A stretch of DNA of 64,000 nucleotides from positions 2,046,001 to 2,110,000 of the forward strand of contig NC_017583.1 in the NCBI RefSeq assembly GCF_000184345.1. The letters are read 5' to 3'. The stretch comes from Spirochaeta thermophila DSM 6578. GTDB lineage: Bacteria; Spirochaetota; Spirochaetia; Winmispirales; Winmispiraceae. Within the stretch, counting starts at the first letter, position 1; each line of letters starts with the position of its first letter. A model generated the notes under the pieces. The model was not told where the DNA came from and made no database searches. It saw only the letters and a program-made list of their open reading frames with translations. The position numbers and the translations under genes were made by a program. Shown piece by piece: positions 1 to 64,000 of the stretch.

Positions 1-896
1 CCAACATCACCCACGAGCACATGGAGTTCCACGGGTCGTTCGAGCAGTACCGCGAGGACAAGGGCAGGCTCTTCAGGGGGCTCCCCGAGGAGGGGAAGGC
101 GGTGCTCAACCTGGACGATCCTTCCTCAGGGTTCCTCGCCGAGAGGACGAGGGCCGGGGTGTGGGGGTACGGGCTTGGTGCGCGGGAGGGGGCGAGGCTC
201 TGGGCCGAGGTGCGGGAGGAGTCGCTCGCAGGGTCGCGGTGTCTCGTGCACGGGAGGGAGACCCTCGAGGTGTGGGTGCCGTTCCCGGGCCGCTTCAATG
301 TGGAGAACGTGCTCGCGGCGGTGCTGGGGGCCGCGGCGGCGGCGGGGAAGGAGCCGGAGGGGTTCCTGTCCCACGTGCCACACCTGGAGGGTGTGCCGGG
401 CCGGATGGAGCGGGTGGAGGCAGGTCAGCCGTTCCTCGTGCTGGTGGATTATGCCCACACGCCGGGGGCGTTCGAGAAGCTGCTGCCGTTCGTGCGCCGG
501 TTCGTGGAGGGACGCCTGATCGTGGTCTTCGGGTCGGCGGGCGAGCGGGACAGGACGAAGCGGCCGATGCAGGGGCGGGTGGCCTCGCGCTGGGCGGAGG
601 TGGTGGTGCTCACGGATGAGGATCCCCGGGGCGAGGACAGGATGGCGATCCTGCGGGAGATCGCCGCGGGGTGCGAGGGGCTGATGGAGGGCGAGAGCCT
701 GTTCATGGTGCCGGACCGCAGAGAGGCGATCGGTCTGGCGGTGGGGATGGCACGCGAGGGGGATGCGGTGCTGTGTCTGGGGAAGGGGCACGAGCGGAGT
801 ATCGTCACGGCGGAGGGTCCGGTGGCGTGGGATGAGGTGGGGGCGGTACGGGAGGCACTGGCGGCGCGGGGGTGGCGGGAGGAGCAGGGCTTGTGA
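1..896 (+). CDS. murE: UDP-N-acetylmuramyl-tripeptide synthetase MurE, 5' truncated by window edge
   Basis: MurE adds the third stem-peptide residue to UDP-MurNAc-L-Ala-D-Glu in the cytoplasm. The reading frame is already open at base 3 and begins with NITHEH followed by MEFHGSFEQY, the Mur-ligase central-domain motif, so the N-terminal domain and the ATP P-loop lie outside the window. The C-terminal ligase domain is clear: DYAHTP near 450-465, GSAGERDRTKRP near 531-564 and GKGHE near 781-795. The residue-3 specificity motif reads DEDPRGED (615-638) where meso-DAP enzymes have DNPR; this is closer to the DDPR-type motif known from Thermotoga. Coding-strand sequence is strikingly G-rich. The gene is followed after 30 bases by ddl. 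Family assignment is firm; the amino acid added is not established. Confidence 0.95.
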   Translation, partial: NITHEHMEFHGSFEQYREDKGRLFRGLPEEGKAVLNLDDPSSGFLAERTRAGVWGYGLGAREGARLWAEVREESLAGSRCLVHGRETLEVWVPFPGRFNVENVLAAVLGAAAAAGKEPEGFLSHVPHLEGVPGRMERVEAGQPFLVLVDYAHTPGAFEKLLPFVRRFVEGRLIVVFGSAGERDRTKRPMQGRVASRWAEVVVLTDEDPRGEDRMAILREIAAGCEGLMEGESLFMVPDRREAIGLAVGMAREGDAVLCLGKGHERSIVTAEGPVAWDEVGAVREALAARGWREEQGL

Positions 897-919
897 GGGA
901 AGGGGGGGGCGGGTATAAT
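891..919 (+). promoter_or_regulatory. Sigma-70-type promoter for ddl
   Basis: TTGTGA (891-896, overlapping the murE stop) and a perfect TATAAT (914-919) are separated by 17 bases. The -10 box ends 7 bases before the ATG at 927, so the transcript would start at or next to the start codon (leaderless). Confidence 0.6.
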
Positions 920-926
920 GCGGGGC

Positions 927-2012
927 ATGGAACGGATGAGGATCGCCTTGCTCTACGGTGGACGCTCAGGGGAACACGAGGTCTCGTGCAGGTCGGCGGC
1001 CGCGATCTACGAGCACCTCGATCGCGAGAGGTTCGAGGTCCTGCCGGTAGGGATCACCCACGAGGGACGGTGGTACCTGCAGCGCGAGGTGCGGGTGAAG
1101 GACGGGGCGCTGGAGGTGACAGAGGACGAGGGGGCGGTGGTGTGGGCGGTGCCGGGCGCGGGGCTCTGGTGCGGGGGGGAAGACCTGAGGGTGGACTGCG
1201 TCTTCCCCATCGTGCACGGCACCTTCGGAGAGGACGGCACGCTCCAGGGACTGCTGGAGCAGGCCGGGGTGGCGTACGTGGGGGCGGGGGTGCTCGGGAG
1301 CGCGTTGGGGATGGACAAGGACAGGGCCAAGGCGGTGTGGCTGCAGGCGGGGCTCCCCATCCTTCCCTTCATGGTGGTACGCCGGGAGTCACTCCCTCCC
1401 TGGAACGAGCTTGCGATTCAGCTCAGACGGAGAATGGAGTTTCCCGTCTTTGTGAAGCCCGCCCGGGGCGGTTCCTCTGTGGGCATCTCAAAGGTCCACG
1501 ACGAGCGGGGGCTCAAGAAGGCCTGTGAACTCGCCTTCACGTACGACTCGAAGATCGTCATCGAGCAGGGGATCGAGGCCCGGGAGATCGAATGCGGGGT
1601 GTGGGGAAACGAGGACGTACGGAGCTTCCCTCCCGGCGAGATCATCCACACGCACGAATTCTACGATTACGAGGCCAAGTACGAGGACACCGAAGGTCTT
1701 CAGCTCAAGATCCCTGCAGAGCTCACCCCTGAACAGCAGGAGTACGTACGGAACGTGGCGGAGAAGGCCTACAGGGCCCTCGAGTGTGAGGGATTCGCGC
1801 GAGTCGATTTTCTCCTCGACACCGAGACCGAGGTCTTCTACCTCAACGAGATCAACACCCTTCCGGGATTCACGCCGGTGAGCATGTTCCCCCTCATGGC
1901 CCAGGCAGCGGGCATCTCGTTTCCCGACCTCCTCACCAGGCTCATCGAACTGGGGCTCGATCGCAGCAGGAGGAGAGCCGCCCTCTCATACCGCTACGAG
2001 GCCCTCCGCTGA
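927..2012 (+). CDS. ddl: D-alanine--D-alanine ligase
   Basis: An ATP-grasp ligase of 361 residues, normal for the family, that joins two D-Ala molecules for the peptidoglycan precursor. It opens with MRIALLYGGRSGEHEVSCRS, the Ddl N-terminal signature. It then carries the FVKPARGGSSVGISKV ATP-binding segment and the EFYDYEAKY loop, whose tyrosine is typical of D-Ala:D-Ala rather than D-Ala:D-Lac enzymes, and ends with the metal-binding region FYLNEINTLPGFT. ATG codons exist at 918, 927 and 936. I chose 927 because the -10 box covers the first and the methionine at 927 sits about 7 bases downstream of it. Together with murE it forms a cell-wall pair. It converges on the nitroreductase gene with 3 bases between stops. 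Confidence 0.95.
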   Translation: MERMRIALLYGGRSGEHEVSCRSAAAIYEHLDRERFEVLPVGITHEGRWYLQREVRVKDGALEVTEDEGAVVWAVPGAGLWCGGEDLRVDCVFPIVHGTFGEDGTLQGLLEQAGVAYVGAGVLGSALGMDKDRAKAVWLQAGLPILPFMVVRRESLPPWNELAIQLRRRMEFPVFVKPARGGSSVGISKVHDERGLKKACELAFTYDSKIVIEQGIEAREIECGVWGNEDVRSFPPGEIIHTHEFYDYEAKYEDTEGLQLKIPAELTPEQQEYVRNVAEKAYRALECEGFARVDFLLDTETEVFYLNEINTLPGFTPVSMFPLMAQAAGISFPDLLTRLIELGLDRSRRRAALSYRYEALR

Positions 2013-2015
2013 CAC

Positions 2016-2525
2016 TCACCAGTGGTCGAAACCCACGATGCGCTCGAGGGGATAGCGCTCAGGCCTCAGCGGCTCTTCCGCCGGATACCCCAGGAGGAGG
2101 AGGAGCACCACGCGCATGGAGTAGGGAACCGAGAGCACGTACTTCACCCGCTCTTCGTCGTAGCTCGAGACAAAGCAGGTACCGAGGCCCTCGTGCACGG
2201 CCTGGAGCATCATCTGGGTCATGGCGATACTGATGTCGATGGGATAGGAGAGCTGGCCGTTGGGCATGCGGTATTCCACGTTGGTGGTACACCCTGCAAT
2301 GATCACCGGCGCCTGTCCTACGTACTCCTGATGGAAGGCTGCCTCCTCGATTTTCCTCCGCACATCCTCCTTTCGTATCACCACGAACCGCCACGCCTGC
2401 CTGTTCTTGGCCGAGGGAGCGAGGCGCCCCGCCTCGAGGATCCTGCGGACCACATCTTCGGGCGGCACTCTGTCGGTGAAGGATCGGACGCTCACACGTT
2501 CCGCGATCTCGGGCAGAAGTTCCAC
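2016..2525 (-). CDS. Nitroreductase-family FMN oxidoreductase
   Basis: About 169 residues of the FMN-dependent nitroreductase fold, a soluble NAD(P)H-using enzyme whose natural substrate cannot be read from sequence. The N-terminal motif SVRSFTDRVPPEDVVRRILE followed by GRLAPSAKNRQAWRFVVI is the FMN-contacting signature. GLGTCFVSSYDEE and the LLLLGYPAEEP stretch near the end are typical of the family. I chose the GTG at 2525 because it follows AAGGGGG at suitable spacing and begins right where family similarity begins; a TTG at 2564 would add 13 poorly conserved residues. The gene is transcribed divergently from the membrane-protein gene at 2672. Confidence 0.85.
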   Translation of the reverse strand: MELLPEIAERVSVRSFTDRVPPEDVVRRILEAGRLAPSAKNRQAWRFVVIRKEDVRRKIEEAAFHQEYVGQAPVIIAGCTTNVEYRMPNGQLSYPIDISIAMTQMMLQAVHEGLGTCFVSSYDEERVKYVLSVPYSMRVVLLLLLGYPAEEPLRPERYPLERIVGFDHW

Positions 2526-2579
2526 TTTTTCCCCCTTACCACACCATGGATGTGATTCGGACAACCCGTGTCGGGCATC

Positions 2580-2608
2580 ATTATAGCGGGAAACCGGGGG
2601 ATTGTAAA
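2580..2608 (-). promoter_or_regulatory. Promoter for the nitroreductase gene
   Basis: Read on the minus strand: TTTACA (2603-2608), 17 bases, TATAAT (2580-2585). Predicted start about 2573, giving a leader of about 48 bases ahead of the GTG at 2525. Confidence 0.6.
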
Positions 2609-2632
2609 ACCGTGACCGAGCAAAGGTTTGAG

Positions 2633-2661
2633 TTGACCTTGCTCTGTGGTTGTCCTATGCT
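2633..2661 (+). promoter_or_regulatory. Promoter for the 2672 membrane-protein gene
   Basis: TTGACC (2633-2638), 17 bases, TATGCT (2656-2661). The -10 box ends 10 bases before the ATG at 2672, leaving at most a few bases of leader and no Shine-Dalgarno sequence. Confidence 0.5.
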
Positions 2662-2671
2662 TACATCCATC

Positions 2672-4792
2672 ATGAGGCGACATCCCTGGATCCCGCTGTT
2701 TTCGCTCCTCGTCCTCCTTCCCCTCTCCCCCCAAACCCCTTCCCTCTCCCCCCACCTCCACGCCCTCTCCACCACCGACACTCCCCGCGCCTACCTCCTC
2801 TCGGCGCTCTCCGACGCAGGCATCCCCGTCTCCCCCCTCTCCCCCTCCCCCGACGCCCCCATCCTCGCCACCCTCTCCCGCCACCGCCCCACCACCCTCA
2901 CCCTCGTCCTCCCCCTCGGCACCCCGTTCCCCCCCGCCCTCGGCATCACCCTCCTCGCCTGGGCCGAAACCACCGACATCCCGGTCAACCTCGAGGTCCT
3001 CTTCGTACAGGAACGCACCGAACCCTCTGCACCCCTCCCTCCCCCCTTCCCCGTCACCCCTCCCTTCCATCACACCCTCTCCTACCTCGAGGGACTCCCC
3101 GCCCTCGACCACAGGGTCCTCCTCTACCTGGACATCAGCCACCCCGCCTCCTCCCTCACCCTCCACACCACCGCCTCGGCCCGCAAGGCCCCACCATGGC
3201 TCCTCTCCGCACTCCTCCGGGCCGCAGGCCCCTCCCTCTCCATCCAGACACTCCCCTCCATCCCTGCCCAGACCCTCTCACTCCTCGCACCCGACGACAT
3301 CCCCTACGCCTCCCTCCTCACCCCCCTCTACACCCACGACCTCCCCTCCGCCGTCCTCACCCCGGCCGCCCCATCGACTGACCCCACTCCCCTCCTCGAC
3401 TTCCTCACCACCCTCATCACGACCCTCCCCCCCACCCCCCCTCGAACCTGGGAGAACCACTACCTCGCCATCCCCCTGAATGCCGGACACCTCATCGTCA
3501 TCCACGAACACCACTATCTCATCCTCCTCCTCGCAGGCATAACCGCCGCCCTTCTCTTCGGCTTCTTCAGGTTCAGACACCTCCGTCGATACCTCTCCAT
3601 CATGAAGCGGGGATGGTTCATGACACCCCTCCTCTTCCTCGCCACCGGCGCATTCCTGTTGCTCGGCACCATCCTCCTCAGGAGCATCGCAGGATTCCAC
3701 CGGTACGACGCATTCCTCCTCCACCACCTCCAGGCCTCTTTCCTCCTCAAGATCTCCCTCACGGTATTCCTCATCTCGACCCTCCTCTTCCTCCTCAGGA
3801 TCTTCTCCCTCCCCCTCATGAGAGTAACCCATTACTACACCGCCGCCGCCATCCTCCTCCTCGCCCTCGACATCGCCCTTTTCGGGAGCATCATGCTCCC
3901 CTTGGCCATCGTCTTCCTCTGGGCTCTCCTCTGCGCCACCGGATTCTCGGTCACACGCTCGCGCCTCCTCCGCCTCCTCCTCTTCCTCCTCTCACCACTC
4001 TGGATCGTCTACACCCTCTGGTGGATCCTCTCCACCCCCGCCCCACCCTCCCTTCTCCTCACCCCGCCGGCGGCCGGCGATCTCCTCATGGCCTTCCTCC
4101 TCCTCCCCTTCCTCCTCCTCCTCTTCCGCCTCGACATCCTCCTCCACCGTCCCGCCACCAAGGTGGGCACCCTCCTCCTGCTCTCCCTCACCCTCTTCGG
4201 ACTCGCCACCGCACTCCTCACGACCCACCTCCTCCTCACCCCCACCTTCACCGAAGAGACCCCCCGGCCCGTACACGTGGTGGAATACATCGACGAGACG
4301 GAACGCCGCATCACCGTGGAAAGCCCCGCTCCACTCTCCGGCCTCATCCTCACGTACGACACCGCGTGGAAGCCGCTTCCCGAAACCCGCACCTTCTCAC
4401 TCACCACCCCCGCCCCCCCTTCACCCCTCCTCCTCTCCACCCGGGAACACCGGTTCCTCAACCGCCTGCGCATCGACCTCACCATAGAGAGCACCCTGCC
4501 CCTCGACGCCTGTCACCTCACCCTCGAATCAGAGGAAGGCCTCCCCCTCCTGGAGACCACCTTCCCCTTCGAATTCGACACCGATCGGAAACGAGCCCTC
4601 GTGGTCATCTCCCCCGTCCCCTCACTCCCGCTCACACTCCCCCTCTACATCCCCCACGGCCGCCCCATCACCCTCACCGTGAGGGCACTCACCCGCTCGA
4701 ACCCCGGAGCCCCCTCCATCTCCTCCCCCCTGGTGAAGGTCGAGACCCACACCGTGTACATCCGCACACTCACGCTCGGAGGCGGCCCGTGA
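2672..4792 (+). CDS. Unrecognised large membrane protein with N-terminal secreted domain
   Basis: A 706-residue protein I cannot assign to a family. It begins with a signal peptide or anchor (MRRHPWIPLF then a leucine-rich stretch), followed by about 270 residues of probable extracytoplasmic domain. From about residue 280 to 540 there are eight or more hydrophobic segments. The last 150 residues are hydrophilic and beta-rich, perhaps another exported domain. The coding strand is extremely C-rich (runs of CTC, CCC and ACC codons), which drives Pro, Leu, Thr and Ser content. The start at 2672 was chosen because it precedes the signal peptide; the earlier in-frame ATG at 2657 lies inside the -10 box. 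Its stop overlaps the start of dinB by 4 bases, so the two are probably co-translated. The general layout is one I associate with uncharacterised spirochaete envelope proteins, but that is inference. Confidence 0.7.
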   Translation: MRRHPWIPLFSLLVLLPLSPQTPSLSPHLHALSTTDTPRAYLLSALSDAGIPVSPLSPSPDAPILATLSRHRPTTLTLVLPLGTPFPPALGITLLAWAETTDIPVNLEVLFVQERTEPSAPLPPPFPVTPPFHHTLSYLEGLPALDHRVLLYLDISHPASSLTLHTTASARKAPPWLLSALLRAAGPSLSIQTLPSIPAQTLSLLAPDDIPYASLLTPLYTHDLPSAVLTPAAPSTDPTPLLDFLTTLITTLPPTPPRTWENHYLAIPLNAGHLIVIHEHHYLILLLAGITAALLFGFFRFRHLRRYLSIMKRGWFMTPLLFLATGAFLLLGTILLRSIAGFHRYDAFLLHHLQASFLLKISLTVFLISTLLFLLRIFSLPLMRVTHYYTAAAILLLALDIALFGSIMLPLAIVFLWALLCATGFSVTRSRLLRLLLFLLSPLWIVYTLWWILSTPAPPSLLLTPPAAGDLLMAFLLLPFLLLLFRLDILLHRPATKVGTLLLLSLTLFGLATALLTTHLLLTPTFTEETPRPVHVVEYIDETERRITVESPAPLSGLILTYDTAWKPLPETRTFSLTTPAPPSPLLLSTREHRFLNRLRIDLTIESTLPLDACHLTLESEEGLPLLETTFPFEFDTDRKRALVVISPVPSLPLTLPLYIPHGRPITLTVRALTRSNPGAPSISSPLVKVETHTVYIRTLTLGGGP

Positions 4793-5979
4793 GACCCGTG
4801 TACTTCCACGTGGACCTCGACGCCTTCTACGCCTCGGTCGAGAAAGTCGAGCACCCCGAGCTCAAAGACAAACCGGTCATCGTAGGCGGACTCCCCCCTA
4901 GGAGAGGCGTGGTCTCGGCCTGCTCCTACGAGGCGAGACGTTACGGCATACGCTCCGGCATGCCCATACAGGAGGCCATGCGGCGCTGCCCCCACGGCAT
5001 CTTCCTCCCCGTCCGCATGCGCCTCTACCAGGAATACTCCAGGCGTGTCATGGAGATCCTCCATCGCTTCACCCCCGAGGTGAGACAGATCTCGGTGGAC
5101 GAGGCCTCCCTCGACATGAGCGGAACCGAACGCCTCTTCGGCCCTCCGGAGGAGGCGGCCCGGACCATCCAGCGCACCATCCGGGAGGAGGTGGGGGTCA
5201 CCGCTTCCATCGGCATCGCCTCCAACCGGTACGTGGCGAAGCTCGCCTCGGAAAGGAACAAACCGGCGGGACTCTTCCTGGTGCCTCGAGGAGAAGAGGA
5301 ACCCTTCATCCGAAGCCTCGACCTCGCCGATCTGTGGGGTGTGGGAGAGAAGACCCTCGCGCTCCTCAAGCAGAAAGGCATCACCACCACCTCCAGGCTC
5401 CAGGCACTCACCCGTGAACAGCTCCAGGCCCTCTTCGGCAAGGCTCAGGGCGCATTCCTCCATACCATCGCCCACGGCCACGACCCAGGCATCTACCATG
5501 ACGACCCCAAGACCCGCTCGGCGAGCCACGAAGAGACCTTCGACCAGGACATCACCACCATGGACCAAGCCGAGACCCACCTGCTCGCACTTTCCCACAA
5601 GGTGATGGAACGCCTCCTCCTCCACGAAGAGACCGGGAAGACTGTATTCATCAAGATCCGCTACTCCAACTTCACCACCACCACCGCACAGATCACCCTC
5701 CCCACCCCCATCCAGTGCGCCGAGGACCTCTACGAGACCGCCCGGACCCTCCTCACCTCACGATGGGACGGCAAGACTCCCATCAGGCTCCTCGGCGTGG
5801 GGGTGTCGGGCCTCGCCCCCGAGACGGAACTCCTCCCCCCCCAGCTCTTCCCCGATCCCTCCCGGAAGAAAAAGACACTGGAAGAGGCGCTCCTCGCCCT
5901 CGAGAAGAAGAAAGGGAGGAAACTCCTTACCAAGGCGCGACTCCTTCCCCATCCTCACCGGGATCCCCCCGCACCTTGA
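4789..5979 (+). CDS. dinB: DNA polymerase IV (Y-family translesion polymerase)
   Basis: A 396-residue error-prone polymerase that copies damaged templates. The N-terminus shows the catalytic motif HVDLDAFYASVE, and SVDEASLDMSG supplies the second catalytic Asp-Glu pair near residue 103. The palm is followed by helix-hairpin-helix segments (LWGVGEKTLALLKQKG) and the C-terminal little-finger domain ending with a basic tail, where a beta-clamp motif may lie. The start is GTG at 4789: GGAGG lies 8 bases upstream and the GTG overlaps the preceding TGA in a GTGA arrangement. Length matches the family. No LexA-like operator was recognised upstream, and expression probably depends on the membrane-protein gene before it. 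Confidence 0.93.
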   Translation: MRPVYFHVDLDAFYASVEKVEHPELKDKPVIVGGLPPRRGVVSACSYEARRYGIRSGMPIQEAMRRCPHGIFLPVRMRLYQEYSRRVMEILHRFTPEVRQISVDEASLDMSGTERLFGPPEEAARTIQRTIREEVGVTASIGIASNRYVAKLASERNKPAGLFLVPRGEEEPFIRSLDLADLWGVGEKTLALLKQKGITTTSRLQALTREQLQALFGKAQGAFLHTIAHGHDPGIYHDDPKTRSASHEETFDQDITTMDQAETHLLALSHKVMERLLLHEETGKTVFIKIRYSNFTTTTAQITLPTPIQCAEDLYETARTLLTSRWDGKTPIRLLGVGVSGLAPETELLPPQLFPDPSRKKKTLEEALLALEKKKGRKLLTKARLLPHPHRDPPAP

Positions 5980-6003
5980 TTTTTTCCCTTCCCCCGCTAC
6001 AAT
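5976..6003 (+). promoter_or_regulatory. Promoter for the AEC transporter gene
   Basis: TTGATT (5976-5981, overlapping the dinB stop), 16 bases, TACAAT (5998-6003). The -10 box ends exactly 6 bases before the ATG at 6010, consistent with a leaderless transcript. Confidence 0.55.
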
Positions 6004-6009
6004 CAGGCC

Positions 6010-7017
6010 ATGCGTGTACCCTTCCTCCCCCTCATGTACTCGGTGCTTCAACTCTTCGTGCTCATGGGACTGGGCTTCCTCCTCAGAAAGAGAGGAGGAT
6101 TCTCCTCATCGTTCTTCCAGGACCTCAGCACCCTCCTCGTGCGCATCTTCCTCCCCCTCTACTTCTTCGCCCGATTCTCCCGCACCTCCCTTTCACAACT
6201 TGCCACCGCCTGGATGTTTCCCCTCGCTGCGGTAGTGATCGCCCTCACAGGCCTCCTCGCAGCCACACTCCTGGGGACCCTGATCCCCCGACTCGACCGG
6301 GAGGAACGCAAAGCCTACCTCGCCCTCGCCTCGTTCGGCAACTCGGGGTATCTCCCCATCACCAACATCGAACTCCTCGCCCTCTCGGTGCCCCTCGTGG
6401 CCGAACGCTTCGGTACCGACCTCCCCGGGATCTACGTGGGCGCCTACCTCGTGGGCTCGAGCACCCTCCTGTGGACCGCGGGCTACGCCCTCATCACCGG
6501 GACCGCCACCCGATCCCCCCTCGCCCTCCTCACTCCCACCGTGCGGGGGATCCTCGCGGGACTCTCCATCCCCGTCCTCAGCCTCCAGGAGGCCTTCTTC
6601 CACCCCTCCCTCCCCTTCGCGAGCATCGTCTCCACCCTCGACACCATAGGCTCCACCACCCTCCCCCTCGTCCTCCTCTGCCTCGGTGCCATGCTCGCCG
6701 ACATCTCCGTGTCACGGGAGGAACGAAAGGCCTATCTGGGAGCCGCCCTCAGCATCGTGGGCGTCCGCCTCCTCATCCTCCCGGCCCTCTTCTACCTCGC
6801 CTACTTCCTCTTCCTCAGGGACACCCTCACCCCTCCCCAGCTGTGGGTCCTCTTCCTCGAGACCCACACCCCGCCCGCCACCAACCTCTCGATCATGGCC
6901 CAGAGCGCCGACACCCACAAAGAGATAGCCGGCATCTCCCTCTTCACCTCCTATCTCGCCTACCTCATCCTCTTCCCCGTCTCCCTCGTCCTCTTTCTCT
7001 CGCTCCTCTACCCATGA
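6010..7017 (+). CDS. AEC-family transporter (auxin efflux carrier-like permease)
   Basis: A 335-residue inner-membrane transporter with about ten hydrophobic segments in the two inverted five-helix bundles of the AEC/BART superfamily. The motif FGNSGYLPI in the first half and the segment TPPATNLSIMAQ in the second half are the characteristic broken-helix regions. Bacterial AEC proteins usually export or exchange organic acids or amino acids; the substrate cannot be told here. There is no Shine-Dalgarno sequence before the ATG, which follows the -10 box by 6 bases. It is a single-gene unit between dinB and the kinase gene. Coding sequence is C-rich like its neighbours. Confidence 0.85.
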   Translation: MRVPFLPLMYSVLQLFVLMGLGFLLRKRGGFSSSFFQDLSTLLVRIFLPLYFFARFSRTSLSQLATAWMFPLAAVVIALTGLLAATLLGTLIPRLDREERKAYLALASFGNSGYLPITNIELLALSVPLVAERFGTDLPGIYVGAYLVGSSTLLWTAGYALITGTATRSPLALLTPTVRGILAGLSIPVLSLQEAFFHPSLPFASIVSTLDTIGSTTLPLVLLCLGAMLADISVSREERKAYLGAALSIVGVRLLILPALFYLAYFLFLRDTLTPPQLWVLFLETHTPPATNLSIMAQSADTHKEIAGISLFTSYLAYLILFPVSLVLFLSLLYP

Positions 7018-7019
7018 AG

Positions 7020-7048
7020 TTGAAAAACCGCTTCTTATATACCACACT
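7020..7048 (+). promoter_or_regulatory. Possible promoter for the REC-PAS-kinase gene
   Basis: TTGAAA (7020-7025), 17 bases, CACACT (7043-7048, a weak -10). The -10 would end 6 bases before the GTG at 7055, the same geometry as other start sites in this window. Confidence 0.35.
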
Positions 7049-7054
7049 TGATAT

Positions 7055-8785
7055 GTGGCCAAGACCTTTCCCCCCGTCCTTCTCGTGGAGGACGAAGTAC
7101 TCATCGCCCTCGACCTCGTACGGACCCTCGCCGAGAGGGGACTGGAGGTCATCCACACCACTTCCTCGGAAGAGGCCCTCAGGGTCCTCGATACCACACC
7201 CGACGTGGGCCTCGTCCTCATGGACATCGGACTCGGTGAAGGGGAAAACGGTATCGGACTCGCGCGGCGGATCAGGACGACATCGTCTCTTCCCATCATC
7301 TTCTTCTCGAACTACTCGGACCCCGAGACCCTCGCCCAGGTGGAGGCAATAGAAGGAAGCATCTTCCTTCCCAAACTCGTCACCAGGGAAACCCTCCTCA
7401 CCAACGTGATCCGTCTCCTCAAGGACAGGTGTACGGATCACGCCGCCAAAACCGACGACCGCATACGTCTCCTCATCGACGCACTCGACCAGCCCGCCGC
7501 CCTCTGCGGGCTCACCCGGGAGAGAGAGGTCCTCTCCTGGAGACTCCTCCATGGAAACAGCCTCTTCAACGCATGGATGCACCAGGCCTCTCCCCTCCTC
7601 CTGGAGAGGACGAGACTCCCGGCCGGGAGGATCGTGGAAGCCCTCGCTCGGGGAATCCCCCTCGAGATCCCCATCCAGCAGACCTCGGAGCACGGAGGAA
7701 GGGCCCTCCTCATCCCATGGACGAAGGACCTCTTCCTCATCGTGCTGAGGGAATCCGCTCTCCTCGAGACCCTCACGGAAAACGAGGAGAAGTACCGCCT
7801 CCTGATCGAAAACCAGACCGACCTCGTGGTCAGGGTCGACACCGAAGGCCGGTTCCTCTACGTCAGCCCTTCCTACTGTCGCATGTTCGGCAAGAGTGAA
7901 GAGGAACTTCTGGGTAAGACATTCATTCCTCTCGTCCATCCAGAGGACCGGGAACCCACGCTCAAGGCAATGGAGGCCCTCTACCGGCCGCCCTACACCG
8001 CGTACATGGAACAACGCGCCATGACTGTCTACGGTGAGCGGTGGCTCGCCTGGAACGACACCGCCGTACTCGACGAAGAGGGGAATGTGGTGGGCATCAT
8101 CGGCGTGGGACGGGATATCCACGAGAAGAAACTCGCCGAGATCGCCCTCAAGGAGGCCACGGAACAGCTCAAGAAGGCTGTGGAAGAGAGGGAACTCCTC
8201 CTCAAGGAACTCCTCCACCGAGTCCGAAACACCCTCTCGCTCATCCTCAGCTTCATCCACCTCGAGAAATCCTCATGGGACGATCCACGTCTCCTCTCCC
8301 GCATCTCCTCGCTCGAGGCCAGGGTGAAGTCCCTCTCGGAACTCTACGCCCTGCTCCACAGCCTCGGAGGCATCAAGGAAGTCGACCTCTCCGCCTATCT
8401 CTCCCGCCTCGCCCAGACACTGCTGATCGCCTATGCGCCGGGGGACAGGATCTCCCTCGACATGGACCTCGCGCCCCTCTCCTGCAGTGCCAAGGACGCC
8501 ACCTCCCTCGGGCTCATCGTCACGGAGATCATCACCAATTCCTGCAAGCACGCCTTCGAGGATCGTGGAACCATCTCCCTCATGCTGCGCCGGGAAGGAG
8601 ACGACCTCGTCATGGAACTGGGAGATGACGGACGAGGTTTGCCCGAAACACGCGACTCCGGAGGCTCAGGAGGCCTTGGCCTCCAGATCATCCCCTTACT
8701 CGTCCAACAGCTTGGCGGCACCCTCACAGTGGAGTCCGGGAAAGGCACCCGCTACACCATCCGCATCCCCGCCCGTCGGCCGTGA
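7055..8785 (+). CDS. Hybrid signalling protein: REC - PAS - HisKA_2/HATPase histidine kinase
   Basis: A 576-residue cytoplasmic signalling protein with no membrane segment. Residues 7-115 form a receiver domain (acidic D13, phospho-acceptor D57 in LMDIGL, K107). About 125 residues of linker follow. Residues 243-357 are a PAS domain ([10 protein letters not shown] to GVGRDIHE). Residues 380-450 are a HisKA_2-type dimerisation region with phospho-acceptor H388 in [11 protein letters not shown]. The C-terminus is an HATPase with N-box [19 protein letters not shown] and GGLGLQII. The receiver is at the N-terminus, so the kinase may be controlled by phosphorylation from another kinase. No partner regulator lies next to it. 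The start is GTG at 7055, without a Shine-Dalgarno sequence. Confidence 0.88.
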
Positions 8786-8789
8786 CCGT

Positions 8790-8818
8790 TTGATTTTTTC
8801 ACCGCTCTCTACTATCAT
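8790..8818 (+). promoter_or_regulatory. Promoter for dapL-plsC
   Basis: TTGATT (8790-8795), 17 bases, TATCAT (8813-8818). Predicted start about 8825, leaving a short leader with AGGAG before the ATG at 8848. Confidence 0.5.
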
Positions 8819-8847
8819 GGGGAAAATTCTTCCAGCAGGAGCGCCCT

Positions 8848-10083
8848 ATGGCGAGGATGAACGAGCATTTCCTCAAACTCACCTCATCATACCTCTTCTC
8901 CGAGATCGCGAAGCGGGTGAACACCTATAAGGAGACACATCCAGAGGCGGACATCATCAAGATGGGAATAGGCGACGTCACCCTCCCCCTGCCGGAGGCG
9001 TGTATAAAGGCCTTTCACGAGGCCGTAGACGAGATGGCCCGGGCCGAGACATTCAAGGGCTACGGACCTGAACAGGGCTACCCCTTCCTCCGGGAGGCCA
9101 TCGCAGAGGGAGACTACCGGAGCAGAGGCGTGGAGATAGACGCCGAGGAGATCTTCATCTCCGACGGGGCCAAGTCGGATACCGCCAACTTCCAGGATCT
9201 CTTCTCCTCCGACGCGAAGATCGCCATCCAGGACCCGGTCTACCCGGTCTACATCGACACCAATGTGATGGCAGGCCGCACGGGCGTATTCCGCAACGGG
9301 AGATACGAAGGGGTGGTGTACCTCCCCTGTGTCCCCGAGAACGACTTTCTCCCCGACCCGCCCAAGGAGAAGGTGGACGTGGTCTACCTCTGCTACCCCA
9401 ACAACCCCACCGGAGCGGTGGCACCCCGGGACTACCTGGCGCTGTGGGTGGAGTACGCGCGGAGGCACGACGCGATCATCCTCTTCGACGGGGCCTACGA
9501 GGCCTTCATCCGGGATCCAGAGATTCCTCGCTCGATCTACGAGATCCCCGGAGCCCGTGAGGTGGCGGTTGAGTTCCGCAGCTTCTCCAAGACCGCAGGC
9601 TTCACCGGCACGCGGTGCGCCTACACCGTGGTCCCCAAAGAGTGCAGGGTGAAGGACGGCGAGGGGAGGTTCCACAGCCTCCACGACCTCTGGTTCAGGA
9701 GGCAGAGCACCAAGTTCAACGGTGTCTCCTACCCCGTACAGCGGGCGGCCGCGGCGGTCTACACCCCGGAGGGCCAGGCCCAGGTGCACGCCAACATCGC
9801 CTACTACATGGAAAACGCCAGGATCTTCAGAGAGGCCCTCCTCGGTCTCGGCTACGCCTGCACAGGTGGAGAGAACTCGCCCTACATCTGGGTGGAGACC
9901 GGCACCGACTCCTGGGAGTTCTTCCAGATACTCCTCGAAAGGGCCCAAGTGGTATGCACACCGGGTGCAGGATTCGGGAAATCGGGAGAGGGCTTCGTGA
10001 GGTTCAGCGCCTTCAACTTCAGGGAGCACGTCGAGGAAGCGGCCCGCCGCATCTCCACCGTATTCTCGGGGGCAACACCATGA
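8848..10083 (+). CDS. dapL: LL-diaminopimelate aminotransferase
   Basis: A 411-residue PLP-dependent class I/II aminotransferase converting tetrahydrodipicolinate and glutamate directly to LL-diaminopimelate, the short lysine/DAP route found in chlamydiae, spirochaetes, plants and others. Family signatures include MGIGDVTLPLPEA near the N-terminus, GYGPEQGYPFLREAIA, SDGAKSDTANFQ, CYPNNPTGAV, and SFSKTAGFTGTR with the PLP lysine at K248. Length and sequence match DapL rather than general aspartate aminotransferases. The ATG at 8848 follows AGGAG. The stop overlaps the plsC start by 4 bases. The gene shows that the cell makes DAP at least for lysine, which bears on the unusual MurE motif at 615-638. 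Confidence 0.93.
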   Translation: MARMNEHFLKLTSSYLFSEIAKRVNTYKETHPEADIIKMGIGDVTLPLPEACIKAFHEAVDEMARAETFKGYGPEQGYPFLREAIAEGDYRSRGVEIDAEEIFISDGAKSDTANFQDLFSSDAKIAIQDPVYPVYIDTNVMAGRTGVFRNGRYEGVVYLPCVPENDFLPDPPKEKVDVVYLCYPNNPTGAVAPRDYLALWVEYARRHDAIILFDGAYEAFIRDPEIPRSIYEIPGAREVAVEFRSFSKTAGFTGTRCAYTVVPKECRVKDGEGRFHSLHDLWFRRQSTKFNGVSYPVQRAAAAVYTPEGQAQVHANIAYYMENARIFREALLGLGYACTGGENSPYIWVETGTDSWEFFQILLERAQVVCTPGAGFGKSGEGFVRFSAFNFREHVEEAARRISTVFSGATP

Positions 10084-10811
10084 GGAGCGCCGGGTTCCTT
10101 CTCTTCTTCATCACCGAACTCCTCTTGCTCGCCCTGCTCTATCCCCTCGTCCCCATCCTTTCCCTCTTCTCCCCCCGCCTCGCGCGGCGGTACGTCCAGA
10201 TGACCGCCACCCTGTGGGGCACCTCACTCTTCTTCGTAGCGGGAGTGCCGATCATCGTGAAGGGGAAGGAACACCTCCCGCCGCACGACCGCATCTGCTT
10301 CGTGGCCAACCACGAGGGTTTCGCCGACATCCCCCTCATCCTCATGGCCACCGGCAGGGCGCCCGGCTTCATCGCAAAAAAAGAGCTGAAGATGCTCCCT
10401 GTCATCGGTTTCTGGATGACCGCTCTCCGTTGCGTGTTCATCGATCGGAAGAGCCTCAGACAGGGCAAGCGCGCCATCGAGCAGGGGGCCCGTCACATAC
10501 GAGAAGGCCACCCCATGGTCATCTTCCCCGAAGGCACACGATCCCGCTCCTACACCATGAGGCCCTTCAGACACGGCAGCTTCAAGCTCGCCTACCTCTC
10601 GAACGCCACCATCGTGCCCATCACCATCGTGGGGAGCTTCCACCTCCTCGAGGAGAGAGGGTACCTCCGAAAGCATCCTGTGGAGGTGCACATCCATCCT
10701 CCTATAGAACTCTCCACCCTCACCGAAGAAGAGCGAAAGGAACTTCCCGAGAAGGTCTTTCACATCATTCAAGGACCGCTTCTCGATCGGGAAACGAGTC
10801 TCCCCTCCTGA
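10080..10811 (+). CDS. plsC: 1-acyl-sn-glycerol-3-phosphate acyltransferase (PlsC-like)
   Basis: A 243-residue membrane-associated acyltransferase of phospholipid synthesis. A hydrophobic segment (residues 5-30) anchors it. The acyltransferase block I, normally NHxSxxD, reads NHEGFADIP, so the Ser is Gly but the His and Asp are kept. Block III is present as FPEGTRSRS, and the later VPITIVGS segment fits block IV. The ATG overlaps the dapL stop (ATGA), so translation is coupled although the two functions are unrelated. No clear terminator follows; the next gene has its own promoters. Confidence 0.88.
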   Translation: MRSAGFLLFFITELLLLALLYPLVPILSLFSPRLARRYVQMTATLWGTSLFFVAGVPIIVKGKEHLPPHDRICFVANHEGFADIPLILMATGRAPGFIAKKELKMLPVIGFWMTALRCVFIDRKSLRQGKRAIEQGARHIREGHPMVIFPEGTRSRSYTMRPFRHGSFKLAYLSNATIVPITIVGSFHLLEERGYLRKHPVEVHIHPPIELSTLTEEERKELPEKVFHIIQGPLLDRETSLPS

Positions 10812-10866
10812 GGCGCGCCTAGTACCTCCGGTTTACTCCTTCTTCCCCATCACGCGTGTTTTTTTC

Positions 10867-10914
10867 TTGCGCGATCAGCGCATCCATTGCACAATAAGTC
10901 GGAGTCGGCACAAT
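10867..10914 (+). promoter_or_regulatory. One or two tandem promoters for the glycosylation cassette
   Basis: TTGCGC (10867-10872), 17 bases, CACAAT (10890-10895). A second overlapping candidate is TTGCAC (10887-10892), 16 bases, CACAAT (10909-10914). The second would start near 10921, just before the AAGGAG of the gene at 10932. Confidence 0.4.
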
Positions 10915-10931
10915 CTCCAAGGAGCGTCGTG

Positions 10932-13900
10932 ATGAGAGAGAGACTCCTGCCCTTCCTTCTCCTGGTCATCCTCCTCCCCGTCGCCGCCGGAGAGAACCTG
11001 CTTCGCAATCCCGGATTCGAGGTATGGTCTCCCTCGGCTCCCCACGGCTGGCATCTCCACACCTGGAAGCATACCGGCGGTGTGGTCCTCACCCGGTCCG
11101 AGAACGCCCACTCGGGGAAGTATGCTGCCGTCCTCACCGCCACCGTCCCGGAAGACGGCAAGCTCGTCCAGAAGGTCCAGGTGGAACCCGATAGCCTCTA
11201 CCGCTTCTCGGTGTGGGTAAAGGTGGAAGGCGTGCCCTCCGATATGCTGGGGGCCAACCTCTCCGCCCTCGAGACCACCGAGCGGTCCCCTGACGTGAAG
11301 GACACGCGGGGAGAGTGGGTGCTCCTCGAGACCTACTGCCGCACCGGAGCAACCCAGAGAGAGGTGAACCTCACCCTCAGGTTGGGAGGCTACGGTGCCC
11401 TCTCCACAGGCACGGTGTGGTTCGACGATGCGGAGTTCGTGAAGGTGGAACGCGCCCCCGCGGGCGCCAGGATCATCGGCCTAGCCCCCACCACCCCCTC
11501 CACCCCCCGCTTCCCCCTCGGCCTCCACCTCCTCCTCACCCTCGCCTACCTCGGCCTCCTCGCCCTCCTCCTCCGCACGCCCCTCCTCTCCCGCATCCCC
11601 CTCCCCGCCCTCCTCCTCGCAGCCCTCCTCCTCCGGCTCGCCCTCGCCCCCCTCTTCCCCGGCCACTCCTCCGACATGCCCACCTTCTACGCCTGGGCCA
11701 CCGAGCTCGCACGGGAGGGCATCCCTCACTTCTACGCCACCGCCAGCTTCAAGGACTATCCACCCGGCTATCTCCTCGTCCTCTATCCCGTAGGCCTCCT
11801 CATCACGCTCTTCCGCATCCCCTTCGGCCACCCCGCAAGCCTCCTGCTCCTCAAGCTCCCCTCCATCGCGGCCGATCTCCTGGCAGCCCTCGTGCTCCTC
11901 CGGGCCTTCCCCACCCGCCTCGCCATTCCCCTCACGGCCGCCTACCTCTTCAACCCCTCGATCATCCTCAACTCGGCAGTCTACGGCCAAGCGGACAGCG
12001 TCCTCACCCTGGTGCTCCTCCTCTTCCTCGTCGCCTTCCACCGCAGGTCCTACACCACCTCTGCGGCCTGGCTCGGCCTCGCCCTCGCCGTAAAGCCCCA
12101 GGCCCTCCTCTTCGCCCCCATCGCCCTCCTCTTCCTCCTCACCTGGCTCATCCGACCCCTCACCAGCCGCACCCGACCCGACGCCCTCGCCTCCTTCCGA
12201 CGCCTCGCCCCCACCATGGGCCTCTCCCTGCTCTCCTTTGCCGGAACCCTTCTCCTCGTCCACCTCCCCTTCTTCATCCTCCACCCCCAGCTCGCCCCGA
12301 CCCTCTACCACCGCATCCTCACCTCCTACCCCTTCGGCTCGGTGAACGCCGCCAACTTCTGGACCCTCGCAGGCTTCAACTGGAAACCCCTCCTCTCCTC
12401 CTTCCTGGGCACCCCCCTCTCCACCTGGCAGACCATCGTACAGACGGCCCTTCTCGCAGGTGCGGCCTTCATCTACCTCCGCGAGGAACACCGCACCCCC
12501 TCCACCATCCCCTTCCTCACCGCCCTGTTCCTCGCCCTCTGGGGATTCGCCTTCCTCCCCAAGATGCACGAACGTTACATCTACCCTGCCCTCATCCTCT
12601 CCCTCGCCGCCTTCCTCACCACCGAACGGCGCACCTTCCTCATCGTCTTCCTCCTCCTCACCGTCTCCTCCTACCTCAACCAGGCCCACGTCCTGTTCCA
12701 CGCCGCCCAGAAACAGTTCCAGCTCCCCCTCGACGCCCCCATGGCCCTCGCCTCCCTCCTCACCCTCACCGCCGCCGCCCTCCTCATCTTCGGCCTCTTC
12801 CCCTCCCTCACCCTTCCCCTCCGCCGCCTCATCCTTCGGCGACCGGCCCCCCCACCCCTCCTCCCATCACACGAGGAACACACCACCCCCCGACACCTCA
12901 TCCTCCTCGGCCTCATCACCCTCGCCTACGCCCTCATCGCCTTCACCAACCTCGGCTCCCTCGACACCCCCACCACCTTCTACAAGCCCCGTGAACGCAC
13001 CGAATACTTCGTGGTGGAACTCCCCCCCGACCGCGTCCCCCGAACCATCCTCTACTACCGCGGACTCGGTACCGGCACGTACGACATTCTCTCCTCTCCC
13101 GACCGAAAGAGCTGGAAAAACCTCACGGTCATCGAAAACACCAACCCCTACGCCGAGTTCGGGTGGTTCAGCGCCCCCCTCCCCGCACCGGAAGGCCCCT
13201 ACCTCCTCTTTCGCGTCCACACCCCCGGCCTTGCCCTCCACGAGATCGCCTTTCTCGACAGGGACGGTACCCCTATCCCGGTGAAGATCCCCACCTACTT
13301 CTCCTCGGCCAAGAGCATGGGTAACCCCGACCTCCTGGTGGACGAGCAGGAGACCATCCCAGAACGGATAAGCCACCTCACCAACATGTACTTCGACGAG
13401 ATCTACCACGCCCGCACCGCCTACGAGTACGTACTGGGCCTCCCCCCGAGCGAGACCACCCACCCACCCCTCGGCAAGCTCATCATCAGCCTGGGGATCC
13501 TCCTCTTCGGCATGACCCCCTTCGGCTGGCGCTTCGCAGGAACCCTCATAGGGGTCCTCATGATCCCCCTCTTCTACCTCCTCGCGAGGACCCTCCTCCG
13601 GAAGCCATCCCTCGCCCTGCTCGCCGCCCTCCTCCTCTCGGTGGAACACCTCCACTTCGTCCAGACCCGCATCGCCACCATCGACAGCTTCGCGGTCTTC
13701 TTCATCATCCTCATGTACATCCCCATGGTGAGGTATGTCCTCTTGCTGGATGAAGAGGCCTTCTCTTTCAGGCGCTTTGCCCTCCCTCTCTTGCTCTCGG
13801 GCCTCTTCTTCGGACTCGGCGCAGCCACCAAGTGGACCTGCGTCTATGCGGGCGGAGGACTCGCCGTGCTCTACCTCTGGAAGCTCGTCCGCGCCCTCAA

Positions 13901-14588
13901 AACCGGCGAAGGAACCCCCTCACGGATCGCCGGTCTCCTTCTCTGGTCGGCTGCAAGCTTCCTCGTCCTCCCCGCCCTCATCTACGGGGCGAGCTACATC
14001 CCGAACATACGCATCCTCTCCATCTCCTCACCGGTCTCCTACATCCTCAAGGAGCAAGTGGGGATGTACCGGTACCACAGCGAGCTCACCGCCACGCACC
14101 CCTTCTCCTCGCCGTGGTGGCAGTGGCCCCTGCTCATCAAGCCCATCTGGTACTATTCCGGGAAGTCCCACCTCCCCTCCGACGTGGTCTCCTCCATCTT
14201 CGCCATGGGCAACCCGCTCATCATCTGGGGAGGCACCGCAGCCCTCCTCTGGCTCCTCGTCCGCTGGGTACGGACCCGCTCCCGACTCACCGGCCTGCTG
14301 CTCCTCCTCTTCGGCTTTCAGTACCTCCCCTGGGCCATAAGCCCCAGGTCGCTCACCTTCTTCTATCACTACTTCGCCGCCATACCCTTCAGCATCCTCC
14401 TCCTCGTGCACGCAGCCGAAGAGCTCGGTCTCTTTCAGACCCAGGGGAAGACCCGATGGATCGTGCCCGCCTTCGCGGCGGGGTGCGCCATCCTCTTTCT
14501 CCTCTTCTATCCCATCCTCTCGGGCCTTCCCGTACCCCGCTGGTACGCCGTGCTCCTCAGGTGGATGCCCACCTGGTACTTCTATTAG
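10932..14588 (+). CDS. Giant membrane glycosyltransferase with two GT-C cores and carbohydrate-binding-like domains
   Basis: A 1218-residue protein beginning with a signal peptide (MRERLLPFLLLV to VAAGE). Residues about 20-170 resemble a CBM4/9-like jelly-roll (NLLRNPGFEVWS to TGTVWFDDAEFV). Then comes a first polytopic GT-C core (about 175-640) with an Asp-containing first loop (SSDMPTFYAWA) and DYPPGYL, resembling GT87-type enzymes. A soluble beta domain follows at about 700-810 (discoidin-like). The second polytopic core resembles GT39 protein O-mannosyltransferases: FDEIYHAR (D822, E823) and HPPLGK (from H844) are their first-loop signatures, and TRIATIDSF follows. Such enzymes use lipid-linked sugars on the outer face of the membrane. 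The AAGGAG 7 bases upstream and the signal peptide fix the start; upstream in-frame ATG 10887 is rejected. GtrB and GtrA homologues follow immediately, pointing to surface glycosylation. Acceptor and sugar are unknown. Confidence 0.8.
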   Translation: MRERLLPFLLLVILLPVAAGENLLRNPGFEVWSPSAPHGWHLHTWKHTGGVVLTRSENAHSGKYAAVLTATVPEDGKLVQKVQVEPDSLYRFSVWVKVEGVPSDMLGANLSALETTERSPDVKDTRGEWVLLETYCRTGATQREVNLTLRLGGYGALSTGTVWFDDAEFVKVERAPAGARIIGLAPTTPSTPRFPLGLHLLLTLAYLGLLALLLRTPLLSRIPLPALLLAALLLRLALAPLFPGHSSDMPTFYAWATELAREGIPHFYATASFKDYPPGYLLVLYPVGLLITLFRIPFGHPASLLLLKLPSIAADLLAALVLLRAFPTRLAIPLTAAYLFNPSIILNSAVYGQADSVLTLVLLLFLVAFHRRSYTTSAAWLGLALAVKPQALLFAPIALLFLLTWLIRPLTSRTRPDALASFRRLAPTMGLSLLSFAGTLLLVHLPFFILHPQLAPTLYHRILTSYPFGSVNAANFWTLAGFNWKPLLSSFLGTPLSTWQTIVQTALLAGAAFIYLREEHRTPSTIPFLTALFLALWGFAFLPKMHERYIYPALILSLAAFLTTERRTFLIVFLLLTVSSYLNQAHVLFHAAQKQFQLPLDAPMALASLLTLTAAALLIFGLFPSLTLPLRRLILRRPAPPPLLPSHEEHTTPRHLILLGLITLAYALIAFTNLGSLDTPTTFYKPRERTEYFVVELPPDRVPRTILYYRGLGTGTYDILSSPDRKSWKNLTVIENTNPYAEFGWFSAPLPAPEGPYLLFRVHTPGLALHEIAFLDRDGTPIPVKIPTYFSSAKSMGNPDLLVDEQETIPERISHLTNMYFDEIYHARTAYEYVLGLPPSETTHPPLGKLIISLGILLFGMTPFGWRFAGTLIGVLMIPLFYLLARTLLRKPSLALLAALLLSVEHLHFVQTRIATIDSFAVFFIILMYIPMVRYVLLLDEEAFSFRRFALPLLLSGLFFGLGAATKWTCVYAGGGLAVLYLWKLVRALKTGEGTPSRIAGLLLWSAASFLVLPALIYGASYIPNIRILSISSPVSYILKEQVGMYRYHSELTATHPFSSPWWQWPLLIKPIWYYSGKSHLPSDVVSSIFAMGNPLIIWGGTAALLWLLVRWVRTRSRLTGLLLLLFGFQYLPWAISPRSLTFFYHYFAAIPFSILLLVHAAEELGLFQTQGKTRWIVPAFAAGCAILFLLFYPILSGLPVPRWYAVLLRWMPTWYFY

Positions 14589-14597
14589 GAGGAACCC

Positions 14598-15542
14598 ATG
14601 ATCTCGATCATCATCCCCGTGTACAACGAAGAGGAGGTGCTCCCGGCCCTCTACGAGCGGCTCACCCGCGTCATGAAGGGCACCGGGGAAGAGTACGAGC
14701 TCGTCTTCGTGGACGACGGGAGCACCGATCGCACCTACCAGATCCTCAAAAACCTCCATGAGAAAGACCCCCGCTGCAAGGTCATCCACTTCTCCCGCAA
14801 CTTCGGCCACCAGATCGCCATCACTGCGGGCATGGACTACGCCCGAGGGGACGCCGTGATCATCATCGACGCGGACCTCCAGGACCCGCCCGAGCTCATC
14901 CCCCAGATGCTCGAGAAATGGCGAGCGGGGACACAGATCGTCCATGCCCGGAGGGTGAAACGCAAGGGGGAAGGGCTCTTCAAACGCGCGACCGCCGCCC
15001 TGTTCTACCGGATCCTCAAAGCCCTCACCGACGTGGAGATCCCGGTGGATGTGGGAGACTTCAGGCTCATGGACCGGAAGGTGGTGGACTCGCTCAAAGG
15101 GATGCGGGAACGCAACCGGTTCGTGCGGGGCCTGGTGAGCTGGACGGGATTCAGGCAGGACGAGGTCACCTATGTGCGCGACCCGCGCTACGCAGGAACC
15201 ACGAAGTACCCGCTCGGGAAGATGATCCGCTTCGCCCTCAACGGGATCACCTCGTTCTCGGACAAGCCCCTCAAGGTTGCGAGCCTCCTGGGCAGTCTCC
15301 TCTCCCTCGCGGGCTTTCTCTACCTCCTCTACGTGCTCTACCTCAGGCTCTTCACCGATCAAGTGGTCCAGGGATGGGCGAGCATCGTGGTCCTCATACT
15401 GGTATTCAACGGCTTCACCCTCCTGTCCCTCGGGATCCTGGGCGAGTACGTGGGAAGGATCTACGACGAAGTGAAGCAACGCCCCCTCTACATCGTGGAG
15501 GAGACGCTGGGGGTGGAACAGAAGGAGATCCGGCATGGATGA
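14598..15542 (+). CDS. GT2 polyprenyl-phosphate glycosyltransferase (GtrB/DPM-like)
   Basis: A 314-residue enzyme that should transfer a sugar from a nucleotide donor to polyprenyl phosphate on the cytoplasmic face, making the lipid-linked donor used by the preceding protein. The catalytic domain shows IIIPVYNEEEVLPAL, FVDDGSTDRT and the DXD-like DADLQDPPE, and GDFRLMDRKV is typical of the DPM/GtrB group. Two C-terminal transmembrane helices (about residues 228-255 and 263-288) anchor it. It has a strong GGAGG 5 bases before the ATG and starts 9 bases after the preceding stop. Its end overlaps the GtrA gene by 8 bases. Confidence 0.9.
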   Translation: MISIIIPVYNEEEVLPALYERLTRVMKGTGEEYELVFVDDGSTDRTYQILKNLHEKDPRCKVIHFSRNFGHQIAITAGMDYARGDAVIIIDADLQDPPELIPQMLEKWRAGTQIVHARRVKRKGEGLFKRATAALFYRILKALTDVEIPVDVGDFRLMDRKVVDSLKGMRERNRFVRGLVSWTGFRQDEVTYVRDPRYAGTTKYPLGKMIRFALNGITSFSDKPLKVASLLGSLLSLAGFLYLLYVLYLRLFTDQVVQGWASIVVLILVFNGFTLLSLGILGEYVGRIYDEVKQRPLYIVEETLGVEQKEIRHG

Positions 15543-15987
15543 GAGGGCCCGGCATCTGCAGCTCGCCTTCCAGTTCGTACGTTTCAACCTGGTGGGCACC
15601 CTCAACACCCTCATCGACGTGGGGATCTTCGCCCTCCTCACCTCCCTGGGCACCCCACCGGTCGCCGCCCAACCTGTCTCCTACTTCTGCGGCATGGTGA
15701 ACGGCTTCTTCCTCCACAAGTACTGGACCTTCAGACAACGGAGAGGGTCGTGGGGAGTCCAGGCCCTCAAGTTCGTGTTCGTGAACCTTGCTGGGATCCT
15801 GCTCACCACGAGCATCATCGCCCTCTTTGAGGAGCTCGCCTCCTCCACCGGCTGGGGATCTACCCGGATCCTCGCCTGGCCTGCCTACGTGGTGGCAGGC
15901 AAGGCCTGCGCCCTCGTCGCAGGCAGCCTCCTCACCTTCACCGCCAACAGGTGGTGGGTGTTCAGAGAGGAACAAGTCCTTCACTAG
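15535..15987 (+). CDS. GtrA-family membrane protein (putative lipid-linked sugar flippase)
   Basis: A 150-residue protein with four hydrophobic segments and the GtrA-family pattern: FVRFNLVGTLNTLID at the start, FFLHKYWTF after the second helix, and FTANRWWVF at the C-terminus. GtrA proteins are thought to help move polyprenyl-linked sugars across the membrane. It overlaps the GT2 gene by 8 bases and closes the cassette of synthesis (GT2), translocation (GtrA) and transfer (giant GT-C protein). A G-C stem follows at once, but with its A-tract on the upstream side, so it is oriented for the converging xylanase gene. Confidence 0.85.
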   Translation: MDERARHLQLAFQFVRFNLVGTLNTLIDVGIFALLTSLGTPPVAAQPVSYFCGMVNGFFLHKYWTFRQRRGSWGVQALKFVFVNLAGILLTTSIIALFEELASSTGWGSTRILAWPAYVVAGKACALVAGSLLTFTANRWWVFREEQVLH

Positions 15988-16018
15988 AAAAAAAGGGGAG
16001 GGGTTCCCCCCTCCCCGT
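15988..16018 (-). terminator. Intrinsic terminator of the xylanase gene
   Basis: On the minus strand a GGGGAGGGG / CCCCTCCCC stem with a short loop is followed by a run of eight T. It lies between the convergent gtrA-like and xylanase genes and may slow transcription in both directions. Confidence 0.8.
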
Positions 16019-16030
16019 ACCACACGTGTG

Positions 16031-17332
16031 TTAGTTCATCTCAACGTGCCCCCACGGGACCGAACTCTCATAGTGGATGTACCAGCACCCGTCGGATGAA
16101 GCCGGAATCGCATGCTGGGGAACCCAGGTATTGGTGTAGTCGGTGCCATTGATCTCGAGGAGATCGAGGTTCCAGGAGTTCACATACCGGCCCCAGTTGG
16201 TGGTGCTGGAGAAATCGTTCGTCTTCCAGTAGTACTCACCTGCTCCGTCATAGCTGAAGGGCAGATTGATCTCGGTATACTCACCTGAACCAGGAGTAGG
16301 CGTCGGTGTGGGGCTGGACGTGGCCGTCGGGGTGGGAGTCGGCGTGGATGTGGGAGTGGGCGTAGGCGTGGGAGTGGAACCACCACTCGCGTACTGCATG
16401 AGCCAGGTGAGGGCGGGCCGCTCCGTGCCGTCGGAGTGCAGCAGGTACGCCTCGCTCTGCCAGATGTGTCCCTCCACATACCCCCAGAGCGTCACACCCC
16501 TCACCGAGGGATGCTCCCACAACACGGGAAACTTCTCCTGGTACCGCTGAAGCTGCGTCTGATCGTCGCCCCTCATGTCCAGCTCGGACACATAGATGGG
16601 AAGTCCCGTCTGGGCGAGCATGTCGAGCACCTGCTCCATCGTGGAGACGCTCACGCTGTCCATGTTAAAGGCGTGACACTGTATCCCTATCCCGTCCACA
16701 AGCCCACGCGCCTTGAGTAGATCGATGATCTGGATGTACCGCTGCGCCGCGCTCGGATCGGAGATGATCCCGTACTCGTTGATGAGCAGGGTGCTGTTCG
16801 GAAAGTACTCCCTCGCAAGCTGGAACGAGGTGACCACCCAGTCCCACCCGGTGCTCCCATCACCACCAAGGGCATCACGGTACGGCGGCGGCGAGTGCAG
16901 CGGCTCGTTCACCACGTCGATCATGTCGATGTCGGCGTACCGGTTCGCCACGGCCGCAAACCACTCCTCCACTTCCGCACGCTGCTCGCTCGCTGAAAGC
17001 CCGCTGATCCACGAGGGCTGCTGCTGACCCCACACGAGCACGTGAAACTTGAACGGCATCCCGTGCTGCTTCGCATAGTCGTAGATGGAGTCGAGCGTAC
17101 CCCAGTTCATCTGATCCCGGCTCGACTCCACCGACCCCCACTTCCCCGCATTCTCCGGGGTCACCTGGTTCCAGTACTGCGAGAACTTAAGCGGCTCCTC
17201 TGCTCCGTAAAAGATGTTGCCGAGGAACTTGCTCCCTGTGTTCACCTCCACTCGTGGAGTAACTTCGTACCAACACGAGGCAAGAAGCACCGCCACAAAA
17301 AGGACAAAAAGACCTCGCATCCATGTGGACAT
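16031..17332 (-). CDS. Lipoprotein GH10 endo-1,4-beta-xylanase with C-terminal CBM64-like module
   Basis: A 433-residue exported enzyme. Residues 1-20 are a lipoprotein signal with lipobox LASC (Cys20). Residues about 30-315 are a GH10 catalytic domain with acid/base Glu143 in VVNEPLH and nucleophile Glu250 in YVSELDMRG. Residues 319-350 are a Pro-Thr linker encoded by a repetitive tract. Residues 351-433 resemble CBM64, rich in Trp (WNLDLLEING, WYIHYES, WGHVE), a cellulose-binding family I know from Spirochaeta thermophila. The enzyme should hydrolyse xylan while tethered to the cell surface and held near cellulose. The ATG at 17332 has AAGGAG 7 bases upstream. Promoter and terminator are both visible, so it is monocistronic. 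Confidence 0.93.
   Translation of the reverse strand: MSTWMRGLFVLFVAVLLASCWYEVTPRVEVNTGSKFLGNIFYGAEEPLKFSQYWNQVTPENAGKWGSVESSRDQMNWGTLDSIYDYAKQHGMPFKFHVLVWGQQQPSWISGLSASEQRAEVEEWFAAVANRYADIDMIDVVNEPLHSPPPYRDALGGDGSTGWDWVVTSFQLAREYFPNSTLLINEYGIISDPSAAQRYIQIIDLLKARGLVDGIGIQCHAFNMDSVSVSTMEQVLDMLAQTGLPIYVSELDMRGDDQTQLQRYQEKFPVLWEHPSVRGVTLWGYVEGHIWQSEAYLLHSDGTERPALTWLMQYASGGSTPTPTPTPTSTPTPTPTATSSPTPTPTPGSGEYTEINLPFSYDGAGEYYWKTNDFSSTTNWGRYVNSWNLDLLEINGTDYTNTWVPQHAIPASSDGCWYIHYESSVPWGHVEMN
16280..16380 (-). repeat. Pro-Thr linker-coding simple repeat in the xylanase gene
   Basis: A tract of alternating ACx/CCx codons encodes TPTPTP-type repeats interrupted by TST, TAT and SS, linking the catalytic and binding modules. 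It is a low-complexity repeat within the coding sequence and a likely site of length variation. Confidence 0.8.
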
Positions 17333-17373
17333 ACCTGCACTCCTTCAGTCCATGAAGATCTCCTCACGCATTG

Positions 17374-17402
17374 ACTATACCACATATAAATGAAAATTTC
17401 AA
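17374..17402 (-). promoter_or_regulatory. Promoter for the xylanase gene
   Basis: Minus strand: TTGAAA (17397-17402), 17 bases, TATAGT (17374-17379), in an AT-rich patch. Predicted leader about 35 bases containing AAGGAG. No clear operator was recognised. Confidence 0.65.
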
Positions 17403-17450
17403 AATGCATTGGAAAAGTTTTTATTTTATTCCCGCACACTCCTGCAGCAC

Positions 17451-17483
17451 AAAAAAACATACCCGGGGTTTCCCCCGGGTATG
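17451..17483 (-). terminator. Intrinsic terminator of the acyltransferase-like gene
   Basis: Minus strand: an 11-bp stem CATACCCGGGG / CCCCGGGTATG with a short loop, followed by seven T. It lies 23 bases after the stop codon at 17506. Confidence 0.85.
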
Positions 17484-17505
17484 CAGGATTCGCGCTCCTA
17501 TCGGA

Positions 17506-18396
17506 TCACACCTCTTCCAGCATGTGTTCCTTGAGGATCTCTTCCGGGATCTCAGGCGGCTCTACGAGTTCCTGCGGGTGTTCGACGAAGTGCTTGAGCA
17601 TCCCGATGGTCTTCGCCCAGTAGATGCCCTCGGATATCCTGTCGTCGATGGTGAACTTCGCCTCCATCACGGTGTGTACCTTCACCTGGCCCTGTTCGTC
17701 GATGTAGGGCACCTTCTTGATCCTCCCCATGACGAAGAAGACCGAGGCGTTGCCCCACTCGTAGAGGTGGTGGAAGGGGGCATCGAGCCCGAGACTCGAG
17801 AGATTGGCGAGGAAGACGCTCGTGTAGAGGGGATCGGTCTCGATCATCGACTTGGGCGCGATGCCGTAGTAGTCGAGGATCTTGAATCCCTTGATCACCA
17901 GGTTGAGGAGAAAGCGGGGGAGCTTCGTGACGAACTCCATCTCCTTGTCGGTGGCGGTGCCCGCCGCATCCCGGGCCGCCTTCACCCCCCGGTGCACCTT
18001 GTCCACGATGGTCTGAAGGGTCTCATTCGGGCTGAACGTGATCTTCGCCGTACTCTCGAGCCCCTCCTCGGTGAGCTCCTTCTTCACCACGAACGAGATC
18101 TGGATTCTGTTGCGCTGGTAGATCTTCTGTCCGGAGATGAACCTGTTCGCCTGGGGCCTGAGGGCGATGGTCCGGACCGCGGCGCAGAGGACCACGTGGA
18201 AGATGCTGATGGACTTCTGGCCCGGCTTTCTGTTCCGGTTGTACTCCCTGATGAACTCAAGCGTCTCGTCGAGCACGAACTCGTCGCTGTAGTAGACCGC
18301 CGACTCGTTACGCCCCTTCATCACAAAGGGGTTTATCTTCCTGAAGCCCGGAAGTCCCTTGATGAGGGTCCCGTCGCATCGCTTCCGCACACCCAT
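17506..18396 (-). CDS. E2/CAT-fold acyltransferase-like protein lacking the catalytic His
   Basis: A 296-residue protein similar to the catalytic domain of 2-oxo acid dehydrogenase E2 (chloramphenicol acetyltransferase fold), without lipoyl or subunit-binding domains. The C-terminal region that in E2 reads DHRxxDG here reads DDRISEG: D252 stands where the catalytic His is expected and E256 replaces the Asp. Ordinary acyl transfer by the E2 mechanism is therefore unlikely. A central segment (about 165-185) is hydrophobic or aromatic. The start is supported by GAGGAGG 4 bases before the ATG. It is monocistronic with its own promoter and terminator, and divergent from the dihydroorotate-dehydrogenase-like gene. 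I recall similar stand-alone proteins in treponemes, but the function is unknown. Confidence 0.75.
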   Translation of the reverse strand: MGVRKRCDGTLIKGLPGFRKINPFVMKGRNESAVYYSDEFVLDETLEFIREYNRNRKPGQKSISIFHVVLCAAVRTIALRPQANRFISGQKIYQRNRIQISFVVKKELTEEGLESTAKITFSPNETLQTIVDKVHRGVKAARDAAGTATDKEMEFVTKLPRFLLNLVIKGFKILDYYGIAPKSMIETDPLYTSVFLANLSSLGLDAPFHHLYEWGNASVFFVMGRIKKVPYIDEQGQVKVHTVMEAKFTIDDRISEGIYWAKTIGMLKHFVEHPQELVEPPEIPEEILKEHMLEEV

Positions 18397-18453
18397 ACAG
18401 CCTCCTCAAAGAGAGATGTTCACACCTCCAGCCGTTCTCGACCAGCGGTCAAG

Positions 18454-18482
18454 AGTATAGCACATATGCTTCCAAAACACAA
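18454..18482 (-). promoter_or_regulatory. Promoter for the acyltransferase-like gene
   Basis: Minus strand: TTGTGT (18477-18482), 17 bases, TATACT (18454-18459). It is back to back with the plus-strand promoter at 18493, with only 10 bases between the two -35 boxes. Confidence 0.55.
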
Positions 18483-18492
18483 ACATCTCAAC

Positions 18493-18521
18493 TTGTGAAT
18501 GTCTCGGTTTTCCGGTATAGT
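18493..18521 (+). promoter_or_regulatory. Promoter for the dihydroorotate-dehydrogenase-like gene
   Basis: TTGTGA (18493-18498), 17 bases, TATAGT (18516-18521), followed by AAGGAGG and an ATG at 18542; a conventional leadered promoter. Confidence 0.65.
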
Positions 18522-18541
18522 GTGGAAAGGAGGTCGTACGG

Positions 18542-19522
18542 ATGGAACTTTCCACGCGCTATCTTGGCCTTTCTCTCAAAAATCCTCTCATTGTGGGGGC
18601 ATCTCCCCTCACCGCCGACGTCTCCCACCTCGTGTCCTGCGAAACGCACGGCGCCGCCGCCGTGGTGCTCCGCTCCCTCTTCCAGGAGGAGATCGCCGAG
18701 GGGGTGGAACACCTGAAGAGCCTCTCCGAAGGGTTCCATACCGAAGGCGCGGACTATCTCACCCACTTCGGCACCCAGCAGGCCCTGGAGGCCTACCTCT
18801 CCCTCGTGCGCGAGGCGAAGGATCGGCTCTCCATCCCCGTGATCGCGAGCCTCAACTGCAGCAGCCGCGAGTGGTGGGCCGAGGCTGCAAGCCGCATCGA
18901 AGAGGCTGGGGCGGATGCCCTCGAGCTGAACGTGGCCCCCTTCCCCTCGAACGATGCCGAGTCCTCGCAGGAGGCGGAGGAACGGATCTACGACATAGTG
19001 AGGACCGCACGGTCGGCGGTCTCCGTCCCCATCGCCGTGAAGGTAGGCCCCTATTTCACGAGTCTGGGACATCTCCTCGCCCGGATCGAGGCCCTCGGCG
19101 CCGGGGGGGTGGTGCTCTTCAACCGATTCTACCAGGTGGACATCGACCCCTCGAGGAGGAGGCTCGTCTCGGGGCACAGGCTGAGCGATCCCCACGAATT
19201 CTCCCACACCCTCCGCTGGACAGCCCTGGAGGCGCCGAGGCGGAATCTGGACATCGCCGCATCGTGCGGGATCCATTCCGGCCTCGATATCGCCAAGGCG
19301 GTGCTCGCAGGGGCGAGTGCGGTGCAGGTGGTCTCCGCCGTCCTCAGACATGGATTCGGTCACATCGAGAAGATGCTTCATGAACTCGAGGCCTGGCTCT
19401 CCGAGCAGGGCTTCTCCTCGCTCCGGGAGGCGAAGGGCGCACTCATACGCACCCCTGGCGAGGACGAGGAGCGCTTGAGCAGGCTCCAGTACCTCATCGC
19501 CCTCCGCGGTTTCGGAAGATAG
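18542..19522 (+). CDS. Dihydroorotate dehydrogenase-like FMN protein
   Basis: A 326-residue TIM-barrel flavoprotein of the dihydroorotate dehydrogenase superfamily. The N-terminal STRYLGLSLKNPLIVGASPLT is the family start. The phosphate/FMN-binding end (GGVVLFNRFY, CGIHSGLDIAKAVLAGASAVQVVSA) is well kept. The segment that in true PyrD reads INxSCPN is LNVAPFPSN here, so the catalytic Cys/Ser loop differs and orotate synthesis is not assured. Such proteins are annotated 'dihydroorotate dehydrogenase-like' in several bacterial groups without known substrate. No pyrimidine genes are adjacent. AAGGAGG is well placed for the ATG at 18542. Confidence 0.8.
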   Translation: MELSTRYLGLSLKNPLIVGASPLTADVSHLVSCETHGAAAVVLRSLFQEEIAEGVEHLKSLSEGFHTEGADYLTHFGTQQALEAYLSLVREAKDRLSIPVIASLNCSSREWWAEAASRIEEAGADALELNVAPFPSNDAESSQEAEERIYDIVRTARSAVSVPIAVKVGPYFTSLGHLLARIEALGAGGVVLFNRFYQVDIDPSRRRLVSGHRLSDPHEFSHTLRWTALEAPRRNLDIAASCGIHSGLDIAKAVLAGASAVQVVSAVLRHGFGHIEKMLHELEAWLSEQGFSSLREAKGALIRTPGEDEERLSRLQYLIALRGFGR

Positions 19523-19527
19523 ACGAA

Positions 19528-19551
19528 GAGGGGCCTTGCGGCCCCTCTGTT
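19528..19551. terminator. Hairpin between convergent genes
   Basis: AGAGGGGCC / GGCCCCTCT stem with a TTGC loop lies between the stop codons at 19522 and 19567. T-runs are poor on both sides, so it is a weak or bidirectional terminator. Confidence 0.5.
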
Positions 19552-19566
19552 CCCACCTTGCGCCCA

Positions 19567-20502
19567 CTAGCGCTGATAGATCCGTCCCGCCGCCCGTGGT
19601 CCCGAATACCTTCCCGCGAAGGCAAGAAGGGCGACTATGGTGAGGACGTAGGGAAAGGCGTGGAAGAATTCGAGGGGGATGCTCTGGAGGAAGGAGATGT
19701 CGTTCACATAGAACGAGAGAGCCTGCGAGAAACCGAAGAACGTGGCGGCTCCCAGCACCCCCCAGGGGTTCCACTTCCCGAATATGAGGGACGCGAGGGC
19801 GATGAAGCCCGTGCCGTGTATGGAAGTGAGGGTGTACTGGATGTCCTGCGAGAGGACCATCACCCCACCTGCGAGTCCTGCGAGCACACCTGAGAGCATC
19901 ACCCCCAGGTACCGCATCCTGTACACGTCTATCCCCATGCTCGCGGCGGCCTCGGGGTGTTCTCCGCAGGCCCTCAGCCTGAGACCGAAAACGGTCCTGT
20001 AGACCACGATCCACGTGATCACCACAAGGAACAGGGCGAGATAGAACGTGGGGTATATTTCGGAGAAGAAGAGAGGGCCCACGAGGGGAATGTCCTCGAG
20101 AAAGGGTACCGTCACCTTCCTGAGGCCCACGGAGAAGGCCCGGGTCCGCTGCTGACCGAAGAGGATCTGACAGAGATAGACCGTGAGGCCTCCCGCGAGG
20201 ATGTTGAGCGCCGTACCCGAGATGATCTGATCGGCCCTGAGGTGGACCGAGGCCACCGCATGGAGCAGGGAGAACACGAGGCCCGCGACTGCCGCTGCGA
20301 GAAAGGCGATCCACGGCGCCGCGGGGGTGAGAGGCTCGAGCACTACCACCAGGGCCGCTGCAGTGAAACCGCCCACCATCATGATCCCTTCCAGGGCGAT
20401 GTTCACCACACCGGAACGCTCGCTGAAGAGCCCGCCGAGGCCCGCGAGGATGATGGGGGTGGCGAACATGAGCCCTATGGGAAAGATCTCAAACACCTTC
20501 AT
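19567..20502 (-). CDS. Nucleoside-type ABC transporter permease (second permease)
   Basis: A 311-residue inner-membrane permease of the BMP/simple-sugar ABC family (like B. subtilis YufQ/NupQ), with about nine hydrophobic segments. Diagnostic stretches are GLFSERSGVVNIALEG near the N-terminus, DQIISGTALNILAGG in the middle and the EAA-like loop ACGEHPEAAASMGID. The ATG at 20502 is preceded by GGGAGG and lies within the 3' end of the other permease gene (14-base overlap), so the two are coupled. It closes the four-gene transporter operon. Confidence 0.9.
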   Translation of the reverse strand: MKVFEIFPIGLMFATPIILAGLGGLFSERSGVVNIALEGIMMVGGFTAAALVVVLEPLTPAAPWIAFLAAAVAGLVFSLLHAVASVHLRADQIISGTALNILAGGLTVYLCQILFGQQRTRAFSVGLRKVTVPFLEDIPLVGPLFFSEIYPTFYLALFLVVITWIVVYRTVFGLRLRACGEHPEAAASMGIDVYRMRYLGVMLSGVLAGLAGGVMVLSQDIQYTLTSIHGTGFIALASLIFGKWNPWGVLGAATFFGFSQALSFYVNDISFLQSIPLEFFHAFPYVLTIVALLAFAGRYSGPRAAGRIYQR

Positions 20503-21577
20503 TTCTGCCTCCCGGCCTGATTCTGGACACCCGATCGATGACGAGCTGGATCCCATAGCGCATGGCCACGAAGAGGACGATACTCGCCTGTATGATCCCC
20601 GCGATCTCCCGGGGAACACCCTGGGACTGCATGAGGGGCTGTGCCGCCTTGAGCATCCCGAAGAGAGCCCCCGAGGCGGCGATGCCCCACGCCGTGTTCC
20701 CTCCCACCAGCGCCACGGCTATCCCGTCCATCCCGTACCCCTCGAAGGCGGGAAGCACTCGCCCGAATCCGAAGGTCCCCAGGGCCATCGCCCCACCGGC
20801 GAGCCCCGCGAACGCACCGCTCATCGCCATGGTGAGCATCGTATACCCGGCGATGGGGAAGCCGGCGAACCGTGCGGCATCCTTGTTGTGTCCCGTGGCC
20901 CGCAGTCCGAACCCCAAAGTGGTCTTCTCGATCACCACCCAGTAGACGAGAATGCAGATCACCATGATGAGGAGCCCCCAATGGAGCCTCGATCCCCTGG
21001 TGATCGAGGAGAGGAACTCGCTCTTGAGGAGGGCAGAGGCCGGAAACGGCGAGGTCTTCACCCGGTCCACGGTACCCACCACGTGGAGGAGCGCCCAGTT
21101 GGACAGGTGCAAGGCGGTATAGTTGAGCATGATCGTGACGACCACCTCATGGAGATTGTACCGGGCCTTGAGCCAGCCGGGGATGAGCCCCCACAGCCCG
21201 CCTCCCACCATGGCCCCCAGGAGGCAGAGGGGGAGATGGAGCCACGGAGGGGCCGGGACCAGCAGGGCCACCATGGTGGCGCCCAGAGCGCCCATCATGA
21301 GTTGCCCCTCTGCTCCTATGTTGAAGAGACCCGCCCTGAAGGCGAATCCCACCGAAAGCCCGGTGAGGGTGATGGGGATCATCTGGATGAGGAACTCTCC
21401 GATGTACCTGGCGTTGAAGGAGCCCCTCAGGACGTCGAGTCCCGAGAAGGCCTTCACCATCGCCGCGAACATCAGCCCCGGAGAGCGACCCGTGAGGGTG
21501 ATGATCACCGCACCTGCGACGAACCCCAGCACCACCGCACTGAGGGAGAGGATCATCCATCGTCTTCCTGTAGTCAT
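20489..21577 (-). CDS. Nucleoside-type ABC transporter permease (first permease)
   Basis: A 362-residue inner-membrane permease of the YufP/NupP type. The conserved region GLSVGFAFRAGLFNIGAEGQLMMG identifies it; the LHEVVVTIMLNY and ATGHNKDAARFAG segments are the usual coupling-loop neighbourhood. It should pair with the second permease to form the membrane channel. Its ATG overlaps the ATPase stop by 4 bases. Confidence 0.9.
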   Translation of the reverse strand: MTTGRRWMILSLSAVVLGFVAGAVIITLTGRSPGLMFAAMVKAFSGLDVLRGSFNARYIGEFLIQMIPITLTGLSVGFAFRAGLFNIGAEGQLMMGALGATMVALLVPAPPWLHLPLCLLGAMVGGGLWGLIPGWLKARYNLHEVVVTIMLNYTALHLSNWALLHVVGTVDRVKTSPFPASALLKSEFLSSITRGSRLHWGLLIMVICILVYWVVIEKTTLGFGLRATGHNKDAARFAGFPIAGYTMLTMAMSGAFAGLAGGAMALGTFGFGRVLPAFEGYGMDGIAVALVGGNTAWGIAASGALFGMLKAAQPLMQSQGVPREIAGIIQASIVLFVAMRYGIQLVIDRVSRIRPGGRNEGV

Positions 21578-23100
21578 GCGCTCTCCCCCTTTGCCGTCGA
21601 TCCCGCCATGAGGAGCCCGAGTTCGTTCTCGTCGGTCTCTCCTGCGTCCACCTCCGCCACGATCTTCCCCCTGTAGATCACGGCGATCCGATCGGACAGA
21701 TCGAGTATCTCGTCGAGGTCGAACGAGATGAGGAGGATCGCCCTCCCCTTGTCCCGTTCCTCCACGATCCTCCTGTGTATGTACTCGATCGCCCCCACAT
21801 CCAGCCCCCGGGTGGGCTGGGCCACCACGAGCACGCGGGGCGACCTGTGCACCTCGCGGGCGATGATGGCCTTCTGCTGGTTTCCACCGGAGAGTTCGCC
21901 GGCGGAAGTTCTCGCGCCCCGGGCCGCCCGCACGTCGAACTGTGACATGAGGGTCTCGGCATGTTCGTAGATCGTCTCGTACCGGAGGATACCATACCGG
22001 GAGAAAGGAGGCCGCCCGTAGTCGTGTATCACCAGGTTCTCCCCCACCGAGAACTCCAGGACGAGCCCATGCCGCTGGCGGTCCTCGGGAACGAAGCCGA
22101 GGCCCGCATCCAGTTTCCGTCTCGTAGGCTCACGGGTGATATCCTTTCCGGCGAGGAGGATACGACCCGACTCCACCGGAAGGAGCCCGGCGAGGGCGTA
22201 GAGGAGTTCCCGTTGCCCATTGCCGTCGACTCCGCAGAGCCCGAGGATCTCGCCCTCCCGCACGGTGAGGGAGAGCCCTTCGACCGCGAGGATTCCCCGT
22301 TCGTTCCGGACAGAGATCTCTCGAATCTCGAGAGCAGGTGCTCCCGGCCGAGGGGCGTCCTTCTCCACCTTGAAACTCACCTCCCTCCCCACCATGAGTT
22401 CGGCCATCTCCTCTTCCGAGACGTCGGAGACGGGAAAGGTGGCTACGAGCCTGCCCCGTCGGAGCACGGAGCATTCGTCCGCCACCTCCTTGATCTCCTT
22501 GAGTTTGTGGGTGATGAGGATGATCGTCTTGCCGCTCCCGGCGAGCTTCCGCATGATCTCCATGAGTTCCTCTATCTCCTGGGGGGTGAGCACCGCGGTG
22601 GGTTCGTCGAAGATGAGGATCCGGGCGTCCCGGTAGAGCATCTTGAGGATCTCCACACGCTGCTGAGTCCCCACCGAGAGGTCTTCTATCCGGGCGTCCG
22701 GATCCACCTCCAGGCCGTACTCCCGGGAGATGCGGGCCACCTTCTGGCGGGCGGTCTCTATGTCGAGGAAGGGCCCCCTCCGGGGCTCGCTTCCCATGAC
22801 GATGTTATCCGCCACCGTGAAGTTGTGCACGAGCTTGAAGTGCTGATGCACCATCCCGATGCCCAGCGAGGTGGCCACATTGGGATTCGAAACCTTCACT
22901 TCCCGGCCCCGCACCCGGATGACGCCGGAATCCGGATGGTGGAGCCCGAAGAGGATGTTCATGAGCGTCGACTTGCCCGCTCCGTTCTCCCCCAGGAGGG
23001 CGTGGATCGTCCCCTCACGGACCCGTAAGGTCACATGGTCGTTGGCCCTGATACCGGGGAAGTCCTTCACGATATCCATCATCTCCACGACATAGTCCAC
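21574..23100 (-). CDS. ABC transporter ATPase with two nucleotide-binding domains (nucleoside uptake)
   Basis: A 508-residue cytoplasmic ATPase made of two tandem ABC domains, the form used by sugar and nucleoside importers of the RbsA/NupO type. The first domain has GENGAGKST, a LSVGTQQRVEI signature and ILIFDEPTAVL. The second has the degenerate P-loop GVDGNGQREL, LSGGNQQKAIIA and LVVAQPTRGLD, normal for this subfamily. I chose the GTG at 23100, which has AAGGAG 8 bases upstream and begins just before the conserved MMDIVKDFPGI. It follows the lipoprotein gene after an intrinsic terminator, which probably lowers its expression relative to the binding protein. Confidence 0.92.
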   Translation of the reverse strand: MDYVVEMMDIVKDFPGIRANDHVTLRVREGTIHALLGENGAGKSTLMNILFGLHHPDSGVIRVRGREVKVSNPNVATSLGIGMVHQHFKLVHNFTVADNIVMGSEPRRGPFLDIETARQKVARISREYGLEVDPDARIEDLSVGTQQRVEILKMLYRDARILIFDEPTAVLTPQEIEELMEIMRKLAGSGKTIILITHKLKEIKEVADECSVLRRGRLVATFPVSDVSEEEMAELMVGREVSFKVEKDAPRPGAPALEIREISVRNERGILAVEGLSLTVREGEILGLCGVDGNGQRELLYALAGLLPVESGRILLAGKDITREPTRRKLDAGLGFVPEDRQRHGLVLEFSVGENLVIHDYGRPPFSRYGILRYETIYEHAETLMSQFDVRAARGARTSAGELSGGNQQKAIIAREVHRSPRVLVVAQPTRGLDVGAIEYIHRRIVEERDKGRAILLISFDLDEILDLSDRIAVIYRGKIVAEVDAGETDENELGLLMAGSTAKGESA

Positions 23101-23123
23101 GGAGTGCTCTCCTTCCCACACAG

Positions 23124-23159
23124 ATAAAAACGAGGGAAGGCTGCATCAAGCCTTCCCTC
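23124..23159 (-). terminator. Intrinsic terminator or attenuator between bmp and the ABC ATPase gene
   Basis: Minus strand: an 11-bp GAGGGAAGGCT / AGCCTTCCCTC stem with a 6-base loop, then GTTTTTAT. It lies 19 bases after the lipoprotein stop and inside the operon, so read-through would set the ratio of binding protein to transporter. Confidence 0.8.
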
Positions 23160-23177
23160 TCTTCTGCAGCAGCAGCA

Positions 23178-24221
23178 TCATTTCTTGGGGGTGTCGGGAA
23201 CCACGAGTTCTCCGCTCGCGATCTTCTTCGCGTACTCCTCCACCACCGCGAGGATCTCCGGAGAGAGGTTGGGATTCTCCGCAGGCAGCCCCACACCGTC
23301 GTTCTTCAACGAAAAGGCCAGCGTCTGACCACCGGGGAAGTTCCCCTCCATGGTCATCTTCGCCACGGTGTAGGCGGCCACGTCCACCCGCTTCACCATG
23401 GAGGTGAGCACGGCCGATGTGCCCTCGCCGTAGATGCCGTCCTGGTACTGGTCCTTGTCCACGCCGATCGCCCAGCGGATGTCGCCCTTCTGGGAACGCT
23501 CCTTGGCCTCCTTGATCATGCCATTACCGGTTCCGCCGGCCGCGTGGAAGATGATGTACGCGCCTGCATTGAACTGTTTCTGGGCGATGGCCTGCCCCTT
23601 GTCAGGTGCGGCGAAGTCTCCCGCATAGTCCACCAGTACGGTGCACTCCGGGTACACGGCCTTCACCCCGGCCTCGAATCCGGCCTGGAACTTCTCGATG
23701 AGCGGGAACTGCATCCCGCCGAGGAAACCGACCACGTTCTTGCCGTCCTGCTTGGCCTTGAGGCCCGCGGCGACACCCACGAGGAAGGAGCCTTCGTGTT
23801 CCGCGAACACGGCCGATACCACATTGGGAGCCTCGACCACGGTGTCGATGACCAGGAACTTGCGGTCGGGATACTGTTTCGCCACCTCGGCCACGGCGTT
23901 CTGGAAGAGGAAGCCCGGCGCCACGATGAGGTCCAGCCCCTCGTCGGCGAACGTGGCGAGGTTGGGTACGTAGTCGGCCTCCTGCGAGGACTGGAGGTAC
24001 TTGTACCCCACCCCTTCCTCGAGGCCCATCTCCTTACCGAAGCGTACGATCCCCTCCCAGGTGCCCTGGTTGAAGGATCTGTCGTCGATCCCTCCCACGT
24101 CGGTCACGAGTCCCACTCTGAAGCTCTGCTCCTCGGTCTTCACCTCTTTCTTCTGCCCGCACGCAGGGAAGAAGACCAGGAGCACCGCCATAATAAGAAA
24201 AATAAGCCCTGAACGTCTCAT
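23178..24221 (-). CDS. BMP-family substrate-binding lipoprotein (nucleoside uptake)
   Basis: A 347-residue exported lipoprotein. The signal peptide ends with lipobox FPAC (Cys near residue 21). The mature domain has the BMP/PnrA signature: VGLVTDVGGIDDRSFNQGTWEG, then VAPGFLFQNAV, FLGGMQFPLIEKFQAGFEAG, HAAGGTGNGMI and GVDKDQYQDG. In spirochaetes PnrA/TmpC of this family binds purine nucleosides; I infer a nucleoside ligand from that and from the adjacent deoC. The start is ATG 24221, with GAGGAGG 4 bases upstream and a proper signal peptide; the in-frame ATG at 24266 lies at the -10 box and is rejected. Confidence 0.92.
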   Translation of the reverse strand: MRRSGLIFLIMAVLLVFFPACGQKKEVKTEEQSFRVGLVTDVGGIDDRSFNQGTWEGIVRFGKEMGLEEGVGYKYLQSSQEADYVPNLATFADEGLDLIVAPGFLFQNAVAEVAKQYPDRKFLVIDTVVEAPNVVSAVFAEHEGSFLVGVAAGLKAKQDGKNVVGFLGGMQFPLIEKFQAGFEAGVKAVYPECTVLVDYAGDFAAPDKGQAIAQKQFNAGAYIIFHAAGGTGNGMIKEAKERSQKGDIRWAIGVDKDQYQDGIYGEGTSAVLTSMVKRVDVAAYTVAKMTMEGNFPGGQTLAFSLKNDGVGLPAENPNLSPEILAVVEEYAKKIASGELVVPDTPKK

Positions 24222-24264
24222 ACATCCTCCTCGAATCGAATAGAAAATTGCAGAAATATGCCTC

Positions 24265-24293
24265 ATACTAGACCGCCTTCACCGGGCAGTCAA
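24265..24293 (-). promoter_or_regulatory. Promoter of the BMP-ABC operon
   Basis: Minus strand: TTGACT (24288-24293), 17 bases, TAGTAT (24265-24270). The predicted leader of about 37 bases is too short for a purine riboswitch. Confidence 0.6.
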
Positions 24294-24319
24294 GAAAAAT
24301 CTGCCGTTTTTTGAGAATC

Positions 24320-24988
24320 TCATTCCAGCTCGGCCACTATCGAGACCCCCGAGGAGGTACCCAACCGGGAGGCCCCTGCCTCGATCATGGCGAGGGCCGT
24401 CTCGAGCGAGCGGATACCCCCCGCCGCCTTGACCCCCAGGCTCTCTCCCACCACCTCCCTCATGAGCCGCACGTCCTCCACCGTGGCGCCCGAGGGACCG
24501 AACCCCGTGGAGGTCTTCACGAAGTGCGCCCCTGCCTCCGCCGCGAGGAGACAAGCCCTGCGCTTCTCCTCGTCGGAAAGGTAGCACGCCTCTATGATCA
24601 CCTTCACATGGGCCTCGGCGGCTGCATCCACCACCGCCCGGATATCCTCCCTCACGAGGTCGTACTCCCCACCCTTGAGAAGACCGAGGTTGATCACCAT
24701 GTCCACCTCCCTCGCCCCCTGTACCACCGCCCGAGCGGCCTCGTACGCCTTGGCCTCGGTACTCGCCGCCCCCAAAGGGAATCCCACCACCGTACACACC
24801 ATCACGCCCGACCCGGAGAGGCGCTTCGCCGCGAGAGGCACCCACCAGGAGTTCACACACACCGATGCGAATCCATACCTCACGGCCTCGTCGCAGAGGG
24901 CCTCTATCTGGGCCCTCGTGGCCGTGGGTTTGAGGAGGGTGTGATCGATCATCTTCGCCAGGGTCACCTTCGTCCATTGTTCCGCCAT
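24320..24988 (-). CDS. deoC: Deoxyribose-phosphate aldolase
   Basis: A 222-residue class I aldolase cleaving 2-deoxyribose 5-phosphate to glyceraldehyde 3-phosphate and acetaldehyde, the last step of deoxynucleoside catabolism. It shows [10 protein letters not shown] at the start, [19 protein letters not shown], and [13 protein letters not shown] with the Schiff-base lysine; VKAAGGIRS ends the barrel. The ATG at 24988 has AAGGAG 6 bases upstream. It lies directly upstream of the BMP-type transporter operon in the same orientation, but a separate promoter for bmp is visible. The neighbourhood suggests nucleoside salvage and use as a carbon source. Confidence 0.93.
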
Positions 24989-25024
24989 GTGGCACTCCTT
25001 CGTCAATCATAGTACACGCGCGGC

Positions 25025-25588
25025 TCAGGTGCCAGTGCGCGCATCCCTCACGATCGCATACATGAGGACGTCCACCGCGCTGTCATCCTTGATGAGGTAG
25101 CTCCTGAGGGTGCCCTCGTAGCGCATCCCCGCCTTCTCCATGACCCGCCCGGAGGCAGGATTCCCCACGAAGTGGAGGGCCTGCACCCTCACCACGCCCA
25201 CCTCGTCGAAGAGGAACCTCACCACCTCCCTCAGGGCTTCGGTCATATACCCCCGGTTCCAGAAGGCCCTCCCGAGACAGTACCCGATCTCGGCCCGTCG
25301 GTGGGCACGTTCCACACGGGCACCGATGCTACCGATGAGGCTCCCCGGCTCCTTGAGGACGATGGCCCACAAGAGCTGATCATCCCTCTCGTAGCCGCGG
25401 ACGGCCTCCTCGAGAAACGACCGGGTCTTCTCCACCGATGCATGTGGACTCCAGGTGAGGAATCGGGTCACCTCGGGGTCGCGCGCCCACGTCTCGTACA
25501 CAGCGGGCGCATCCTCAAGGGTGAACCGCCGGAGCAGGAGCCGCTCGGTCGTAAGGGGGACGGTACCGGTAAGACGAAGGTCGTTCAT
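25025..25588 (-). CDS. GNAT acetyltransferase, RimJ/RimL type
   Basis: A 187-residue N-acetyltransferase. The start TERLLLRRFTLEDAPAVYETWARDPEVTRFLTW is characteristic of the RimJ/RimL group, and the acetyl-CoA-binding region EIGYCLGRAFWNRGYMTEALR is intact. These enzymes acetylate protein N-termini, amino-acid or antibiotic amines; the substrate is not known here. Its ATG overlaps the stop of the metallo-hydrolase gene by 4 bases, and GGAGG lies 7 bases before it. deoC begins 36 bases after its stop, so it may be co-transcribed. Confidence 0.85.
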   Translation of the reverse strand: MNDLRLTGTVPLTTERLLLRRFTLEDAPAVYETWARDPEVTRFLTWSPHASVEKTRSFLEEAVRGYERDDQLLWAIVLKEPGSLIGSIGARVERAHRRAEIGYCLGRAFWNRGYMTEALREVVRFLFDEVGVVRVQALHFVGNPASGRVMEKAGMRYEGTLRSYLIKDDSAVDVLMYAIVRDARTGT

Positions 25589-26169
25589 GGGCGCTCCTCC
25601 ACGGGAAACGGACGTCCGTGCGCGGGAAAGGCCCTGCGCCCACCCCTCTCACCTACGAGGCGCCACACCGCCCGTCCCTCCTCCTCTGCGAGCTGGTGCG
25701 CAGGCGGCATGTCGCCCACCGCCACCTCTCCACCGTCGAGGAGGAGACTCACGCTGTCCGCCGAGTGTACCGGGGTAGGGAGCACCTCTCCTCCGATCCC
25801 CCACGTAGCGAGGATCCACCGGGACTCCTCGAAGGGTACGCGCTCGAGGGCTTCCAGGTCTATGGGGGTGAAGGCCATCCCCTTGCGGGCCATGAAGGAC
25901 TCGAACCCGGCGATCGCCTCCTCTTGAGAGGGGAAGACGAGGAAGGGGATCCCTCGAGACTGGAGTTCCCCCGCGATACCCGCATGGTCGATGTGGAAAT
26001 GGGATACCATGAAACAGGAGAGATCGGAGAGGGTGAACCCAAGCGACTTGAGGCCATCGATGTAGGAACGTATCGTACCCGGCCACCCCACGTCAAAGGC
26101 GAGGAGCCCCTTCTCCCCCTCCACCAGATAGTAGTGGGTGCTCTTGTAGGAGAACGAACGCAACGGCAT
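25585..26169 (-). CDS. Metallo-beta-lactamase-fold hydrolase
   Basis: A 194-residue MBL-fold protein. The metal-binding motif HFHIDHAG (HxHxDH) follows an N-terminal strand YYLVEGEKGLLAFDVGWPG. The later HSADSVSLLLDGGEVAVGDM supplies further ligands, and an AHG segment near the C-terminus may give the last His. It could be a thioesterase or lactonase; the true substrate cannot be assigned. Upstream in-frame codons to 26361 exist, but family similarity starts at MPLRSFSYKS, and the ATG at 26169 stands 6 bases after a -10 box. Confidence 0.8.
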   Translation of the reverse strand: MPLRSFSYKSTHYYLVEGEKGLLAFDVGWPGTIRSYIDGLKSLGFTLSDLSCFMVSHFHIDHAGIAGELQSRGIPFLVFPSQEEAIAGFESFMARKGMAFTPIDLEALERVPFEESRWILATWGIGGEVLPTPVHSADSVSLLLDGGEVAVGDMPPAHQLAEEEGRAVWRLVGERGGRRAFPAHGRPFPVEERP

Positions 26170-26175
26170 AGGGAT

Positions 26176-26204
26176 GTATAACAGGAGGGGGAGGGAGTGC
26201 ACAA
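26176..26204 (-). promoter_or_regulatory. Promoter for the MBL-GNAT genes
   Basis: Minus strand: TTGTGC (26199-26204), 17 bases, TTATAC (26176-26181). The -10 ends 6 bases before the ATG at 26169, so a leaderless transcript is predicted. Confidence 0.55.
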
Positions 26205-26381
26205 GGGATCGATGCCATTGATGTTCCCGGTTTGAGGATCGGTATGCGGGATGGGGGATACCCATCTCTCTCGAGATCGTGAAACTCATGGCCTCTCGGG
26301 GCTTCCCCCCGAACGGACGTTCCTTCAAGGTGTCGTCCTGATCGTGAGAAGCGCACATCATTCTCTACTAACTAGGATTAG

Positions 26382-26495
26382 GAGGAGCTTGGTTGGAGGT
26401 ATAATCACCGAGAGGAGGATCTTTCCGATTTACTCGTAAAGGTCCCCGAACCCGAGATGCGCGGGATCCTCAAGCATGTGCAGTCCCTTCCCTGA
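26382..26495 (+). pseudogene. Possible C-terminal remnant of a transposase
   Basis: An open stretch of 37 codons after a stop at 26379-26381 reads GWRYNHREEDLSDLLVKV, then a short tail and TGA. The W-R-[FY]-N-H-R pattern followed by an acidic residue and LL recalls the extreme C-terminus of ISXO2/IS1595-type transposases. There is no N-terminal part or start codon. It overlaps the end of the TPR gene on the other strand, which may have been truncated or extended by the insertion. The 300-base gap 26170-26469 otherwise holds the MBL promoter and an isolated TATAAT at 26400-26405 without a good -35. Confidence 0.35.
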
Positions 26496-26976
26496 CATCC
26501 TCTTCAGGAGTCACTCCCATCATGGTGAGGGAAGCACGTGCGACCCGGTTGTGAGGATACTCCCGAAGACAGTCTTTGTACTTCTCGATCGCCTTCTCCC
26601 TCTCCCCCACCTGAGCGAGACAAAAGGCCCAATTGAGCAAGGCCATCTCCCTGTAGGACATCGCCGAGAGACTCAGCAGAAAGAGATATCGGAACCTGTC
26701 GAGGAATCTGTACCGTGTGAAGTAGCAATAGCTCCTCTCGAAACAGGAGATGGCGTTTTCGAAATCCCCTTTCCGGTAGAAACGAATACCCCTCCTGTGG
26801 TGGTACGCGAAACCGGAGCGCACAATGAGATGCAATCCCCAATAGACAAGGAGCGCGTCAAAGAGATAGCCCTCAGGATGGATCCACCGGAAGAGGAGGA
26901 TGAGGCCCACCATGATGACCAATGAGATCAGGACACCGAGAAGGGATACCTGACGGATCACCGGCCATTTACCCAT
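26470..26976 (-). CDS. Small membrane protein with TPR-like repeats
   Basis: A 168-residue protein of unknown function. Two hydrophobic helices (about residues 9-30 and 37-53) anchor it. The rest is alpha-helical and TPR-like: a repeat with GDFENAISCFERSYCYF and another with GEREKAIEKYKDCLREYPHN spaced like tetratricopeptide units, suggesting a protein-binding scaffold on one face of the membrane. GAGGAGG lies 5 bases before the ATG. The very C-terminus overlaps the possible transposase remnant on the opposite strand. Confidence 0.7.
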   Translation of the reverse strand: MGKWPVIRQVSLLGVLISLVIMVGLILLFRWIHPEGYLFDALLVYWGLHLIVRSGFAYHHRRGIRFYRKGDFENAISCFERSYCYFTRYRFLDRFRYLFLLSLSAMSYREMALLNWAFCLAQVGEREKAIEKYKDCLREYPHNRVARASLTMMGVTPEEDVREGTAHA

Positions 26977-27036
26977 GGGGTCCTCCTCACATACGGCAGG
27001 CGTCGAGGGAGTTGCGGCAAAGAACGCCTATCCACT

Positions 27037-27065
27037 ACACTATCACGAGGTGCTGCAGTACGCAA
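27037..27065 (-). promoter_or_regulatory. Promoter for the TPR membrane protein
   Basis: Minus strand: TTGCGT (27060-27065), 17 bases, TAGTGT (27037-27042). A plus-strand candidate for the next gene (TTGCGG 27012-27017, 18 bases, TACACT 27036-27041) overlaps the same -10 region, so the divergent promoters may compete. Confidence 0.45.
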
Positions 27066-27117
27066 CTGATCCTGTCTCTCCAGGAGGAGAGATCCCGTAT
27101 CAGAAGAGGAGGAGCAT

Positions 27118-27969
27118 ATGCGTATAGGAATCACCGGGGCTGCGGGTCACCTCGGTCGACTGGTGGCCCGGTTCGTGCTGGAGCAGGTGCCTTCCCGAGA
27201 AGTGCGTCTCATCACCAGAAGGCCTGAGGCCTTGGAGGGGTTTCAGGAGAAGGGGGTGGAAGTGGTGAAGGCCGATTTCGATCGTCCGGAGACCCTGGAA
27301 GAGGCCTTCAGGGGGGTCGAGCGGCTCCTCGTGATAAGCACCGATGCCATAGGCCGTCGGGTGACGCAGCATCGGCATGCGGCCGAGGCGGCGAAGCGGG
27401 CCGGGGTGGGGCTCCTCGTGTACACCTCGTCGGTGAACAACGATCGGGAGTTTCCCCGTTTCATGGGCGAACACAGGGCCACCGAGGCGATCCTCAGGGA
27501 GCTCGGGATTCCCCACGCCGTACTCCGGAACAATCTGTACGCCGAGTTCATCTCGGGGCTCATGGCTCAGGTGGGCGAGGATGGGGTGCTCGAGCTGCCC
27601 GCCGACGGGGGCAAGGTGGCGTGGGTGGCAAGGGAGGACTGCGCGAGGGCTGCGGCTGCGGTGCTCTTAGGAGAGGGGCACGGGGGAAAGGTCTACGATA
27701 TCACCGGTCCTGTCCCGCTCGGGTTCGAGGAGGTGGCGGGGCTCCTGGGTGAGGTGCTGGACAGGAGGGTGGTCTACCGGCCGGTGGAGCCGGCGGTCTT
27801 CCGGGAGCGGATGGCGGCCGCCGGGGCCCCAGGCCCGCTCGTGGATCTGATGGAGGACCTCTACCGGGGGATCGCCTCGGGGAGCTTCGACGTGGTCTCC
27901 GATGACGTGGCGCGGCTCGTAGGGAGGCCGCCGCTCCCCGCACGGGAGGTGGTGCTCAGGGGGGTGTAG
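27118..27969 (+). CDS. NmrA/QOR2-like NAD(P)-binding oxidoreductase
   Basis: A 283-residue atypical short-chain dehydrogenase. The Rossmann motif GITGAAGHLGRLVARFVLE opens the protein. VKADFDRPETLEEAFRGVERLLVIS follows, as in quinone oxidoreductase 2 (YtfG) and NmrA-like sensors, with YTSSVNN and LRNNLYAEF in the middle. The catalytic Tyr-x3-Lys of classical SDRs is not evident, so the role could be quinone reduction or redox sensing. AGGAGG lies 6 bases before the ATG. It converges on the carboxypeptidase gene with 2 bases between stops. Confidence 0.82.
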   Translation: MRIGITGAAGHLGRLVARFVLEQVPSREVRLITRRPEALEGFQEKGVEVVKADFDRPETLEEAFRGVERLLVISTDAIGRRVTQHRHAAEAAKRAGVGLLVYTSSVNNDREFPRFMGEHRATEAILRELGIPHAVLRNNLYAEFISGLMAQVGEDGVLELPADGGKVAWVAREDCARAAAAVLLGEGHGGKVYDITGPVPLGFEEVAGLLGEVLDRRVVYRPVEPAVFRERMAAAGAPGPLVDLMEDLYRGIASGSFDVVSDDVARLVGRPPLPAREVVLRGV

Positions 27970-27971
27970 GC

Positions 27972-29135
27972 TCAGGTGGCATACCCCAGGATCGCGAGGA
28001 GGTGGTGCCAGATCCAGGAGAGGAGGTCGGCGAGGAAGGGGAAGAAGGGGGCGCGGGGGACGTGCTGAGGGGCGATGAGGCTGGATTCCGCGAGCACGGT
28101 GCCGTCCAACAGTAGGCGGACGGTGCCGAGTCGCTCGCCGGGGTGAAGGGGGGCCCAGCGCTCCGAGACCTGCTCCACCTCTACGGAGAGGCGGGGAAGG
28201 TCGGTCCTGGCGAGGGTGACGCGAAGGGGTCGGGCGGGGCGGGGGGTGAGGGTGGAGTGGGTGCCGCCCCAGATGCGGACGGGCCGGATCCCGGTGAGGG
28301 GGGGCTCGGTGGTGAGGTAGGTGTCGAAGCCGTAGTCGAGGAGGGCGGCGGCCTGGCGGTCGCGTTCCTGCATGCCTTCCCAATAGCCGGGGGCCTGGAT
28401 GCCGAGGAGGACGGCGATGAGGCTGGTGGGGCCGCGTCGGGCATAGGCCACGATGTGGAAGCCCGATTCCTCGAGGTAGCCTGTCTTGAGGCCCTCGAGG
28501 CCGGGATAGCGGCCCAGGAGGGTGTTGCGGTTGAGGTAGGTGCGTCCTCCTACGGTGAGGGCGCGGGGAGCGTGGTAGCGGGCCGGGGCAGAGGGGAAGC
28601 GGTCGAGGTAGTCGGCAGCGAAGAGGGCGATCTCGCGGGCGGTGATGGTGTTGCGGGGCGAGAGGCCCGAGGGTTCCTCGAAAAAGAGGTGGGTGTAGCC
28701 CATGGCGTGGACGAGCCGGTTCATGCGGGAGGCAAAGGCGGGGATGTCGGGGGCGAGGAGGAGGGCGAGGGCATAGGCGGCGTCGTTGGCCGAGTAGATG
28801 AGGGTCAGGGAGAGGAGCTGGGCAGGGGTGAGGGTGGTGCCGGGGGCAAGGCCTGCGAGCGAGGCGTCGGGGGGGAAGGGGATGCGGGCAAGGGCGGAGG
28901 GCACGGGGAGCAGGGCATCCTCCTGGAGGAGGCCGTCCTCCACGGCCTGGAGGGCAAGGTAGGCGGTGACGAGCTTGGTGAGTGAGGCTGCCGGATGCGG
29001 GAGATCGGCCTGCTTTTCGTAGAGCACGGTACGGGTGGTCGGTTCCAGGAGGAAGGCGGAGGGCGCGGAGAGCGGGGGCGGGGCGGCGGGGAGGAGGGTG
29101 GCGGCGAGCAGGAGGAGGAAGGCACGGATGCGCAC
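27972..29135 (-). CDS. D-alanyl-D-alanine carboxypeptidase (DacA/DacF type)
   Basis: A 387-residue penicillin-binding protein of S11 type that trims D-Ala from peptidoglycan in the periplasm. It has a signal peptide (MRIRAFLLLLAATLLPA), the active-site SLTK (SxxK), the YSAN (SxN) motif, and EGLKTGY (KTG), all in order and correctly spaced, then a PBP5-type C-terminal beta domain from about residue 270. The C-terminus (FFPFLADLLSWIWHHLLAILGY) is hydrophobic or amphipathic and probably ties it to the membrane. The start is GTG at 29135, preceded by AGGAGGG. The coding strand is extremely C-rich. Confidence 0.93.
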   Translation of the reverse strand: MRIRAFLLLLAATLLPAAPPPLSAPSAFLLEPTTRTVLYEKQADLPHPAASLTKLVTAYLALQAVEDGLLQEDALLPVPSALARIPFPPDASLAGLAPGTTLTPAQLLSLTLIYSANDAAYALALLLAPDIPAFASRMNRLVHAMGYTHLFFEEPSGLSPRNTITAREIALFAADYLDRFPSAPARYHAPRALTVGGRTYLNRNTLLGRYPGLEGLKTGYLEESGFHIVAYARRGPTSLIAVLLGIQAPGYWEGMQERDRQAAALLDYGFDTYLTTEPPLTGIRPVRIWGGTHSTLTPRPARPLRVTLARTDLPRLSVEVEQVSERWAPLHPGERLGTVRLLLDGTVLAESSLIAPQHVPRAPFFPFLADLLSWIWHHLLAILGYAT

Positions 29136-29145
29136 GGCGTCCCTC

Positions 29146-30444
29146 CTAGAGGGTGGGAGTCCGGCCCGTGGCGGCGAGGATGCTGCGGGCGGCGCGGATG
29201 CCGCTCGCCCAGGCCGCGGTGATCCCCCTGCTCGTGCCGGCTCCGTCTCCTATGAGGTAGATGCCCGCCCTCACCTGGAAGTAGTCGTCCATAAAGGTGG
29301 GACGGTTGGCATACAGCTTGATCTCGGGGTAGTACATGATGGTGCTCGGATGGAGTACCCCGGGGCAGATGGTGTCGAGCATCTTCATGGCCCTCCAGAT
29401 GCTCCGGAGGATCTTTGCCGGCATGGCGAGGCTGATATCGCCTGGGGTACACGTGGGGAGTGTGGGAGGAAAATCGTAGAGGTCTTCGTTGAAGGTCTCT
29501 GGCCTCGATCGTTTTCCCAGCCTGAAGTCCCCCACGCGTTGCATGAGGGGTCTTCCCCCACCCAGGAGTACGGCCTGCTGGCCGAGCATCTCGGCGTAGA
29601 GCTGGCCGCTCGCGAGTGGTTCGGTGAGGGTGATGGTCCTGAGGAGGGCGAAGTTCACGAGCCCGTTCTCCCGGGCCGCCCTGCTGTAGGCATGGCCGTT
29701 CACGCTGTAGTACGTGCTTCCGTCGCGGGCGGTGTAGCGCTCCTGAACCACGTAGGCCCTGCGGGAGTTCGTGCAGAACGTGCGGACCTTGTCCGGGAAG
29801 AGGAACTTGGGGTCGTAGTAGTCCCTCACGATGGGATAGTGTTCCTCCTTCATCTCGAGCCTGAGCCCGATATCCACCACGTGATCCACGTAGGCCACAC
29901 CGAGCCGATCCATGAGCTCCTGGAGGAACCTGAACCCCTTCCTCCCCGGCGCCACGATGAGGTGATCGTAGGAGTACTGACCCCGGTCGGTGATCACCAC
30001 CTTTCGCTCAGGGTCCACATCCACCATCTCTTCGCCAAAGGAGAACTCCACCCCCCTGTCGGTGAGCTCTGCCACGAGCCGCTTGATGAGTTTGATGCCG
30101 CCGTCGGTACCGAGGTGGGCCTGCCGTATCTCAAGGAGCACCACGCCGAGCTTCTCGGCGCGCTTCCGGTAGGTCTCTATGTTGGCCACAGGCATGCACT
30201 GAGGCCTGAGCACGGCCTCCACCTCGGCAAGGTGTGCCTCGGCCGTCTCCCTGTCCCACAGGTCCTCAGGGAAGCCTATGGGGTAGGTGAAGTTCATCTT
30301 GCAGTCGTTCCTGAGGCCTCCTGTGGAGATGGACTCCTTCTCGAGGATGAGGATCTTCATCTCGGGGGCGTGTTTCAAAAGGAAGAAGGCAGCTCCCAGG
30401 CCGGCAGGGCCAGAGCCTACGATGACCACGTCGTAGTGTTTCAT
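29146..30444 (-). CDS. FAD-dependent NAD(P)/FAD oxidoreductase
   Basis: A 432-residue flavoprotein. The N-terminal dinucleotide-binding motif VVIVGSGPAGLGAAFFL and the C-terminal GIYLIGDGAGTSRGITAAWASGI bracket a typical two-part FAD domain. The central part (NCKMNFTYPIGFPEDLW and the tyrosine-rich YYDPKFLFPDKVRTFCTNSR) resembles the 'FAD-dependent dehydrogenase' or aminoacetone-oxidase-like group often annotated as uncharacterised FAD-dependent dehydrogenases. The reaction is unknown. The ATG at 30444 lies 6 bases after TATCAT (minus strand, 30451-30456) with no Shine-Dalgarno sequence, matching the leaderless pattern, although no good -35 is visible. The D,D-carboxypeptidase starts 10 bases after its stop and is probably co-transcribed. 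Confidence 0.82.
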   Translation of the reverse strand: MKHYDVVIVGSGPAGLGAAFFLLKHAPEMKILILEKESISTGGLRNDCKMNFTYPIGFPEDLWDRETAEAHLAEVEAVLRPQCMPVANIETYRKRAEKLGVVLLEIRQAHLGTDGGIKLIKRLVAELTDRGVEFSFGEEMVDVDPERKVVITDRGQYSYDHLIVAPGRKGFRFLQELMDRLGVAYVDHVVDIGLRLEMKEEHYPIVRDYYDPKFLFPDKVRTFCTNSRRAYVVQERYTARDGSTYYSVNGHAYSRAARENGLVNFALLRTITLTEPLASGQLYAEMLGQQAVLLGGGRPLMQRVGDFRLGKRSRPETFNEDLYDFPPTLPTCTPGDISLAMPAKILRSIWRAMKMLDTICPGVLHPSTIMYYPEIKLYANRPTFMDDYFQVRAGIYLIGDGAGTSRGITAAWASGIRAARSILAATGRTPTL

Positions 30445-30494
30445 GGGCCTATGATAACAGGAGAACCGAAAGGGGGCTATGGGGAGGTTGTCGA

Positions 30495-30538
30495 CCACCC
30501 TTGCTTTCGGCAGCGGGCCACCCTTGCTTTCGGCAGCG
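30495..30538 (+). repeat. Two direct copies of a 21-bp sequence
   Basis: CCACCCTTGCTTTCGGCAGCG occurs at 30495-30515 in 20 of its 21 bases as written and again in full at 30518-30538, with 2 bases between. It lies in the 208-base gap between the flavoprotein and the GH5 gene. Only two copies exist, so it is not a CRISPR; a duplicated operator or transposon-end remnant is possible. Confidence 0.7.
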
Positions 30539-30652
30539 TATGAGAAATCAAGGCTGTTGACAAAACCTACGATGCAGGGACAACGGGTATGCAGGTATAA
30601 CAGGAGATGCCCTATATGGAGTAGTGTGATATACTCTTCGGGGAGACAGAAC

Positions 30653-32437
30653 ATGGAACGCCGCTTTTTCCTTACGCTACTCGTAATGGTGGTGATACTC
30701 TCGTGTGCACCGTACCCTGACGCGAAGCTCCATCGTAGATCCCTCTCCCATGTGTATACCCCCTTATTCAACGTAAAGAACCCTACCAAGTGAACGTAGT
30801 GGGATCAATCTCGAATTTCCCATTTCCGTGCCGTCCCGTGGATTCCCTCGAAGGCATATCGAAGCACATACCTTCGATACGATCAGAGATGGAGGGTTTC
30901 GGTTCGTACGGATTCCGGTGCATTTCGAACTGGAGATACAGGACGCATCGCTCGATGAGGCCTCTTTCGAGTACCTCGACTGGATCATCGAGAACATCCT
31001 GGCGAGGGACATGGTAGCGATACTCTCCTATTTCAGTCTCATCTCCGATACCCATTTTCTTTCAACTCGGAAGCAGAGGAAAGAGAGGTGGAAAAGGAAT
31101 TCCTCACCTTCTGGAAAATGATCGCAGAGAGATACAAGGAGTATCCGGAGGATCTCTACTTCGAACTCGCGAATGAACCCCATGACCCTCTCACTCCTCA
31201 GGTGTGGAACGAGTATGTCCGTAAGGCCATAACACTCATCAGGAACACCGGGGGAGGCAACGCGAACCGGATCGTAGTGGTACCCGTACCCATCCGAATT
31301 CATACATACATAAGTCTCGATCTTTCCACCGGTCGTGCATGGGACCACGTGAGTGGCATCAAGGAACTCATCCTTCCCGCTCCTGAGGAGGATCCACATC
31401 TCATGATCTCGTTCCACTACTACGACCCGGGGGCATTCACCTTTCAGGGAGAGGCCTACACTCCCGATCTTGCTCGTACCACCCAGAAGCAGATCGGGAA
31501 TACATGGGACAACACCGAAAGGCAGAAGCGACTCATCCAGAGAGACTTCGATTTCATAATGCAGTGGGCTCGAGAAATGAGACGGCCGGTGATCCTGGGA
31601 GAATTCGGGGTCACCGGCTACGCCGATGTGGAATCGCGCAGGAAGTGGATTTCCTGTGTGAGGGAAGAGGCGGAGAAGAGGGGCATGGTGTGGATCTTTT
31701 GGGGGTTCTCCGACTTCGGGTCGTTCGGCTTCCTCTACAACCAGAGGTACCGTTACTGGAACAGGGAACTCCTCACCGCACTCATACCCTCCACGTCCGT
31801 ACACGTACCTTCCGAGAGTGAGATCGACTCCCTCATCTCTCAGCTTGAAGACCCGGAATGGATGGTACGGAAAGAAGCTGCCCTTATCCTCATGAGCCTT
31901 GGCCCCGGAGCACATGTCGCAGTGCCAACTCTCACACGTAGCCTGGAAGACGAGGCATGGCAGGTGAGGAAGGCGGTAGCCGACGCCCTCACGACGATCA
32001 GAGCCGCGAGTCCTGGGGTGATCGAGGCCCTCATCGAAAGACTCCACGAGGAGGAGTGGCAGGTGTGCGAGGCCGCAGCCCGGGCACTGGGGGCCCTTGG
32101 GAGTGGAGCTTCTTCAGCCGTCCCCGCCTTGATGGAAGCCCTTACTGACGAGGAGTGGCAGGTCTGCGCCGCCGTCTCTGCACTGGGGAGGATGGAAGAC
32201 GAGGCTCGATCCGCCGTGCCCCTGCTTTTGGAACTCTTGTACCATGAGGAATGGCTGGTGAGGAGAGAAGCAGTGCAGGCGCTCGCCCGGATCGCTCCCG
32301 ATGATCCGGAAGTCATGAACGCTCTCAACCGGATGATTCGCGATCCCGAACCCTATGTCTCCACTGCCGACCTGCTCGCATCAGGAAAAAGAGAAAGGCC
32401 ATACGTGTTGGATGAGAGCCACCCTGGGAAACCATAG
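30653..32437 (+). pseudogene. GH5 cellulase-like lipoprotein with C-terminal HEAT repeats, interrupted by two frameshifts
   Basis: The gene opens with a lipoprotein signal (MERRFFLTLLVMVVILSCAPY, Cys at residue 18) after an extended -10 TGATATACT at 30627-30635. The frame runs into TGA at 30791. From 30777 a second frame carries GH5 barrel sequence (SGINLEFPISVPS, GFRFVRIPVHFE, LDWIIENILARDM). Near 31060 the first frame resumes (SEAEEREVEKEFLTF) and is open from about 31060 to 32437. It holds the acid/base Glu in FELANEPHD and the nucleophile Glu in VILGEFGVTGY. From about 31805 five or so HEAT/PBS-type repeats follow (DPEWMVRKEAA, DEAWQVRKAVADAL, EEEWQVCEAAARAL). So +1 and -1 shifts nearly cancel over about 280 bases. 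A GH5 catalytic domain with a HEAT tail is unusual. It is either a decayed gene, a sequencing artefact, or a protein made from an internal start; 31088-32437 is one intact frame. Confidence 0.75.
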
Positions 32438-32472
32438 GGAACCTCTATTTGAGGATCTGCTATCGATGAGTA

Positions 32473-32502
32473 TTGACCGATAGCAACAACTCGTTTTATA
32501 AT
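32473..32502 (+). promoter_or_regulatory. Promoter for the AT-rich lipoprotein gene
   Basis: TTGACC (32473-32478), 18 bases, TATAAT (32497-32502), in the most AT-rich stretch of the window; AAGGAGG lies 7 bases before the ATG at 32546. Confidence 0.65.
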
Positions 32503-32545
32503 TATCTCAATATAACTACTTCGCGCTAATCAAGGAGGTAAAACA

Positions 32546-32953
32546 ATGAAAAGACGAGCTTTTCTTCCTTTTCTGGGTGTGTTGATAACAGTACTCGTAT
32601 TCGCAGGATGTGCTACGACTGATCACGGGTTCTACAAAAGCAAAGGACTACCAAAAGAAACGCTCGTAGGCCTCAAAATAGATGGGAGGATAATAGTTAG
32701 TACTTTCGATGGAAAAACCGTCAACTGGATAGGGCCTACAGAAAAAACGCATCGAGTGATCATTACATCAGGCGTACACCATCTGACGGTATCTTACCAT
32801 GATGGGGCATACAGCTCTGTTTCACCCACCACAATTACTTTCGATTTCAAGCCGGGGAAATACTATTATCTGAAATCGGAGACGGACCTCATTCGTGTCT
32901 TCTATGACATAGAAGAAATCAGCGAATCCCAATTTACCGATGTAAAAAGATAA
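32546..32953 (+). CDS. Small lipoprotein, possibly DUF2846/PEGA-like
   Basis: A 135-residue exported lipoprotein with lipobox FAGC (Cys near residue 22). The mature part is beta-rich: VGLKIDGRIIV, VIITSGVHHLTVSYHDGAY and ITFDFKPGKYYYLKSE give a pattern like the DUF2846/PEGA-type domains in which a short turn precedes a G-x-H segment and a 'KPGKYYY' strand. No enzyme motif is present. Codon use is far more A/T-rich than in the rest of the window, so the gene was probably acquired recently or belongs to a mobile accessory patch together with the GH5 gene. It converges on the DUF2335 gene with 4 bases between stops. Confidence 0.75.
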   Translation: MKRRAFLPFLGVLITVLVFAGCATTDHGFYKSKGLPKETLVGLKIDGRIIVSTFDGKTVNWIGPTEKTHRVIITSGVHHLTVSYHDGAYSSVSPTTITFDFKPGKYYYLKSETDLIRVFYDIEEISESQFTDVKR

Positions 32954-32957
32954 AAAC

Positions 32958-33325
32958 TCACTCCTCCCTTCGCGAACCCACGAAGGTGGCGACGAGGCTG
33001 GTGATGGCAAGGATGGCGGGGGCGATGGCTCCCGCCACCTGCTCGAGGAGGACCGAGAGGATCACGGCGCCCAGGCTCACCATGGCGATGAGGAAGGCGA
33101 GGATCTGGCCCCACCGGGACGCCTGGACGCTCGCCTCCACGAGCCTTCGCTCGAGCTCCCGCCTGTGGCGGGCCTCCTCCTCTGCGAGGGTGAGGATGCG
33201 CTCCGCCGCCCCAGGCAAGGTCTTCTCGTACCGGGCGAACTCCGAGGCCGGGGGAAGGGGTCCCTCGTAGGTGGCCCGGCCACTACGCCCCTCTCCTCTC
33301 TCCCCTGCTGGTCCCTATCGGCCAT
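32958..33325 (-). CDS. DUF2335-like small membrane protein, apparent frameshift near its N-terminus
   Basis: The frame ending at 32958 encodes YEGPLPP, EFARYEKTLPGAAERILTLAEEEARHRRELE and two hydrophobic helices (ILAFLIAMVSLGAVILSVL and IAPAILAITSLVATFVG), the layout of DUF2335 predicted membrane proteins. No start codon exists in that frame upstream of TTG 33218. A good start, ATG 33325 with AGGGG before it, opens a different frame (MADRDQQGREERGVVAGPP). A one-base shift in the G-rich stretch near 33270 would join them into one protein of about 121 residues, with the YEGPLPP motif at the usual distance from the N-terminus. The ATG overlaps the end of the 65-residue gene upstream, so the pair is coupled. 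Function unknown. Confidence 0.55.
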
Positions 33326-33512
33326 CCCCTACCTGCTCCATCGCGGTCTTGAGGTCCCTACCCACCCTCGCCCAGTCACGGGAGAGGGAGGCGCGATCCC
33401 GAGGGGGGCCTCCCGAGGCCCGTACTATGGAGAACATGGTGCGGCCCGACAGGTCGAAGAGCGAGAGGTAGCCGGCAAGGAGGTGTCGGAACACAGGACC
33501 GAATCGTTTCAT
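33315..33512 (-). CDS. 65-residue hypothetical protein
   Basis: A short basic protein (MKRFGPVFRHLLAGYLSLFDLSGRTMF then a charged tail ending VGDGR). A hydrophobic/amphipathic N-terminal third may lie along the membrane; otherwise nothing is recognised. Support for a real gene is positional: TATCAT (33519-33524, minus strand) ends 6 bases before the ATG at 33512, as at other start sites here, and its stop overlaps the start of the DUF2335-like gene by 11 bases. It starts 38 bases after ftsK. Confidence 0.5.
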   Translation of the reverse strand: MKRFGPVFRHLLAGYLSLFDLSGRTMFSIVRASGGPPRDRASLSRDWARVGRDLKTAMEQVGDGR

Positions 33513-33550
33513 ACCCATATGATACCACCATCGAGGAGTCGCTTCCACCC

Positions 33551-36106
33551 CTACAGATCTTCCTCCTGAGCCCCCTGGTACTCCGGCGGTACCTGGAGGA
33601 TCTCGCGGGGCTTGCTCCCGTTCGCAGGACCCACGATCCCGAGGTCTTCCATGGCCTCCACCAGCCGGGCCGCCCTGTTGTAGCCAATCTTGAGCCGCCT
33701 CTGGAGGTAGGAGGCCGAGGCCTTGCCGGTGGAGACCACGATCTGGATGGCGCGCTCCAGGAGGGGATCCTCCAGGTCTCCCTGTAGCGAGGGGTCGTCC
33801 TCCTCTTCGTCTATGAAGATCTCGTCGTCCACGTAGTCGGGCGGGCCGAGTTCCTTGAGGTAGGCGACCAGGCGTTCCACCTCTTCTTCCGAGACAAAGG
33901 CGCCCTGGATGCGCACGGGGAAGGGCTGCCACGGCGAGGTGAAGAGCATGTCCCCCCTGCCGAGGAGCTTCTCGGCGCCCACGCTGTCGATGATGATCCG
34001 GGAGTCGAACTTGCTCGCCACCATGAAGGCGATCCGGGAGGGAATGTTGGCCTTGATGAGACCGGTGATCACGTCGATGGAGGGCCGCTGCGTGGCGAGC
34101 ACCAGGTGGAGTCCCACGGCGCGGGACATGGCCGCAAGCCGGGCGAGGATGGCCTCGAGGTCCTTTCCCGCGGTGGCCATGAGGTCTGCGAACTCGTCGA
34201 TGATGATGACGATGTAGGGAAGCCGTTCCATGGCGAGGCCCTCGCGCTCCACCTTCTGGTTGTAGGCGCGGATGTCGCGGGCGCCCACGGCATCGAGGAG
34301 GGCGTAGCGCCGTTCCATCTCGTAGACGCAGTACTGGAGGGCCTGGAAGGCCCTCTTCGGGTCGGTGACCACGGGCGTGAGGAGGTGGGGGATGTCGTTG
34401 TAGAGCTTGAGCTCCACGATCTTGGGGTCGATGAGCATGAGGCGAACCTCGCGGGGGGACCTGCTGTAGAGGACCGAGCAGATGATGGCGTTCACACAGA
34501 CCGACTTTCCCGAACCGGTGGCGCCTGCGATGAGGAGGTGGGGGGTCTGGGTGAGGTCGACCACCTGGGGTTCGCCGGTGATGTCCTTGCCGAGGATCAC
34601 CGGGATCCCGTAACGCGGGTCAGAGAGGTCGGTCTGTTCCAGGATCTCCCTCAGCGAGACGAGCTCCCTGTGCTTGTTGGGAACTTCCACGCCCACGGCA
34701 CGCTTACCGGGAATGGGGGCCACGATGCGGACACTCTGGGCTGCGAGCCGCAAGGCGATGTTGTCGGCGAGGTTGACGATGCGGGAGAGCTTCACCCCGG
34801 GGGCGGGGAGGATCTCGTACATGGTGATGACCGGCCCCCTCCGGATCCCGATGAGCTCGGCCTCGATGCCGAACTCCGAGAGGGTCTCGAGGAGAAGCTC
34901 CCCTGCCTTCTTGATCTCCTCCTTGTTGTCGGAGGAGAGCTCGGGGTACCGGGCGAGGATCCCTTCTATCGGCACCCGATAGGGGCCCTCGAAGGCGTGT
35001 AAGGATCCAGGGGACTCCTGCGAAAGGGATTCCCGTCGGGGGCGCTGCTCAACCGAAGATGAGATCCGGCCTTGGGAAGGGGATGGCCCGCGCGAGGAGG
35101 AAGTGCGAGGGGCATCTCCGCCTCCTTCAGTGTCCCGAGGGGCCACGGGGCCTTCCGTCTCCTCTCGCGTGCGCCCGAGGGGGAGGTAGATGGGCTCCTC
35201 GTCGGGCGCAGGGGCTTCCCCCTCATCCCCGACGACCGGGGAGTCGGGTTGCGCATGCGCCCCGGGCGCTTCCCCTCGGGAGGCACGGGGTTCGGGCATC
35301 GCAGGAGGGGCCGACGGGAGGGGGGCTTCCCCCTCCGCGTCAGGGAGGGAGGATGCGAGACCGGCGAGCTCACCTTCCTCCTCCTGCACCTCCCCTTCCC
35401 CGTCCATCCCGCGCTCGGGTGCGGGAGCCTCGAGGAGGAGCACCTCCGACTCCCTCCGATCGGATTCAGGACGGGTCGAGGTCTTCACGCGGCCTGCGAT
35501 CCTCACGAGCACCGAGTCCTCGGGGAGGATGCGCACCCGCTCATCCTCCCTTCCTCGCAGTGCCTCGCCCCCCGAGGGCACAGAGGCGGAGGGAGGATCG
35601 GCCTCGGGTGTCCGGCGAGGCTGGGTTTCCTGCCCTCCCGGCCCGCCACGCCCACTCCCCTCGTCCCACACAGGCACGTGGCCCCTGAACCAGGGGATGA
35701 GGCGGACGATCCCCACCAGGCTCACCATGCCCAGGAGCGTGGTGATGAGGCCGGCGCCCGGCCTGGTGAAGGCCCGGATGAGGGCCCCGGGAAGGGGGGC
35801 GTGCACGGCGAAGGGGTCGACCAGGAGCCTGGCTGCGAGGCCGAAGAAGAGGAGCGGGAGCAGGGTGGTTTTGAGCCAGAGGAAGAACCAGAGCGGGAAC
35901 GATCGCCGCACGAGGAGCACGCCGACGATGCACAGGTAGAGGAAGACCCAGAGCCCGGGGAGGTGGAAGGAGGAGAGGACGAAGGAGACGGGCGGGAAGG
36001 GATCGCCGGGCAGTCCTGCGAGCGAGGCTGCCGCGGCGAGGAGTCCTGCCGCGCCACTTGCAATGAGAAGGCTTCCGAGGGCGGTGCGCACGAGCCGAGC
36101 GAACAC
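33551..36106 (-). CDS. ftsK: DNA translocase FtsK/SpoIIIE
   Basis: An 851-residue septal DNA pump that clears and aligns chromosome termini during division. Four hydrophobic segments lie in the first 170 residues. A long, Pro/Glu-rich low-complexity linker follows (about 170-380). The RecA-like motor has P-loop IAGATGSGKSV, the LMLIDPKIVELKLYNDIPHL region, Walker B IVIIIDEFADLM and TQRPSIDVITG. A C-terminal winged-helix gamma domain (IVVSTGKASASYLQRRLKIGYNRAARL) should read orienting DNA sequences. I chose GTG 36106 because AGGAGG sits 4 bases upstream; ATG 36127 and 36133 lack a ribosome site. It follows uppP after 89 bases. Confidence 0.92.
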   Translation of the reverse strand: MFARLVRTALGSLLIASGAAGLLAAAASLAGLPGDPFPPVSFVLSSFHLPGLWVFLYLCIVGVLLVRRSFPLWFFLWLKTTLLPLLFFGLAARLLVDPFAVHAPLPGALIRAFTRPGAGLITTLLGMVSLVGIVRLIPWFRGHVPVWDEGSGRGGPGGQETQPRRTPEADPPSASVPSGGEALRGREDERVRILPEDSVLVRIAGRVKTSTRPESDRRESEVLLLEAPAPERGMDGEGEVQEEEGELAGLASSLPDAEGEAPLPSAPPAMPEPRASRGEAPGAHAQPDSPVVGDEGEAPAPDEEPIYLPLGRTREETEGPVAPRDTEGGGDAPRTSSSRGPSPSQGRISSSVEQRPRRESLSQESPGSLHAFEGPYRVPIEGILARYPELSSDNKEEIKKAGELLLETLSEFGIEAELIGIRRGPVITMYEILPAPGVKLSRIVNLADNIALRLAAQSVRIVAPIPGKRAVGVEVPNKHRELVSLREILEQTDLSDPRYGIPVILGKDITGEPQVVDLTQTPHLLIAGATGSGKSVCVNAIICSVLYSRSPREVRLMLIDPKIVELKLYNDIPHLLTPVVTDPKRAFQALQYCVYEMERRYALLDAVGARDIRAYNQKVEREGLAMERLPYIVIIIDEFADLMATAGKDLEAILARLAAMSRAVGLHLVLATQRPSIDVITGLIKANIPSRIAFMVASKFDSRIIIDSVGAEKLLGRGDMLFTSPWQPFPVRIQGAFVSEEEVERLVAYLKELGPPDYVDDEIFIDEEEDDPSLQGDLEDPLLERAIQIVVSTGKASASYLQRRLKIGYNRAARLVEAMEDLGIVGPANGSKPREILQVPPEYQGAQEEDL

Positions 36107-36195
36107 GATACCTCCTCTGCTCTTCATCGGCACGTTTCAAGGCCGGGTTTACCTGCGGGGGTATCCGCAGATCCGGGGCCTCAAGGGGGTGCCCC

Positions 36196-36996
36196 TCACA
36201 GGAGGATGAGGCCGACCAGTCCCGCGGGCACGAGGTAGAAGGCGAAGAGGGGGAGCCTGCCGGCCTTCACCACCCGGAGGAGAGCCTTGAGGGCGAGGTA
36301 TCCCGAGAGGAGGGCGGCCGCCATGCCGGCGAGAAGCGAGGGAAGGGGGACCTGGGAGGCGAGCTCGCCTGCATCTGCAAGCTCGAGCACGAGGGCGCCC
36401 AGGATCGCAGGGACCGAGAGGAGGAAGGAGAACTCGCCTGCATCGCGCCGGGAGATGCCGAGGTGGAGGGCGGCGCCGATGGTGCTCCCGGATCGGGAGA
36501 TGCCGGGGAGCACGGCGAGTCCCTGCACCAGGCCCACGACCAGGCCGTCGGTGAGGCGGATGTGGTGAAGGTTCCGGCCCTCACGGGTGGGGGCGAGGGC
36601 GGTGCTCACGAGGAGGAGGGCGGTCACCAGGAGCATGGCTGCAGCGAAGCGTGGGTGACCGAAGGAGGGAAGGTCCTTCACGAGCAGGCCGAGGAGCGCG
36701 GTGGCCGCGGTGCCCACCAGGAGGACGAGGGCAAGTCTCCCCAGCGCACGATCAGCGTCTGTCCGGCTCCCCCCGAGGAGGCGCAGGAGGGCGGCGAGTA
36801 TCTCGAGGATGCGTCCCCAGAAGGCCCCTACCACCACGAGGAGGGTGGCCACGTGGAGGAGCACGTCGAAGAGCAGGGGCACCTCGCCGAGGCCGAAGAG
36901 GTGCTGGGCGATCACGAGGTGTCCGGAGCTGGAGATGGGGAGAAACTCGGTGAGCCCCTGGAGGGTTCCCAGAATCACGGCGGTGATGATGTCCAC
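36196..36996 (-). CDS. uppP: Undecaprenyl-diphosphatase
   Basis: A 266-residue polytopic membrane enzyme that dephosphorylates undecaprenyl diphosphate to recycle the lipid carrier for peptidoglycan. The signatures GLTEFLPISSSGHLVIA near the N-terminus and VLPGISRSGSTIGAAL in the middle are the two active-site loops of the BacA/UppP family. It starts with GTG 36996 after AAGGAG and lies 11 bases downstream of the lytic transglycosylase, so the two share a transcript. It also fits with the glycosylation cassette at 10.9-16 kb, which needs the same kind of carrier. Confidence 0.95.
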   Translation of the reverse strand: MDIITAVILGTLQGLTEFLPISSSGHLVIAQHLFGLGEVPLLFDVLLHVATLLVVVGAFWGRILEILAALLRLLGGSRTDADRALGRLALVLLVGTAATALLGLLVKDLPSFGHPRFAAAMLLVTALLLVSTALAPTREGRNLHHIRLTDGLVVGLVQGLAVLPGISRSGSTIGAALHLGISRRDAGEFSFLLSVPAILGALVLELADAGELASQVPLPSLLAGMAAALLSGYLALKALLRVVKAGRLPLFAFYLVPAGLVGLILL

Positions 36997-37007
36997 GTCA
37001 CGACTCC

Positions 37008-39089
37008 TTAAAGAGAGAGTGCCTGCGCCACGTCAGTCCCGGTGAGTCGGAAGAGTTCGTCCCTCACCGAACGGCCGTGGTAAAGGTAGGCGTAGTATAC
37101 CGAGGAGGCGAGGACCTTGCGAAGGTAGTGGCGGGTCTCGGGGAGGGGCAGGGCCTCTATCCAGAGGAGGGGCGGGAGGTGCGCGTAGGAGGCACTCCAT
37201 GTCTTGGCTCTGGTGGGGCCTGCGTTGTAGGCGGCGAGGGCGTAGATGGGGAGGGAGAAGCGCTCGAGCATGCGCGAGAGGTAGGAAGTGCCCAGGGTGA
37301 TGTTGTAGGAGGGGTCCTCCAGGTCGCCTGGTTCCATCCTGAGGCGGCGGCGTTCCTCGTCGGCGGTGGCGGGGATGAGCTGCATGAGGCCCACTGCGTC
37401 GGCGTGCGAGACGATGTTCGGGGAAAAGAGGCTCTCTTCACGCATGAGTCCGTAGAGCAGGGCGCGGTCGAGGGAGGGGTGGGGGCGGAGGGTGCGAAGG
37501 GCGGACTCCACGTGGTCGAGGAAAGGGCGGGGATAGAGCACGGTGCGCACGAGGTCCTCAGGTAGCGGGATGCCTTCCTCGTGGAGGTCGGCGAGGAGGT
37601 GGATGGCCTGGTAGTGGAAGCCGGCCTGGGAGAGGGCGCGGGCGAGGTCGAAGAGGACGTCAGGGGCGGCGGTAGGCAGGTAGTGCCGGATGAGGGAGGG
37701 AAGGCGTGGGTAGAGGGGACGGAAGCGAACGGCGAGTCGGATGAAGCGGGTGGCGGCAGGGTCGGAGGTGCGAGGGCTGCGCGGGGTGCGGGTGTAGTAG
37801 GCGAGAGGCGAGGCGTCGGGGTGGGCGAGGAGGTAGTAGTAGGGGTGGGTGTGGGGTGAGGCGGAGGCCTGTGCGAGGGCATCCTTGAGGGTGTGCGCCT
37901 CGTCGGAGGAGAGGGAGAGGAGGCCGGCAGAGGCAGAGGCGAGGATGGCGGTGGAGAGGAGGGCGCGGTGGGGCGGGGAGAGGATGGGGGCGAGGGCGGT
38001 GTAGAGGCGGGGGAGGGTGCGGAACTCGCCGGTGCGTATGAGTTCGGAGACGTACTCGTCGAGCACAGGGGAGAGCTCCTGCGTGCTGTGGAGGAGGGCG
38101 GGGAGGCGGGGGGCCAGGGTGAGGGGGGCGTCCCCCCCACGGCGGACGGCGTTCGCAAAGAGGTACCAGGCGGCCCGGGCGCGGAGCGAGGGGGAGGAGG
38201 CCTCTTCACCCACGGTCTCCCACACCTGGTCGGACCGGTCATAGTCGCCTGCAAAGCGAAAGAGCCTGCCGGCGTAGTCGAGGGCAGAGAGCCGTACCTC
38301 CGATCGCGTCTCGGCCAGCGAAAGGAAGAAGGAGGCGCCCTCCGAGAGGCGGCCTGAGAGTCTGTAAGCGGTGTAGAGGTCTGCGAGCACCGTAGGCGTG
38401 GCCCTCTCCCCTCCCCCCAGGTACGCCCGGTACCCCTCCACCGCCTCCCCATACCGCCCCTCCCTCACCGCCCCCACCGCCTCACCCAGCACCCCCCACT
38501 CCCCCACCACCCACACCCCCTCCGGCACCTCCCGCGCCCTCACCTCCTCCAGCACCCTCTCCCACTCCCCAAGCGCCCACAGCGCCCACGCCCGCACCCT
38601 CCCCTCCCCTTCCTCGGCCACCCACTCCAACACCTCCCTCTCACCCCCTCCCCGCCGTGCCCACACCTCCACCAGCCTCGCCAGCGCCTCCCCCCGCAAC
38701 ACCCCGTACCCCACCCCCCTCCTCGCCCACTCCTCCACCCCCGCAAGATCACCCCGGTCGTACGAATCCTCCATCAACCACCCGACGGCCCCCACCCTCG
38801 CAGGCACCGACCCGCTCCCCGCCGCCACCTCCATACACACCCTCGCCTCCTCCCGCAACCCCATCCCCTCATACACCAGCCCCAGGAAGAACGCCGCCCC
38901 CTCCTCCTCACGCTCCGCCCCCCGGGCGAGCACCCCCGCCTCCCGCCCCTCTAGCACCTCCACCCTCCCCTCCTCGAGCCCGTCGAGCACCCCCACCACC
39001 CCGTCCTCCACCCCACCCTCCGAGGCGCAGGCCCACACCAACACCACCCCCAGCGCTGCGACGCAGAGGGAGACGCGCACCATCGACAT
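37008..39089 (-). CDS. Lipoprotein soluble lytic murein transglycosylase (SLT family)
   Basis: A 693-residue exported lipoprotein. The signal peptide ends in lipobox VWAC (Cys near residue 21). Most of the protein is a TPR-like alpha superhelix as in Slt70. The last 170 residues form the lysozyme-like catalytic domain, with catalytic Glu in MREESLFSP, GLMQLIPAT and AYNAGPTRAKTW. It cleaves peptidoglycan strands to 1,6-anhydro products. The start at 39089 has GGGGTGG 5 bases upstream. Coding sequence is odd: up to about residue 230 it is G-rich (Val, Glu, Gly, Trp), after that C-rich (Pro, Leu, Ser, His), with the switch near 38400. It follows the anchored Hsp70-like gene after 11 bases. Confidence 0.9.
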   Translation of the reverse strand: MSMVRVSLCVAALGVVLVWACASEGGVEDGVVGVLDGLEEGRVEVLEGREAGVLARGAEREEEGAAFFLGLVYEGMGLREEARVCMEVAAGSGSVPARVGAVGWLMEDSYDRGDLAGVEEWARRGVGYGVLRGEALARLVEVWARRGGGEREVLEWVAEEGEGRVRAWALWALGEWERVLEEVRAREVPEGVWVVGEWGVLGEAVGAVREGRYGEAVEGYRAYLGGGERATPTVLADLYTAYRLSGRLSEGASFFLSLAETRSEVRLSALDYAGRLFRFAGDYDRSDQVWETVGEEASSPSLRARAAWYLFANAVRRGGDAPLTLAPRLPALLHSTQELSPVLDEYVSELIRTGEFRTLPRLYTALAPILSPPHRALLSTAILASASAGLLSLSSDEAHTLKDALAQASASPHTHPYYYLLAHPDASPLAYYTRTPRSPRTSDPAATRFIRLAVRFRPLYPRLPSLIRHYLPTAAPDVLFDLARALSQAGFHYQAIHLLADLHEEGIPLPEDLVRTVLYPRPFLDHVESALRTLRPHPSLDRALLYGLMREESLFSPNIVSHADAVGLMQLIPATADEERRRLRMEPGDLEDPSYNITLGTSYLSRMLERFSLPIYALAAYNAGPTRAKTWSASYAHLPPLLWIEALPLPETRHYLRKVLASSVYYAYLYHGRSVRDELFRLTGTDVAQALSL

Positions 39090-39100
39090 CGAGACCACCC

Positions 39101-39709
39101 CTATCGTCTCAGGGACATACAGAGAAGTCCCGCCCACCCCGCCGCCATCCGCAGCCCCTCACCCAGCGACCCCTCGAGCCGGGGAAGCGGCTCGGGCTGG
39201 AGGAGGAACCGATACACCAGATACGCACCGCCAAGCGCCACCCCCAGTCCCAGGAGCACCCCTGCCACCAGGAGCAGCCACCACCACGCCGACCGCCGCG
39301 GCCGCTCCTCCTCCCACTCGCTGAAGACATCCTCGTCCAGATCCCCCTGCCGCCTCATCTCCTCCTCGAGCGCCTCCCGCTCCTCGGGAGAGAGGAGATC
39401 GAGATCGGGGAGCGCGTACTCCTCCTCGATGAGCGAGAGGTTCACGTTCAGGTGCTGCTGCCGGTCGCCCGACCGCGCACGCGCCACCAGCCGCCCATCC
39501 CGGACGAGCACATCCACCACCACCTCCCCCACCGCCTCGATGAAGAGCGAACCCACGTGGAGCTCCTTCTGATCATCACGCATGAGGAGCCGCACCTCGA
39601 CCTGGCGCTGGCCCTCGTGCGCCGGCTCGAGCACCACCCGCTTCGCCCCACCGCTCCTCTCATCCACCAAGGGGAAGAACCGTCTGTCCGCAAGCGCTAT
39701 GCCCACCAT
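39101..39709 (-). CDS. C-terminally anchored protein with an Hsp70 substrate-binding-like domain
   Basis: A 202-residue protein. Residues 1-95 can be aligned by eye with the beta-sandwich substrate-binding domain of DnaK (FFPLVDE, KRVVLEPAHEGQRQVEVRLL, LHVGSLFIEAV, VVVDVLVRDGRLVARARSGDRQQHLNVNL). There is no ATPase domain. An acidic helix-rich linker follows (SPEEREALEEEMRRQGD), then one membrane span (about 146-168) and a short tail. With no signal peptide, the domain should lie in the cytoplasm held to the membrane by its tail. The role might be holding unfolded clients near the envelope; this is inference. The first gene of the envelope operon slt-uppP-ftsK. Confidence 0.6.
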   Translation of the reverse strand: MVGIALADRRFFPLVDERSGGAKRVVLEPAHEGQRQVEVRLLMRDDQKELHVGSLFIEAVGEVVVDVLVRDGRLVARARSGDRQQHLNVNLSLIEEEYALPDLDLLSPEEREALEEEMRRQGDLDEDVFSEWEEERPRRSAWWWLLLVAGVLLGLGVALGGAYLVYRFLLQPEPLPRLEGSLGEGLRMAAGWAGLLCMSLRR

Positions 39710-39717
39710 GTACCTCT

Positions 39718-39747
39718 AGAGTAAAACCCACACACGCGATTTGTCAA
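39718..39747 (-). promoter_or_regulatory. Promoter of the envelope operon
   Basis: Minus strand: perfect TTGACA (39742-39747), 18 bases, TACTCT (39718-39723). The -10 ends 8 bases before the ATG at 39709. TTGACA is half of a perfect palindrome, TTGTCA-A-TGACAA (39741-39753). The IS element begins only 34 bases upstream of this promoter's -35. Confidence 0.55.
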
Positions 39748-39780
39748 TGACAAAGATCCTTGGGCACTGTCAAGGGGGAG

Positions 39781-41108
39781 TGTTGAAATGGGGGGGTGTC
39801 AAGACTCGATAAAAATGTCACCCTTTTTAACTCAGTTAAAATGTCACCCCCTGGGTAGTATTCTCTTCATCCTGCCCGCTGTTTGGTGTGCCGTGCAGGA
39901 GTTACCCGCTCATACTTCAACTCCCTATTCTCATGGAACAGGGAGATCGTTTCATCCAGGTATTTTCGAACCAGGACCTTCTGTTTCGGCCGAGGAAGGA
40001 AGCCTTTGTCGTTCTTGATCTGCAGCACCTGCCTCTCATAGTAGATTGTGTAATCGTTTTGTACGACTCGATTCGCTTCAAAGCAAAAGATCTCTTTCAG
40101 CTTCGTTTCTTTGGTACATCGCACATGCACGTCCTGCGAGTCTTCCGCTTCTACCGCAAAGCGTTCGTTGAACTGAGGCAGGAACGTCTCCCACAAGTAC
40201 CGGTTCGCCTCCTCGATCGTACAAATCCCCGCAAGACGCAGTTCCTTCACCAACCGATCCTGCAGAATCCCGTTCCGCCGTTCCACCCGCCCTTTCGCTT
40301 GCGGCGAATACGCACTCACGATCTGTACCCCCAGTTTGTCGCACGCCCGCTCGAATGCGGTTTTCGGCTCTTTGCCCGCCAACTGTTCCTCCAGCGTCGG
40401 TTCCCGCAGCGTCTTGTAGCCGTTTTTCAAGTCACAGTACAGACTCATCGGGATCCCATACTGCTCCACCCAGCCCCACAGCAGCTGCATCGCCGCAGCG
40501 CTCGTCTCCTGTTCACTGAACCGCGCATACGTGATCCCCGTCGCATCATCCACCATCACCATCAAGCAACAGGCACTGCGCCGTCCTTCAAACCAATCAT
40601 GCGGGGACCCGTCAAACTGAACCAGCTCCCCAAAACAGGCCCGCCGTTTCCTCCGGCTTCGGTACGGCTTCCTCCTCTTCTTCCTCGCCCAGATTCCTTC
40701 CTCCAGCAGCCACCTGCGTAGCGTCTCGTGATCCACCTCAAGACCTTCCTTCGCCAACTGCTCGCTCGCAAACGTCGGCCCAAAATCCCCGTACCTCTCC
40801 CGATACCTACTCACCACCCTCTGCCGAAACTCCTCCTCCTTCCGATTCCCCGACGGTTTGCCTCGGTTCCCATGCCGCAATCCCGCGATCCCCCCTTCCC
40901 GGAGCCTCTTCTTCCACCGCTGCACCTGCCGTTTGCTCACCCCTAAGATCTGCGCTACCTGCTCGTTCGTCAGACCTTGGCTTTCCATCTTCCCCAACAC
41001 TTCCGCTCGTTTTAATTCCTTTAGACTCATCTCGATCATCCCCCCATTCTCTCAGGGGGTGACATTTTTATCGAGTCCTAGGGGTGACATTATTACTGAG
41101 TTTCAACA
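39781..41108. mobile_element. Complete IS1202-like insertion sequence (ISNCY group)
   Basis: An element of 1328 bp bounded by TGTTGAAA at 39781 and its inverted copy TTTCAACA ending at 41108. Each end carries two copies of an approx. 22-bp motif around ATGTCACCCC (39804-39823 and 39830-39852 on the left; 41054-41076 and 41080-41101, inverted, on the right), likely transposase-binding sites. One full-length transposase gene fills the interior. I could not see matching target-site duplications in the flanks. It sits between the envelope operon promoter and the end of the cNMP-binding regulator gene and interrupts no obvious gene. Confidence 0.88.
39867..41039 (-). CDS. IS1202-like (ISNCY) DDE transposase
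   Basis: A 390-residue full-length transposase. The N-terminus is a helix-turn-helix (LTNEQVAQILGVSKRQVQRWKKRL) followed by a second DNA-binding region. The rve-type catalytic core has the first Asp in LVQFDGSPHDWF, the second in SLYCDLKNGYKT and the Glu in KGRVERRNGIL. The tail (KVLVRKYLDETISLFHENREL) matches the ISNCY/IS1202 type. It starts at ATG 41039 after a G-run. No frameshift or internal stop is seen, so the element may be active. Confidence 0.9.
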   Translation of the reverse strand: MIEMSLKELKRAEVLGKMESQGLTNEQVAQILGVSKRQVQRWKKRLREGGIAGLRHGNRGKPSGNRKEEEFRQRVVSRYRERYGDFGPTFASEQLAKEGLEVDHETLRRWLLEEGIWARKKRRKPYRSRRKRRACFGELVQFDGSPHDWFEGRRSACCLMVMVDDATGITYARFSEQETSAAAMQLLWGWVEQYGIPMSLYCDLKNGYKTLREPTLEEQLAGKEPKTAFERACDKLGVQIVSAYSPQAKGRVERRNGILQDRLVKELRLAGICTIEEANRYLWETFLPQFNERFAVEAEDSQDVHVRCTKETKLKEIFCFEANRVVQNDYTIYYERQVLQIKNDKGFLPRPKQKVLVRKYLDETISLFHENRELKYERVTPARHTKQRAG

Positions 41109-41190
41109 GGCGTAATTCTTCACGAAGGAAGGTGTAAAAAGAGATGGAGAGGGATTGGCCGGGGAACGGATCGCCCTCGAGACGGTCTCC

Positions 41191-42429
41191 TCAGAAGGCG
41201 TCCTGCGTCTTGACTCCCTTGCGCGCCCGCTCGATCCGTTCGATCTTCCTGTAGGACTTGGCCTGCTTCTCGAGCTCGGCCACGTCGCTCACCACGATCC
41301 TGTCGTCGAGCACTCGGATGAACTTGGAAGAGAGGATCTCCTGGAAGGCCCGCAGTCCCTTCTCCTGGGGGAGCCCCACCATGTTGACGAGCTCCCTGGG
41401 ACCGAAATCGAAGGTATAGGCGCTCCCGTCACGGATGGAGACCCTCAACTTTTCGAGGTGGATGAGCATCCCGTCGTAGAGGCGCGCCACCGGGTTCGCG
41501 AGCAGGGTGTTGGCAAGCTGTTTGTAGAGGAACCAGATCCGTTCGGCGAGCAGGGTGGTGAGCTTGGCGATGAGCTGGGGTTGGGTACTCACCATCCGCT
41601 CGAAATTCGCCTTGTTCACCACCAGGAGGGTGCAATCCTCGTGAGCAATGGCCGAGGCCGAGCGGGGTTTGTTCTCGAGGAGGGCCATCTCCCCGAAGAT
41701 ATCACCGGGCTTGAGAACCGCGAGGAGGACCTCCCTGTCGTTGACGATCTTGGTGATCCTCACCGAGCCCTTCTGTATCACGAAGAGTTCCTCCCCCGGC
41801 ATGTTCTCGCAAAAGATCATGGTGTCCTTGGGGTAGGTGCGGGTGAGTCCCTCGGCGGGCTCGAGGAAGACCGGCCGTGCATAGGGTTTGATCTTCTCCA
41901 TCCTCGCCTTCGCCTGTTCCACGTTCCGTCCCTGAGGAGCATACTTGAGGTACTGGTAGTAGGCGTAGTAGGCGATCGAGTACTGGTTTTGCCGTACGTA
42001 GTACTCACCCACCCTGAAGAGGTGCTCGAGATCGTACTCCTCTATGGTGTGCTTGAGGGTGAGCTGGGACAGCTTCCTGTCGAGATGTCGCATCTGGCGT
42101 GAGAACTTCTCGATGATCTTGAGCGCCACCGGGGTGTTCCGCTCGATGAGGAGGTGGTAGTTGTCACGGTGCACGGCGATGAGCGAGACATCGGTGAGGG
42201 CCTGGGCCGTCTCGATGTGGCTGTGGCGTGACATCGTGGCCACCACGCCGAAGAAGTCACCCGGCCCGAGGATGTCCCCCCCCTCGTCGTCCACTACCGA
42301 GGTCTCCCTGGCCAGACGCACCTGTCCCGAACGGATGATGTAGAAGTAGTCGGCATCCTGCTTGCCTTCCACGATGATGTACGCGCCTTTCCGGAAGTTG
42401 ACCAGGGAGAGCTGGAGTGGTTCAGCCAT
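41191..42429 (-). CDS. Double cyclic-nucleotide-binding domain regulator (Crp/Fnr-like)
   Basis: A 412-residue cytoplasmic protein with two cNMP-binding beta-rolls. The first is at about 10-120 (KGAYIIVEGKQDADYFYIIRSGQV, GPGDFFGVVA). A helical TPR-like hinge follows at about 135-185 (YYVRQNQYSIAYYAYYQYLKYAPQG). The second roll is at about 200-310 (GEELFVIQKGSVRITK, GDIFGEMALLENKPRSASAIA), with the canonical phosphate-binding GEMALL and RSA. The C-terminal 100 residues (FDFGPRELVNMVGLPQEKGLRAFQEILSSKFIRVLDDRIVV) resemble a Crp-type winged helix, so DNA binding is likely. The double-roll arrangement is one I associate with spirochaetes. It is transcribed from its own promoter downstream of the ECF-sigma operon. 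Confidence 0.85.
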   Translation of the reverse strand: MAEPLQLSLVNFRKGAYIIVEGKQDADYFYIIRSGQVRLARETSVVDDEGGDILGPGDFFGVVATMSRHSHIETAQALTDVSLIAVHRDNYHLLIERNTPVALKIIEKFSRQMRHLDRKLSQLTLKHTIEEYDLEHLFRVGEYYVRQNQYSIAYYAYYQYLKYAPQGRNVEQAKARMEKIKPYARPVFLEPAEGLTRTYPKDTMIFCENMPGEELFVIQKGSVRITKIVNDREVLLAVLKPGDIFGEMALLENKPRSASAIAHEDCTLLVVNKANFERMVSTQPQLIAKLTTLLAERIWFLYKQLANTLLANPVARLYDGMLIHLEKLRVSIRDGSAYTFDFGPRELVNMVGLPQEKGLRAFQEILSSKFIRVLDDRIVVSDVAELEKQAKSYRKIERIERARKGVKTQDAF

Positions 42430-42459
42430 CGTTCATCCTGAGGAGAATGTTCTTACCAC

Positions 42460-42489
42460 AGTATAGAAGCGTGCAATTTCCTTTGTCAA
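42460..42489 (-). promoter_or_regulatory. Promoter for the double cNMP-domain regulator
   Basis: Minus strand: TTGACA (42484-42489), 18 bases, TATACT (42460-42465); predicted leader about 24 bases. The -35 hexamer overlaps that of the plus-strand promoter at 42483. Confidence 0.65.
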
Positions 42490-42511
42490 TGAACATGCCA
42501 CTATCTATAAT
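42483..42511 (+). promoter_or_regulatory. Strong outward promoter without an assigned gene
   Basis: TTGTCA (42483-42488), 17 bases, perfect TATAAT (42506-42511). It shares its -35 with the divergent minus-strand promoter. Transcription from about 42518 would cross a GC-rich 180-base segment (to 42700) and then run antisense to the TIG/transglutaminase-like gene. The segment contains hairpins, e.g. GTGCGG / CCGCAC at about 42541-42559. A small frame from ATG 42538 has composition unlike a normal protein. A non-coding or antisense RNA is the better guess. Nothing else is seen in the 271-base gap. Confidence 0.45.
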
Positions 42512-42700
42512 AGCACACGCTGGAGCGGATTTCACCATGGTGCGGGCACATGCCGCACTACGGCCTGTCGCAGGAGGATCGCACCCGTCGGCCGCGGGGA
42601 CCGTCGCTGCTCCCCATGGGGGACACGCGGACGCGCCAGGGGGCCCCGGCGAAGGCCAGAGGGATGGCTCACCGCCGCCCCGAATCACGCCCCGTACGGA

Positions 42701-44275
42701 CTAGTAGACGCCCACCACTTCCACCGAGTAGGAAACCCGATCGAACGAGACGCCCCGCCACTCGTGGCTCGTTTCCCAGAGGGCCGGAGCCTCCTCCGAG
42801 AGGGCGGCCTCACCCCCTGGTACGAGGCGTTCCGTCGAGGTGTCCTCCCTGAAGAGGAGCAGATGCTGGGCCGAAAGCCCACCGAGGAAGAACATCTCAT
42901 CCTGCCCCCGGTATCCTTCGGGGATCCGCACCACCCTCTGAATCGCCGTGGGATCCACGGGCACCCATCCCATGCCGGGGAGCGCAGCCTCCACCCAGTA
43001 GTACCACCCGAGGTCTCCGCGCCCCTCCAGAAGGACCCCACCCACGAGGCGCACGGGGAGTCCTGCCATGCGACCGAGCTCCGCGAGGAGGCGGGCCTTT
43101 CCAAGGGAGGACCCCCTTCCGGCGGCGAGGACCTGGGCCGGCTCGCCCGGACCTCCGGGGTCGTACCCCACGACGTCCCGGACCCAGGTGAAGAGACGCC
43201 AGAGCCGCTCGTAGGCCGTCCCTGTGAGTTCTTCGAAGAGCCCTCCCAGCCGCTCGTCACCCGCATCGATGGCGCCGGAGGGTCTGGTATACGCCTCGTA
43301 CGAGGAAGCCTCCGCTTTCGAAAAGGAGAGACGAGGATCCACATCCTCTATCCACATAGGATACACGTCGCACACCACGGCCCGCTCAGCGATGAGGACC
43401 CCGGGTCCGGAAGAGAACCTGAAGGCGAGACGCCGATCGTTCTGGAAAAAGGGGGGCGGCGTCTCCTCCACGTCCCTTATGTTCCGCTGCCAATGCGTGC
43501 CCAGGACCCGGGGAAGCCATGCCACCACCACACCCGTAGGTTGGAAACGCACTCCCTCCACCGTGGTCCGGAAGGTGAGGGCATAGGTGACCGCATCACC
43601 GTACTCCCTCCTCCCCGGTGCGGTGTCGACTTCCACAAAGACCCCGCTCGAGCGCTCATCCCCCCTCGCGAGAAAGACCTCTCCCCCCGCCGCACCCTCC
43701 GGCATGCGGAAGACCACCTCCTCGTCGGTCCAGGAGATCACCTGATCGATCGGGACCGGCAGGAACCGCGAGGCCTCGCCTTGTACCGCCGCCCTTCCCG
43801 CCCACGTCACGAAGACACGCCCTCCTTCCCTCAGGCGAGAGAGCCCTCCTCCCGAAAGTCGTACGAGCTGACCTATCCTCACCCGCGCCGGCTCGACCTC
43901 CGAGAGGACTGGCGAGGCGCCCTCCTCGTACGCCACCGGGATCTCTTCCTTCACCGCGAAGAGGACCCCGTTGCTCCTGCTCCCATCACGGGCCTCCACC
44001 ACCACGAATCCGGACTCCACGTCCTTGGGAAGCTCCACCTCCACCGTCCTGCCACTCCACGACCGCACGTTCCGCTGGAGGAGCTGTCTCCCCCCCACCC
44101 ACACCTTGCCCGGCTCACCTCCGAATCCCCGACCCACGATGCGCACCACCTCCCCCGGCGAAGCCACCTCGGGCACGACCCGAACGATCCGCGGGGGCAG
44201 GGCGTCGACCACCCACATGAACACCGCACCCAACGTCACCGCTATGGAGAAGACCGCGAACGAGCGCAGCATCAC
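42701..44275 (-). CDS. TIG-domain protein with catalytically altered transglutaminase-like domain
   Basis: A 524-residue exported or membrane-anchored protein (hydrophobic segment at residues 5-26). Residues about 28-108 and 121-216 are two IPT/TIG-type Ig-like domains (PRIVRVVPEVASPGEVVRIVG; PVLSEVEPARVRIGQLVRLSG). A middle region of about 120 residues follows, then a transglutaminase-like fold at about 355-450. There the catalytic Cys position is Ser390 (GSSLGKA), the His of HAW is Tyr425 (WYYWVEA), and only Asp441 of the DPT motif is kept, so thiol catalysis is not expected. It probably binds peptidoglycan or protein. The start overlaps the stop of the secreted-protein gene by 4 bases. It is the last gene of the ECF-sigma operon. 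Confidence 0.75.
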   Translation of the reverse strand: MMLRSFAVFSIAVTLGAVFMWVVDALPPRIVRVVPEVASPGEVVRIVGRGFGGEPGKVWVGGRQLLQRNVRSWSGRTVEVELPKDVESGFVVVEARDGSRSNGVLFAVKEEIPVAYEEGASPVLSEVEPARVRIGQLVRLSGGGLSRLREGGRVFVTWAGRAAVQGEASRFLPVPIDQVISWTDEEVVFRMPEGAAGGEVFLARGDERSSGVFVEVDTAPGRREYGDAVTYALTFRTTVEGVRFQPTGVVVAWLPRVLGTHWQRNIRDVEETPPPFFQNDRRLAFRFSSGPGVLIAERAVVCDVYPMWIEDVDPRLSFSKAEASSYEAYTRPSGAIDAGDERLGGLFEELTGTAYERLWRLFTWVRDVVGYDPGGPGEPAQVLAAGRGSSLGKARLLAELGRMAGLPVRLVGGVLLEGRGDLGWYYWVEAALPGMGWVPVDPTAIQRVVRIPEGYRGQDEMFFLGGLSAQHLLLFREDTSTERLVPGGEAALSEEAPALWETSHEWRGVSFDRVSYSVEVVGVY

Positions 44276-44823
44276 CCCCCTTCCTCCCCCTGCCCCTCGG
44301 GTTCACCCCCTTCCGGCGCATCATCGGCGGCCCCGCCCTGCGGCTCTTCATCGAGGGCTCCGTCCAGCCATATCTCCATCACGATGTGGTACACGTCGTT
44401 TCCCTGGACGTGCACGTCGGCCCGCCCCAGGGGGAAGAAGACCACCTTCTCTCCGATCTTGAGCGGGATCTCCTTCACCGTGGCCACGTACCTGAGTGCA
44501 TCGCCCTCGTCCGCAGTCCACACCTGTCCCTCGGCGAGGATGAGATACGACCCGTCACTCCGCTCGAAGGGGGTGATACGTGCGAGGACCACCAGGTCCT
44601 TGCCCACGAGTTTTATGGTGACCGCCTTGCCGGGAAGGGTGGCCCGGGACCGGTGGACCTCCCACTCGAAATCCTCCACCCCCTCCAGTCGGGTAGCGAT
44701 GTTCACCGTAACGACCCTCTCTATGGTGGAGAGGAGGTCCTCCACCCGGTCGTCCTGACCGAAGACCGGCATGAGGGAGACGGTGAGGAGCCATGCGACG
44801 AATATGCGCGTATGCATCGTCAT
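44272..44823 (-). CDS. Secreted protein of the ECF-sigma operon, unrecognised
   Basis: A 183-residue protein with a signal peptide (MHTRIFVAWLLTVSLMPVFGQ). The mature part is beta-rich (FEWEVHRSRATLPGKAVTIKLVGKDLVVLARITPFE; EIPLKIGEKVVFFPLG), ending in an acidic Gly/Glu-rich tail (GGEPEGQGEEGG). I do not recognise a family. It overlaps the anti-sigma gene upstream and the TIG/transglutaminase gene downstream by 4 bases each, so its product is made in fixed ratio with them. It may be part of the envelope signal sensed by this sigma system. Confidence 0.7.
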   Translation of the reverse strand: MTMHTRIFVAWLLTVSLMPVFGQDDRVEDLLSTIERVVTVNIATRLEGVEDFEWEVHRSRATLPGKAVTIKLVGKDLVVLARITPFERSDGSYLILAEGQVWTADEGDALRYVATVKEIPLKIGEKVVFFPLGRADVHVQGNDVYHIVMEIWLDGALDEEPQGGAADDAPEGGEPEGQGEEGG

Positions 44824-45314
44824 CTTCCGGACGAGAGTCGTACGAAGACGGGGGTCCCGTATGCCCGGGGAGAGGGGACAGGAGGAAGCTCTATCACGAG
44901 CTCGTCCTGTGAGGAATCACCCAACGCGCGGACCATCTCCCCACCCGGCTGGGCCGAGGGCAGGGGGACCACCGCCTGCTGCACCACATCCATGCTTGCC
45001 TGGCCGCCCCACATCCCGAGGATGACCCCCAGGGAGAACCCCGCACCGGCAACGGCGAGGACCACGAGCAAGGCGAAGACCGGCACGGGGAGGGCGATCC
45101 CCGCCACCCGGCGGGGCGCAGTGAGGACCGCCTCCACCCTCCGGTACACCCGGGCTGCAGCCTCTTCCACCTCTTCCCTCCCGATCACCCAGGAGGAGAG
45201 GAAGGCGGAGAGGCGTCCGTAGGTCTGCAGTGCAGGATGCTCGAGCGGAACCTCGTTCCCATCCCGCATCCGATCGTACCTCTCGCTCATGGAGAGCCAT
45301 TCCTTCTCGTTCAT
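44820..45314 (-). CDS. Anti-sigma-factor-like single-pass membrane protein
   Basis: A 164-residue protein with a cytoplasmic N-terminal 75 residues (MNEKEWLSMSERYDRMRDG to YRRVEAVLTAPRR), one membrane span (about 72-102, LPVPVFALLVVLAVAGAGF) and an external tail of about 60 residues rich in Pro and Ser. It lacks the zinc HxxxCxxC motif of ZAS-type anti-sigma factors. The call rests mainly on topology and on the 4-base overlap with the preceding ECF sigma gene, an arrangement typical of sigma/anti-sigma pairs. Confidence 0.65.
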   Translation of the reverse strand: MNEKEWLSMSERYDRMRDGNEVPLEHPALQTYGRLSAFLSSWVIGREEVEEAAARVYRRVEAVLTAPRRVAGIALPVPVFALLVVLAVAGAGFSLGVILGMWGGQASMDVVQQAVVPLPSAQPGGEMVRALGDSSQDELVIELPPVPSPRAYGTPVFVRLSSGR

Positions 45315-45823
45315 ACCATCCCCCGGTCCTCAAGCAGCTCGGCGAGCCTGCGCCGGGCCCTGAAGATACGGATCTTCACGTTGGCTTCGGATATGCCAAG
45401 CGCCTTCGCGATCTCTCGATACGCGAAGCCCTCGTACTCCCGCAAGACGAGCGGCACCCTCAGGTTGTAGGGGAGCGCCATGATCGCATCCCTCACCATG
45501 CGGGAGTCCTCCTCCTTGAGGAGACGGGACTCCTCGCTCTCCTCGGTCTTGGGCTGCTCCTTGAAGAGGCTGGTGAGCGCACGCCGCTCCCTCGTACGTC
45601 GCCGCTCGTGGTTGTAGGCGAGGTTACGGGCCACCCGGATGAGCCAATAGGTGGCCTCGTCGGTATCCTGAATCGTATGCATCCGAGGGTAATAGCGGAT
45701 AAACGCCTCCTGACAGATCTCCTCTGCCACATGGCCGTCGCCCGTTATCCGGTAGACCACCCTGTAGAGTACGGGAAACGCATGCCGGTACACCCTGTCG
45801 AAAAGCCCGTCGTCATGATACAT
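45311..45823 (-). CDS. ECF-family RNA polymerase sigma factor
   Basis: A 170-residue group 4 sigma factor. Region 2 spans about residues 8-75 (LFDRVYRHAFPVLYRVVYRITGD; AEEICQEAFIRYYPRMHTI; ATYWLIRVARNLAYNHERRR), including the usual polymerase-binding and -10 reading helices. Region 4 spans about 110-160 (MALPYNLRVPLVLREYEGFAYREIAKALGISEANVKIRIFRARRRL), a complete helix-turn-helix for -35 reading. There is no region 3. Directly upstream the sequence GTAACTTT (minus strand, 45848-45855) resembles an ECF-type -35 (GGAACTTT), hinting at self-activation, but spacing to the start is awkward. It heads a four-gene overlapping operon. Confidence 0.92.
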   Translation of the reverse strand: MYHDDGLFDRVYRHAFPVLYRVVYRITGDGHVAEEICQEAFIRYYPRMHTIQDTDEATYWLIRVARNLAYNHERRRTRERRALTSLFKEQPKTEESEESRLLKEEDSRMVRDAIMALPYNLRVPLVLREYEGFAYREIAKALGISEANVKIRIFRARRRLAELLEDRGMV

Positions 45824-45858
45824 ATACTACAACAACCCATGTCCCTGAAAGTTACACC

Positions 45859-47271
45859 CTAGGTGGTCTTTCGCTTCCAGCGCGGCCCCTGTGGCGTATC
45901 CTCTACGATGATACCCCGACGCGCGAGTTCGTCACGAATCCTGTCGGCCTCCGCAAAGTCCCGCTGCTTCCGCAGGGCCTCACGTCGCTGGACGAGTTCG
46001 AGGAGCTCGGGTTCGAGCGCATCGTCGGAGGCGATGGCCTCCGCAAGCGAGAGGCCGAGAATACGGTCCATGGTCACCGTGAGTACGGCCCGTTCCTCGG
46101 GCGGGAGGTCTTCATCCTTCACCGCACGCCAGAGCACGGCGAGTGCCCGGGGCGTGGAGAGGTCGTCTCCTATCGCCTCCTCGAACTCACGCTTGTAGGC
46201 CTCACCCCTCTCGGAGAGCGGAGTCTGCTCCCACCCCTCCCTGGGATGAAGCCCGCTCAGGTGTTCGATGAGGTTGCGTCGTGCGTTCCTGGCCGCCTCG
46301 AGTGCCTCCCACGAGAAGAAGAGCTGGCTCCTATAGTGCGCCCCGAGGCAGAAGTACCGGTAATCGAGGGGATGGAAGCCCTCTTCCTCGAGACTGGAAA
46401 GCGTGAGGAAGTTGCCCTTCGATTTGGACATCTTGCCGGAATCCATGACGAGGAACTCGGCGTGGAGCCAGTAGCGTACCCAGGGGTGCCTCCCCGTGGC
46501 GCCTTCGCTCTGGGCGATCTCGTTGGTGTGGTGCACAGGGATGTGGTCCACTCCGCCGCAGTGGATGTCGAACTGTTCACCGAGGTACTTCATGCTCATG
46601 GCCGAGCACTCGAGGTGCCATCCCGGATACCCTTTCCCCCATGGGGAGTCCCACACCATGGCCTGGTGCTCGAACTTGGAACGGGTGAACCACAGGACGA
46701 AGTCCCGGGGACTGCGCTTGTGGGCATCCACCCCGACACGGGCACCGGCGCGGAGATCCTGCTCGTCGAGCCGAGCCAGCTCTCCGTACCGGGGAAAGGT
46801 GGAGATGTCGTAGTAGACATTGCCGCCTGCAAGGTAGGTGTGGCCGCGTTCCTCGAGCCGCTTCACCAGGTCGATCATCTCGGGGATGTGCTCCGTGGCC
46901 TTGCAGACGATCTCGGGTCGCTGGATGTTGAGTTTGTCCGTATCCTCGAAAAAAGCCTTGGTGAAGAACTCGGCGATCTCCCACACGCTCATCCCTCGCT
47001 CGCGCGCGGCCTTGATCACCTTGTCCTCTCCCTCGTCGCCGTCGCTGGTGAGGTGGCCCACGTCGGTCACGTTCATCACGTGCACGAGTCGGTAGCCCGC
47101 ATGGAGGAGGGTGCGCCTCAGCACATCCTCGAAGATATAGGTGCGGAGGTTCCCGATGTGGGCATAGTTGTAGACCGTGGGGCCGCAGGTGTACATCCCC
47201 ACCTTGCCCGCCTCCCGAGGGACGAACGGCTCCTGGATCCTGCCCATGGTGTTGAAGAGCCTGAGTTCCAT
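45859..47271 (-). CDS. cysS: Cysteinyl-tRNA synthetase
   Basis: A 470-residue class I aminoacyl-tRNA synthetase, the normal length. It starts MELRLFNTMGRIQEPF and shows the zinc/active-site MYTCGPTVYNYAHIGNLR (with the HIGN nucleotide signature), HLECSAMSMKYL, the Cys-binding HCGGVDHIPVHHTNEIAQSE, and KMSKSKGNF (KMSKS loop). The ATG at 47271 follows GGAG and is divergent from murB 48 bases away. No T-box or similar leader is seen. Confidence 0.97.
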   Translation of the reverse strand: MELRLFNTMGRIQEPFVPREAGKVGMYTCGPTVYNYAHIGNLRTYIFEDVLRRTLLHAGYRLVHVMNVTDVGHLTSDGDEGEDKVIKAARERGMSVWEIAEFFTKAFFEDTDKLNIQRPEIVCKATEHIPEMIDLVKRLEERGHTYLAGGNVYYDISTFPRYGELARLDEQDLRAGARVGVDAHKRSPRDFVLWFTRSKFEHQAMVWDSPWGKGYPGWHLECSAMSMKYLGEQFDIHCGGVDHIPVHHTNEIAQSEGATGRHPWVRYWLHAEFLVMDSGKMSKSKGNFLTLSSLEEEGFHPLDYRYFCLGAHYRSQLFFSWEALEAARNARRNLIEHLSGLHPREGWEQTPLSERGEAYKREFEEAIGDDLSTPRALAVLWRAVKDEDLPPEERAVLTVTMDRILGLSLAEAIASDDALEPELLELVQRREALRKQRDFAEADRIRDELARRGIIVEDTPQGPRWKRKTT

Positions 47272-47307
47272 ACCCGCTCCATTCTGGCGGTAGCGCCCGG
47301 TTTCTGC

Positions 47308-47313
47308 TAGGAT
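47308..47313 (+). promoter_or_regulatory. -10 box for murB
   Basis: TAGGAT ends 6 bases before the GTG at 47320, with only a poor -35 17-18 bases upstream. It fits the leaderless geometry seen elsewhere in the window. Confidence 0.35.
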
Positions 47314-47319
47314 GAGGTC

Positions 47320-48264
47320 GTGGATAAGGTACGGAAACTGGCGGAAAAAATCAACATAACGGGGTCGGTTCTGCCGGACGAGCCGATGGCCCGGCACACC
47401 TCGTTCCAGGTGGGCGGACCTGCCGACCTCTTCGTGGTGCCGGAGGACCGGGAAGAGTTCGTACGGGTGGTGCGGATGGTGAGGGAGGAGGGGCTGCCGC
47501 TCTTCGTCCTGGGCGGGGGCGCAAACATCCTGGTCTCCGATCGGGGGGTGCGGGGCGTGGTGGTGCACACGGGACGGGTGAGGGAGGCGGTGTGGGACGA
47601 GGAGGGGGCCTGGCTCGATGCAGGGGTGCGGATCGAGGACGCGGTGGTGGAGGCGGTGGAGCGGGGGATGGTAGGGCTCGAGGACTTCGCGTGGATGCCG
47701 GGGAGCGTGGGCGGGAGCGCCTACATGAACGCGCGGTGCTACGGCAGGTCGTTCTCGGACGTGATGAGCGCCTTCGAGGTGATAGACGAGGAGGGGCGGC
47801 TGGTGGGAAAGGAGGTGCGGGAGGAGGAGTTCGGCTACAAGCGCTCGCCCCTGCAGGGGAAGGGGTGGGTGCTCGTGCGCGCGCGGGTGCGGCTGGGGAA
47901 GGGGGAGCGGGAGGCGCTGGCACGGCGGGTGCGGGAGGTGCGGGCGGACAGGGAGGCGAAGGGCCACTTCGCCGCACCGTCGGCCGGGTCGGTCTTCAAG
48001 AACAACCGGGCCTTCGGCGCACCCACCGGCGTGCTCGTGGACAGGCTCGGGCTGCGGGGGCACAGGATGGGGGGGGCCCAGGTCTCGCCCCTTCACGGCA
48101 ACATCATCGTGAACGCCGGTGGGGCTACGGCACGCGAGATACTTCACCTCATACGCTTTATCGAACAACAGGTCTACGAGGCCTACGGCTACAGACTCGA
48201 GCGCGAGGTGCTCCTGGTGGGGGAGTGGGACGAAGAGACCGCGCCTCCCTTTCCCCTCACCTAG
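47320..48264 (+). CDS. murB: UDP-N-acetylenolpyruvoylglucosamine reductase
   Basis: A 314-residue FAD enzyme reducing UDP-GlcNAc-enolpyruvate to UDP-MurNAc. HTSFQVGGPADLFVVP, LGGGANILVSDRGVRG and WMPGSVGGSAYMNA form the FAD-binding half. AGSVFKNN contains the proton-donor Ser, followed by LRGHRMGGAQVSPLHGNIIVN. The layout fits the type II MurB group. The start is GTG at 47320. The coding strand is very G-rich. It is not clustered with murE and ddl at the left of the window. Confidence 0.95.
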   Translation: MDKVRKLAEKINITGSVLPDEPMARHTSFQVGGPADLFVVPEDREEFVRVVRMVREEGLPLFVLGGGANILVSDRGVRGVVVHTGRVREAVWDEEGAWLDAGVRIEDAVVEAVERGMVGLEDFAWMPGSVGGSAYMNARCYGRSFSDVMSAFEVIDEEGRLVGKEVREEEFGYKRSPLQGKGWVLVRARVRLGKGEREALARRVREVRADREAKGHFAAPSAGSVFKNNRAFGAPTGVLVDRLGLRGHRMGGAQVSPLHGNIIVNAGGATAREILHLIRFIEQQVYEAYGYRLEREVLLVGEWDEETAPPFPLT

Positions 48265-49369
48265 AACTCCTCGACAAACGAGCAGCCCATCCCCACCCCC
48301 ACCGCCGGCACCTCTCCCGGCTCCCACCCCTCCCTCAGCCCCACCCCTCCCCACACCTCCCCTCCCCCCACCCCCACCGTCACCCTCACCACCTCCCCCT
48401 CCTCCACCCCCTCCCCCCACACCCACCCGACCCCCGCCTCCACCGGCCCCCACGCCACCCCCCACCTCCCTCCCCACACCTCCCCCTCCCTCCACAGCCG
48501 CACCATACCCCCTCCCACCTCACCCTCCACCCACCCCCGCTCCCCCTCCCCGCCCACCCACACCTCCCACCACTCCCCGCCCATCCCCGCCTTCCACTCC
48601 TCCCCCGCCACCCACCGCCCCACCACACCCTCCTCCCCTCCCCCTCCCACTCCCCATCACACCCCACCCAATCCCTCCCCCACACCCCCACCAGCCACCC
48701 CCACCCCCACCCCCACTCCCACCTCCCCCCACCCCTCCCGTACCACCCCACCGGCCCCTCACCCGGCACCCCCCACCCCACCTCCCCGTACCCCATCACC
48801 CCCCCGCCCTGCACCCACCCCCGCACCCCGCCGTACACACCACCACCCACCCCCACCACCGGCTCCTCCACCCACCACCCCTCCCCCCACTCCTCCCCCT
48901 CCCACCTCACCCGAACCCCCACCACCTCCACCCCACCCCCCTCATCCCCCAACCCCAGCCATACCCCCCACACCTCACTCCCTCCATCCCCCCACCCAAA
49001 GCACCCCACACTCCCCCCCGGCACCCACACCGCCACCCCCTCCCGACCCACCGGCACCCTCGCCCCATCGAGCCGCACCGGCACCACACGCCGTATCCTC
49101 CCCTCATCCCACCCCCAACCGAACGGATTCCACAACGAGGCGAGGAGCCCCTCCCTCTGGAGCGGCCCCGCACACCCCACGGGACCCGCAACCCCCGCCT
49201 TCCACCCTTCCTCCCCCTCCCATACCATCCCCCTCCACCCCCCCTCATCCACCCCCACCCGCACCCCGAACCCACCCTCCACATCCTGCCACACGGTGAG
49301 CGACCCCTCCCCCGCATACACCACGAGCACGACCCCCACCCACATGGGAACGAACCACCGGCGAACCAT
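48261..49369 (-). pseudogene. Extremely G-biased exported protein gene with an apparent frameshift near 48650
   Basis: A frame from ATG 49369 encodes a signal peptide (MVRRWFVPMWVGVVLVVYAG) followed by a Val/Gly/Glu/Trp-rich sequence (WVPGGSVGCFGWGDG, WWVEEPVVGVGGG). After about 48650 this frame turns into implausible Cys/Arg/Gly-rich sequence. A -1 shifted frame continues the same kind of sequence (RWVAGEEWKAGMGGEWWEVW, EGEVVRVTVGVGGGEVW) to a stop at 48261. A one-base change inside a G-run would give one protein of about 369 residues. No family is recognised; the regular Trp/Gly beta pattern suggests an extracellular beta-sandwich. It is convergent with murB, the two overlapping by 4 bases. 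It could be a real pseudogene, phase-variable by G-run slippage, or a sequence error. Confidence 0.5.
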
Positions 49370-49428
49370 CCTGCCCGGTACGACACGCGAACCCGCCACC
49401 CCGCTTCACCAGACCCGCCCTTTTTTCC

Positions 49429-49457
49429 TTGAAAGAGCCTCCATAGCGGGGTATAGT
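49429..49457 (+). promoter_or_regulatory. Promoter for the CsgG/PEGA/barrel gene
   Basis: TTGAAA (49429-49434), 17 bases, TATAGT (49452-49457); leader about 54 bases with AAAGGAGG before the ATG at 49518. Confidence 0.65.
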
Positions 49458-49517
49458 GGTAAGAAACAGCGTGCTGGGCCTCCTCTGCTGGACAACACAC
49501 CCCAAAGGAGGTGTCCC

Positions 49518-51491
49518 ATGCGTCTTCGGAACCCCCTCATCCCCCTGCTGCTCCTCGTCGCAACCGCCCTCTCCCCGGCCCCCGTCACCATCGCCGTCCT
49601 CCCCGTAGAGGGCATCGGCGTACCCGAGGAACAGGCAGCCGCGGTCACCGACCTCCTCTACACCACCCTCACGGCCGTCCCCCTCTTCCAGGTGGTCGAA
49701 CGGGCCAGACTCGAGGAGGTACTCACCGAACAGGAGATCCAGGTCTCGGGGCTCACGGGCGCCCAACAGGCCGTCCGCATCGGCAACCTCACCAACGCCC
49801 GCAAGGTCCTCATCGCCTCGCTCGCAGCCTACAAGACCGCCTATGTCGAGAGCATCCTCTCCGCAAGGGTGGTCGACGTGGAGAAGGGCACGGTGGAGGC
49901 CGCCGCGAGCGTGGAACTCTCCCCCACCACCTCGGTGGAAGAGGCCGCAAAGACCCTCGTCCGCCGCCTCGTTGAGGCGATCCCCCTCTCCGTCACCGTG
50001 GCCGCGGTGGAAGGACGCACGGTCTACCTCTCGGCAGGCGAACAGGCCGGGCTCGTCCCGGGCCGCATCGTCACCGCGGTGAAGACCAGGCCCATCACCG
50101 ACGAGACGGGCGCCATCGTCATGAGGGAAGAGCGCCCCTATGCCCGGCTCCAGGTGGAGGAGGTCCAGCCGACCGGCGCCCGCGCCCTCCTGGTGGAGGC
50201 AGAGGAGGAGCTCCAGGTCGGTGATACCGTAGTGCTCGAGGACAGCCCCCTCGCGGAAGGCGCACCCCGGCTCGTGGTGAAGAGCATCCCCGAGGGGGCC
50301 ATGGTCTACATCGACGGCACATTTTCGGGCAAGACCCCCCTCACCCTCGAGGGACTGTCCCTCGGCACCCATCAGGTGGAGATACGCGCCCCGGGTTACA
50401 AACCCTATGCGGGAAAGGTCCGTCTTGCAGAGGGCCAGCAGGCGGTGATCGAGCGCGAGCTCGTCGCCGAAGTACAGGTGGAGGACCTCCTCCGCATAGG
50501 CAAGCTCCCCAGGGAGAAGACCGATCCCTCCACCGCACTCACCAGAGGCATCGTCCCGGGAGGCGGCCTTGTCTACGACGGCTACACCAACCTGGGCCTC
50601 ATGGCAGGAGGGGCCACCCTCATCCAGGCGGCGATAAGCGGGATCTTCCTCTCCAACCTCCTCGACGATGAGACGCCACCCGACCACGAACCCTACAACC
50701 TCATCTCCGGCATCACCCTGGGGGCCTCGGCCCTCACCCTCTACCTCTACTCCCTCATCGACGGCATGCTCACCGCCGACGACGACTACCTCTACCCCAC
50801 CTACGCCGAGCTCGTGCTCTCGGGAGAGGGCCACCACGTCTTTCAGACCCAGACGGCCGACCCTGACAGCACACAGGCCTTCAACCAGGCCGTGGCCGAC
50901 GGGATTTCGAACACCTCCTGGTTCTTCGTGACGGCCCTCAGGTTCAGGGCGCCCAGGTACCAGTTCGGCCTCGAGATCGACGCCTCACAGGAGGAGGTGA
51001 TGATGGGCCTCTCCTCCGCCTACCTCCTCCCCCTCTCGGAGCACCTCTCGCTCGGGGCGCAGGTGGCCTTCAAGGGCAACTTCACCGACCCCTCCGACGT
51101 GGACCTTTCCCAGACCGCCCCCTCCGAGCTCGCCCCCTCACCCCCGGGCGGGATCACGGCCGTCGGTGCACTTCTCGCCCTCTCCTCCCCTCACGTGGAA
51201 CTCGACCTCTTCCTCTCGCCCTACGCGGTGGGCACGTGCTACGGTGTGTTCCACAACCCCTCCTGGGGCACGTGGACCTACAACGAGACGCGCTTCCTCC
51301 CCTACGGGTACGGCGGTTCGGCGGGCCTCAGCCTCTTCCCCTCGCTCCGCGCCGGCATCCACCTCTGGGCAGAGGGCTACTCGTTCCACCGTACCGATGA
51401 GACGCCCGTGGAGAATTCGGAAACCCCCTCGTACGTGGATAACCTGCGGTTCATTCGAGGAGGGATAGGGCTCGTGTACCGCTTCATGTGA
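49518..51491 (+). CDS. Envelope fusion protein: CsgG-like domain, PEGA domain, outer-membrane barrel-like C-terminus
   Basis: A 657-residue exported protein. After a signal peptide (MRLRNPLIPLLLLVATALSPA) residues about 22-160 resemble the CsgG/LpoB-type fold (TIAVLPVEGIGVPEEQAAAVTDLL, FQVVERARLEEVL, ARKVLIASL). A middle beta region follows. Residues about 250-310 are a PEGA domain (LVVKSIPEGAMVYIDGTFSGKTPLTLEGLSLG, VEIRAPGYKPY). The last 300 residues have alternating amphipathic strands, Gly/Tyr content, and end in VYRFM with an aromatic near the end, as in outer-membrane beta-barrels. It may tie peptidoglycan to the outer membrane or help secretion. AAAGGAGG and the signal peptide fix the start; the much longer frame upstream is a shadow of other genes. 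Confidence 0.75.
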   Translation: MRLRNPLIPLLLLVATALSPAPVTIAVLPVEGIGVPEEQAAAVTDLLYTTLTAVPLFQVVERARLEEVLTEQEIQVSGLTGAQQAVRIGNLTNARKVLIASLAAYKTAYVESILSARVVDVEKGTVEAAASVELSPTTSVEEAAKTLVRRLVEAIPLSVTVAAVEGRTVYLSAGEQAGLVPGRIVTAVKTRPITDETGAIVMREERPYARLQVEEVQPTGARALLVEAEEELQVGDTVVLEDSPLAEGAPRLVVKSIPEGAMVYIDGTFSGKTPLTLEGLSLGTHQVEIRAPGYKPYAGKVRLAEGQQAVIERELVAEVQVEDLLRIGKLPREKTDPSTALTRGIVPGGGLVYDGYTNLGLMAGGATLIQAAISGIFLSNLLDDETPPDHEPYNLISGITLGASALTLYLYSLIDGMLTADDDYLYPTYAELVLSGEGHHVFQTQTADPDSTQAFNQAVADGISNTSWFFVTALRFRAPRYQFGLEIDASQEEVMMGLSSAYLLPLSEHLSLGAQVAFKGNFTDPSDVDLSQTAPSELAPSPPGGITAVGALLALSSPHVELDLFLSPYAVGTCYGVFHNPSWGTWTYNETRFLPYGYGGSAGLSLFPSLRAGIHLWAEGYSFHRTDETPVENSETPSYVDNLRFIRGGIGLVYRFM

Positions 51492-51686
51492 AGCCCCGTA
51501 GCGAAGTCTCTCGATAATCTTTGCGCGAAACACCGGCACCGCGGGATGGATGCGCACCTCGCCCATGCTGATATATCAGGAAAACTCGAAATTTTTCCCT
51601 TTTACTTGAAAAAAATACCGCATTGTGCCACCCTGTAAGGGTAATCACATGTATCCATCTTCATTTCATACGCGGAGGTTTCCCCC

Positions 51687-53021
51687 ATGGTTATCATGAC
51701 CCTCAACTGCGGAAGCTCCTCTGTGAAGTACCAGATCTACGACTGGGACAAGAAGCGGAGGCTCGCATCCGGTATCGTGGAACGCGTCACCCAGAAGGGA
51801 TCCGTGATCGTCCACGAGGCCGCTGGAAAACCCGAGTACAAGAAGGAACAGGATTGTCCCACCCACAGAGAGGCCATCCAGCTCATCATCGAGGCCGTCC
51901 TCCACCCCGAGTACGGAGCCATCTCCGACCTCTCGGAGATCAAGGCCGTAGGCCACAGGGTGGTGCACGGAGGAGAGAAGTTCGCCCAGTCGGTGGTCAT
52001 CACCGACGAAGTGGTCGAGGTCTTCAAGAGCATCGCCCACCTCGCTCCGCTTCACAACCCGGCCAACATCCAGGGGATCGAGGCCGCCCGCCAGCTCCTG
52101 CCCGACGTGCCGCACTGCGCCATCATGGACACCGCCTGGCACCAGACCATGCCCGACCACTCCTACATCTACGCCCTCCCCTACGAGTGGTACGAGAAGT
52201 ACGGGGTACGGCGCTACGGGTTCCACGGCACCTCGTTCCTCTACACCTCACGGAGGGCGGCGGTGCTCCTCGGCAAGAAGCCCTCCGAGACCAACCTCAT
52301 CATCGCCCACATCGGGAACGGGGCGAGCATCAATGCGGTGAAGAACGGGTGCTCCTACGACACCTCGATGGGCCTCACCCCGCTCGAAGGACTCGTGATG
52401 GGCACCCGCTGCGGCGACATAGACCCCGCCATCCCCTTCTACATCATGCAGCAGACCGGGCTCTCCCCCAAGGAAGTGGAGTCCATCCTCAACAAGAAGA
52501 GCGGCGTCCTCGGGATCACCGGGAAGTGGGTCGACCGCAGGGACGTGGAGATCGCGGCGGAACAGGGGGACAAGCGCGCGATCCTCTGCCAGACCATCGA
52601 AGGGTACCGGATCAAGAAGTACATCGGGGCCTACATGGCAGCCCTCGGCCGGGTGGACGCCATCGTCTTCACCGCAGGCGTGGGTGAGAAGGGGCCCATC
52701 ATACGACAGATCGCCCTCGAAGGCCTCGAGGCCCTGGGGGTGAAGCTCGACCCGGAGCGCAACCGCGTTTCCATGACCCGCAACGCCGAGACCATCATTT
52801 CGACCGATGATTCGCCGGTGAAGGTCTTCGTCATCCCCACCGACGAGGAGATGGTGATGACCGAGGACACCTACGCCCTCATGAACGGTACCTACGACAT
52901 CCACACCCGGTTCACCTACACCTTCGAGAACCCCTCCTACAGGAACGCGGAACGGCTCGAAAAGCTTCCCCGCGACATGGAGAAGTGGCCGGGTCTCGAG
53001 AAGATCATCCTCAACACGTGA
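51687..53021 (+). CDS. ackA: Acetate kinase
   Basis: A 444-residue enzyme interconverting acetyl phosphate/ADP and acetate/ATP, the energy-yielding step of fermentation. It shows [16 protein letters not shown], the catalytic region [48 protein letters not shown] and [11 protein letters not shown] in family order. GGAGG lies 8 bases upstream of the ATG. It is slightly longer at the C-terminus than usual ([20 protein letters not shown]). The 195-base upstream gap holds an AT-rich stretch with TTGAAA at about 51607 but no convincing -10. No phosphotransacetylase gene is adjacent. Confidence 0.97.
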
Positions 53022-53041
53022 CAGTAGCACCACGTAGAGAG

Positions 53042-53077
53042 AGGGCGGGGAATCTTCTGGCTCCCCGCCCTTCTTTC
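53042..53077 (+). terminator. Intrinsic terminator of ackA
   Basis: AGGGCGGGGA / TCCCCGCCCT, a 10-bp stem with a 10-base loop, followed by TCTTTC, 20 bases after the stop and just before the convergent DJ-1 gene. Confidence 0.75.
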
Positions 53078-53082
53078 ACCGA

Positions 53083-53631
53083 CTAGAGGATGAGGGTGGC
53101 CTTGCCCACTTTCTGGTAGGCCTCTTCTCCGGCGAAGGCGCGCACCAGCTCGAGCCCGAACAGGCCTGCGGTCCCCACGCCCCTGCTCGTGATGAGGTTG
53201 CCGTCTCTCACCACGGGAGAGGGCTCCCACGTACCTCCCTCCACCTCCTTCTCCATTCCGGGATAGCAGGTGAAACGCCTTCCTTCGAGGAGCCCCGCCT
53301 TGCCCAGCACCACCGCGGGAGCGGCACAGATCGCCCCGATGGTCTTTCCCGCCTTCATGCAGTGGGAGAGCCAGGCCCGCACCGCGTCCGAGGCGGCGAG
53401 GTTGCTCGAGCCCGGCATGCCCCCCGGCAGCACCATGCCGTCGAAGTCCTCGGGCGAAAGATCCGCGAGGAGGGCGTCGGTGACGATGCGCACGCCGCGC
53501 GAACCGGTCACCTCCTTGCCGGTGACACCGGCTACCACCACTTCCACGCCAGCGCGCCTCAGCAGGTCGATGGGGGTCACGGCCTCCACATCCTCGAATC
53601 CATCGGCGAGACATACTGCGACTCGTGCCAT
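53083..53631 (-). CDS. DJ-1/PfpI-family protein
   Basis: A 182-residue protein of the DJ-1/ThiJ group. ARVAVCLADGFEDVEAVTPIDLLRRAG gives the conserved Glu. LPGGMPGSSNL and the nucleophile elbow GAICAAPAVVLGKAGLL give the reactive Cys, and TSRGVGTAGLFGLELV follows. This form is DJ-1/YajL-like and is usually linked to protein deglycation or oxidative-stress protection, not to proteolysis. The start is ATG 53631 with AAGGAGG 5 bases before it; an upstream in-frame codon at 53664 is rejected. It lies 31 bases after priA and may be read through from it. Confidence 0.88.
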   Translation of the reverse strand: MARVAVCLADGFEDVEAVTPIDLLRRAGVEVVVAGVTGKEVTGSRGVRIVTDALLADLSPEDFDGMVLPGGMPGSSNLAASDAVRAWLSHCMKAGKTIGAICAAPAVVLGKAGLLEGRRFTCYPGMEKEVEGGTWEPSPVVRDGNLITSRGVGTAGLFGLELVRAFAGEEAYQKVGKATLIL

Positions 53632-53694
53632 ACAAGCCTCCTTGAGAACGTGTTCTCTATCCAAGGGTACTCCGAAACGGGGTGATCGGCTACC

Positions 53695-55638
53695 TCATAC
53701 CACCTGCACCGGATCCACGTCCACCTCGAGGTGCACGCCCGAGGAAGGCCTGAAGAGGGGGAGGGTGCGGGCGAGGAGGTCGTGCATGGGGGCGAGTGAG
53801 GACGAGCGGAGGAAGAGGTGGTACCGATAGTTGCCGGCGATCCTCTCCATGGGGCAGGGGGCGGGACCCAGGAGCTCGACACCCTCGGGCAGGTCGGCCG
53901 AAAGGAGGGAGGCGAATCCCCCGGCGTCCCTCTCCACCTTGCGCTCGTCCCTCCCCCGGAAGACGAGGCGGACGAGTCTCGAGAAGGGAGGGAAGAGGGT
54001 CTCCTTCCGCACCGCGAGTTCCTCCTCGTAGAAGCGGCGGAGGTCGTGCTCCCGGGCACACACGATGCCGGGATGATCGGGCAGATACGTCTGGATGACG
54101 ACCCGGCCGCCCGGCATGAACCTGCCCGCACGGCCCGCGACCTGAACGAGGAGGGAGAAGACCCGTTCGGCGGCCCGGAAGTCGGGCATGTGCAGCCCGG
54201 TATCGGCGAGCACCACCCCCACGAGCCCGAGGCGGGGAAAGTTGAAGCCCTTGGCGATCATCTGCGTCCCCAGGAGCACGTCCACCTGGCCGGATTCCAT
54301 CTCCTCGAGTACGCGCTCGAGTACGCCTTTCTTCCGGGCCGTGTCCGTGTCGAGTCGGGCGATGCGGTAGAAGGGAAAGGTCTCCCTGAGTTGCTTCTCC
54401 ACCTGCTCGGTGCCCGGCCCGCTGTAGCGTACGTCCACGCTCCCGCACGAGGGACACACGTCGATGGGTCTGGTCCGGTAGCCGCAGTAGTGGCAGACCA
54501 TCACCTCTTCGGCCCTGTGGTACGTGAGGGGGAGCGAGCAATGGCGGCAGGTCATCTCGAACCCGCAGGCCCTGCATCCCACGTAGTGGGCGAATCCCCG
54601 CCTGTTGAGGAAGAGGATGGTCTGCTTTCCCTCTTTCTTGGTACGCTCGATCTCCCTGAGGAGGGGTTTGGAGAGCGGGCCGGGATGGTCCTTGAGGGAG
54701 ACGATCTCTATACGGGGGGGCTCTCCCCCCGCCACACGCTCGGGAAGGTGGAAGAAGGGAAGCCGCCCTGTATGCATGAGATGGTAGGCTTCGAGCGAGG
54801 GGGTGGCGCTCCCCATGAGGAGGAGGGCGCCCTCGGTGCGGGCGCGGTGCATGGCCACCTGGCGGGCGTGGTACCGCGGGGTGGCACCCGACTTGTAGCT
54901 CGACTCGTGCTCCTCGTCAAGCACGATGAGCCCGAGGTCGCCGATGGGGGCGAAGACCGCGCTCCTGGCACCTATGACGAAGCGCACCTCGCCACGGACG
55001 ATCCTCCGCCACTCGGCGAGCCGTTGTGAGGCGGTGAGGCGAGAATGGAGCACCGCCACGTCCTGGCCGAACCGGGCGCGGATGGTCTCCACCACCTGGC
55101 GGGTGAGGGCGATCTCGGGCACCAGGTAGAGCACCCCCTTCCCCCGCTCGAGCATGTGCTCGGCGACCGTGAGGTACACCTCGGTCTTGCCCGATCCGGT
55201 GACACCCCAGAGGTAGAACATGGGGTGGGTGCAGGAGACCACGGCCTCCACCGCCTCCCGTTGGGCCGGAGAGAGCCGGTGCCGCCGGTATGCCGCAGGC
55301 TCATCATACGGCACGGGCGCCTCCCGCTGCACCCTCCCGCCGGGGATCATGGCCGAGAGGGCCTCGCCCAGCCCGCACAGGTAGTAGGAACTCATCCATT
55401 GTGCGAGAGAGAGGACACGCCCGTCGAACAGGGGTTCTTCATCGAGCACCTTCTCCACGGGCTTGAGGTCCTCGGGTGCCACACCGGAAGGAGGATTCCC
55501 CCTCACCCCTACCACGTACCCGGTGAGCACCCGCCCCCTTACGGGTGCCCGTACCCGCACGCCCACGGGGACCTCTCCCTCCACCCGGTACGTGAGGGGT
55601 TCACGGAGGGGAAGATTGAAGGCCACGTCCACCCACAT
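53695..55638 (-). CDS. priA: Primosomal protein N' (replication restart helicase PriA)
   Basis: A 647-residue superfamily 2 DNA helicase that reloads the replisome at stalled forks. The N-terminal 3'-end-binding domain (WVDVAFNLPLREPLTYRV) is followed by the P-loop GVTGSGKTEVYL, VPEIALTRQVVETI, DEEHESSYKS and GSATPSLEAYHLM. The zinc domain lies in the middle with four Cys pairs (CRACGFEMTCRHC and CHYCGYRTRPIDVCPSCG). Motifs V/VI include LGTQMIAKGFNFP and QVAGRAGRF. The ATG at 55638 has GAGGTGAGGG upstream and starts 4 bases after the udg stop. It is the last member of the folP operon. Confidence 0.95.
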   Translation of the reverse strand: MWVDVAFNLPLREPLTYRVEGEVPVGVRVRAPVRGRVLTGYVVGVRGNPPSGVAPEDLKPVEKVLDEEPLFDGRVLSLAQWMSSYYLCGLGEALSAMIPGGRVQREAPVPYDEPAAYRRHRLSPAQREAVEAVVSCTHPMFYLWGVTGSGKTEVYLTVAEHMLERGKGVLYLVPEIALTRQVVETIRARFGQDVAVLHSRLTASQRLAEWRRIVRGEVRFVIGARSAVFAPIGDLGLIVLDEEHESSYKSGATPRYHARQVAMHRARTEGALLLMGSATPSLEAYHLMHTGRLPFFHLPERVAGGEPPRIEIVSLKDHPGPLSKPLLREIERTKKEGKQTILFLNRRGFAHYVGCRACGFEMTCRHCSLPLTYHRAEEVMVCHYCGYRTRPIDVCPSCGSVDVRYSGPGTEQVEKQLRETFPFYRIARLDTDTARKKGVLERVLEEMESGQVDVLLGTQMIAKGFNFPRLGLVGVVLADTGLHMPDFRAAERVFSLLVQVAGRAGRFMPGGRVVIQTYLPDHPGIVCAREHDLRRFYEEELAVRKETLFPPFSRLVRLVFRGRDERKVERDAGGFASLLSADLPEGVELLGPAPCPMERIAGNYRYHLFLRSSSLAPMHDLLARTLPLFRPSSGVHLEVDVDPVQVV

Positions 55639-55642
55639 ACCC

Positions 55643-56404
55643 TCACCTCGAGGCATCGTGCACGCCCGCCCCCTCCCCGCGCAGGACGGAAGAGAGGAGC
55701 TTGAGGTCCTCCCAGACAGGCCTCCTCAGCGACGGATCCCTGAGGACCGCGCTCGGATGGTAGGTGGGCACCAGGGGAATGTCCCGGTACCGATAGACCC
55801 TCCCCCGGAGGCGAGAGATGCCCTCCTGTGTACCGAGCAGAGTGGAGGCGGCGAACCTCCCCACCGTGAGGATGGCCCGCGGTCTCACGAGCGCGATCTG
55901 TGCTTCGAGGAAGGGGAGACAGGCCGAAATCTCGTCGGGACGGGGATCGCGGTTCCCCGGCGGCCTGCACTTCACCACATTCGTGATGAAGACATCCCGG
56001 CCTCGCTGCAGCCCTATGGCCGCGAGCCACTTGTCCAGGTACTGCCCGGCCCTCCCCACGAACGGCTCGCCCTTCACGTCTTCGTCCGCACCGGGGGCCT
56101 CTCCCACCACCATCACCGGGAGGCCCACCCTCCCTGTCCCCGGCACGGCCTGCCGCCGGGTCCGGGCGAGGTCACACCGGTTACAGGCGCGCACCTGCTC
56201 GTGGAGGGCCCCGAGCGTACGTGCCGGATCGTCCCCGCCGGTGGGTTTCCCCTCACTCCTCTCTCCTGATCCCGCCACGAGGGGAGGCGCTTCCCCCGGG
56301 ACGGTGGGTGGTTCGGGGTGTGGGCGCTCCCATCCCCCATGGACGAGGTCTTCCACCAGGAACGAAAGCTCCCACAACTCCTTGTAGAGGTCCTGCTCAC
56401 TCAT
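55643..56404 (-). CDS. Family 4 uracil-DNA glycosylase (iron-sulfur, thermophile type)
   Basis: A 253-residue DNA repair enzyme removing uracil from deaminated cytosine. The first 75 residues are a linker-like extension; the catalytic core then shows the four [4Fe-4S] cysteines ([14 protein letters not shown] and ISACLPFL) and the active-site motifs [22 protein letters not shown] and [12 protein letters not shown]4 is common in thermophiles, consistent with the organism. The ATG at 56404 overlaps the truA stop by 8 bases, with GAGGTG as ribosome site. Confidence 0.93.
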
Positions 56405-57143
56405 ACTGCACCTCATGGAGGAAGAGCCCCCACGCCGGGGCGCTGTCCGAGGCCGCCGATCTGTCCCTCGCCTCCAGGATCTTCCACATCATCTCGGGGT
56501 CGGCCTTCTGTTTTTCGAGGTCGAGCATGGTACCCACCAGGGCCCGCACCATCCGCCAGAGGAAGGCGTTCCCCACGATACGGAAGACCAGCCGAGCCCC
56601 CTCGGGGAACCACGAGGCGGTGTGGATGAGGCGCACCTTGGACGGGCTCGGATCCGACGGGCTGCAGAAGCTGGAGAAGTCGTGCTCGCCCACGATGCAG
56701 GAGGCATACGCATTGAGGAGACGGACGTCCGGCAGGCGGTTCACCCACAGGCTGTAGCGCCTGAGGTGGGGATACGGCGAGGGCGAGGAAAACACGTAGT
56801 AGCGGTACTCCCGACGCACGGCGCTGTAACGGGCGTGGAAGTCGGGAGGCACCTCCTCGGCCTGGAGGGCCTTCACATCGCGGGGCAGGAAGGAGTTGAG
56901 CGCAAGGGCGAACTTCTCCACCGGGAGGGAATCGATGTCGGTGATGAAGTTGATACACTGGCCCACGGCATGCACCCCCGAATCGGTGCGACCCGCCGCA
57001 TGGACGTGCACCGGGTGCTTGTGCATCCTCGCCAAGGCATCCTCCACCACCCCCTGGACGCTCCGCCCGTTCGGTTGTCGTTGCCAGCCCACGAAGTCCG
57101 TACCGTCGTAGGCGAGTACCACTTTGATGTTACGCTGACCCAT
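56397..57143 (-). CDS. truA: tRNA pseudouridine(38-40) synthase
   Basis: A 248-residue enzyme modifying positions 38-40 of the tRNA anticodon arm. VVLAYDGTDFVGWQRQPNGRSVQG opens it, and the catalytic Asp is in AAGRTDSGVHAVGQ. RREYRYYVF, EHDFSSFCS and FLWRMVRALVGTML complete the family pattern. It overlaps the DUF2225 gene upstream by 14 bases and udg downstream by 8. Confidence 0.96.
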   Translation of the reverse strand: MGQRNIKVVLAYDGTDFVGWQRQPNGRSVQGVVEDALARMHKHPVHVHAAGRTDSGVHAVGQCINFITDIDSLPVEKFALALNSFLPRDVKALQAEEVPPDFHARYSAVRREYRYYVFSSPSPYPHLRRYSLWVNRLPDVRLLNAYASCIVGEHDFSSFCSPSDPSPSKVRLIHTASWFPEGARLVFRIVGNAFLWRMVRALVGTMLDLEKQKADPEMMWKILEARDRSAASDSAPAWGLFLHEVQYE

Positions 57144-58029
57144 CTACCGGCTCCCCTCCATCGGCCCCCAGTGACTCGAGCTCCTCCCGGATGAGGTCGT
57201 AGACGTCTCTCGCATTGTCGAGGAGCACCTGGGGCTTGTGCTTGGACGCCCTGCCCATGCCGAAGATGCGGGCGATGATCTGCTTGGCCCGCATGAGCGA
57301 GGCGACCCGCTTTTCCCTGTTCGATCGTGGACCATACCGATAATCGAGGAGTCCTGCAAGATAGAGGACGCCGTCGTAGCCGTAGTTCTTGTCGAGGTCG
57401 GGTCCCTGATACTTGAGGCGGGAGAGCACCTCCTCACCTTTCTGCTCTCTCTCCACCGCCAGGATGTAGAGAAAGCGTGCCTTCCGGTAGAGGTGACGCA
57501 CGAGGAGGCCCCAGCCCTCATCCGGGAACTGGGCCTGGAGGTCGGAGGCGAGCCAGGCCCCGCGGAGGGCCGAGAGGCCCATCTTGAAGGTGGGAGCCAG
57601 GTCGGCCGGAAAGTGTTCGTAGCAGAGCATGGCCAGTACGTAACTCGCCACCCCCTCGTAGAGGCGCCGCGGGGCCGAGAAGGAGAGGTCGGGAAAGATC
57701 GAGAGGAGGAGCTCCCGGCGCGCGTCGGTGGAGGCCTCGAGGGGAACTAGGGCCTCGGCGGGGATCTCGAGGAAGTCCTCGGGATAGGCGGCGTAGAAGC
57801 ATGAGGGACACACCGTCACCGGATACACGAGCGGGTAGACCACCCCATACTTCTTCGAGGGCTCGTAGAGCCTTCGAAGCTCCAGCGTGAGGCGGCCCGC
57901 GATGAGACGCCCCCGCCCCGAGAGCAGGTCTTCCCTGAAGAACTCGGTCCTGCACACGGGACACTCCAACGGCCGCTTGGAAAAGTAGGTGAGCTTGAGA
58001 CCCGTATCAGGGCTGGATTCCTGCGTCAT
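57130..58029 (-). CDS. DUF2225-family protein
   Basis: A 299-residue protein of the uncharacterised DUF2225 family. Two Cys pairs (CPVCRTEF near residue 23 and VTVCPSCFYAAYPEDF near residue 73) probably bind one zinc. The rest is helical, with TPR-like alternation (FKMGLSALRGAWLASDL, LYRKARFLYILAVEREQKGEEVLS) and GYDGVLYLAGLLDYRYG near the end. Its ATG overlaps the acpS stop by 4 bases. The function is unknown; co-transcription with tRNA-modification and lipid genes gives no strong clue. Confidence 0.8.
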   Translation of the reverse strand: MTQESSPDTGLKLTYFSKRPLECPVCRTEFFREDLLSGRGRLIAGRLTLELRRLYEPSKKYGVVYPLVYPVTVCPSCFYAAYPEDFLEIPAEALVPLEASTDARRELLLSIFPDLSFSAPRRLYEGVASYVLAMLCYEHFPADLAPTFKMGLSALRGAWLASDLQAQFPDEGWGLLVRHLYRKARFLYILAVEREQKGEEVLSRLKYQGPDLDKNYGYDGVLYLAGLLDYRYGPRSNREKRVASLMRAKQIIARIFGMGRASKHKPQVLLDNARDVYDLIREELESLGADGGEPVDGSA

Positions 58030-58403
58030 ACATCCCCCTCTATGACCACCACGGCGATCGCCGCGTCTTTCTCATGGGTGAGCGAGAGGTGCGCACGGGC
58101 CCCCCCACGCCGTGCGAAGAGGTCGCGGGCCCTTCCGTGGAGCACGAGATAGGGACGGCCGTGGGGATCGTTCTCCACCTGCACCTCGTTCAGCGAGAAC
58201 CCGCGCAGCCCCGTTCCCAGGGCCTTTGCAAAGGCCTCCTTGGCCGCGAACCGTGCGGCGAGCGATCCGGCGACCCCTCCCCCCTTCCGTCGTATGCTCT
58301 CTATCTCGAGAGGGTGGAAGTAGCGGGCCACCAGTCCGGGGTTCTCCCACCAGTGTGCGATCCGGTCGATCCTCACCACATCGATGCCCACTCCGAGGAT
58401 CAT
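58026..58403 (-). CDS. acpS: Holo-[acyl-carrier-protein] synthase
   Basis: A 125-residue phosphopantetheinyl transferase that activates acyl carrier protein for fatty-acid synthesis. ILGVGIDVVRIDRIA carries the metal-binding Asp, RFAAKEAFAKALGTG the second acidic site, and HLSLTHEKDAAIAVVV the C-terminal strand. Length is normal. Overlaps the cdaR stop (58400) and the DUF2225 start by 4 bases each. Confidence 0.95.
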   Translation of the reverse strand: MILGVGIDVVRIDRIAHWWENPGLVARYFHPLEIESIRRKGGGVAGSLAARFAAKEAFAKALGTGLRGFSLNEVQVENDPHGRPYLVLHGRARDLFARRGGARAHLSLTHEKDAAIAVVVIEGDV

Positions 58404-59368
58404 TCCCCCTCCTCCGAGACGACTCCGGTAGCCGGGGACTCCCGAAACCTCACCCGCACACCCACCTGGCGAGGTGAGAAGTCGAGCACCACCACCTCCT
58501 GGGGAACGATCGGCCGCACTTCCAGCACATACTCACCCGGTTCCTCCACCTCTCCACAGTCCACCACCAGGTGCACATCCTGCGGGGCGAGCCCCTCCAT
58601 GGTCGAATACGGCCCCTGGATGGTGACCGACCCCTCCTCGGGAAGCCCTTCCATCTCGAGAGAAGGCGACAGGTCCACCGCCACCAGGGGGACCTTCTCA
58701 AATGTCTGATGGATGATCCGTTCCCTCACGAGGACACGCACCTCCACCACATCCCCTCCCGGGATCCTCACGGAAGGAGCGGGCCTCACCAGCCGCACGG
58801 TGAGGCTCGCATCCTCGGTCCTGCTGGAGAGGTCGATACGCTCCGTGCGTATCTGCGTCACCCCCTCGATCACGTCCCTGGGACCTTCCACCTCGACCGA
58901 CGAGGGGATCACGAGCATCTGGACCACCTCGTACCCGGGCGGCGGGGAACCCGCCACATCGGGTATCACCTGGAGCGACTTGGAGAGCTTCTCCACCAGT
59001 TCCACCGTGATCTGCGAGGGTTCTATGGAAAACTCGGCTTCCACACCCAGGGCGGATTCCCCCCGATCGAGATGGATCGGGACGGTGTAACGACCCGGCA
59101 CCGTGTGGGAAGAGAGGTCCACGTACACGGACAGGTCCTCGGGGAGGAGGGCGTAGATATCCTCCTCCCTGCCCCGTATCCCCACCCGTACCTTCTCCGG
59201 AAGGGGACTCGCAGGGATGAGCGTCTCCGGGAGGCGGGCGCTCAAGGGGATCATCACATACCGTTCCTCGAAGGCCGAGTACCTCTGGGCATAGAAGAGG
59301 AGGACGGCGAAGACGAGAGAGACGATCTTCGCGGGGAGGTGGTGGAACACGTTCCTCTTCGTCCTCAT
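58400..59368 (-). CDS. YbbR-domain protein, CdaR-like regulator of diadenylate cyclase
   Basis: A 322-residue protein with one N-terminal membrane segment (AKIVSLVFAVLLFYAQRYSAF) and three or so YbbR-type beta domains outside (YVMIPLSARLPETLIP; LQVIPDVAGSPPPGYEV with VEVEGPRDVIEGV; VPLVAVDLSPSL with VTIQGPYSTMEGL). In Firmicutes the YbbR protein CdaR lies next to and modulates CdaA; the same order here makes that role likely. Overlaps cdaA by 4 bases. Confidence 0.85.
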   Translation of the reverse strand: MRTKRNVFHHLPAKIVSLVFAVLLFYAQRYSAFEERYVMIPLSARLPETLIPASPLPEKVRVGIRGREEDIYALLPEDLSVYVDLSSHTVPGRYTVPIHLDRGESALGVEAEFSIEPSQITVELVEKLSKSLQVIPDVAGSPPPGYEVVQMLVIPSSVEVEGPRDVIEGVTQIRTERIDLSSRTEDASLTVRLVRPAPSVRIPGGDVVEVRVLVRERIIHQTFEKVPLVAVDLSPSLEMEGLPEEGSVTIQGPYSTMEGLAPQDVHLVVDCGEVEEPGEYVLEVRPIVPQEVVVLDFSPRQVGVRVRFRESPATGVVSEEGE

Positions 59369-60162
59369 ACCCCTTCCCCCTGTTCGATGCGGGTCCTCTC
59401 CCTCGGGAGTCCGAGCAACCCGGCGAGGACGGCCCTGAGCTCCTCGGGCGAGAGGTCGTAGAGGAGCTTGGATTCGTAGGCGAGCGAGAGGGCACCTGTC
59501 TCCTCCGAGACCACCAGGACCACCGCGTCCGACTGTTCGGCGAGTCCGAGGGCGGCCCGGTGACGGGCGCCGAAGGCCCGCCGTGCCTGGGGTTGCTCGG
59601 AGAGTGGGAGGAAACAGGCCGCCGCGACCACCCGCCCCTTCTCTATCACCACCGCACCATCGTGGAGCGGGGTGTCATGGCCGAATATGGTGATGAGGAG
59701 CGAGGATGAGAGCTCGGCGTCCAGCCGGATTCCCGTCTCTATCACGTTCCGCAGGCTCATGCTCCGGGAGAGGACGATGAGGGCTCCCCGCCGCGCCGCA
59801 GAAAGGACCTCCATGGCATTGAGCACCGCGTCGATGTCGAGGGAATACCTCCTCGCCCCGAGGCCGAAGACCTGTCCCTGGCCGAGCCGGGTGAAGATGC
59901 GCCTGAGCTCCGGCTGGAAGATCACGAACACGCCGAGCACCAGGCCTGGTGCGAGGAACGAGAGGATCCACCGGAGGGTCGAGAGCCCCAGGACGAAGGC
60001 GAGGAGGTAGAGCCCTCCGAGGAAGAGAAGCCCCCTCAGGACCGGGAGGGCGTTGGTCACGAGGAGCAGCTCGTACGTCTTGTAGATGAGGAACGCGAGT
60101 ATCCCTATATCGAGGAGGGGGAGGAACACCGTGTCCCAGAGGGTCTTGAGCGTCTCTATCAT
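59365..60162 (-). CDS. cdaA: Membrane diadenylate cyclase (c-di-AMP synthase) CdaA
   Basis: A 265-residue enzyme making cyclic di-AMP from two ATP. Three hydrophobic segments lie in residues 12-90, then the DAC domain with the DGA motif in LHDGAVVIEKGRV and RHR in FGARHRAALGLAE. The short MIETLKTLWDT start and the three-helix N-terminus distinguish it from DisA and CdaS. The ATG at 60162 overlaps the folP stop in an ATGA. c-di-AMP commonly controls potassium/osmolyte transport and cell-wall homeostasis; neighbouring cdaR supports this. Confidence 0.93.
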   Translation of the reverse strand: MIETLKTLWDTVFLPLLDIGILAFLIYKTYELLLVTNALPVLRGLLFLGGLYLLAFVLGLSTLRWILSFLAPGLVLGVFVIFQPELRRIFTRLGQGQVFGLGARRYSLDIDAVLNAMEVLSAARRGALIVLSRSMSLRNVIETGIRLDAELSSSLLITIFGHDTPLHDGAVVIEKGRVVAAACFLPLSEQPQARRAFGARHRAALGLAEQSDAVVLVVSEETGALSLAYESKLLYDLSPEELRAVLAGLLGLPRERTRIEQGEGV

Positions 60163-61025
60163 GACTCCGCCGCAGGCCCGGAGGGGAGCGTCGCTCCTTC
60201 CACGGCCTCCTTCATGAGGATGAGATCCCTCGTGGCCTTGACATCGTGCACCCTGAGGATGGCCGCTCCTTTGAGGGCGGCGTGGTAGTGGCACGCGAGG
60301 GTGCCGGAGAGTCTTTCCTCCACCTCTCTCCCCAGGGTGAGTCCGATGAAGGACTTGCGGGAGACTCCCACGAGCACAGGATACCCGGTGGAGACGAATA
60401 CATCCAGGTGCTTCAAGAGCAGGAGGTTGTCTTCCCTTCGTTTCCCGAACCCGAATCCCGGGTCGATGATGATCTGGTCACGATGCACCCCTGCCTCGAG
60501 GGCGTGTTCCACAAACGAGAGGAGCTCCCTCCGCACCTCCTCCACCGGATCGTCGTAGTGAGGATCGATCTGCATCGTGCGGGGTGTTCCGCGCATGTGC
60601 ATGAGCACCACCGGCACCCCCCTCTCCGCGACGAGCCGTGCGAGGTCGGGATCGTCCCTGAGGGCCGAGATGTCGTTCACGATGTCGGCCCCTGCATCGA
60701 TGGCCTCCCGGGCCACCCGGGCCTTCCGGGTATCCACCGAGATCGGAACGTCCACGAGCCTCCTCACCTCCCGGACCACGGGAACGAGCCGGGCGAGTTC
60801 CTCCTCTTCGGAGACATAGTCGCTCCCGGGACGCGAGGACTCGGCCCCTATGTCCAGGAGATCCGCCCCCTCCTCCACGAGGGCCACGGCCTTCCTCACC
60901 GCCTCCTCACCGGAGGCCCTGCTTCCGGGATAGAAGGAATCCGGCGTCGTGTTCACTATGCCCATGACGAGCGGCCGTCGTTCGTATGGAAGGAGGGCTC
61001 CAGATGCGAGTCTGATGGCTTTCAT
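60159..61025 (-). CDS. folP: Dihydropteroate synthase
   Basis: A 288-residue TIM-barrel enzyme of folate synthesis (pterin pyrophosphate plus p-aminobenzoate). It has VMGIVNTTPDSFYPGS, LLDIGAESSRPGSDYV, VSVDTRKA-type strand (PISVDTRKARVA), IIIDPGFGFGKRREDN and VGVSRKSFIG. The ATG at 61025 has no ribosome site but stands 6 bases after a TATACT, so it probably begins a leaderless transcript that carries the whole downstream operon to priA. Confidence 0.96.
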   Translation of the reverse strand: MKAIRLASGALLPYERRPLVMGIVNTTPDSFYPGSRASGEEAVRKAVALVEEGADLLDIGAESSRPGSDYVSEEEELARLVPVVREVRRLVDVPISVDTRKARVAREAIDAGADIVNDISALRDDPDLARLVAERGVPVVLMHMRGTPRTMQIDPHYDDPVEEVRRELLSFVEHALEAGVHRDQIIIDPGFGFGKRREDNLLLLKHLDVFVSTGYPVLVGVSRKSFIGLTLGREVEERLSGTLACHYHAALKGAAILRVHDVKATRDLILMKEAVEGATLPSGPAAES

Positions 61026-61031
61026 GGGGGC

Positions 61032-61040
61032 AGTATACCA
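61032..61040 (-). promoter_or_regulatory. Extended -10 promoter for the folP-priA operon
   Basis: Minus strand TGG-TATACT (-10 at 61032-61037), 6 bases before the folP ATG, with no good -35. It lies between the dxs stop (61074) and folP. Confidence 0.5.
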
Positions 61041-61073
61041 CAAACACGCGGAAGGTGCACGCACTCCCGGCCG

Positions 61074-62969
61074 TCACGCAGAGTGGGAGTGGAGCCTCCG
61101 GGAACCGCCCACCCCCTCGCGGACCAGCTCCGCTATGTGGGCCGCATCGAGGCCGTAGTCGGCGAGGAGCTCCTGCCTCGTCGCATGGGTGGGGAACTCG
61201 TCGGGCACGCCTTTGTGGACGAGCCGCACCCCTTCCACATCCACAGCGGCGAGGATGGTCTCTCCGACACCTCCCGAGGCCACCCCATCCTCCAGGAGGT
61301 AGACGCCCCGATACCGCGAGAAGATCTTTCCAAGATGGACGAAATCGAGCGGCTTGAGAAAGCGCAGGTGGTAGACATCCGCCGGTATCCCCTCGCCGGA
61401 GAGCAGTTCTGCAGCCGAGAGGAGCTCCCTGAGGTGCCCTCCGGCTCCCACCAGGAGGACGTGCGCCTCGCCGGTCTCCCGCAGGAACACCCCCCGTCCG
61501 GGGATGAGCTCCTCCTCACATGCCGAGAGAGGGGGAAGGCAGACATCCTTCGGGTACCGAAGGGCCACCGGGCCGCCCCTCTCGAGCGCCCAGCGAAGCA
61601 TGAGGTGCATCTCGTCGGCAGTCGCAGGCATGAGGATGGTCATGCCCGGCACCGCCTTGAGCATGGGCACATCGAAAATCCCCTGGTGAGTCTCCCCGTC
61701 ACCGGGCACGAGTCCCGCCCGATCGATCGCAAGCACCACCGGGAGCTTCGGGATGGCCACGTCATGGATCACCTGGTCGATCGCCCGTTGGAGAAAGGTG
61801 GAATAGAGGGCGACCACGGGCCTGAGCCCGGCACGTGCGAGGCCTGCGGCGAGCGCCACCGCGTGCTGCTCTGCGATCCCCACGTCGTAGAACCGGTCCG
61901 GAAAGGCCTGCCTGAAGGGGGCGAGCCCTGTCCCCGTCTCCATGGCCGCCGTGATGGCCGTGATGCGCTCATCCTTCGAAGCCTCGCAGAGGAGGGCCTG
62001 GGAGAAGGCCTGGGTAAAGGTCACCTTTCCCGAGGAGGCCACCTCCCCGCTGTCCACACAGAACGACGGAACCCCGTGATAGGTCGTGGGATCCTCCTCT
62101 GCGTAGGGGTACCCCTTTCCCTTCCTCGTCTTCACATGGACCACCACCGGCCGCTGCATCTCCCTCACGTCCTGGAACACCTGGACGAGTCGATCGATCC
62201 GGTGCCCGTCGATCGGCCCCACGTATTCGAACCCCAGGACCGAGAAGAGGTTCTGCTCATAGACCAGAGACTTCACACCGGCCTTCAGTCGTTCGACCAT
62301 GTCCATGAGCCTTCCCCCGTAGTGGGGGATACCCGCGATGATCCCGTCCACCCACTCCCTGAAGTGCTGGTACGAGCTGGTAGACGAGAGCCTGCTGAAG
62401 TAGTAGGAGAGGGCCCCCACGTTGGGGCTGATGGACATGTCGTTGTCGTTGAGGACGATGATCAGGTCCTTCTTGAGGTGTCCCGCGTGATTGAGGGCCT
62501 CCAGGGCCATGCCGCCGGTGAGGGCGCCGTCCCCGATGACCGCCACCACCTTTCCCTCCCGCCGGAGGAGCTCCATGCCCATCCGGAGGCCCAGACCTAT
62601 GGAGAGCGAGGTGGAGGCGTGCCCCGTCTCCACCACGTCGTGTTCGCTCTCCGAGGGCTTGGGGAACCCGCTTATCCCCCCCCTCTGGCGAAGGGTGGGG
62701 AAGGCATCACGTCTGCCCGTGAGGATCTTGTGGGGGTAACACTGGTGCCCCACGTCCCAGATGATCCTGTCCTTCGGGCTCTCGAAGACATAGTGGAGGG
62801 CAAGGGTGAGCTCTATCACGCCCAGATTGGATGCAAGATGTCCTCCCGTCCGGCTCACCGTCGCAAGGATATACTCCCGTATCTCCTCTGCCAGCTCGGA
62901 AAGCTGGGAGAAGGAAAGTCTCTTGACATCCTCTGGCCCCTCTACCTGAGAGAGGTACGTGAAGTTCAC
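61074..62969 (-). CDS. dxs: 1-deoxy-D-xylulose-5-phosphate synthase
   Basis: A 631-residue thiamine-diphosphate enzyme, the first step of the non-mevalonate isoprenoid pathway. GHLASNLGVIELTLALHYVF, WDVGHQCYPHKILTGR, the ThDP motif VIGDGALTGGMALEALN, DNDMSISPNVGALS, FYDVGIAEQHAVALAAGLA and DRAGLVPGDGETHQG follow in order. It supplies isoprenoid units also needed for undecaprenyl carriers (uppP at 36.2 kb). The start is GTG 62969, with GAGGGCAGG upstream. It lies 29 bases after the small ribosomal-protein gene and is probably transcribed with it. Confidence 0.97.
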   Translation of the reverse strand: MNFTYLSQVEGPEDVKRLSFSQLSELAEEIREYILATVSRTGGHLASNLGVIELTLALHYVFESPKDRIIWDVGHQCYPHKILTGRRDAFPTLRQRGGISGFPKPSESEHDVVETGHASTSLSIGLGLRMGMELLRREGKVVAVIGDGALTGGMALEALNHAGHLKKDLIIVLNDNDMSISPNVGALSYYFSRLSSTSSYQHFREWVDGIIAGIPHYGGRLMDMVERLKAGVKSLVYEQNLFSVLGFEYVGPIDGHRIDRLVQVFQDVREMQRPVVVHVKTRKGKGYPYAEEDPTTYHGVPSFCVDSGEVASSGKVTFTQAFSQALLCEASKDERITAITAAMETGTGLAPFRQAFPDRFYDVGIAEQHAVALAAGLARAGLRPVVALYSTFLQRAIDQVIHDVAIPKLPVVLAIDRAGLVPGDGETHQGIFDVPMLKAVPGMTILMPATADEMHLMLRWALERGGPVALRYPKDVCLPPLSACEEELIPGRGVFLRETGEAHVLLVGAGGHLRELLSAAELLSGEGIPADVYHLRFLKPLDFVHLGKIFSRYRGVYLLEDGVASGGVGETILAAVDVEGVRLVHKGVPDEFPTHATRQELLADYGLDAAHIAELVREGVGGSRRLHSHSA

Positions 62970-62998
62970 CGGCCTGCCCTCTTTCGAGTCATGAAACC

Positions 62999-63094
62999 TC
63001 AGCGTTTCTTCTTTTTATGGCGGTTCTTCCGGAGTTTCTTCTTCCTCTTGTGCTTGGCGATCTTCTTCCGCTTACGCTTTCTTCCGCACGGCAC
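62999..63094 (-). CDS. 31-residue basic protein, AURKAIP1/COX24-domain type (bS22/mS38-like ribosomal protein)
   Basis: A short gene of 31 codons from GTG 63094 to TGA. The product is almost wholly Lys/Arg with the pattern RKRKRKKIAKHKRKKKLRK and NRHKKK, which I recognise as the AURKAIP1/COX24 domain of mitochondrial mS38 and of the small bacterial decoding-centre protein bS22. AGGAGA lies 8 bases upstream and a strong promoter precedes it. Other frames in this stretch are interrupted or of unlikely composition. Confidence 0.75.
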   Translation of the reverse strand: MPCGRKRKRKKIAKHKRKKKLRKNRHKKKKR

Positions 63095-63127
63095 CGATCT
63101 CTCTCCTCACAAAGAAGTGGTGGATGC

Positions 63128-63156
63128 ATTATGCGAACCCCGTCCCCTTTCGTCAA
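63128..63156 (-). promoter_or_regulatory. Promoter for the bS22-like gene and dxs
   Basis: Minus strand: TTGACG (63151-63156), 17 bases, CATAAT (63128-63133); predicted leader about 27 bases with AGGAGA. Confidence 0.65.
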
Positions 63157-63161
63157 GGGCC

Positions 63162-64000
63162 TCACCCCTGGAGTCGGTAGGTCTCCACGCTCACCCTCGA
63201 CCCCACGGCCTCCACGACATCCCTGAAAGGCAGCTCACCCTTGTCGAGGAACGAGAAATCGCCCGAGACACCCGCATGGGCGATCTCCCGGGAGAGGGGA
63301 ATACTCCCCAGGAACGGAATGCCGAGGCTCTCCGCGGTACGGGCCGTGAGCCCCTCGCCCCACACCTCGCCGGCCATGTTCTCTATGACACCCAACAGGG
63401 GTACCGAGAGCCGCTTGAAGGCGTCCACCCCGCGTCGCAGGTCCTCCTGGGCGAGGGGGTGCGGCGTGGCCACCAGGAGGGCACCGGTGAGCGGCAGGAG
63501 CTGGCTCGCGCTGAGCTGCACGTCCCCCGTGCCCGGGGGGAGATCGAGGAGGAGGTAATCGAGTACGGGCCACTCCACCTGGGTGATGAGCGACTGGAGC
63601 ATGCTGTGGAGCATGGGACCTCGCCAGACCAGGGCCTGCCCCTCCTCCACGAGGAACCCCACACTCATCACCACGATCCCCTCCCTCGTCCGGGCAGGGA
63701 CGATACGCTCACCCTCCGCCTCGGGACCCTGCACGGGCGGGAGGAGGCGGGGGATGTTGGGCCCGTAGATGTCGGCATCCAGGACCCCCACCTTGGCTCC
63801 CAACCTGTGGAAGAGGTGGGCGAGGAGGGCGGTGACCGTGGACTTACCCACCCCGCCTTTTCCGCTTCCCACCGCGAGCACGGTCTTCACGGGCACCGAG
63901 AGCCTCTCCTGGATGCGGGCGTCCTGACGGACACGCGCGCTCACGCGGATGTCCACCTCCCGCACCTCGGGGAAGGCCGAGAGGAGGGCCTCCCTGCACT
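63162..64000 (-). CDS. Mrp/NBP35-type P-loop ATPase (iron-sulfur carrier), 5' truncated by window edge
   Basis: At least 278 residues. The visible N-terminus (CREALLSAFPEVREVDIRVSA) is the end of a MIP18/DUF59-like domain, so the gene starts beyond base 64000. Then comes the ATPase with deviant P-loop VGSGKGGVGKST, DADIYGPNIPRLL, LLLDLPPGTGDVQLS and ENMAGEVWG. In many Mrp proteins a CxxC follows the last segment; here no such pair is seen (GEVWGEGLTAR), so iron-sulfur binding may differ. The function is probably transfer of iron-sulfur clusters to apoproteins. Confidence 0.88.
   Translation of the reverse strand, partial: CREALLSAFPEVREVDIRVSARVRQDARIQERLSVPVKTVLAVGSGKGGVGKSTVTALLAHLFHRLGAKVGVLDADIYGPNIPRLLPPVQGPEAEGERIVPARTREGIVVMSVGFLVEEGQALVWRGPMLHSMLQSLITQVEWPVLDYLLLDLPPGTGDVQLSASQLLPLTGALLVATPHPLAQEDLRRGVDAFKRLSVPLLGVIENMAGEVWGEGLTARTAESLGIPFLGSIPLSREIAHAGVSGDFSFLDKGELPFRDVVEAVGSRVSVETYRLQG

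Follow-up and report, generated by a model that had tools for sequence, protein, structure and literature searches.

In E. coli the rpoE-rseA-rseB-rseC operon encodes an autoregulated sigma factor, a transmembrane (TM) anti-sigma factor and exported and membrane-anchored products, all from a single operon. For spirochaetes, PMC7309211 describes TP0092 as the sole ECF sigma factor of Treponema pallidum, and PMC4222731 credits it with 22 putative target ORFs. The anti-sigma domain ASDI is defined in PMC7406223, according to which the zinc motif Hx3Cx2C occurs in about half of the known ASDI members and is not required, zinc and non-zinc groups being mixed and RskA and RseA being cited as members without the motif. 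The locus described here belongs to Spirochaeta thermophila DSM 6578 (genome of one contig, 2,560,222 bases) and lies in the window, by which we mean the whole stretch of 64,000 nucleotides that was analysed. On the minus strand, from 45823 to 42701, overlapping genes for an ECF sigma factor, a protein with one TM helix, SEC and TIG follow one another (Table 1). The likeness to the E. coli operon lies in the grouping of a sigma factor and its TM anti-sigma factor with one exported and one membrane-anchored protein, together with a putatively autoregulated promoter, the conserved TGTAAC-N14/15-GTTGT before the sigma gene. The families differ, however: none of the operon proteins belongs to the RseB or RseC family by any test made, so that SEC and TIG stand outside both, and just 1/38 anti-sigma homologues matches RseA_N.

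A previous sequence-only reading of this DNA had recognized the four genes, and all of them are present on the minus strand, although the range that it gave (44272-45823) omits the fourth, TIG. It also had all four genes overlapping by 4 bases; this holds for the sigma/TM and TM/SEC junctions, but for SEC/TIG only if the GTG at 44275 starts TIG, as with the ATG at 44272 the overlap is 1 base. Its remark that it knew of no described system of such composition can be kept in part: the sigma/anti-sigma pair relates to TP0092 (RpoE), whereas the four-gene architecture was not found described in open-licence papers. The architecture, with its orphan periplasmic protein and dead transglutaminase, thus appears to be new by comparison with those papers; the sigma/anti-sigma pair is of a known type, being a syntenic relative of T. 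pallidum TP0092. Beyond the operon lies a transposase/integrase-like gene (39867-41039), with a gene for a double cNMP-binding protein (41191-42429) between the two.

Table 1. Positions of the operon, its promoter elements and its upstream neighbour in the window
Feature	Position	Strand	Description
cysS	45859..47272	-	Conserved upstream neighbour and syntenic anchor of the operon; stop codon 45859-45861
-35 element TGTAAC	45851..45856	-	Putative autoregulated promoter; conserved before sigma across Spirochaetia
-10 element GTTGT	45832..45836	-	14 bases after TGTAAC, 8 before the sigma ATG
ECF sigma factor (P0001)	45311..45823	-	170 aa; regions 2 and 4
Predicted class I-type anti-sigma factor (P0002)	44820..45314	-	164 aa; one TM helix; periplasmic tail end ELVIELPPVPSPRAYGTPVFVRLSSGR
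SEC	44272..44823	-	Exported beta-rich protein, 183 aa; orphan family of class Spirochaetia
TIG	42701..44275	-	524 aa; N-terminal membrane anchor, two TIG domains, beta domain, Cys-less transglutaminase-like core

Among 60 relatives of the class, SEC was matched in 38 and TIG in 46, and the two genes adjoin. The sigma gene was found together with TIG in 41/44 loci of relatives, and in 41/44 loci the gene immediately upstream, on the same strand, is cysS. A search with the TIG alignment against 84,980 species returned 80 loci, all assigned to Spirochaetota, about 30 of which have the order sigma-TM-SEC-TIG, and the full four-gene order was present in five further loci. Matches to the SEC profile among 198 genomes of the phylum fell only in the class Spirochaetia. 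Treponema loci have the order cysS-sigma-TM-TIG, SEC being absent. The proposed promoter box GTAACTTT (45848-45855, minus strand) turned out to be real: it is the -35 half of TGTAAC-N14-GTTGT (45832-45856) and is conserved before the sigma gene across Spirochaetia. In its strict form, TGTAAC-N14/15-GTTGT, the promoter occurs in 44/111 distinct sigma upstream regions compared with 0 in 100 shuffled sets; most of the remaining regions, including those of Treponema and of a T. pallidum-like genome, show by eye the TGTAAC box followed by a second half that varies. Conservation of the gene order in spirochaetes, which the earlier reading had made its test, is thus confirmed across the class, and as the order recurs behind cysS in dozens of genomes and the promoter exceeds its shuffled controls, the operon is not a product of chance. 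In the full four-gene operon we see the spirochaete RpoE locus in its ancestral form.

The operon is very probably autoregulated by its sigma factor, as had been suggested, because the promoter is conserved and the sole exact copy of TGTAAC-N14-GTTGT in the S. thermophila genome is the one at the operon. In many relatives only about 4 to 8 bases separate GTTGT from the sigma start codon, so few that the sigma mRNA is probably leaderless. A wide sigma regulon was considered and dropped, the motif being at control level: TGTAAC-N13-16-GTTGT was not enriched in 60 genomes (224 matches vs 302 for the reversed control), and sites with at most one mismatch in the S. thermophila genome numbered 10 vs 12 in the control. 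Some individual sites may be recorded. A one-mismatch copy lies in an AT-rich gap at G000:C1:838080-838104 (L282, position 1501, minus strand), and 67 bases after it begins a gene whose product, an exported membrane protein of 216 aa, has a SHOCT-like C-terminus; this gene is a candidate for a second sigma target. Another one-mismatch promoter-like site (G000:C1:2496413-2496437, L288) precedes a gene for a CheR-like methyltransferase by about 90 bases, and exact copies in two close species (G026:C1:2444156-2444180 and G046:C17:85930-85954) lie upstream of a gene for a YihY/BrkB-like membrane protein.

The window sigma factor matches PF04542 and PF08281 above cut-off, as well as TIGR02937, and other sigma regions are absent; it thus has the form of an ECF (group IV) factor, regions 2 and 4 only within about 170-190 aa. 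The TM protein had been called anti-sigma-like, and its family supports this: zf-HC2 was matched in 29/38 homologues, and among solved structures the family profile finds ChrR, RslA and RsiW, the match covering the N-terminal domain. The homologues start MCPxxxxLSAYxDGE...HxxxCxxC, and the model of a relative has helices as in the ASDI pattern. The family resembles the class I (zinc-type) anti-sigma factors ChrR, RslA and RsiW in this N-terminal match and in the presence of Hx3Cx2C in 94/111 loci; it is P0002 that differs, the zinc ligands having been lost in the window protein and throughout the window's genus. As zinc and non-zinc groups are mixed (PMC7406223), the missing ligands do not exclude P0002 from ASDI. 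Family membership makes the TM protein an anti-sigma factor, and P0002 itself is predicted to be one by way of homology, synteny and tail only.

The end of the anti-sigma factor carries a motif that reads roughly hydrophobic-x-hydrophobic-x-LP-x4-F-x3-GEP-x-LLRAADY. Expressed as a regular expression, it is present in 52/57 loci with SEC and absent from 51/54 loci without SEC; tail motif and SEC are therefore concordant in 103/111 loci, and reading the eight exceptions by eye left one. On the sigma tree SEC shows about three changes and the tail four, with the same direction in all comparable pairs, and a sign test on about three independent SEC losses cannot reach significance. That SEC may be the reader of the anti-sigma tail is, we infer, the best single idea to come from these data. 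In the Treponema loci L163-L215, where SEC has been lost, a different conserved element, VDVFRPDF..IxIxIP, is found in the anti-sigma tail. When AlphaFold was run on a continuous TM-SEC chain (made by reading through the stop in a relative with both genes in frame), the tail was undocked on SEC and its pLDDT was below 50; the alignment is shallow there, which makes this a weak result. Apparent natural TM-SEC fusions in G227 and G317 were rejected, as the long open frames are separate overlapping genes in GC-rich DNA.

On the observed gene order, promoter conservation, protein families and loss of a catalytic Cys (see below) we base a model to which we give an even chance, namely a self-contained autoregulated ECF stress loop like that of rpoE-rseA-rseB-rseC with unrelated periplasmic parts. 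P0002 would bind the sigma factor and so keep it at the inner membrane, and SEC would contact and read the conserved periplasmic tail of P0002, in the place that RseB takes on RseA. Envelope stress would take SEC off the tail, upon which the anti-sigma factor would be inactivated, probably by regulated proteolysis. The freed sigma factor would then fire TGTAAC-N14-GTTGT and raise sigma factor, brake, SEC and TIG alike, giving feedback that would be positive for the sigma factor and negative via brake and SEC. TIG, membrane-anchored and catalytically dead, would mainly be an output and may bind an envelope ligand (a peptidoglycan peptide or an outer-membrane protein). We count this loop as weaker because the tail was undocked on SEC, SEC losses number about three, Borrelia has TIG alone and no RseB or RseC family member was found.

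A substantial possibility, if well short of an even chance, is that SEC and TIG are plain outputs, envelope proteins produced when needed, with the sigma/anti-sigma pair sensing alone and the correlation of tail and SEC reflecting shared ancestry. This explanation draws on the patterns of gene loss. The T. pallidum-like genome (G078, 1.14 Mb), which, judging by its locus order, is presumably T. pallidum itself, has its sigma gene at 101.6 kb, and there cysS, sigma and an anti-sigma gene with HxxxCxxC are followed by phosphate acetyltransferase; no TIG relative was found in this genome, and SEC too has been lost there. The locus of T. pallidum TP0092 (RpoE/sigma24) is like that of the window in lying behind cysS and in having a homologous sigma gene, an adjoining zinc-type anti-sigma gene and the same TGTAAC box, and differs in the loss of SEC and TIG, with phosphate acetyltransferase after the anti-sigma gene. 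By its sigma gene directly behind cysS, its anti-sigma gene and its TGTAAC box the window operon is a TP0092-type locus. The gene behind the T. pallidum-like sigma (L218:5098-5754) encodes a zinc-type anti-sigma domain and is probably the brake of TP0092. Two further families retain the sigma factor, the anti-sigma factor and the promoter only.

Borrelia-like genomes (chromosome about 0.91 Mb; L095, L098 and L099) have a full-length TIG directly behind cysS, with E about 1e-47 to 1e-51 in the three genomes, and no sigma factor, anti-sigma factor or SEC was found at this cysS-TIG locus. From its position behind cysS this relative is probably B. burgdorferi BB0600, which would then share with the window operon a full-length TIG behind cysS and differ from it in having no sigma factor, anti-sigma factor or SEC. 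The listing of bb0600 as a cyclodextrin transglycosylase-domain gene (PMC2845121) fits the TIG domain of cyclodextrin transglycosylase-type enzymes. Since Borrelia has retained TIG but not the sigma factor, TIG appears to have a function of its own, which argues against its being solely a sensor. The survival of TIG without a sigma factor, that of sigma factor, anti-sigma factor and promoter without SEC and TIG (in the two families and the T. pallidum-like genome) and the undocked tail all favour plain outputs. Against them, the tail motif has gone in each SEC-less lineage though the anti-sigma factor stays, and in Treponema the conserved tail element FRPDF stands in instead.

The TIG model consists of an N-terminal helix (2-24), two TIG domains, a beta domain and a transglutaminase-like core. 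PDB 3isr matches residues 224-524 (Z 18.4 over 249 residues), the TIG domains of CGTases match the first TIG domain, and PF01841 was matched in 25/25 TIG proteins tested. The likeness to transglutaminase-like proteins (3isr, TgpA 6g49) is thus one of fold, and the difference lies in the active site: at the position of the catalytic Cys, set by alignment to TgpA 6g49, none of 108 homologues has Cys (A in 59, S in 37 and otherwise P, G, T, I or V). Of the two other triad residues, His persists in 102/108 homologues and Asp in 107/108; in the window TIG a Tyr replaces the catalytic His. TIG therefore lacks the Cys-His-Asp triad of transglutaminases, and with Cys missing everywhere from this domain we agree with the earlier view that neither of the exported proteins resembles an active enzyme. 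Retention of His and Asp without Cys, as in a binding cleft, would suit TIG as the sensor, the dead transglutaminase cleft binding peptidoglycan peptides and signalling to the anti-sigma factor with SEC as chaperone or linker, and Treponema does retain TIG with sigma and anti-sigma factors after the loss of SEC; but TIG outlives the sigma factor in Borrelia, sigma and anti-sigma factors outlive TIG in other genomes as well as in the T. pallidum-like one, and we consider this arrangement improbable. A new kind of periplasmic co-regulator, in which SEC would clamp the anti-sigma tail and the pseudo-transglutaminase cleft would read cell-wall peptides, is a tentative proposal and in our judgement rather unlikely.

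For the SEC family there was no Pfam, NCBIfam, PHROG or PDB relative above chance. The SEC model, made from a relative, is nearly all beta, with pLDDT of 82-95 in most ten-residue blocks over the domain, and the best matches of this predicted model are secretin cores (Z 9-11, rmsd 3.3-4.4, about 110-130 residues), followed by outer-membrane barrels of simple meander topology at Z about 7. None of 33 SEC members has a Pfam secretin match (PF00263), and with hhalign the SEC profile scored against 49 diverse secretins as did the shuffled-column controls. We note a likeness of predicted fold only and claim no kinship with secretins, the sequence tests being at control level. The likeness between 'GEPxLLR' in the tail and the secretin stretch 'SAPQLLT' was not significant, and LolA, which appeared among weak Foldseek rows for the SEC model, was absent from the VIA list; both were set aside. 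In PDB 8co1, a type II secretion complex, SEC resembles the secretin chain (Z 9.0) and the first TIG domain the IPT/TIG chain (Z 12.6). That SEC is a reduced secretin-core protein which forms or caps an envelope ring, guarded by the operon, is improbable, for although many secretins match its model above the unrelated rows at about 7, the Pfam and profile comparisons speak against it, as do the meander barrels that come next.

With the self-contained stress loop as our preferred reading, the locus bears on spirochaete biology in several ways. A probable anti-sigma factor can be named for the sigma factor of the syphilis spirochaete, and the envelope parts that this lineage has lost can be shown. 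Because the four-gene operon is the ancestral form of the T. pallidum switch, it gives a hint of the signal to which that switch once responded, and a Borrelia gene of unknown role can be explained as a leftover of the same operon. Two unannotated families of envelope proteins are defined, and their contact with the anti-sigma tail is directly testable. A transglutaminase family in which Cys is missing throughout, and which is linked to a stress sigma factor, would, if true, be a new pseudoenzyme.
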